Shown: positions 1-22,466 of the stretch, piece by piece
Position numbering within the stretch: the first letter of the stretch is position 1
How the letters are laid out: every line of letters begins with the position of its first letter
DNA from: an uncultured Bacteroidota bacterium
GTDB taxonomy: Bacteria; Bacteroidota; Bacteroidia; Flavobacteriales; Flavobacteriaceae
Direction: 5' to 3'
DNA: 22,466 bases
Assembly (NCBI GenBank): GCA_903837025.1
Contig: CAILTC010000314.1
Coordinates: 1 to 22,466 of the forward strand
Notes under the pieces: generated by a model
Told to the model about the DNA's origin: nothing
The model's database searches: none
The model's input: only the letters and a program-made list of their open reading frames with translations
Translations under genes and position numbers: made by a program

Positions 1-45
1 ATAATATTTAGTTTAAATAATTACTGTTATATTACAAAAAAACTT

Positions 46-53
46 TAGGTTTG
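46..53 (+). promoter_or_regulatory. Putative -7 promoter box for the beta-barrel gene
   Basis: TAGGTTTG matches the Bacteroidota -7 consensus TAnnTTTG and ends 20 bases before the ATG at 74, a reasonable leader length. No good TTTG -33 element is visible 17-21 bases upstream, so the call rests on the -7 box alone. Confidence 0.4.
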
Positions 54-73
54 TTCTTGTTTAAAATTATTTT

Positions 74-715
74 ATGAAAAAGTTATATTTTACCTCCGTC
101 TTTATTTTGATTTCTATTGCTGTTTTTTCACAATATGATTACCGTGATTCTAATAGAATTGGAATTACTTTTGGTGTAAATCAATTCACTTTGAACACCA
201 GTAATTTTCAAACTAAACCCGGTTCAGGTTGGAATGCGGGGCTTTCTATGAGAGGAAATTTTTATAATGACTGGGACATGGTTTACGGAATGCAGTTTAG
301 CGAAAACAATTTTTCTGTTCTCACAAATAGTGGTTTTTTGTCGAATGATGATGTAAATTATAAATTATCTTCCGCTCAACTTTCTTTATTATTGAGTTAT
401 AGATTAATAGAAAATCATCTAACAATTGAGTTTGGACCAATAGTTCAAGTGAATGGTAAACTTACAACCAATTATTCAGATGAAAATAAAATTATTTCCG
501 GAACGACTTTATCGGTTAAGGCTATTGAAGATATTTCTAAATTCAATTTTTATCCTACTATTGGATTAACAGCAGGAGTCAAGCATTTTAGAGTTAATGT
601 TTCCTATCAATATGGTATTAATAATATGCTTGGAAACTTGAATGATAAAAATTTAGGTCAAAATTTTAAGGGTAATCCTTCAATCCTTAATGGTAATTTG
701 ATTATTTATCTATAA
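74..715 (+). CDS. Outer-membrane beta-barrel family protein, exported
   Basis: A 213-residue protein with an N-terminal signal peptide: two lysines, a hydrophobic stretch over residues 4-17 and a likely signal peptidase I site after about residue 19 (AVFSQ). The mature part alternates polar and hydrophobic residues in short strands and ends in a hydrophobic strand with terminal Leu (NLIIYL), as expected for a small outer-membrane beta-barrel of the PorT/OMP_b-brl type found in Bacteroidota. The role is unknown. The gene is preceded by a -7 box at 46-53 and followed after 5 bases by a hairpin that can terminate it. It is convergent with gltX and appears to be monocistronic. Family assignment is by composition and pattern only; membrane insertion is inferred. 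Confidence 0.7.
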   Translation: MKKLYFTSVFILISIAVFSQYDYRDSNRIGITFGVNQFTLNTSNFQTKPGSGWNAGLSMRGNFYNDWDMVYGMQFSENNFSVLTNSGFLSNDDVNYKLSSAQLSLLLSYRLIENHLTIEFGPIVQVNGKLTTNYSDENKIISGTTLSVKAIEDISKFNFYPTIGLTAGVKHFRVNVSYQYGINNMLGNLNDKNLGQNFKGNPSILNGNLIIYL

Positions 716-720
716 AAAAA

Positions 721-749
721 AGCTTCCAAACTTATAAAGTCAGGAAGCT
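721..749. terminator. Bidirectional hairpin terminator between the beta-barrel gene and gltX
   Basis: The stem AGCTTCC (721-727) pairs with GGAAGCT (743-749) around a 15-base loop. An A-run at 714-720 gives a U-run in gltX transcripts on the minus strand, and an AT-rich, T-containing stretch follows on the plus strand. It lies between two convergent genes and beyond the ancestral gltX stop at 771-773. Confidence 0.7.
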
Positions 750-770
750 ATAAATATTTTATTTTTCAGA

Positions 771-830
771 TTAAAATGAATTTATCGCTTTTTCGATTCT
801 TTTTATTGTCTCTTCTTTTCCAATGATTTA
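771..830 (-). other. In-frame stop plus residual 3' codons of gltX
   Basis: Reading the gltX frame past the TAA at 828-830 gives 18 sense codons, IIGKEETIKRIEKAINSF, then TAA at 771-773. The segment is charged and helical, and looks like the normal end of the synthetase rather than random DNA, because the frame stays open up to just before the terminator hairpin. This suggests a very recent nonsense mutation or a base-call error. Family length is from general knowledge; no alignment was run. Confidence 0.75.
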
Positions 831-2282
831 TACAATATCAAATAGGTGAGGACCCTTCAAAGCACCAACTAAACTTAAACGAAATGGTTGCATTATTTTT
901 CCCATTCCAATTTCGTTTTTTGTCATCCAATCTTTAACTATAGTTTCAATATTTAAAGACGTATAATCTGTTATTTCACCTAGAACTGAAATCAATTCTT
1001 GCATTAAAGTTGGAGTTTCTGTTTTCCAATTTTTTGATGCTTTTTCATCATATGATGTTGGAGCAACAAAAAAGTATTCACATAAATCCCAAAATTCATT
1101 TACAAAATTTGCGCGTTCTTTTATCAATGAAACAATTTTTGTCAATACAATTTCAGAAACTGATATTCCTTTATCAGTAAGAATAGGAGCAAAGCTTTTC
1201 GCTAAATCTGAATCATTTTTTTGTATTAAATATTGATGATTGAACCATTTGTTTTTTTCAGGATCAAATTTTGCACCTGCTTTATGTACTCTGTTTAAAT
1301 CGAAAGAATTTGCTAATTCTTCCAAAGAAAATAATTCTTTTTCCGTTCCATCATTCCATCCTAATAATGCCAAAAAGTTGATTACTGCTTCCGGAAAAAA
1401 TCCATTTTCTCGGTAACCCATTGATTTTGTCATGCTCGAAGTGTCTGTCCAATCTAAAGGAAATACAGGAAATCCTAATTTATCTCCGTCTCGTTTTGAT
1501 AATTTCCCGTTTCCTATTGGTTTTAAAATCAAAGGTAAATGGGCAAATTGTGGTGCTTCCCAACCAAAAGCTCGGTACAATAATACGTGTAATGGCATTG
1601 ATGGTAACCATTCTTCACCACGAATCACATGTGAAGTTTCCATTAAATGGTCATCAACAATATTGGCTAAATGATAAGTCGGCATACCATCACTTTTAAA
1701 TAATACTTTATCATCTAGTAGATTGGTTTCAAACCTAACTTCGCCACGAATGATATCAATCAAATGTAAAGTTTCATCAACTGGTGTTTTAAAACGAATA
1801 ACATAATCATCCCCTTTCGCAATTCTTTTAGCTGTTTCTTCAACCGAAATCACTAAAGAAGTATCTAATTTTTCACGATTATGCCAATTGTAAATAAATG
1901 TTTTACCTTGCTCTTCGTGTTGTTTTCTTTGAAAATCTAATGCTTCGGCGGTATCAAAAGCATAATATGCATTACCTGAATTAATTAATAATTCAGTGTA
2001 TTTTTTATACAAATCTTTTCTTTCGGATTGTTTGTAGGGTCCAAATTTTTCATTTTTACCAATAGTTTCATCGGGAGAAATTCCAAGCCACTCTAAGGCT
2101 TCCATTATATATTCTTCTGCACCTGGAACAAAACGATTTTGATCTGTATCTTCAATTCTTAGAAAGAAAACGCCATTGTTTTTTTTGGCAAATAAATAAT
2201 TGAAAAGGGCGGTACGAACCCCACCAATATGTAAAGGTCCTGTTGGACTAGGCGCAAAACGCACCCGAACTTGCTTTGACAT
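828..2282 (-). CDS. gltX: Glutamyl-tRNA synthetase, C-terminally truncated by an in-frame stop
   Basis: Class I aminoacyl-tRNA synthetase that charges tRNA(Glu) with glutamate using ATP in the cytoplasm. The HIGH-type motif is PLHIGG (residues 16-21) in the context PSPTGPLHIGGVRTA, and the second signature is KLSKR at 260-264, followed by the GDKLGFPVFPLDW segment seen in Bacteroidota GltX. The C-terminal half is the helical anticodon-binding region. The frame stops at 484 residues with TAA at 828-830, directly after KGPHLFDIV. The same frame then continues for 18 more codons (IIGKEETIKRIEKAINSF) to a second TAA at 771-773, which would give about 503 residues, near the family length. A single GAA to TAA change explains this. 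A promoter at 2299-2326 drives the gene, and a hairpin at 721-749 follows it. Identity is certain; whether the truncation is real or a sequence error is not. Confidence 0.95.
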   Translation of the reverse strand: MSKQVRVRFAPSPTGPLHIGGVRTALFNYLFAKKNNGVFFLRIEDTDQNRFVPGAEEYIMEALEWLGISPDETIGKNEKFGPYKQSERKDLYKKYTELLINSGNAYYAFDTAEALDFQRKQHEEQGKTFIYNWHNREKLDTSLVISVEETAKRIAKGDDYVIRFKTPVDETLHLIDIIRGEVRFETNLLDDKVLFKSDGMPTYHLANIVDDHLMETSHVIRGEEWLPSMPLHVLLYRAFGWEAPQFAHLPLILKPIGNGKLSKRDGDKLGFPVFPLDWTDTSSMTKSMGYRENGFFPEAVINFLALLGWNDGTEKELFSLEELANSFDLNRVHKAGAKFDPEKNKWFNHQYLIQKNDSDLAKSFAPILTDKGISVSEIVLTKIVSLIKERANFVNEFWDLCEYFFVAPTSYDEKASKNWKTETPTLMQELISVLGEITDYTSLNIETIVKDWMTKNEIGMGKIMQPFRLSLVGALKGPHLFDIV

Positions 2283-2298
2283 TTATGTAAATTTTTTG

Positions 2299-2326
2299 CA
2301 AAGATACAATTTTAGGTTTTAGTCAA
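2299..2326 (-). promoter_or_regulatory. gltX promoter (-33 TTG, -7 TATCTTTG)
   Basis: On the minus strand TATCTTTG (2299-2306) fits TAnnTTTG exactly. An upstream TTG (2324-2326) is separated from it by 17 bases, in the range of Bacteroidota sigma factor promoters. The leader to the ATG at 2282 is short, about 10-16 bases. Confidence 0.6.
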
Positions 2327-2333
2327 TTACTTA

Positions 2334-2356
2334 ATATTCTTTCTAAAAAAGAATAT
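2334..2356. repeat. Short inverted repeat in the gltX/DUF4175 intergenic region
   Basis: ATATTCTTT (2334-2342) and AAAGAATAT (2348-2356) form a perfect 9-bp inverted repeat with a 5-base spacer, CTAAA. It lies between two divergent genes, about 80 bases before the DUF4175 start. It could be an operator or a chance AT-rich palindrome; no function is assigned. Confidence 0.35.
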
Positions 2357-2434
2357 AATTTATTTGTAAAGCTTAACAAAGTTTTCCCAATTTCTAATGG
2401 TTTAATTTTATTACTTTTATAGGTTATAAAAAAC

Positions 2435-5400
2435 ATGTTATTAACAGTGGAAGCATCAAATTTTATTTATTATAAACTAGAATTTTTTATTAAGAAGTTT
2501 TACACCAATGAATTAATTCGTGGAATAATTTTCTTTATCGGTTTAGGTTTGTTGTATTTCTTGTTAACGCTTTTTGTGGAATATTTTCTTTGGCTTAAGC
2601 CAATGGGAAGAACTTTTTTGTTTTGGTTTTTTGTTGTTGTAGAAGTTTTTCTTTTTCTCCGCTTTATTTTATTTCCAATTTTCCAATTATTAAAATTTAA
2701 AAACGGTATTGATTACAAAGAAGCCTCTGCCATCATTGGGAATCATTTTCCAGAAGTTAGTGATAAGTTGACCAATTTTCTTCAATTATCGAATGATAAA
2801 AATCAATCCGAATTATTATTGGCATCGATTGAACAAAAAGCAAATTCATTGCAGCTTATCCCTTTCAGCAACGCTATTAATTTTAATACGAATCGAAAAT
2901 ATTTGCCTTTGGCAATTATCCCAATTTTATTTTTTATTTTATTTTATGTTTCTGGGAATAGTACAATTATTTCGCAAAGTTTGAATAGGGTAGTGCATTA
3001 CCGTGAACAATTTTTCCCGCCAGCACCTTTTCATTTTGTTGTTTTAAACCCTAATTTGCAAACAGAACAAAACAAAGATTTTAGTATTCGAATTAAAACC
3101 GTAGGTAAAGTGATTCCTGAAAATGCTATGATCTTTATTGGTGACGAAAGTTATTTTATGGAAACAACCCAAGCAGGGGAATTTTACTTTAAATTCGAAA
3201 AACCATCCTGTTCAATTTCATTTCACATAGAATCTAATACAGTATCCTCTCCAGAATATCAGCTGAATGTTATTACTGTTCCTTCTATTGCTGATTTCGA
3301 AATGCAGTTGAATTTCCCCAGCTATTTAAACAAAAAACAGGAGTTAATCAAAGGGAATGGTAACGCTGTTATCCCTGAAGGTACTCGTGTTACCTGGAAA
3401 ATAAATACTCTAGCCACCCAAAACGTAAATTGGATGGATTTGACTTCATTGTCCCCATTTATTAAGTCAAAAAACGAGTTTAGTTTATCAAAACAAATTC
3501 TACAAAATACAGAATATCAAATTCTTACGTCTAATAATAAAATAAAAAATTATGAAAAGTTAAGTTATCAGCTTTCAATAATCAAGGATCAATTCCCTAC
3601 TATTAATGTTATTAATGCACCAGACAGCTTAAAAGTCGATAAAAACTATGTTTTGGGTCAAATTTCTGACGATTATGGGTTATCTAAGCTAATGGTTGTT
3701 TATTATCCAAAGAACAAACCTGAGTCCGTTAAACGTGGAACAATTGCTATTAAGTCTGTCCTTAACGATCATTTCATTTTTGCTTTTCCTAGTTCGCTTC
3801 CAGTAGAACAAGGAGTTTCCTATGAATATTATTTTGAAGTTTTTGATAATGATGCGCTTCATAATTTTAAGTGTTCGAAATCTTCTGTTTTTTCAAATCG
3901 CATTTCGACTAATGAAGAGAAGGAGGATCAAGTTTTACAACAACAAAATAGTACGATTAACAGTTTAGAAAAGTCATTAAAACATCAAGATAAGCAAATT
4001 TCTGATTTAGAAAAACTTCAAAAATCAGGTAAAGAAAAAGACAATCTAGAATTTAAAGACCAACAAAAAATTAATGATTTTATCAGACGTCAAGACTTAC
4101 AAGATAAAATGATGAAGGAATTTGCCGAAAAAATGAAGGATAATCTTGATAAGTTTAAAACAGATAAAAAAGATGAATTCAAAGAAGTTTTAAAAAATCG
4201 GTTGGACAACGTTGATAAGGATTTGGAAAAAAATAAAAAATTTTTAGAAGAACTTAAAGATTTGAATGATAAAATCAAGCAAGAAGATTTGATGTTAAAA
4301 ATGGATAAGTTCAAGCAAAACGCAAAAAATCAAACTAAGAGTTTGGAGCAGTTGGTCGAACTTACAAAGAAATATTATGTTGAGAAAAAAGCAGAACAAC
4401 TCAAAGATAAATTAGATAAACTTTCGGATAAGCAGGACAACTTATCTAACAAAGACAAGGAAAATACTGCTGAAAAGCAAGAGGATATTAATAAGGATTT
4501 CGATAAAATCAAGGAAGCCTTAAAGGATTTGGCAAAGGAAAACAAAGAGCTTAAAAAGCCTTTGGATATACCTAATGACCTTTCTCAACAAAAAAGCATT
4601 GAGGAGGATTTAAAAACAGCCACCGACGATTTGCAAAAAGAGAATAAAGCGAATGCTAAACTAAAACAAAAAAGTGCCTCTAAGAAAATGAAACTTATGG
4701 CTCAGAAAATGAAAAAAAGTATGGATCAAGGGGAAAAGGAACAACTCCAAGAAGATATTACTATGTTACGGCAGGTTCTTGATAACCTTCTTTCTTTTTC
4801 ATTTTCGCAAGAAGATTTAATGGCTAAGTTTAAAACTTTTACTATTGGCTCACCGGCTTTTAATAAGAACTTAAAAACGCAACAAGATTTAAAATTACAG
4901 TTCAAACATATTGATGATAGTTTGTTTGCGATGTCATTGCGAAATCCAAAAATTGGTGAAAACATCACTAAAGAAATAGGGAAAGCACAATATAATTTAG
5001 ATAAATCACTTGAAACCTTATCCGATGCACAAGTCCAAAAAGGAATTTCTCATCAACAATATACGGTTTCATCTTCTAATACATTAGCAAATTTATTAGC
5101 CGAAGTTTTAAATAATTTGCAAATGTCTATGTCTGGTGAAGGAGAAGGAAAACCAAAACCGGGTCAAGGCGAAGGGATGCAGTTATCTGACATTATTAAA
5201 AAACAGCAAGGTTTGGGTGATAAGATGAAACAAGGTTTAGAGAAAGGCAAAAAAACAGGAGAAGGTAAAGAAGAGGATAGAGGTAAACCGGTAAATAAAA
5301 GCGGTTCAAAAGGTGAAAACTGCCAAAATGGTCAGGAGGGAGAAGGGGATGCCAAAGCTTTAATGCAAATTTATAAGGAGCAAAAACAATTACGCGATGC

Positions 5401-5752
5401 GCTACAAAATGAATTAGAGAAACATGGTTTAGAGGGGAATGGTCAAAATGCTCTGGAGCAAATGAAACAAATTGAAAAACAACTATTAAATAAAGGTTTT
5501 AATAATGAATCCCTTCAAAAGATGCTTAATGTAAAACAAGAATTATTGAAGTTAAGTACTGCTTTACAACAACAAGGACAAGAGAATAAAAGGCAATCAG
5601 AAACGAATACTAAGTCTTTTTCTAATCAAGCGAAACCACTTCCACCCGCGTTATTGGAATATTTAAACAGTATAGAAATATTAAATAGACAATCGTTACC
5701 TTTGCACACTTATTTTAATCAAAAAGTTCAAATATATTTTAATAAAAAATGA
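2435..5752 (+). CDS. DUF4175 family large membrane/coiled-coil protein
   Basis: An 1105-residue protein. Three probable membrane helices lie near the N-terminus (about residues 30-52, 60-83 and 156-172). A beta-rich extracytoplasmic segment follows (about 190-490). Next comes a very long Lys/Glu/Asp/Gln-rich coiled-coil region (about 500-800), a Gly/Glu/Lys/Pro low-complexity linker around 905-960 and a further Gln-rich helical tail. This layout matches the Bacteroidota DUF4175 family, whose function is not known to me; an envelope location is inferred from the helices. The ATG at 2435 precedes the first helix by about 30 residues. The stop codon overlaps the ybeY start (ATGA), so the two are very likely cotranscribed and translationally coupled. 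Several antisense ORFs inside the coiled-coil region are composition artefacts. Identity is by architecture and by the DUF4175-ybeY-mnmG gene order I know from Flavobacterium. Confidence 0.8.
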   Translation: MLLTVEASNFIYYKLEFFIKKFYTNELIRGIIFFIGLGLLYFLLTLFVEYFLWLKPMGRTFLFWFFVVVEVFLFLRFILFPIFQLLKFKNGIDYKEASAIIGNHFPEVSDKLTNFLQLSNDKNQSELLLASIEQKANSLQLIPFSNAINFNTNRKYLPLAIIPILFFILFYVSGNSTIISQSLNRVVHYREQFFPPAPFHFVVLNPNLQTEQNKDFSIRIKTVGKVIPENAMIFIGDESYFMETTQAGEFYFKFEKPSCSISFHIESNTVSSPEYQLNVITVPSIADFEMQLNFPSYLNKKQELIKGNGNAVIPEGTRVTWKINTLATQNVNWMDLTSLSPFIKSKNEFSLSKQILQNTEYQILTSNNKIKNYEKLSYQLSIIKDQFPTINVINAPDSLKVDKNYVLGQISDDYGLSKLMVVYYPKNKPESVKRGTIAIKSVLNDHFIFAFPSSLPVEQGVSYEYYFEVFDNDALHNFKCSKSSVFSNRISTNEEKEDQVLQQQNSTINSLEKSLKHQDKQISDLEKLQKSGKEKDNLEFKDQQKINDFIRRQDLQDKMMKEFAEKMKDNLDKFKTDKKDEFKEVLKNRLDNVDKDLEKNKKFLEELKDLNDKIKQEDLMLKMDKFKQNAKNQTKSLEQLVELTKKYYVEKKAEQLKDKLDKLSDKQDNLSNKDKENTAEKQEDINKDFDKIKEALKDLAKENKELKKPLDIPNDLSQQKSIEEDLKTATDDLQKENKANAKLKQKSASKKMKLMAQKMKKSMDQGEKEQLQEDITMLRQVLDNLLSFSFSQEDLMAKFKTFTIGSPAFNKNLKTQQDLKLQFKHIDDSLFAMSLRNPKIGENITKEIGKAQYNLDKSLETLSDAQVQKGISHQQYTVSSSNTLANLLAEVLNNLQMSMSGEGEGKPKPGQGEGMQLSDIIKKQQGLGDKMKQGLEKGKKTGEGKEEDRGKPVNKSGSKGENCQNGQEGEGDAKALMQIYKEQKQLRDALQNELEKHGLEGNGQNALEQMKQIEKQLLNKGFNNESLQKMLNVKQELLKLSTALQQQGQENKRQSETNTKSFSNQAKPLPPALLEYLNSIEILNRQSLPLHTYFNQKVQIYFNKK

Positions 5753-6168
5753 TCAATTTTAATTACGAAACCGAATTTAATTTCGAGAATGAAGAAGCAA
5801 TTACCAATTGGCTTTCTGCTGTTATACTTTCTGAAAACAAGAAAGAAGGTGAGATCAATTACATTTTTTGTGATGACGATTATTTACATAAAATCAATTT
5901 AGAACATCTTGGTCACGATACGTTAACGGATATTATTAGTTTTGATTACACTGTTGGTAACGAATTACACGGAGATGTTTTTGTTTCTGTCGAAAGGGTT
6001 TTAGATAACGCTTTGGATTTTAACGTTTCTTTTAATGAGGAATTAAATCGAGTTTTGGTTCATGGCGTCTTGCATTACTGCGGATACAAGGATAAAACGG
6101 ATACCGACGCCTTTTTAATGAGAAGTAAAGAAGAAGAAAAACTCGCTATGTTTCACGTGGAACAATAG
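5749..6168 (+). CDS. ybeY: Endoribonuclease YbeY, rRNA maturation factor
   Basis: A 139-residue cytoplasmic metalloprotein of the UPF0054 family, which takes part in 16S rRNA 3'-end maturation and ribosome quality control. The conserved core is visible: DIISFDY at 61-67, HGDVFVS at 74-80 and the metal site HGVLHYCGYKD at 105-115. The first two His ligands are H105 and H109. The third position, His in E. coli (HGxLHLxGYDH), is Asp115 here, which I recall as usual for Bacteroidota (GYKDK). The start overlaps the DUF4175 stop by four bases. The last codons, encoding MFHVEQ, lie inside a parS sequence (6149-6164), so the C-terminal residues are shaped by a centromere site. Domain length is normal. 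Confidence 0.93.
   Translation: MINFNYETEFNFENEEAITNWLSAVILSENKKEGEINYIFCDDDYLHKINLEHLGHDTLTDIISFDYTVGNELHGDVFVSVERVLDNALDFNVSFNEELNRVLVHGVLHYCGYKDKTDTDAFLMRSKEEEKLAMFHVEQ
6149..6164. other. parS site 1 (ParB-binding centromere element), inside the ybeY 3' end
   Basis: TGTTTCACGTGGAACA matches the reverse complement of the published B. subtilis-type parS consensus TGTTnCACGTGAAACA at every fixed base. It overlaps the last codons of ybeY. ParB/Spo0J dimers load at such sites and recruit ParA and SMC for chromosome segregation. Function is inferred from sequence identity; parB is not in the window. Confidence 0.85.
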
Positions 6169-6235
6169 AAACTGTATAATTATGATTTCAAATTATATGA
6201 AACATATAACCAATTATAAAGATGTGTTTCTATTA

Positions 6236-6251
6236 TGTTTCACGTGAAACA
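6236..6251. other. parS site 2, perfect palindrome
   Basis: TGTTTCACGTGAAACA is a perfect 16-bp palindrome and an exact match to the parS consensus. It lies in the ybeY-mnmG gap, 87 bases after site 1 (start to start). Confidence 0.9.
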
Positions 6252-6316
6252 AAAGTAAATTCCTCGAGAATTTGTTTTTTTTCAAATCTAAATCTACACT
6301 CTTAAATAAAAATTTT

Positions 6317-6332
6317 TGTTTCACGTGGAACA
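6317..6332. other. parS site 3
   Basis: TGTTTCACGTGGAACA is identical to site 1 and starts 81 bases after site 2, in the ybeY-mnmG gap about 65 bases before the mnmG ATG. It matches the consensus in reverse orientation at every fixed base. Confidence 0.87.
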
Positions 6333-6368
6333 AATGTCTATTTAGACAATGCTTTTCCTTAGATGGGC

Positions 6369-6395
6369 AAAATCTAAAATCTAAAATCTAAAATT
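6369..6395 (+). repeat. Heptamer tandem repeat directly before mnmG
   Basis: AAAATCT occurs three times in tandem (6369-6389), followed by AAAATT up to the ATG at 6396. The tract fills the ribosome-binding region of mnmG, which has no Shine-Dalgarno sequence. A-rich leaders favour translation initiation in Bacteroidota. Slippage would change leader length by seven bases without altering the protein. Confidence 0.6.
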
Positions 6396-8267
6396 ATGTT
6401 TCAAGAAGAATATGATGTTATTGTAGTTGGTGCGGGTCATGCTGGTTGTGAGGCCGCCGCTGCTGCTGCCAATCTTGGTTCCAAAACATTGTTGGTTACA
6501 ATGAGTCTGCAAAACATTGCGCAAATGTCTTGTAATCCTGCTATGGGCGGAATTGCAAAAGGACAAATTGTTCGTGAAATTGATGCGCTTGGTGGTTATT
6601 CAGGAATTGTGTCTGATAAGACGGCTATTCAATTTAAGATGTTGAATAAATCAAAAGGCCCTGCAATGTGGTCGCCAAGAGTTCAAAGTGATCGTATGCG
6701 TTTTGCTGAAGAGTGGAGATTGATGCTCGAAGGAACTCCGAATCTTGATTTTTACCAAGAAATGGTAAAAGGATTGATTATTGTAAATGGTCAAATAAAA
6801 GGAATTCGGACTTCGCTTGGTATCGAAATTAAATCTAAATCGGTTGTGTTGACTAATGGTACTTTTTTAAATGGATTAATTCATATTGGTGAAAAACAAT
6901 TTGGTGGAGGTAGGGCTGGAGAAAGTGCCGCTTATGGAATTACCGAAGATTTAGTTCTTGCAGGTTTTCAATCCGGAAGAATGAAAACGGGGACCCCGCC
7001 AAGAGTAGATGGGCGTTCTTTGGATTATTCGAAAATGAATGAAGAAAAAGGTGATGCTAAGCCTGATAAATTTTCTTATGCAGATATAACGAAACCCTTG
7101 GTTTTTCAAAAATCCTGTCATATGACATATACTTCTCTAGATGTTCATGATATTTTAAGGGAAGGTTTTGATCGTTCACCAATGTTTAATGGAAGAATTA
7201 AAAGTCTTGGACCCAGATATTGTCCCTCTATTGAAGATAAAATTAATCGTTTTGCTGATAAAGAAAGGCATCAATTATTTGTTGAGCCCGAAGGGTGGAA
7301 TACGGTTGAAGTTTATGTAAACGGGTTTTCTACTTCGCTTCCAGAAGATATTCAATTTAAAGCATTGCGTTCTGTTGTGGGCTTCGAAAAAGTAAAATTC
7401 TTTCGTCCAGGTTATGCAATTGAATATGATTATTTTCCGCCAACCCAATTGAAACATACCTTAGAAACTAAATTAGTTGAAGGTTTGTATTTTGCTGGTC
7501 AAATAAACGGAACAACGGGTTATGAAGAAGCGGCTTCTCAGGGTTTGATGGCTGGTATCAATGCTGCGTTAAAAGTTCAAGAAAAAGAACCTTTAATTCT
7601 GAAAAGGGACGAAGCGTATATTGGAGTTTTAATTGATGATTTAATTACCAAAGGAACTGAAGAACCTTATAGAATGTTTACCTCTCGTGCTGAATATAGA
7701 ACTTTATTGCGTCAAGATAATGCTGATTTTAGGTTAACTCCAATGTCATATGAAATTGGACTTGCTTCTGAAAAGCGTTTACGTAGAATGGAACATAAGT
7801 TGAATGAATCCGAAAAGATGGTTTCATTCTTTAAAGAGACTAGTGTTTCTATAGCGGAAGCAAATCCAATATTAGAATCAAAAGACACTGCTTTAATTAC
7901 TCAAGGGGATAAAATGTTTAAGGTTTTTTCTCGTCCACAAATTGAATTAGCAGATATTATTAAATTCGAAAAAGTTGCTGCTTATATTGCAGTAAATAAT
8001 TTAGATCAAGAAATATTAGAACAAGCCGAAATCCAAGTGAAATATTCGGGTTATATCGAAAAGGAAAGAAATAATGCAGATAAATTAACTCGGTTAGAAG
8101 AGGTAAAAATCCCTGAAAACTTTGATTACAATAAAATTAAATCGATGTCTATTGAAGCTCGACAGAAATTGAGCAAAATTCGTCCTGTTACAATTTCACA
8201 AGCTTCGAGAATTAGTGGTGTTTCGCCGAGCGATGTTTCTGTATTGTTGATTTATATGGGAAGATAA
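6396..8267 (+). CDS. mnmG: tRNA uridine-5-carboxymethylaminomethyl modification enzyme MnmG (GidA)
   Basis: A 623-residue FAD enzyme which, with MnmE, installs the 5-(carboxymethyl)aminomethyl group on wobble U34 of certain tRNAs, using FAD and methylene-tetrahydrofolate. The Rossmann FAD motif GAGHAG is at 12-17. Family signatures follow: SCNPAMGG with Cys46, GRMKTGTPPRVD at 194-205 and LGPRYCPSIEDKI with Cys276. The C-terminal MnmE-binding helical region contains QASRISGVSPSDVSVLLIY. Length is normal for the family. The ATG at 6396 puts the FAD motif at the usual distance from the N-terminus. The gene is flanked by parS sites on both sides (6149-6332 and 8335-8350). mnmG is often origin-proximal in bacteria, which fits a ParB loading zone. 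MnmE is not encoded in this window. Confidence 0.97.
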   Translation: MFQEEYDVIVVGAGHAGCEAAAAAANLGSKTLLVTMSLQNIAQMSCNPAMGGIAKGQIVREIDALGGYSGIVSDKTAIQFKMLNKSKGPAMWSPRVQSDRMRFAEEWRLMLEGTPNLDFYQEMVKGLIIVNGQIKGIRTSLGIEIKSKSVVLTNGTFLNGLIHIGEKQFGGGRAGESAAYGITEDLVLAGFQSGRMKTGTPPRVDGRSLDYSKMNEEKGDAKPDKFSYADITKPLVFQKSCHMTYTSLDVHDILREGFDRSPMFNGRIKSLGPRYCPSIEDKINRFADKERHQLFVEPEGWNTVEVYVNGFSTSLPEDIQFKALRSVVGFEKVKFFRPGYAIEYDYFPPTQLKHTLETKLVEGLYFAGQINGTTGYEEAASQGLMAGINAALKVQEKEPLILKRDEAYIGVLIDDLITKGTEEPYRMFTSRAEYRTLLRQDNADFRLTPMSYEIGLASEKRLRRMEHKLNESEKMVSFFKETSVSIAEANPILESKDTALITQGDKMFKVFSRPQIELADIIKFEKVAAYIAVNNLDQEILEQAEIQVKYSGYIEKERNNADKLTRLEEVKIPENFDYNKIKSMSIEARQKLSKIRPVTISQASRISGVSPSDVSVLLIYMGR

Positions 8268-8274
8268 TATTTTT

Positions 8275-8317
8275 GATTAACGATTTTGATTTTATTTTTT
8301 AATCAATATCGTTAATC
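8275..8317. repeat. Long hairpin downstream of mnmG, possible terminator
   Basis: A 17-base arm (8275-8291) pairs with 8301-8317 with one mismatch around a 9-base T-rich loop. It starts 7 bases after the mnmG stop. There is no U-run after the stem, so it is not a canonical intrinsic terminator. It may stabilise the mRNA 3' end or end transcription inefficiently. parS site 4 begins 18 bases further on. Confidence 0.5.
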
Positions 8318-8334
8318 AACAATCTTAAATCAAT

Positions 8335-8350
8335 TGTTCCACGTGAAACT
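8335..8350. other. parS site 4, one mismatch, opposite orientation
   Basis: TGTTCCACGTGAAACT matches TGTTnCACGTGAAACA at all fixed bases except the last. Its variant half is on the left, the reverse of sites 1 and 3. It lies between mnmG and the methyltransferase gene, about 2 kb from the other three sites. Confidence 0.75.
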
Positions 8351-8402
8351 GCTTTGTTAAGGCTTGGCTTTATTGGGAATTTTAAAAATAATAATTTAAT
8401 AA

Positions 8403-9251
8403 ATGGATATTTCAAACAAAAAACATTTTCTCACTGTAAAAGATTATTCTGTTTCTAAAGAAACTTTCGATTTGTATCAAGACGAAACTTTGGATATGCT
8501 AATCACCTATCCACAACCAAGTATAGAAAATCTTGGTAAATATTACGAAAGTGAAGATTATATTTCTCATACGGACAACAAACGATCCTTATTCGAAAAA
8601 TTATATCATTTCATAAAAAACATTGCCTTAAAAAACAAACTTAATTTAATCAATTCTTTACAACCTGAAAAAGGAAAGCTCCTTGATATTGGAGCAGGAA
8701 CAGGTGAGTTTCTATCCGTTGCCAAAAATGATGGTTGGCAAACGATAGGAGTAGAGCCAAGCGAAAAAGCAAAATCAATAGCAATAAATAAAGGTGTTTC
8801 ATTTGTAGAACGAACTACTGAATTAGAAAATAATTCTTTTGATGTGATTTCGATGTGGCATGTTTTAGAACATGTTCCCGATTTAGATACCCAAATTAAG
8901 GAATTGAAACGATTGTTGAAACCATCAGGAACTTTAATAATTGCTGTTCCTAATTTCAAATCATTTGACGCGAAGTATTATGGAAAATTTTGGGCAGCTT
9001 ACGATGTGCCCATTCATTTTTGGCATTTTTCTAAAACATCGATACAATTACTTTTTGAAAAAGAAGAAATGAAATTAGAAAAAGTCATTCCAATGAAATT
9101 TGATTCTTTTTATGTGAGTTTATTATCCGAAAAATATAAATCTGGAAAAATGAATTTCATCAAAGCTTTTTTCATTGGTTTGCAATCGAATTGGATCGCA
9201 AAGAAGAATTTTGAATATTCTTCACACATTTACATCATTAAAAACAGCTAA
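8403..9251 (+). CDS. Class I SAM-dependent methyltransferase (Methyltransf_23-like)
   Basis: A 282-residue soluble protein with a Rossmann-type methyltransferase core. Motif I is LLDIGAGTGEF (93-103), followed by an acidic residue at the end of strand 2 (GVEPS, Glu118). The later motif MWHVLEHVPD (151-160) is typical of the Methyltransf_23/11 clan, and LKPSGTLIIAVPN closes the core. The C-terminal part has aromatic-rich FWHFSKTSIQLLF, seen in relatives acting on small molecules, lipids or cell-surface glycans. The substrate cannot be told. The N-terminal 80 residues could form a recognition subdomain. The gene stands alone, after parS site 4 and before a 246-base gap; no promoter was recognised with confidence. 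Confidence 0.85.
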   Translation: MDISNKKHFLTVKDYSVSKETFDLYQDETLDMLITYPQPSIENLGKYYESEDYISHTDNKRSLFEKLYHFIKNIALKNKLNLINSLQPEKGKLLDIGAGTGEFLSVAKNDGWQTIGVEPSEKAKSIAINKGVSFVERTTELENNSFDVISMWHVLEHVPDLDTQIKELKRLLKPSGTLIIAVPNFKSFDAKYYGKFWAAYDVPIHFWHFSKTSIQLLFEKEEMKLEKVIPMKFDSFYVSLLSEKYKSGKMNFIKAFFIGLQSNWIAKKNFEYSSHIYIIKNS

Positions 9252-9260
9252 ATCGATTTT

Positions 9261-9327
9261 AAGCGTATTTAAGCGGTTGTTTTGCTGTTCTTGAGTATGA
9301 ACTTCATAATTTTTGACAAATACGCTT
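9261..9327. repeat. Spaced 10-bp inverted repeat after the methyltransferase gene
   Basis: AAGCGTATTT (9261-9270) and AAATACGCTT (9318-9327) are exact inverted copies separated by 47 bases. They could close a stem in the 3' region of the methyltransferase transcript. No T-run follows, so terminator activity is doubtful. The rest of the 9252-9430 gap shows no ORF or RNA gene that I recognise. Confidence 0.35.
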
Positions 9328-9430
9328 GTTTAAAGGCTGATGAATCTGGTCTTAATAACGATAGTTTATAAAACACTCAATATTAATAGTAAAAAATTAT
9401 ACTGAAAATAGTTTCGCATTTTTTCAAGTT

Positions 9431-9463
9431 TTTGAAAATGCTTCTTATTTTTTTATATTTTTG
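9431..9463 (+). promoter_or_regulatory. Promoter of the OmpH-like lipoprotein gene
   Basis: TTTG (9431-9434) and TATTTTTG (9456-9463) match the Bacteroidota -33 and -7 elements with a 21-base spacer. The expected transcript start lies about 30 bases before the ATG at 9498. An imperfect GCATTTT/AAAATGC hairpin (9416-9441) overlaps the -33 element. Confidence 0.6.
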
Positions 9464-9497
9464 TAACAGTACTTAAAAAAAAAGAAAAAAATTTAAA

Positions 9498-10052
9498 ATG
9501 AAAAAAGCATTATTAATTATCGCACTTTCGGTTTCAATCGTTTCATGTAATAAAACAGCTGAAGTTAAGGAAGTAAAAACAGCTTACGTAGACACTTCCC
9601 TTTTAATGAAACAATATACTGAAGCCAAAGATCTTGAAGCTAAATATAAAACAAAATCGGAAGAAAAAGGAAGACAACTAGAAGCAGAAATTAGTCGATT
9701 CAAACAAGATGCTGCTAATTTTCAAAGTCAAGCACAAGCAAACGGGCAAGCTTGGGCACAACAAAAAGGAGCCGAATTGCAAAAAAGAGAACAACAATTA
9801 GGTCAAGCTCAACAAGCTCTTTCTCAACAATTGCAACAAGAAAGCAGTGTAGAAATGGATACATTAGTAAGTGGTGTTAAAAAATTTATCAAAGCATACG
9901 GTAAAGAAAAAGGATATTCTTATATTTATGGTACAGGAGATGCTGCAAGTATTTTGTATGCTGAAGATAAATTTGACATCACAAAAGACATAATAAAATT
10001 ACTAAACGACAAATATAAATCTCCTTCTAAAAAAGAAGAAGTTAAAAAATAA
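9498..10052 (+). CDS. OmpH/Skp family periplasmic chaperone, lipoprotein form
   Basis: A 184-residue exported protein. Residues 1-17 form a lipoprotein signal (MKK, hydrophobic core, lipobox IVSC with Cys17 as the lipidated residue). The mature part starts with a short strand (KTAYVDTSLLMKQY) and continues as a long Gln/Glu/Ala/Lys-rich coiled coil (about 40-120). It returns to a beta segment (YSYIYGTGDAASILYAEDKFDIT) and a Lys-rich tail, the Skp layout of body plus tentacle helices. Skp proteins hold unfolded outer-membrane proteins in the periplasm; here it would be membrane-anchored. Its own promoter (9431-9463) and strong terminator (10072-10106) suggest a monocistronic unit. The family call rests on architecture. 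Confidence 0.85.
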   Translation: MKKALLIIALSVSIVSCNKTAEVKEVKTAYVDTSLLMKQYTEAKDLEAKYKTKSEEKGRQLEAEISRFKQDAANFQSQAQANGQAWAQQKGAELQKREQQLGQAQQALSQQLQQESSVEMDTLVSGVKKFIKAYGKEKGYSYIYGTGDAASILYAEDKFDITKDIIKLLNDKYKSPSKKEEVKK

Positions 10053-10071
10053 ATTTAGGAAAATTAACATT

Positions 10072-10106
10072 AAAATGTCACGCAATTGCGTGACATTTTT
10101 TGTTTT
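10072..10106 (+). terminator. Rho-independent terminator after the OmpH-like gene
   Basis: A perfect 28-bp palindrome at 10072-10099 has the core GTCACGCAATTGCGTGAC. It gives a 12-bp stem with an AATT loop and ends in a run of six Ts (10096-10101), with more Ts after a G. It is the strongest terminator in the window and separates the gene from the helicase gene. Confidence 0.9.
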
Positions 10107-10150
10107 ATCAACTTAAAAACTATATTTTTAGCTATTAATTTATACACCAA

Positions 10151-12421
10151 ATGCAAACTATTTCCGAAGCAGCTGTTTATACCTTAAAATTTATCAATCA
10201 AACTCATCGTTCTGTTTTTCTAACTGGAAAAGCAGGAACTGGGAAAACTACGCTTCTTCGGGAAATTATTCAAACCACACATAAAAACACTGTTGTTGTA
10301 GCACCAACAGGAATTGCCGCATTAAATGCCGGTGGAGTTACTATTCATTCGATGTTTCAGTTACCCTTTGGCGGATTTATTCCCGATAATTCTTCCCCGC
10401 ACTTTTCGGAAAACACTAAATTTGAAACAAAAGCTACCTTACGCAGACATTTCAAAATGAGTGGTTTAAAAAAATCGGTTATTCGAAATATGGAATTACT
10501 CATTATTGATGAAGTGAGTATGCTTCGTGCTGATTTATTGGATGCAATGGATTTTATGATGCAATCGGTTCGAAAAAAAAACACCCCATTTGGAGGTGTT
10601 CAAGTGCTTTTTATTGGTGATTTATTGCAATTGCCTCCTGTAATCAGAGATGAAGAATGGCGAACTTTGAGAAATTATTATAAGGGAAAATTCTTTTTTC
10701 ACTCCCATGTTGTGCAGCAAAATCCGCCTTTGTATATAGAGTTGTCTAAGATTTTCCGTCAAACAGATGATGCTTTTATTTCTATTTTGAACAATCTTCG
10801 AAATAATCAAATTTCAGCGGCTGACATTCAAGCTTTGAATCAGTATGTAAAACCACATTTCGATTTGAAAGCCAATAAAGGTTATATCACTTTGACAACG
10901 CATAATGCAAAAGCAGATGCAATGAATGCGCAAGCATTAGAAGATTTGGAAGGGACATTAGTAACTTACAAACCTGATATTGTTGATGATTTTCCAGATA
11001 AAATTTATCCTGTTGAGGAGAATTTAAAACTCAAAATTGGAGCTCAAGTTATGTTTGTGAAAAATGATTTGTCTTTTGAAAAGAATTATTTCAACGGAAA
11101 AATGGGAATTATCAAATCGCTTTCGAGTAAGGAAATTCTCGTTCATTTTCCCGAAGAAAATAAAACCATAGAAGTCGAAAAATACGAATGGCAAAACATT
11201 CGCTACAAAGTAGATGAAAATACAAAGGAAATCGAAGAAGAAATTTTAGGAACTTTTGTCCATTATCCTATAAAATTGGCTTGGGCTATTACGGTTCATA
11301 AAAGCCAAGGGTTAACATTTGACAAAGCTGCGCTAGATGTTTCGCAAGTTTTCCTTCCAGGGCAAGCATATGTAGCTTTATCGCGTTTACGGTCGTTAAA
11401 CGGCTTAATTTTGCTTTCTCCGCTTCGAATGAATGGTATTTCGAACGATCAGGATGTAATGGATTATTCGCTTAATAAAGCAACCGACTCGTTTTTGGCG
11501 AATGCCTTACATTTTGAAACTAAAAATTTTATACATAATTATCTAATTAATGCATTCGATTGGGCAGATTTGGCTCAGGAATGGCGCAATCATAAATTTA
11601 GTTATGATTCGAAAGGGGATGGATCAGAGAAATCGAAACATGCTATTTGGGCAAGAAAACAAACTGAAGTAATTGAATCACTTTTGGATCCCTCCAGAAA
11701 ATTTGTGCAACAATTAAACAAACTTTTTAGTCAAGAAACTGCAGATTTAAACCATATTTCGGAAAGAATTCAAGCGGCATTTAACTATTTTCTAATGCCT
11801 ATGGACAACTTAGTTCACGAAATTCTTTGGAAGATTGAAGAAGTAAAGCGAATCAAAAAGGTAAAAGCATTTCACGATGAATTAGTTGTGCTTGAAGAGC
11901 TGCAAATCAAAGCTGTCTTGCAATTAATGAAAGCAAAGTTATTGATAGAAACTGTTGTAAATGGAGAGACAATTTCGAAAGAAAAATTGTCTTCGGAAGC
12001 TATTAAGCAATATAAAATTAATAAATTAAAGATTATTCAAGAAGATTTTAAAACTGTAAATGTTACTTTAATCGAAGACGAAGTCGACTTAGAAAGATAC
12101 ACTAAAGCGAAAAAAACTACTAAAGAAACTAAGAAATCGACCATTCAGGAAACGCATGAGTTATGGCTTGAAAAACACACAATCAAGGAAATAGCCGTTA
12201 TTAGAAAATTTACGGAAGAAACCATTCTTGGGCATTTGACCAAATTGATTATTTCACAAACTATACGAATCAATGATGTATTGGCTGAGGATAAAATTAA
12301 GGAATTGGCAGAGGCATTTTATGGATACAAAGAGGAGTCTATTTCGCCATTAAAAGAAAAACATGGAGATAAATTTACTTGGGAAGAGCTGAGAATGTTT
12401 AAGGCGAGTTTGAATATTTAG
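10151..12421 (+). CDS. Pif1/RecD-like superfamily 1 DNA helicase with C-terminal helix-turn-helix region
   Basis: A 756-residue ATP-dependent DNA helicase. Motifs in order: Walker A GKAGTGKT (26-33), motif Ia APTGIAALNAGGVTIHS (51-67), Walker B IIDEVSM (118-124), motif III GDLLQLPPV (156-164), motif IV region FRQTDD (202-207), motif V VHKSQGLTF (382-390) and motif VI YVALSR (407-412). Together these define the Pif1-like group. After about residue 430 comes a helical region. The C-terminus (about 670-700) reads like an HTH_40-type domain (THELWLEKHTIKEIAVIRKF, then TEETILGHLTKLI), as found on RecQ and Pif1 relatives. Pif1 enzymes unwind 5'-to-3' and clear G-quadruplexes or R-loops; the exact task here is unknown. 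It is probably transcribed alone, between two terminators. Confidence 0.9.
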   Translation: MQTISEAAVYTLKFINQTHRSVFLTGKAGTGKTTLLREIIQTTHKNTVVVAPTGIAALNAGGVTIHSMFQLPFGGFIPDNSSPHFSENTKFETKATLRRHFKMSGLKKSVIRNMELLIIDEVSMLRADLLDAMDFMMQSVRKKNTPFGGVQVLFIGDLLQLPPVIRDEEWRTLRNYYKGKFFFHSHVVQQNPPLYIELSKIFRQTDDAFISILNNLRNNQISAADIQALNQYVKPHFDLKANKGYITLTTHNAKADAMNAQALEDLEGTLVTYKPDIVDDFPDKIYPVEENLKLKIGAQVMFVKNDLSFEKNYFNGKMGIIKSLSSKEILVHFPEENKTIEVEKYEWQNIRYKVDENTKEIEEEILGTFVHYPIKLAWAITVHKSQGLTFDKAALDVSQVFLPGQAYVALSRLRSLNGLILLSPLRMNGISNDQDVMDYSLNKATDSFLANALHFETKNFIHNYLINAFDWADLAQEWRNHKFSYDSKGDGSEKSKHAIWARKQTEVIESLLDPSRKFVQQLNKLFSQETADLNHISERIQAAFNYFLMPMDNLVHEILWKIEEVKRIKKVKAFHDELVVLEELQIKAVLQLMKAKLLIETVVNGETISKEKLSSEAIKQYKINKLKIIQEDFKTVNVTLIEDEVDLERYTKAKKTTKETKKSTIQETHELWLEKHTIKEIAVIRKFTEETILGHLTKLIISQTIRINDVLAEDKIKELAEAFYGYKEESISPLKEKHGDKFTWEELRMFKASLNI

Positions 12422-12443
12422 TATTGAAAAGAAATGTTAAAAA

Positions 12444-12480
12444 AAAACCATTCAAAATATATGAATGGTTTTCGTTTTTT
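12444..12480. terminator. Bidirectional terminator between the helicase and SPOR genes
   Basis: AAAACCATTCA (12444-12454) pairs perfectly with TGAATGGTTTT (12462-12472) around a 7-base loop. A T-run follows at 12475-12480 and an A-run precedes at 12439-12447, so it can act in both directions for these convergent genes. The T-run reaches into the stop codon of the minus-strand gene. Confidence 0.85.
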
Positions 12481-13414
12481 ATAATGATTCAACTAAAATC
12501 CAAGCGTCAGGATTTGTTGTTTTTTGAATTTCTTGTTTTGCTTTTTCAGCCTCTGAAAGAGTAGCGTAACTTCCGTATAGAACAGGATATAAGCCGTATT
12601 TATTTTGAGGAATTCTTCTCGCTTTATAGCCTAAGTTAGATAATTTATTGAATACTTTTTCGGCATTTTTTTCTTCTCTAAAAGCACCTGCCATAATATG
12701 ATATGACATTTTTTCCTCTTTTACAGTAAGTGTTACCGCAGGAATTGGGCTTTTAATAAAAAAGGTTGCTTCTTGAATTTTATTTTGAACTTGTTTCTGA
12801 ACTGACTTCTCAACAAGAATCGTTTCAGATGCAATTTGTTCTTGATATAATGGGTAACCAATACCTGCAGTTAGTCCCAATCCTAAAACAAAAATGGCGG
12901 CATATTTTAAATAGGCACTTGTTTTTCTAGTTTCTGGAACAAATTCAATAACTTCTTCTTGCTCAAGAGCTTCTATCTTTTGTTCGAAAATTTCTCTTTT
13001 CACCATTGGCGAAACAAAGGCACTTAATCCAAAAGAATTTGTCAAATAATTAGTTTGATCATAAGGCGTAAAAATCAAATTTTTATCCTGATTAAGCGAA
13101 AAATTACCTACGTTTTTGATAGAAAACAATCCGTTTTCTTGAAGAGATTTTTTCCAATTGAAAACTTCATATTGAATAGCGCTTATAGCATATTCATAGG
13201 ATGTTTTTTCAGCTTGTGCAATATGATTGGCCAATAATCCATCGTTGTTTTTTAGATGTGCATTGAAAGAAATCATTTTTTTTGGAGGAAAAAATGAATT
13301 GGAACTTTCAATTAATTGAGCCGATTGAATTTCGGTCAAAAAAGCTCCGAAACCCGGAACGGTTACACATTGATAACGGTATAAAAGCTGTGCGATGTAA
13401 GGGTCGATGTTCAT
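12479..13414 (-). CDS. Membrane protein with N-terminal HU-like domains and C-terminal SPOR domain
   Basis: 311 residues from the ATG at 13412-13414. A longer reading from a TTG at 13430-13432 would add six residues, but it lies inside the promoter and was rejected. Residues 1-70 and 70-140 resemble the paired bacterial CCDC81/HU-like domains of Bacteroidota (VTVPGFGAFLTE, then GLFSIKNVGNFSL). A transmembrane helix lies at about 169-190, and a SPOR domain at about 236-311 (SYHIMAGAFREEKNAEKVFNKL ending in ILVESL). SPOR domains bind glycan strands lacking stem peptides at division sites. The topology would put the HU-like part in the cytoplasm and SPOR in the periplasm. It is divergent from dprA. 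Domain names are from memory of the family; DNA binding by the HU-like part is not shown. Confidence 0.85.
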   Translation of the reverse strand: MNIDPYIAQLLYRYQCVTVPGFGAFLTEIQSAQLIESSNSFFPPKKMISFNAHLKNNDGLLANHIAQAEKTSYEYAISAIQYEVFNWKKSLQENGLFSIKNVGNFSLNQDKNLIFTPYDQTNYLTNSFGLSAFVSPMVKREIFEQKIEALEQEEVIEFVPETRKTSAYLKYAAIFVLGLGLTAGIGYPLYQEQIASETILVEKSVQKQVQNKIQEATFFIKSPIPAVTLTVKEEKMSYHIMAGAFREEKNAEKVFNKLSNLGYKARRIPQNKYGLYPVLYGSYATLSEAEKAKQEIQKTTNPDAWILVESL

Positions 13415-13419
13415 AGTTA

Positions 13420-13449
13420 CAAAGTTATACAATGAAAATAGTTATCAAA
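13420..13449 (-). promoter_or_regulatory. Promoter of the SPOR-protein gene, almost touching the start codon
   Basis: On the minus strand TTTG (13446-13449), an 18-base spacer and TAACTTTG (13420-13427) match both Bacteroidota elements. Only five bases (TAACT) separate the -7 box from the ATG, so the mRNA would begin at or next to the start codon. This also argues against the upstream TTG start. Confidence 0.6.
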
Positions 13450-13516
13450 ATTTTATTCACAATTTTTATTAACAATCCGCTTTATATTTTATACATTTCA
13501 ACCTCAAACGATTAGT

Positions 13517-14617
13517 ATGACCGAGCAAGATTTATTTCATTTATTGGCATTGCAACAAATAGAAGGCGTAGGCGATATTATGGCCAAAAAATTGATCAAT
13601 CATTGCGGAAGTGCTTCGGCTGTTTTCGAAACAAAAAATTCACAATTGGCTGCAATTGATGGTATTGGGTCTGTATTATTAAGAAATTTAAAAAATAAAT
13701 CCGTTTTCGAAAAGGCAGAACAGGAACTTCAGTTTATAAAATCAAACGAAATCGAGGTTGCTTATTTTCAAGACGAAAATTATCCAGATCGGTTGAAACA
13801 TTGCATTGATGGTCCAGTTTTATTGTTTAGTTCGGGAAATATTAATCTACAAAACAAAAAAATAATTAGTATTGTAGGAACCCGACAAATCACGTCTTAC
13901 GGAATGGAATTTTGCCGAAAATTAATCGAAGATTTGGCACCGCTTGATCCTGTAATCGTGAGTGGTTTTGCTTACGGAGTCGATATTTTTGCGCATCAAT
14001 TGGCGATAGAACACAATCTTCAAACTATTGGGGTTGTGGCGCACGGTTTAAATCAAATTTACCCCAAAACACACAAGAAATATGTTGCCAAAGTAGAACA
14101 AAATGGTGGGTTTATGACCGAATTTTGGAGTTCATCGAATCCCGAAAAAGAAAATTTTGTTCGTAGAAACCGTATTGTGGCAGGAATTGCTGAAGCTACG
14201 ATTGTCATCGAAAGTGCCGAAAGAGGTGGCTCCTTAATAACAGCCAATATTGCCAATGATTATAACCGAGATGTTTTTGCTGTACCGGGACGAGTTACGG
14301 ACAAATACAGCGCAGGATGCAATAATTTGATTAAAACACAAAAGGCAAACGTGCTTACCAGTGCAGCCGATTTGGTTTATATTCTGAATTGGGAAATCCA
14401 AAGCAAAGCAAAACCCGTACAAAAACAATTGTTTGTTACGCTAGAACCCGACGAACAAAAAGTATATGATTACCTCTTAAAAACCGGAAAAGAATTGATG
14501 GATATTATCGCCTTGCGTTGTGATTTTCCTATTTATAAAATCTCGGGTATGCTACTAAATATGGAACTAAAAGGCGTGATTCGACCTTTGCCAGGGAAAT
14601 TGTTTGAGGCGATTTAA
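13517..14617 (+). CDS. dprA: DNA-processing protein DprA (Smf)
   Basis: A 366-residue protein that binds incoming single-stranded DNA and loads RecA during transformation; it is also found in non-competent bacteria. N-terminal helix-hairpin-helix-like segment (about 12-60: IEGVGDIMAKKLI, IDGIGSVLLRNL). Rossmann-like SMF core (about 85-290) with IVGTRQITSYG (119-129), VSGFAYGVDIFAH (148-160), GVVAHGLNQIYP (172-183), RRNRIVAGIAEATIVIESAERGGSLITA (216-243) and FAVPGRVTDKYSAGCNNLI (254-272). C-terminal winged helix from about 310 to 366. Length is normal. It is divergent from the SPOR gene and followed by the 14637-14772 repeat region. recA lies about 3 kb away on the other strand, but not in an operon with it. 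Confidence 0.96.
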   Translation: MTEQDLFHLLALQQIEGVGDIMAKKLINHCGSASAVFETKNSQLAAIDGIGSVLLRNLKNKSVFEKAEQELQFIKSNEIEVAYFQDENYPDRLKHCIDGPVLLFSSGNINLQNKKIISIVGTRQITSYGMEFCRKLIEDLAPLDPVIVSGFAYGVDIFAHQLAIEHNLQTIGVVAHGLNQIYPKTHKKYVAKVEQNGGFMTEFWSSSNPEKENFVRRNRIVAGIAEATIVIESAERGGSLITANIANDYNRDVFAVPGRVTDKYSAGCNNLIKTQKANVLTSAADLVYILNWEIQSKAKPVQKQLFVTLEPDEQKVYDYLLKTGKELMDIIALRCDFPIYKISGMLLNMELKGVIRPLPGKLFEAI

Positions 14618-14636
14618 ACGAATAAAAATCAGAATA

Positions 14637-14772
14637 TTGAGACGCTTCCAGCGTGACAAATAACAAGAGAATGTATTAACGGGCAACAAACACGCTCTAT
14701 TTAGTTTGTCACGCTGGAAGCGTCGCAACTAATGAGAGCAAATTGTTGAGACTCTTTCAGCGTGACAAATAA
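14637..14772. repeat. Intergenic repeat cluster: 20-bp inverted repeat plus a third direct copy
   Basis: GACGCTTCCAGCGTGACAAA (14641-14660) has a perfect inverted copy at 14705-14724 across a 44-base spacer, giving a long possible hairpin. A third copy in the first orientation (14746-14772) differs from 14637-14663 at two of 27 bases. The array fills most of the gap between the convergent dprA and trpS genes. It resembles REP-type interspersed palindromes. It may act as a terminator, but there is no clear U-run. Confidence 0.8.
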
Positions 14773-14816
14773 AATATAATGCAATTGTATTAGGACTTTT
14801 TTATAAATCATTGATT

Positions 14817-15794
14817 TTATAAAGCTTCAAACCCCAATTTTTCTCTTACTCTCGTTAAAACTCCATTGGCAACAACTCCAGCTTTTTCAGCACCAGTTTT
14901 CAATAAAGCATCTACTTCTGGAAGATTGTTTATGTAGTAATTGTATTTTTCTCTTTCGGTTTTAAATCTTTCGACAATGAGTTCAAACAAAGCTTGTTTG
15001 GCGTGACCATAACCGTAATTTCCACCCAAATAATTAGCGGTCATTGTTTCGATTTGGCTTTCGTTTGCTAATAATTTATAGAGTGCAAAAGCATTGCAAG
15101 TTTCCGGATTTTTAGGATCTTCTAGCGGTGTGCTGTCGGTTTCGATACTCATGATTTGTTTGCGCAACGCTTTGTCATCCAAGAAAATATTTATAAAATT
15201 ATTAGCAGATTTACTCATTTTTCCGCCATTGGTACCCGGAATTAGCATACTGTCTTTTTGAATGATAGCCTCAGGAATTACGAATGTTTCACCCATTTGG
15301 TGATTGAATCTAGAAGCCACATCCCGAGTAATTTCTAAGTGTTGTAACTGGTCTTTTCCCACCGGAACAAATTCGGCGTCATACAACAATATATCGGCAG
15401 CCATAAGCATCGGATAAGAAAATAATCCAGCATTTACATCTTCCAATCGATCTGATTTATCTTTAAAAGAATGGGCTAATGTTAATCTTTGGAAGGGAAA
15501 AAAACAGCTTAAATACCAAGATAATTCAGCTGTTTGTGGCACATCCGACTGGCGGTAAAAAACAACATTTTCAACATTCAAGCCACACGCAAGCCAAGCT
15601 GCTGCTGTGCTATACGTGTTTTCTCTTAATGTTTTTCCGTCTTTTATTTGGGTTATCGAATGCAAATCGGCAATGAAAAGAAAGGATTCGTTTTCAGGAT
15701 TATTCGATAATTCGATTGCGGGAATGATTGCGCCAAGTAAGTTTCCTAAATGTGGTGTTCCTGTACTTTGAACGCCAGTGAGTATTTTTGCCAT
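14817..15794 (-). CDS. trpS: Tryptophanyl-tRNA synthetase
   Basis: A 325-residue class Ic synthetase that charges tRNA(Trp) with tryptophan. The HIGH-type motif is TPHLGN (13-18), after the N-terminal LTGVQSTG typical of TrpRS. KMSKS is at 192-196, in GTNGGKMSKSANNFI. Other family segments include DLHSIT (43-48), SWYLSCFFPFQRLTLAHSFKDK (92-113) and VGKDQLQHLEITRDVA (145-160). Length is normal. The ATG at 15792-15794 is the only start that keeps the first beta strand. A -7 box lies at 15820-15827. The gene is divergent from the plsC-type gene and convergent with dprA. Confidence 0.96.
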   Translation of the reverse strand: MAKILTGVQSTGTPHLGNLLGAIIPAIELSNNPENESFLFIADLHSITQIKDGKTLRENTYSTAAAWLACGLNVENVVFYRQSDVPQTAELSWYLSCFFPFQRLTLAHSFKDKSDRLEDVNAGLFSYPMLMAADILLYDAEFVPVGKDQLQHLEITRDVASRFNHQMGETFVIPEAIIQKDSMLIPGTNGGKMSKSANNFINIFLDDKALRKQIMSIETDSTPLEDPKNPETCNAFALYKLLANESQIETMTANYLGGNYGYGHAKQALFELIVERFKTEREKYNYYINNLPEVDALLKTGAEKAGVVANGVLTRVREKLGFEAL

Positions 15795-15819
15795 TGTTAT
15801 TTTATACTTAAAAAGTTTT

Positions 15820-15827
15820 CAAATTTA
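15820..15827 (-). promoter_or_regulatory. Putative -7 box of trpS
   Basis: TAAATTTG on the minus strand fits TAnnTTTG and lies 25 bases before the ATG, giving a leader of about 20 bases. No clear -33 TTTG is visible at the right distance. Confidence 0.45.
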
Positions 15828-15880
15828 ATGCTTTTATAAATAATTAGCACGGTATTACTTTCTTTTGAGCTATTATTTTT

Positions 15881-15948
15881 GTGATTTCTACGATGTAGAA
15901 ATCACATTGGTTGCTCCTGTTGCGAGAATTCTTCATGGTCGAAATAAC
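15881..15948. repeat. Palindrome with 11-bp arms, possibly a degraded interspersed repeat
   Basis: GTGATTTCTAC (15881-15891) and GTAGAAATCAC (15895-15905) are perfect inverted copies with a 3-base GAT loop. The following bases to 15948, ending in GGTCGAAATAAC, resemble the other end of repeats of the type GAGATTTCT...GTCGAAATGAC that are common between genes in Flavobacteriales. It lies between divergent trpS and plsC. An operator is the alternative. The repeat-family resemblance is from memory. Confidence 0.55.
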
Positions 15949-15999
15949 CTTATTTATGAATTAGGATAAAATAAAAGTCAACCTTTGCAGTTAAAAAAG

Positions 16000-16007
16000 T
16001 AAATTTG
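16000..16007 (+). promoter_or_regulatory. Putative -7 box of the acyltransferase gene, 5 bases before the ATG
   Basis: TAAATTTG fits TAnnTTTG and is followed by ACGCT and the ATG at 16013, which would make the transcript leaderless. A TTTG at 15984-15987 is only 12 bases upstream, too close for a normal -33 element, so the promoter is uncertain. Confidence 0.4.
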
Positions 16008-16012
16008 ACGCT

Positions 16013-16759
16013 ATGAGAGGAATAAAAATTATTTTTTGGTTGATTTGGCGCTTATGGTTTTACATTGTAATGGCCATCCCCATCCTTATTATGTTTCCTT
16101 TTTTGGTAGCTTCCATTTTGACGGAAAGCGGTTATCCTTACTTTTTTAAAATGGCACGAATTTGGTCGAAAGTGATTCTGATCGGAATGGGATTTTATTA
16201 TAAAATCGAGAGAGAGCAAGCGCTAGATCCCAACCAAAACTATATGATTGTCGCCAACCATACTTCGATGATCGACATCATGTTAATGCTTGTAACCGTA
16301 AAAAAACCATTTGTTTTTGTGGGTAAAAAAGAATTATCTAAGATTCCATTGTTCGGATTTTTCTATAAACGAACCTGTATTTTGGTCGATCGAACAAGTT
16401 CCAGAAGCAAGCATGGCGTTTTCGAAAGAGCGCAAAAAAGAATCAATCAAGGACTTAGTATTTGTATTTTTCCAGAAGGCGGTGTTCCCGATGATGAATC
16501 TGTGGTTTTAGATTCCTTTAAAGATGGTGCTTTCCGACTCGCAATCGATCATCAATTGACAATTGTTCCCATTACTTTTGCTGATAATAAAAAACGTTTT
16601 TCCTATACTTTTTTTAGCGGAAGTCCAGGGATTTTAAGGGTTCAAATTCATTCTTTTGTTGGGACTAATGGAAAAACATTGGCAGATAAAAACATTCTAA
16701 AAGAACAAGTTCGGAATACAATTCACGAACAATTGTTGGAATTTGAGGACAAAAATTAA
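16013..16759 (+). CDS. 1-acyl-sn-glycerol-3-phosphate acyltransferase, PlsC family
   Basis: A 248-residue membrane-associated acyltransferase that, in this family, transfers a fatty acyl chain to lysophosphatidic acid to make phosphatidic acid for phospholipids. One or two N-terminal hydrophobic segments (about 6-36) anchor it. The catalytic HX4D motif is NHTSMID with His83 and Asp88. Motif II is in the KKELSKIPLFGFFYKRTCILVDR region (105-127), and motif III is FPEGG (153-157). Later residues (VPITFADN) form the last acyltransferase block. Length fits PlsC. It could instead act on another lysolipid or an ornithine-lipid precursor, so plsC is not assigned firmly. It is convergent with a small lipoprotein gene with only one base between the stop codons. 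Confidence 0.9.
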   Translation: MRGIKIIFWLIWRLWFYIVMAIPILIMFPFLVASILTESGYPYFFKMARIWSKVILIGMGFYYKIEREQALDPNQNYMIVANHTSMIDIMLMLVTVKKPFVFVGKKELSKIPLFGFFYKRTCILVDRTSSRSKHGVFERAQKRINQGLSICIFPEGGVPDDESVVLDSFKDGAFRLAIDHQLTIVPITFADNKKRFSYTFFSGSPGILRVQIHSFVGTNGKTLADKNILKEQVRNTIHEQLLEFEDKN

Positions 16760-16760
16760 T

Positions 16761-17168
16761 CTATTTTTTAATATACTCTCTAGATCCAGAACCAATTAGA
16801 CCAATTATTCCCTTGCTAAATATTAATTTTTTACTATTTTCTACTATTGTATAATAATCAATTGAATCAGTTACTCTTGTGTTTGAATATAAAATTCCTG
16901 AGACATTTTTTCCTTCAAGGTTTTTAGCTACAATTTTTTTATAAGTCCCTGAATTAGCTATTTTATTATTTATTGTTACAGAATACGTTCCATCTGTATT
17001 AAAATTAAGTGTTTCTTGTAAGCCTGTTGTTTGAGGGGTTATACTAAATGGTGGTGCATCTAAATTTTGAATAGTCCAATCCCATTTCCCAACAACTGAT
17101 GTGTTTAATTCACTATTATTGTCACAAGAAAGGAAAATAAAACAAAGTAAAAGAAATATATTTTTCAT
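16761..17168 (-). CDS. Small lipoprotein, lipocalin-like
   Basis: A 135-residue exported protein. Residues 1-15 form a lipoprotein signal with lipobox FLSC and Cys15. The mature part begins VVGKWDWT, the strand opening seen in lipocalin-like DUFs of Bacteroidota, and continues with alternating beta strands (ETLNFNTDGTYSVTINNKI, SGTYKKI, DSIDYYTIVENSKKLIFSK). The ligand and role are unknown. It probably sits in the periplasm or on the outer membrane. It is AT-rich like its surroundings, lies downstream of recA behind a terminator, and ends one base from the acyltransferase stop with no room for a separate terminator. An accessory gene of narrow distribution would not be surprising. Confidence 0.75.
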   Translation of the reverse strand: MKNIFLLLCFIFLSCDNNSELNTSVVGKWDWTIQNLDAPPFSITPQTTGLQETLNFNTDGTYSVTINNKIANSGTYKKIVAKNLEGKNVSGILYSNTRVTDSIDYYTIVENSKKLIFSKGIIGLIGSGSREYIKK

Positions 17169-17289
17169 AATAAAGTTAAGTTTTAAAATTTAAAGGCTAA
17201 ATTTAAACTAAATTCTATCAAAAACAATTATTTATAGAAAATGTTTAATAATTTCTATTCATTTTCAAATAGTTGAATTAAAAAGGACT

Positions 17290-17317
17290 AAAAAAAAAGC
17301 CTCACATTTGCGAGACT
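17290..17317 (-). terminator. Rho-independent terminator of recA
   Basis: On the minus strand an 8-bp stem with two G-T pairs (AGTCTCGC with GTGAGGCT) and an AAAT loop is followed by a run of eight or more Ts. It begins 12 bases after the recA stop codon. Confidence 0.8.
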
Positions 17318-17328
17318 CTTTTCAAATT

Positions 17329-18357
17329 TTATGCATTTTTTTCTTTTATCAAAGCCTTAATTTTAGCTTCTAATTCATCCGCTAATTCCGGATTGTCTTT
17401 GATTAATCCTTTTACAGCATCACGACCTTGACCTAATTTGGTTTCGCCATAACTAAACCAAGAACCCGCCTTTTTTATGATTTCAAATTCAACAGCCAAA
17501 TCTAAGATTTCACCTGTTTTCGAAATTCCTTCACCATACATAATGTCAAATTCAGCTACTTTAAATGGTGGCGCCACTTTGTTTTTTACGACTTTAACTT
17601 TGGTTCTGTTTCCAAGAACGTTATCGCCATCTTTTATTTGTGTAGAACGACGAATATCCAAACGAACAGATGCGTAAAACTTCAACGCATTTCCGCCCGT
17701 AGTAGTTTCTGGATTTCCGAACATTACACCAATTTTTTCTCTCAACTGGTTGATGAAGAAAACCGTACAATTGGTTTTGCTAATCGTTCCTGTCAATTTT
17801 CTCAAGGCTTGAGACATCAAACGAGCATGTAATCCCATTTTAGAATCACCCATTTCGCCTTCGATTTCACTTTTTGGTGTCAAAGCAGCAACCGAGTCAA
17901 TTACAACAATATCAATGGCACCAGAACGAATTAAATTCTCGGCAATTTCCAATGCTTGTTCCCCGTTGTCTGGTTGAGATATGATTAAGTTTTCGATATC
18001 AACGCCCAATTTTTCGGCATAATTTCTATCAAAAGCGTGTTCTGCATCTATAAAAGCAGCGATTCCACCGGCTTTTTGAGCTTCGGCAATAGCGTGCAAT
18101 GTCAAAGTTGTTTTTCCTGAAGATTCCGGACCGTATATTTCGATAACTCTTCCTCTTGGATAACCTCCAACTCCTAAAGCTAAATCAATTCCCAAAGATC
18201 CAGAAGAAATAGTTTCTACTTCTACAATGGCTTTGTCTCCCATTTTCATAACCGTACCTTTTCCGTAGGTTTTATCCAGTTTGTCAAGTGTAAGCTGTAG
18301 CGCTTTTAATTTGGCTTCTTTTTCTGAACTCATCGTGTCTTTTACCTTTTCTTTCAT
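17329..18357 (-). CDS. recA: Recombinase RecA
   Basis: A 342-residue ATP-dependent strand-exchange protein and SOS co-protease. Walker A is GPESSGKT (76-83), followed by [10 protein letters not shown] (101-110). Walker B is [12 protein letters not shown] (148-159). Loop L1 has [23 protein letters not shown], and loop L2 follows [30 protein letters not shown]. The tail is Lys-rich ([15 protein letters not shown]). Two ATG starts are possible: 18355-18357, directly after AAAAAGAG, or eight codons later at MSSEKEAKL, which I recall as the usual Flavobacterium N-terminus. I give the longer form but cannot decide. A weak -7-like TATTTTTA lies upstream. No LexA box was recognised. It is followed by its own terminator. 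Confidence 0.98.
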
Positions 18358-18466
18358 CTCTTTTTAATCTTATTTTTTGTAAAAATACTTCTTTTTTTGG
18401 AAGTTGCAATAGGAATGTTTTGTGTTGATTTAAATGAAGATTCATGAAAAACCCATCAAATAGTCT

Positions 18467-19102
18467 TTATTCATAAGTTTCTATTTTCTTTTGTTTTAAT
18501 AACGTTCTTAAAACACTATGTAAAACATTTGTATTCCAATCTTCTTTATAACTATAACCTCTATTTATGTCTGAAGGATTGTCTATTGAATAAATCGAAA
18601 AATAGGAATAATAAGCTTTTGTTCTAATTTTATCCCAAGGAATCATAACCTTTTTTTGATTAAAAATACCGCTAATATTTAATTCAATATTATCTTTTTT
18701 AAATAAAACATCTCCGATTGAAAACTCTTCGTTGTTATTATGTTTGTTGATAAAATTGTCAATGATATCTTCAAAATAATAATTCCATAATTCAGTTAAA
18801 ATTTCACAATAAAGCTTGTGAAAAGCATTCTTTTTCCTGCCCAAATAGGACTTGAAACTAATTTTTATAATCTTATTATCTTTGTTACGAACAAATATTT
18901 GATATTCTCTACCATAAGTGAGTTCAAAGCGAATCCAACGAATACCAAACCGATAATCTGTTATTTCGTCTTTATCAAAAATGGTAAACAAATTATTTCC
19001 AAAATCCTTATCTTCGAATTTGAAGTTTTTCTCATTGAATATTAATCGCCTTTGTTTGCCATCACTAAAGCTTCTTTTGAAAACAAATTCTTTTTTTTCC
19101 AT
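18467..19102 (-). CDS. Uncharacterised 211-residue soluble protein
   Basis: I do not recognise the family. The ATG at 19100-19102 gives MEKKEFVFKRSFSDGKQ and is preferred. A reading from a TTG at 19124-19126 would overlap the thioesterase stop. There is no signal peptide or membrane helix. The N-terminal 90 residues alternate strands and charged turns (RRLIFNEKNFKFEDKDFG, ITDYRFGIRWIRFELTYGREYQIFV), resembling a PH-like or similar beta fold. The middle is helical and aromatic-rich (FHKLYCEILTELWNYYFEDIIDNFINKH). A second strand-rich part follows (IELNISGIFNQKKVMIPWDKI). It starts 16 bases after the thioesterase stop, so the two are probably cotranscribed. It looks AT-richer than recA by eye, consistent with an accessory gene. 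Confidence 0.65.
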   Translation of the reverse strand: MEKKEFVFKRSFSDGKQRRLIFNEKNFKFEDKDFGNNLFTIFDKDEITDYRFGIRWIRFELTYGREYQIFVRNKDNKIIKISFKSYLGRKKNAFHKLYCEILTELWNYYFEDIIDNFINKHNNNEEFSIGDVLFKKDNIELNISGIFNQKKVMIPWDKIRTKAYYSYFSIYSIDNPSDINRGYSYKEDWNTNVLHSVLRTLLKQKKIETYE

Positions 19103-19118
19103 TATATTATTTAATTTT

Positions 19119-19628
19119 TCACACAAACAACGCCTTCAATTCTGTAGCTTCTTCGGGCTTCATTTTTCCAGCCAATAGCAAACTCAATTGTTTACGTCTT
19201 AGCGCATCTTCATAACGATGAATTTCGAGTTTGGTTTCGGGAATTATTTCGGGAACTTCAACTGGTTTCCCGTTTTCAGCAACGGCAACGAACGTATAAA
19301 TAGCTTCGTTAGATTTGATTCTTTCACCAGATTCTCGGTCTTCGATCCAAACATCAAGGTATATTTCCATTGACGTTTTGAAGGCTCTTGAAACTTTTGC
19401 TTCAATAACAACAACACTTCCCAGCGGAATAGCTTTATTAAATGCCACATGATTTACCGATACCGTTACGGCAATTCTTCGGGAATGTCTCCCTGCCGAA
19501 ATACTGGCCGCACGATCCATTCGTGCTAATAATTCGCCACCAAAAAGATTATTCAAAGCGTTGGTTTCGCTTGGTAAAACCAAATCGGTTAAAATAGTCA
19601 AAGATTCAGAAGGATGTTTTGAAGTCAT
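19119..19628 (-). CDS. Acyl-CoA thioesterase, hotdog fold (YciA/BACH type)
   Basis: A 169-residue cytoplasmic enzyme that hydrolyses acyl-CoA to free fatty acid and CoA. The hotdog active-site segment NALNNLFGGELLARMD (23-38) fits the family pattern N-x6-G-G-x6-D with catalytic Asn23 and Asp38. It is followed by the long central helix (RAASISAGRHS) and strands VTVSVNHVAFNKAIPLGSVVVIEAKV. Length matches single-domain hexameric thioesterases. The substrate chain length cannot be told. The upstream gap contains a repeat cluster (19641-19802). Downstream, the unknown 211-residue gene follows closely. The call is secure at family level. Confidence 0.9.
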   Translation of the reverse strand: MTSKHPSESLTILTDLVLPSETNALNNLFGGELLARMDRAASISAGRHSRRIAVTVSVNHVAFNKAIPLGSVVVIEAKVSRAFKTSMEIYLDVWIEDRESGERIKSNEAIYTFVAVAENGKPVEVPEIIPETKLEIHRYEDALRRKQLSLLLAGKMKPEEATELKALFV

Positions 19629-19640
19629 TTTTATTAATTT

Positions 19641-19802
19641 TTAACCATTTAAGGTCATTTAATTTATTGAAAAACTAATATTTTTTTAACCATTTAAGGC
19701 ATTTAAGGACATAAAAGTTATTGAATTACAAATAGAATTTTGTTCAGATTTAAAAACTTTGCCATCCAACCTTGAATGACCTTAAATGCCTTACATGGTA
19801 AA
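19641..19802. repeat. Intergenic repeat cluster with the core AACCATTTAAGG
   Basis: Three related units are visible: TTAACCATTTAAGGTCATTT starting at 19641 (unit to 19662), a longer unit at 19686-19712 (AACCATTTAAGGCATTTAAG inside) and an inverted copy at 19776-19802 (ACCTTAAATGCCTTACATGG inside). The second and third form an imperfect inverted repeat of about 27 bases over a 63-base spacer. They fill most of the gap between the DoxX-like and thioesterase genes. They look like interspersed palindromic repeats; no ORF or RNA gene was recognised here. Confidence 0.75.
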
Positions 19803-19823
19803 TTTTTAAAATACAAATAGTCT

Positions 19824-20207
19824 CTAATTCAACCAATAAACCGCCAAAACTGCCGGAATAAAATAAATGACAATGGTTCTGGCACCATCATAATCTTTGG
19901 CTAAACGTTGTCCAAAAAGCAACATTAATAAAGTGATACAAGAAAAAATTGACCCATATAATCCGAAGGTTCTTCCGTTGTTTACCAATAATTGAATACC
20001 GCCAACAATACACAATACACCCGAAATTAATTCTAAAATCAGGATATTTAGCAAGGCCAAATGAACCAGATTTTTGAGTTGTGTTTTGGCAAAATGCTCT
20101 TTTAACCAACTGAGGTTGTCTTTCCAATAAAACAATTTATCATAACCGGATTGTATAAAGGTGATGGCCAAAAAAACCAAAAGTAAAATAGGTGCGGCAT
20201 TGTTCAT
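19824..20207 (-). CDS. DoxX-like integral membrane protein
   Basis: A 127-residue protein with four predicted membrane helices (about 5-22, 46-70, 75-98 and 106-125). The short cytosolic or periplasmic link after helix 1 contains SGYDKLFYWKDNLSWLKEHF, a segment characteristic of DoxX/DoxD-type families (a G-x-x-K-x-x-x-F pattern after helix 1). DoxX proteins are a broad group of small membrane proteins linked in some bacteria to quinone redox or oxidative stress; the role here is unknown. It starts four bases after the holB stop, so the two genes form an operon despite unrelated functions. No terminator hairpin with a T-run was seen after it; repeats follow. Confidence 0.8.
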   Translation of the reverse strand: MNNAAPILLLVFLAITFIQSGYDKLFYWKDNLSWLKEHFAKTQLKNLVHLALLNILILELISGVLCIVGGIQLLVNNGRTFGLYGSIFSCITLLMLLFGQRLAKDYDGARTIVIYFIPAVLAVYWLN

Positions 20208-20211
20208 AAGC

Positions 20212-21360
20212 TTATTTTTTATGGATTAAACGAGTTAGTTTTATAGATAAATCGGTCAGGATTATTTTGGCATTTCCGTTGCGTTCTATATGATAAATGG
20301 CATCGGATAATTCCTGAAATATTTCATGTATGTTGTTGCCGTTTACAAAAGGCGCAAATTTTGCAATAGAAAATTTTTCGACAGTCGGTTCTAAGTAAAC
20401 CAGACTTGGGGCTTCATAATTATGCAACAATGCCTGACGAAAAAGATCAATACAAAACTGCAAGAATTTCTTTTGCGTTTCTCTCCCCAAAGCAGCAATT
20501 TGTTCGCTCCATTGAATTAAATCAGCAATAACTGCGGGATTTCCTTTGGCTTTAAAAGCCGCACGAACCCAAATTACAAACCATTGTTCGAACGGAAATT
20601 CGTCCTTATCCTCTTTTAATAAATGCAAGGCTTTATTGTAATTTCCTTGTGCTTGATGCGCAATTTTTGCTGCTATTTTGGGTTCTATATTTTCTCGTGA
20701 AACCAAAGCTTCGGTAATTACATGTTCGCTTAATCCGTTGAAATGCAATACTTGGCAACGGGAACGAATCGTTTGAATGATGTCTTCTTCGTTTTCCGAA
20801 ATTAAAATAAAAACCGTTTTTTCAGGTGGTTCTTCCAGTAATTTTAGCAATTTATTCGAAGCGGCGATGTTTAATTTGTCCGCCATCCAAACGATCATAA
20901 TTTTATAACCGCCTTCGTATGATTTTAATGCCAAAGTTTTTAAAACTTCTCCAGCATCATCAACACGAATTTCGCCTTGTTTGTTTTGAACCCCCAAAAC
21001 CGAATACCAATCGAACAGTCCCCCGTAAGGATTTTGGGCAATAAATAATCGCCAATCGGCAATAAAATCAATACTTTTAGGTTTTTTATCTACCTTTTCG
21101 GTGGTTACCGTTGGATATACAAAATGCAAATCTGGATGCGAAATTTTTTGAAATTTAAGATTACAGCTTTCATTGGCGCCGGAATTTTCTCCGTTTTGAT
21201 TGCTGCACAAAATGTATTGCGCATATGCAATTGCCATGGGCAAAGTTCCACTTCCTTCGGGACCAATAAATAATTGTGCGTGAGGAATTCTGCCTAAATC
21301 GGCACTTCGTGTCAAATGATTTTTGATGTAATCTTGTCCTAAAATTTCTGAAAACTGCAT
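20212..21360 (-). CDS. holB: DNA polymerase III subunit delta prime
   Basis: A 382-residue clamp-loader subunit of the AAA+ fold from ATG 21358-21360 (MQFSEILGQDYIKNHL). A longer TTG reading from 21378 overlaps the promoter box and is rejected. Features: GQDYIKNHL...GRIPHAQLFIGPEGSGTLPMAIAYAQYIL, where the Walker A Lys is replaced by Thr, consistent with a non-ATP-binding delta prime. There is a reduced Cys motif (ILCSNQ..NESCN). Walker B-like YKIMIVWMADKLNIAASNKLLKLLEEPPEKTVFILIS, with an SRC arginine-finger motif (IRSRCQVLHF). The C-terminal half is the helical collar domain. It sits head-to-head with pgk, has a -7 box four bases from its start and runs into the DoxX-like gene. Confidence 0.92.
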   Translation of the reverse strand: MQFSEILGQDYIKNHLTRSADLGRIPHAQLFIGPEGSGTLPMAIAYAQYILCSNQNGENSGANESCNLKFQKISHPDLHFVYPTVTTEKVDKKPKSIDFIADWRLFIAQNPYGGLFDWYSVLGVQNKQGEIRVDDAGEVLKTLALKSYEGGYKIMIVWMADKLNIAASNKLLKLLEEPPEKTVFILISENEEDIIQTIRSRCQVLHFNGLSEHVITEALVSRENIEPKIAAKIAHQAQGNYNKALHLLKEDKDEFPFEQWFVIWVRAAFKAKGNPAVIADLIQWSEQIAALGRETQKKFLQFCIDLFRQALLHNYEAPSLVYLEPTVEKFSIAKFAPFVNGNNIHEIFQELSDAIYHIERNGNAKIILTDLSIKLTRLIHKK

Positions 21361-21364
21361 AAGG

Positions 21365-21372
21365 CAAATATA
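21365..21372 (-). promoter_or_regulatory. Putative -7 box of holB, 4 bases before the ATG
   Basis: On the minus strand TATATTTG fits TAnnTTTG exactly and is followed by CCTT and the ATG at 21358-21360. The transcript would be leaderless. A TTTCG about 19 bases upstream is only a partial -33 match. Confidence 0.5.
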
Positions 21373-21564
21373 GATCAAAATGTACTATTTTCGAAATTTA
21401 GCGGGCAAAGTTTATCCAATGTAATTTTAGAAATTATTCCTAAAACATCTTTTTTCGAAGGTTAAAAAACCAAAAAACGGATTTATTTATTAATTTACAA
21501 CGTTTTCGTTATCAGAAGCCAACTTTTTTTGAGGATTTTCAATTTATAGCTAATCTAAAAGTTC

Positions 21565-21572
21565 TATATTTG
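21565..21572 (+). promoter_or_regulatory. Putative -7 box of pgk
   Basis: TATATTTG fits TAnnTTTG and lies 31 bases before the ATG at 21604. A partial -33 element (TTTA, 21543-21546) sits 18 bases upstream. The rest of the 243-base holB-pgk gap shows nothing else I can name. Confidence 0.5.
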
Positions 21573-21603
21573 CTTTTCTATCAAAAAAATAAAAACACTT
21601 CTT

Positions 21604-22466
21604 ATGAAAACTATAAACGATTTCGATTTCAAAAACAAAAAAGCCATAATCCGCGTTGATTTTAATGTGCCTTTAGACGAAAATTTTAATGTAACGGATG
21701 CTACTCGAATTGATGCTGCAAAACCTACAATCGACAAAATTCTTGCCGATGGTGGAAGCGTAATTTTGATGTCGCATTTAGGTCGCCCAAAAGGTGTTGA
21801 AGAAAAATATTCATTGAAACATATTATCAATAAAGTTTCTGAAATTCTTGGAGTCCCTGTTCAATTTGCTTCAAATTGTGTAGGTGAAGAAGCTAAAAAT
21901 GCTTCCGAAAATCTACAACCAGGGAGTGTTTTATTATTAGAAAATTTACGTTTTCACGCAGAAGAAGAAGCTGGAGATGTTGCTTTCGCAAAAGAATTGG
22001 CTTCACTTGGCGATATTTATGTAAACGACGCTTTTGGTACAGCACACAGAGCACATGCTTCAACAACTATAATCGCGCAGTTTTTTCCAAATGAAAAATG
22101 TTTTGGATTATTATTGGCAAAAGAAATCGAGAGCTTGAACAAAGTTTTAAAAGATTCTAAAAAACCAGTTACTGCAGTTCTTGGAGGTTCAAAAGTTTCT
22201 TCGAAAATTACAGTTATCGAAAATATTTTAGACAAAGTAGATCACATGATCATTGGTGGCGGAATGACTTTTACTTTCGTGAAAGCGTTGGGCGGAAAAG
22301 TAGGTAATTCTATTTGTGAAGATGACAAACAAGAATTGGCTTTGGAAATATTAAGATTGGCGAAAGAAAAAGGAGTTCAAATTCATATTCCAGTTGATGT
22401 TGTTGCTGCGGATGATTTTTCGAATACTGCCAACAAACAAATTGTTGATGTAAGAGAAATTCCTGA
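21604..22466 (+). CDS. pgk: Phosphoglycerate kinase, 5' part, cut by the window end
   Basis: Glycolytic enzyme that transfers the acyl phosphate of 1,3-bisphosphoglycerate to ADP. The frame is open from ATG 21604 to the window edge (287 complete codons) with no stop; full-length PGK is about 395 residues. N-domain substrate-binding motifs: RVDFNVP (17-23), HLGRPKG (58-64), LLLENLRFH (110-118) and [13 protein letters not shown] (141-153). The hinge and start of the nucleotide-binding C-domain follow, with [12 protein letters not shown] (191-202) and [11 protein letters not shown] (215-225). A GPxG-type C-terminal motif would lie beyond the edge. It has its own promoter and is divergent from holB. 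Confidence 0.97.

Follow-up and report, generated by a model that had tools for sequence, protein, structure and literature searches.

parS sites are the DNA handles by which newly copied chromosomes are pulled apart, SMC is the usual partner protein of the ParB/parS system, and dnaA is usually taken as the marker of the replication origin. The chromosomal parS consensus is given as TGTTTCAC-GTGAAACA (PMC7383237). In a Hi-C study of gut bacteria, the origin was placed by the parS cluster and the GC skew, dnaA was not always located at the origin, and no known condensin was found in two gut Bacteroidetes (PMC10197239). In two Flavobacteriaceae, Mariniflexile litorale (PMC11278836) and Algorimicrobium (PMC12843772), oriC was assigned by Ori-Finder to mnmG. 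For Mariniflexile litorale, dnaA was reported to be at odds with the GC skew, and in the legend of Figure 3 the label ter is given to mnmG and the label oriC to leuB/dnaA, contrary to the paper's own text (PMC11278836). No link to parS was seen in these two papers, the only 'pars' match in each being 'parsimony' (PMC11278836, PMC12843772); a Tenacibaculum paper contains 'parS' and 'ParB' as word starts (PMC9864904).

The DNA analysed here, referred to as the window, is a whole stretch of 22,466 bases from an uncultured member of the Flavobacteriaceae, in which a cluster of parS sites had been predicted around mnmG. The corresponding assembly amounts to 3.14 Mb in 665 contigs, with 89% completeness and 4.6% contamination. 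The genus was taken as Flavobacterium from the best named MnmG matches, which are 91-93% identical among the matches listed.

Candidate parS sites on both sides of mnmG

The complete window was scanned with TGTTNCACGTGNAACA, which revealed three sites with zero mismatches (6149-6164, 6236-6251 and 6317-6332) and a fourth, TGTTCCACGTGAAACT at 8335-8350, corresponding to parS with a single mismatch. These results are in agreement with the original prediction of four CACGTG-centred elements of 16 bp matching the parS consensus. CACGTG had been noticed by eye nowhere else, and the full scan agrees: the hexamer occurs four times in the 22,466 bases, always within the four sites. The features of the locus are as follows.

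5749..6168, plus strand: ybeY (rRNA maturation RNase), upstream neighbour; TIGR00043 at 99.6 bits for a cut-off of 45
6149..6164, plus strand: putative parS site 1, TGTTTCACGTGGAACA; exact match, encoding the YbeY C-terminal MFHVEQ
6236..6251, no strand assigned: putative parS site 2, the perfect palindrome TGTTTCACGTGAAACA, in the ybeY-mnmG intergenic region; exact match
6317..6332, plus strand: putative parS site 3, TGTTTCACGTGGAACA, in the ybeY-mnmG intergenic region; exact match
6396..8267, plus strand: mnmG (gidA), lying between the sites, a gene and not a part of the centromere; TIGR00136 at 836.3 bits for a cut-off of 524.85
8335..8350, minus strand: putative parS site 4, downstream member of the bracket; one mismatch, beginning 68 bp past the mnmG end

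With up to three mismatches allowed, six matches were found in the window for 0.86 expected, and none of 100 shuffled sequences contained six. CACGTG alone is statistically weaker (four in the window for 1.14 expected; four in 3 of 100 shuffles), so that the significance of the parS match comes from the flanks. Upstream of ybeY, the window carries an ORF of 1105 residues (2435-5752) with a weak match to DUF4175, under the cut-off.

In the assembly (89% complete), no CACGTG-core site with at most one mismatch was found beyond the window, and the sole further one-mismatch match has a CACCTG core and is located on another contig (C288:8552). At two mismatches or fewer, 17 matches to parS were counted for 9 to the reversed pattern. 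An even scatter of sites had been named as an argument against a centromere; the CACGTG-core sites of this assembly are confined to the window, which is the picture of few, clustered copies expected of parS.

Conservation around mnmG in related genomes had been put forward as a check. The exact sequence TGTTYCACGTGRAACA was detected in 117 of the 121 genomes of the genus, our own included, and in all 101 genomes of good quality, the reversed control giving none; the four genomes without an exact site are 60-76% complete. Of 80 named loci, the top-ranking ones among at least 592 MnmG matches, 73 contained sites, and all 14 single-contig relatives had sites beside mnmG (for G103, among the matches listed). 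The 73 loci contain 184 sites, 121 being exact and 63 differing at one position with the CACGTG core intact; 169 of the 184 lie close to mnmG, at most 500 bp before or 200 bp after the gene, and none lies within it. The gene is flanked on both sides in 65 of the 80 loci. Similarly, in the 13 single-contig genomes listed in full, 29 of 30 exact sites and 28 of 38 one-mismatch sites adjoin mnmG, with both sides occupied in 12 genomes and one side in G119; the 11 sites away from the gene are close to what the reversed control predicts (9 in 14 genomes).

Seven of the 80 named loci had no CACGTG-core site at one mismatch or fewer; degenerate copies stand beside mnmG in six of them and none in L217. 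Altered parS sequences, with CACATG or other cores or with changed ends, were seen beside mnmG in L179, L199, L205, L206 and L208, records assigned to Kordia, a Flavobacteriaceae, Tenacibaculum and Polaribacter, and the specificity of ParB may have shifted in organisms of this type. Two bins labelled Chitinophaga pinensis (L158) and Limnohabitans (L163) carry an mnmG 91% and 81% identical, respectively, to that of the window and look mislabelled or mixed. In a draw of 392 Bacteroidota genomes, where the exact site was counted regardless of its position relative to mnmG, 292 genomes had the site, 100 did not, and the reversed pattern appeared in two.

Two other explanations of the palindromes were weighed against these data. 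All four 16-mers are inverted repeats, either full or nearly perfect, as would be the case for chance or repeat-like sequences such as terminators or hairpins. The probability of this explanation is practically negligible: none of the 100 shuffles reproduced the matches, the reversed control was silent in 121 genomes and in 1.59 Mb of named loci, and the single terminator-like match in 5900-8600 is away from every site. It is also very improbable that the sites are transcription-factor operators (E-box-like CACGTG) for ybeY-mnmG. Three of them do precede mnmG, and each of the four is overlapped by weak promoter-like matches, but 14 such matches in the region for 10.7 expected (sd 2.9) carry little weight. 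An operator is hardly compatible with a site at most 200 bp after mnmG, just past its stop, in 65 of the 80 loci, with a number and a spacing of sites that differ widely even between near relatives in these loci, with the near absence of such sites from the rest of the genome or with a match that extends over all 16 bp of the ParB target. Furthermore, site 1 lies within codons, the final ones of the YbeY ORF (5749-6168), which terminates in MFHVEQ; in the 80 named loci, 75 ybeY ORFs were identified by motif, of which 38 overlap parS, 36 of these with an FHV-type tail.

The spacings of the first three sites, 87 and 81 bases, had been read as nearly whole numbers of helical turns. The two values are correct; with 10.5 bp per turn, they amount to 8.29 and 7.71 turns, which puts adjacent sites roughly 100 degrees out of phase, and only the outer pair is in phase (168 bp, 16.0 turns). 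The 68 spacings of at most 200 bp that were gathered (35 from named loci, 2 from our own genome and 31 from ten complete relatives, the other four of the 14, G103 included, being outside the set) gave R = 0.13 and p of about 0.30 at 10.5 bp per turn, and p of about 0.07 at 11.0 bp per turn. A helically phased ParB array was therefore rejected, whole-turn spacing being found neither between neighbouring sites of the window nor in this set.

ParB, ParA and the search for SMC

The parB gene required by the original prediction was found. Profile searches of the assembly revealed one ParB above the curated cut-off, on contig C473, with the Pfam domains ParB_N, HTH_ParB and ParB_C, and the adjoining ORF is ParA-like (Pfam AAA_31). 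Exactly one ParB above the cut-off was also detected in each of the 14 single-contig relatives, where the distance between parB and mnmG is at least about 0.8 Mb; our own parAB pair is likewise on a different contig from mnmG. GERRLR is present in all 15 ParBs (own and 14 relatives) and presumably represents the CTP motif GERRxR. A pattern of fixed spacing, derived from the contact residues given for Caulobacter in PMC7383237, fits ungapped and recovered the equivalents of Q162, G170, K171, R173, N178, G201 and R204 in 15/15 ParBs; the register is fixed by this spacing and not by the Caulobacter sequence itself. Position 172 is K where PMC7383237 gives S, 179 is Y, and 184 is K or R. As judged from its sequence, the protein is predicted to be a cognate ParB with parS-type contact residues.

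The sites might instead be the targets of a Noc-like ParB paralogue acting in division or membrane attachment and not of a centromere protein. Residue 184, K or R in 15/15 ParBs, is nearly always K in Noc (PMC7383237), and PDB Noc chains align to the ParB, ranking under several ParB chains. However, R173 and G201 are described as 'absolutely conserved' in ParB, and R and G are the residues encountered here, whereas Noc has Q and R; the NBS consensus has a CCCGGG core whereas that of our sites is CACGTG (PMC7383237). A single ParB above the cut-off, in our assembly as in each of the 14 relatives, also argues against a paralogue, and the involvement of a Noc-like protein appears exceedingly improbable.

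The cluster had also been proposed to be the SMC recruitment zone of the chromosome, which the results do not bear out. No SMC_prok_B (TIGR02168) match above the cut-off was found in our assembly or in any of the 14 complete relatives, where the best score was 37 bits for a cut-off of 567 (all candidates scored in 12 genomes, 25 of 34 in G058 and 25 of 31 in G076); in control genomes a match was obtained in 14/14, above the cut-off in 10. In the draw of 392 Bacteroidota, with two candidates scored per genome and a per-genome reading from E-values, TIGR02168 was above the cut-off in 314 genomes, all among the 338 outside this order, and no genome among the order's 54 had a best E below 1e-9. 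The SMC gene expected in a genome with an SMC-loading parS of the B. subtilis type was thus not recognised in our assembly, in the 14 relatives or in any of the order's 54 genomes, an absence defined by one model, TIGR02168. The exact parS was present in 49 of the 54 genomes of this order. Several further families of this class (f6, f7, f9-f12) also had low SMC scores. Seven stretches with long ORFs underlying weak SMC matches were inspected, three ORFs from two stretches being scanned with Pfam and the others judged by their first 60 residues. The three scanned ORFs are an SbcC-like ATPase, a neighbouring phosphoesterase, which we take to be SbcD, and a CheB-CheR-PAS protein.

Position of the sites relative to the replication origin

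In the 14 single-contig relatives, dnaA is located about 0.66-1.29 Mb from mnmG and parS (the distance in G119 being calculated from a rounded length). In G096, the dnaA match (C1:1660294-1661687) is interrupted by several stops, perhaps as the result of an assembly error. The comparison of site positions with the GC skew, asked for by the original prediction, was carried out in four relatives (G045, G058, G022 and G042), and an origin at parS fits the skew better than an origin at dnaA in each of them. In G045, G058 and G022, the two-arm skew fit brackets parS and the squared error of a dnaA origin is about two to six times worse; G022 has a weak, noisy skew with an amplitude of 0.033. For G042, the best raw-skew origin (1.19-1.47 Mb) is at least 90 kb beyond parS (1.098 Mb), with fit errors of 0.060 for parS, 0.114 for dnaA and 0.038 for the best position; at the 1.18 Mb sample, its third-codon skew, for minus-strand genes alone, hardly exceeds zero (+0.013). 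Over contiguous runs of 400 kb, the cumulative skew minimum was found 4 kb from the first parS in G058 and at a distance of 16 kb in G045; that of G058 is broad, a position 13 kb further on being almost as low. parS therefore appears origin-proximal in the relatives sampled, from which we infer the origin of our own genome because its assembly is a bin of 665 contigs, 89% complete and with 4.6% contamination.

The skew minima of G058 and G045 fall in AT-rich noncoding DNA with five and three copies of TTATCAACA, respectively, and these candidate DnaA-box clusters are 2 kb (G058) and 16 kb (G045) from parS. In G058, clustering as good as that of the box was not obtained with any of 200 shuffled 9-mers; the G045 cluster is weak, one of 200 shuffled 9-mers doing equally well, and its gene context differs from that of G058. 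The G058 cluster is contained in the noncoding ybeY-gltX gap. Seven of the 80 named loci, belonging to Chryseobacterium, Kaistella, Algoriphagus and Roseivirga, have at least four boxes in 400 bp, between +4.3 and +5.9 kb relative to the start of mnmG, and a fixed position of the boxes relative to mnmG was rejected for the 80 loci overall. The window itself holds seven scattered one-mismatch boxes and no cluster. Elsewhere in our assembly, an AT-rich intergenic region (L233, about 480-1090), 5' of RNase R and beside an rpiB-like gene recognised by eye, resembles the G045 minimum; the region upstream of RNase R was rejected as the origin, being AT-rich with no exact DnaA box. The origin is probably some kilobases from parS, with dnaA about 1 Mb away.

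Proposed role and comparison with described systems

The four elements are very probably the chromosomal parS of a ParABS system, given their match to the consensus, their confinement to the mnmG region, their recurrence in relatives, their proximity to the skew origin and the single ParB, with parS-type residues, encoded beside a ParA-like ORF. What stands of the original prediction is the identity of the sites and, as read from the DNA and its predicted proteins, a probable ParB loading zone near the origin; the helical phasing and the SMC recruitment do not. By analogy with described systems, ParB dimers would load with CTP on the four sites and slide outward to form an origin-proximal partition complex, and such complexes would be drawn apart by the ParA ATPase once the origin is copied. 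Since the searches in the order revealed no canonical SMC, the partition complex probably serves ParA-driven segregation, or works with a condensin unrecognised here, rather than SMC-ScpAB loading. For the order as a whole, we lean towards an arrangement in which parS is locked around mnmG at the origin, dnaA and parB lie elsewhere and SMC is missing, partition being ensured by ParA alone or by an unrecognised condensin, and dnaA being a false marker of the origin.

parS beside mnmG could serve as a sequence landmark of the origin in a group whose assemblies often open at dnaA: among the 14 single-contig relatives, five have a dnaA match beginning at base 25 and a sixth has one beginning at base 127. 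Such a landmark bears on coverage-based estimates of growth rate and on studies of gene position. The retention of parS without canonical SMC also makes the role of ParB without SMC directly testable.

Each element of this arrangement has a precedent. A literature search of limited depth, with the 2007 parS survey of Livny outside its scope, did not show the combination of parS at mnmG, unlinked dnaA and no SMC across Flavobacterium and its order. As in Bacillus subtilis and Caulobacter, parS is here a palindrome of 16 bp present as multiple sites near the skew origin and accompanied by a ParA-ParB pair. Unlike in these bacteria, the sites surround mnmG and are separated from dnaA by about 1 Mb, no canonical SMC was detected in the order, and parAB is on another contig, with parB about 0.8 Mb or more from mnmG in the relatives. 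A probable origin at mnmG is shared with Mariniflexile litorale and Algorimicrobium (PMC11278836, PMC12843772). In comparison with the gut ParABS systems, which belong to other organisms and whose description in sections 19 and 20 of PMC10197239 does not mention mnmG, the lack of any known condensin reported there for two gut Bacteroidetes contrasts with the presence of SMC in most Bacteroidota outside the order studied here, and the pattern described here extends across the relatives of Flavobacterium and is tied to mnmG.
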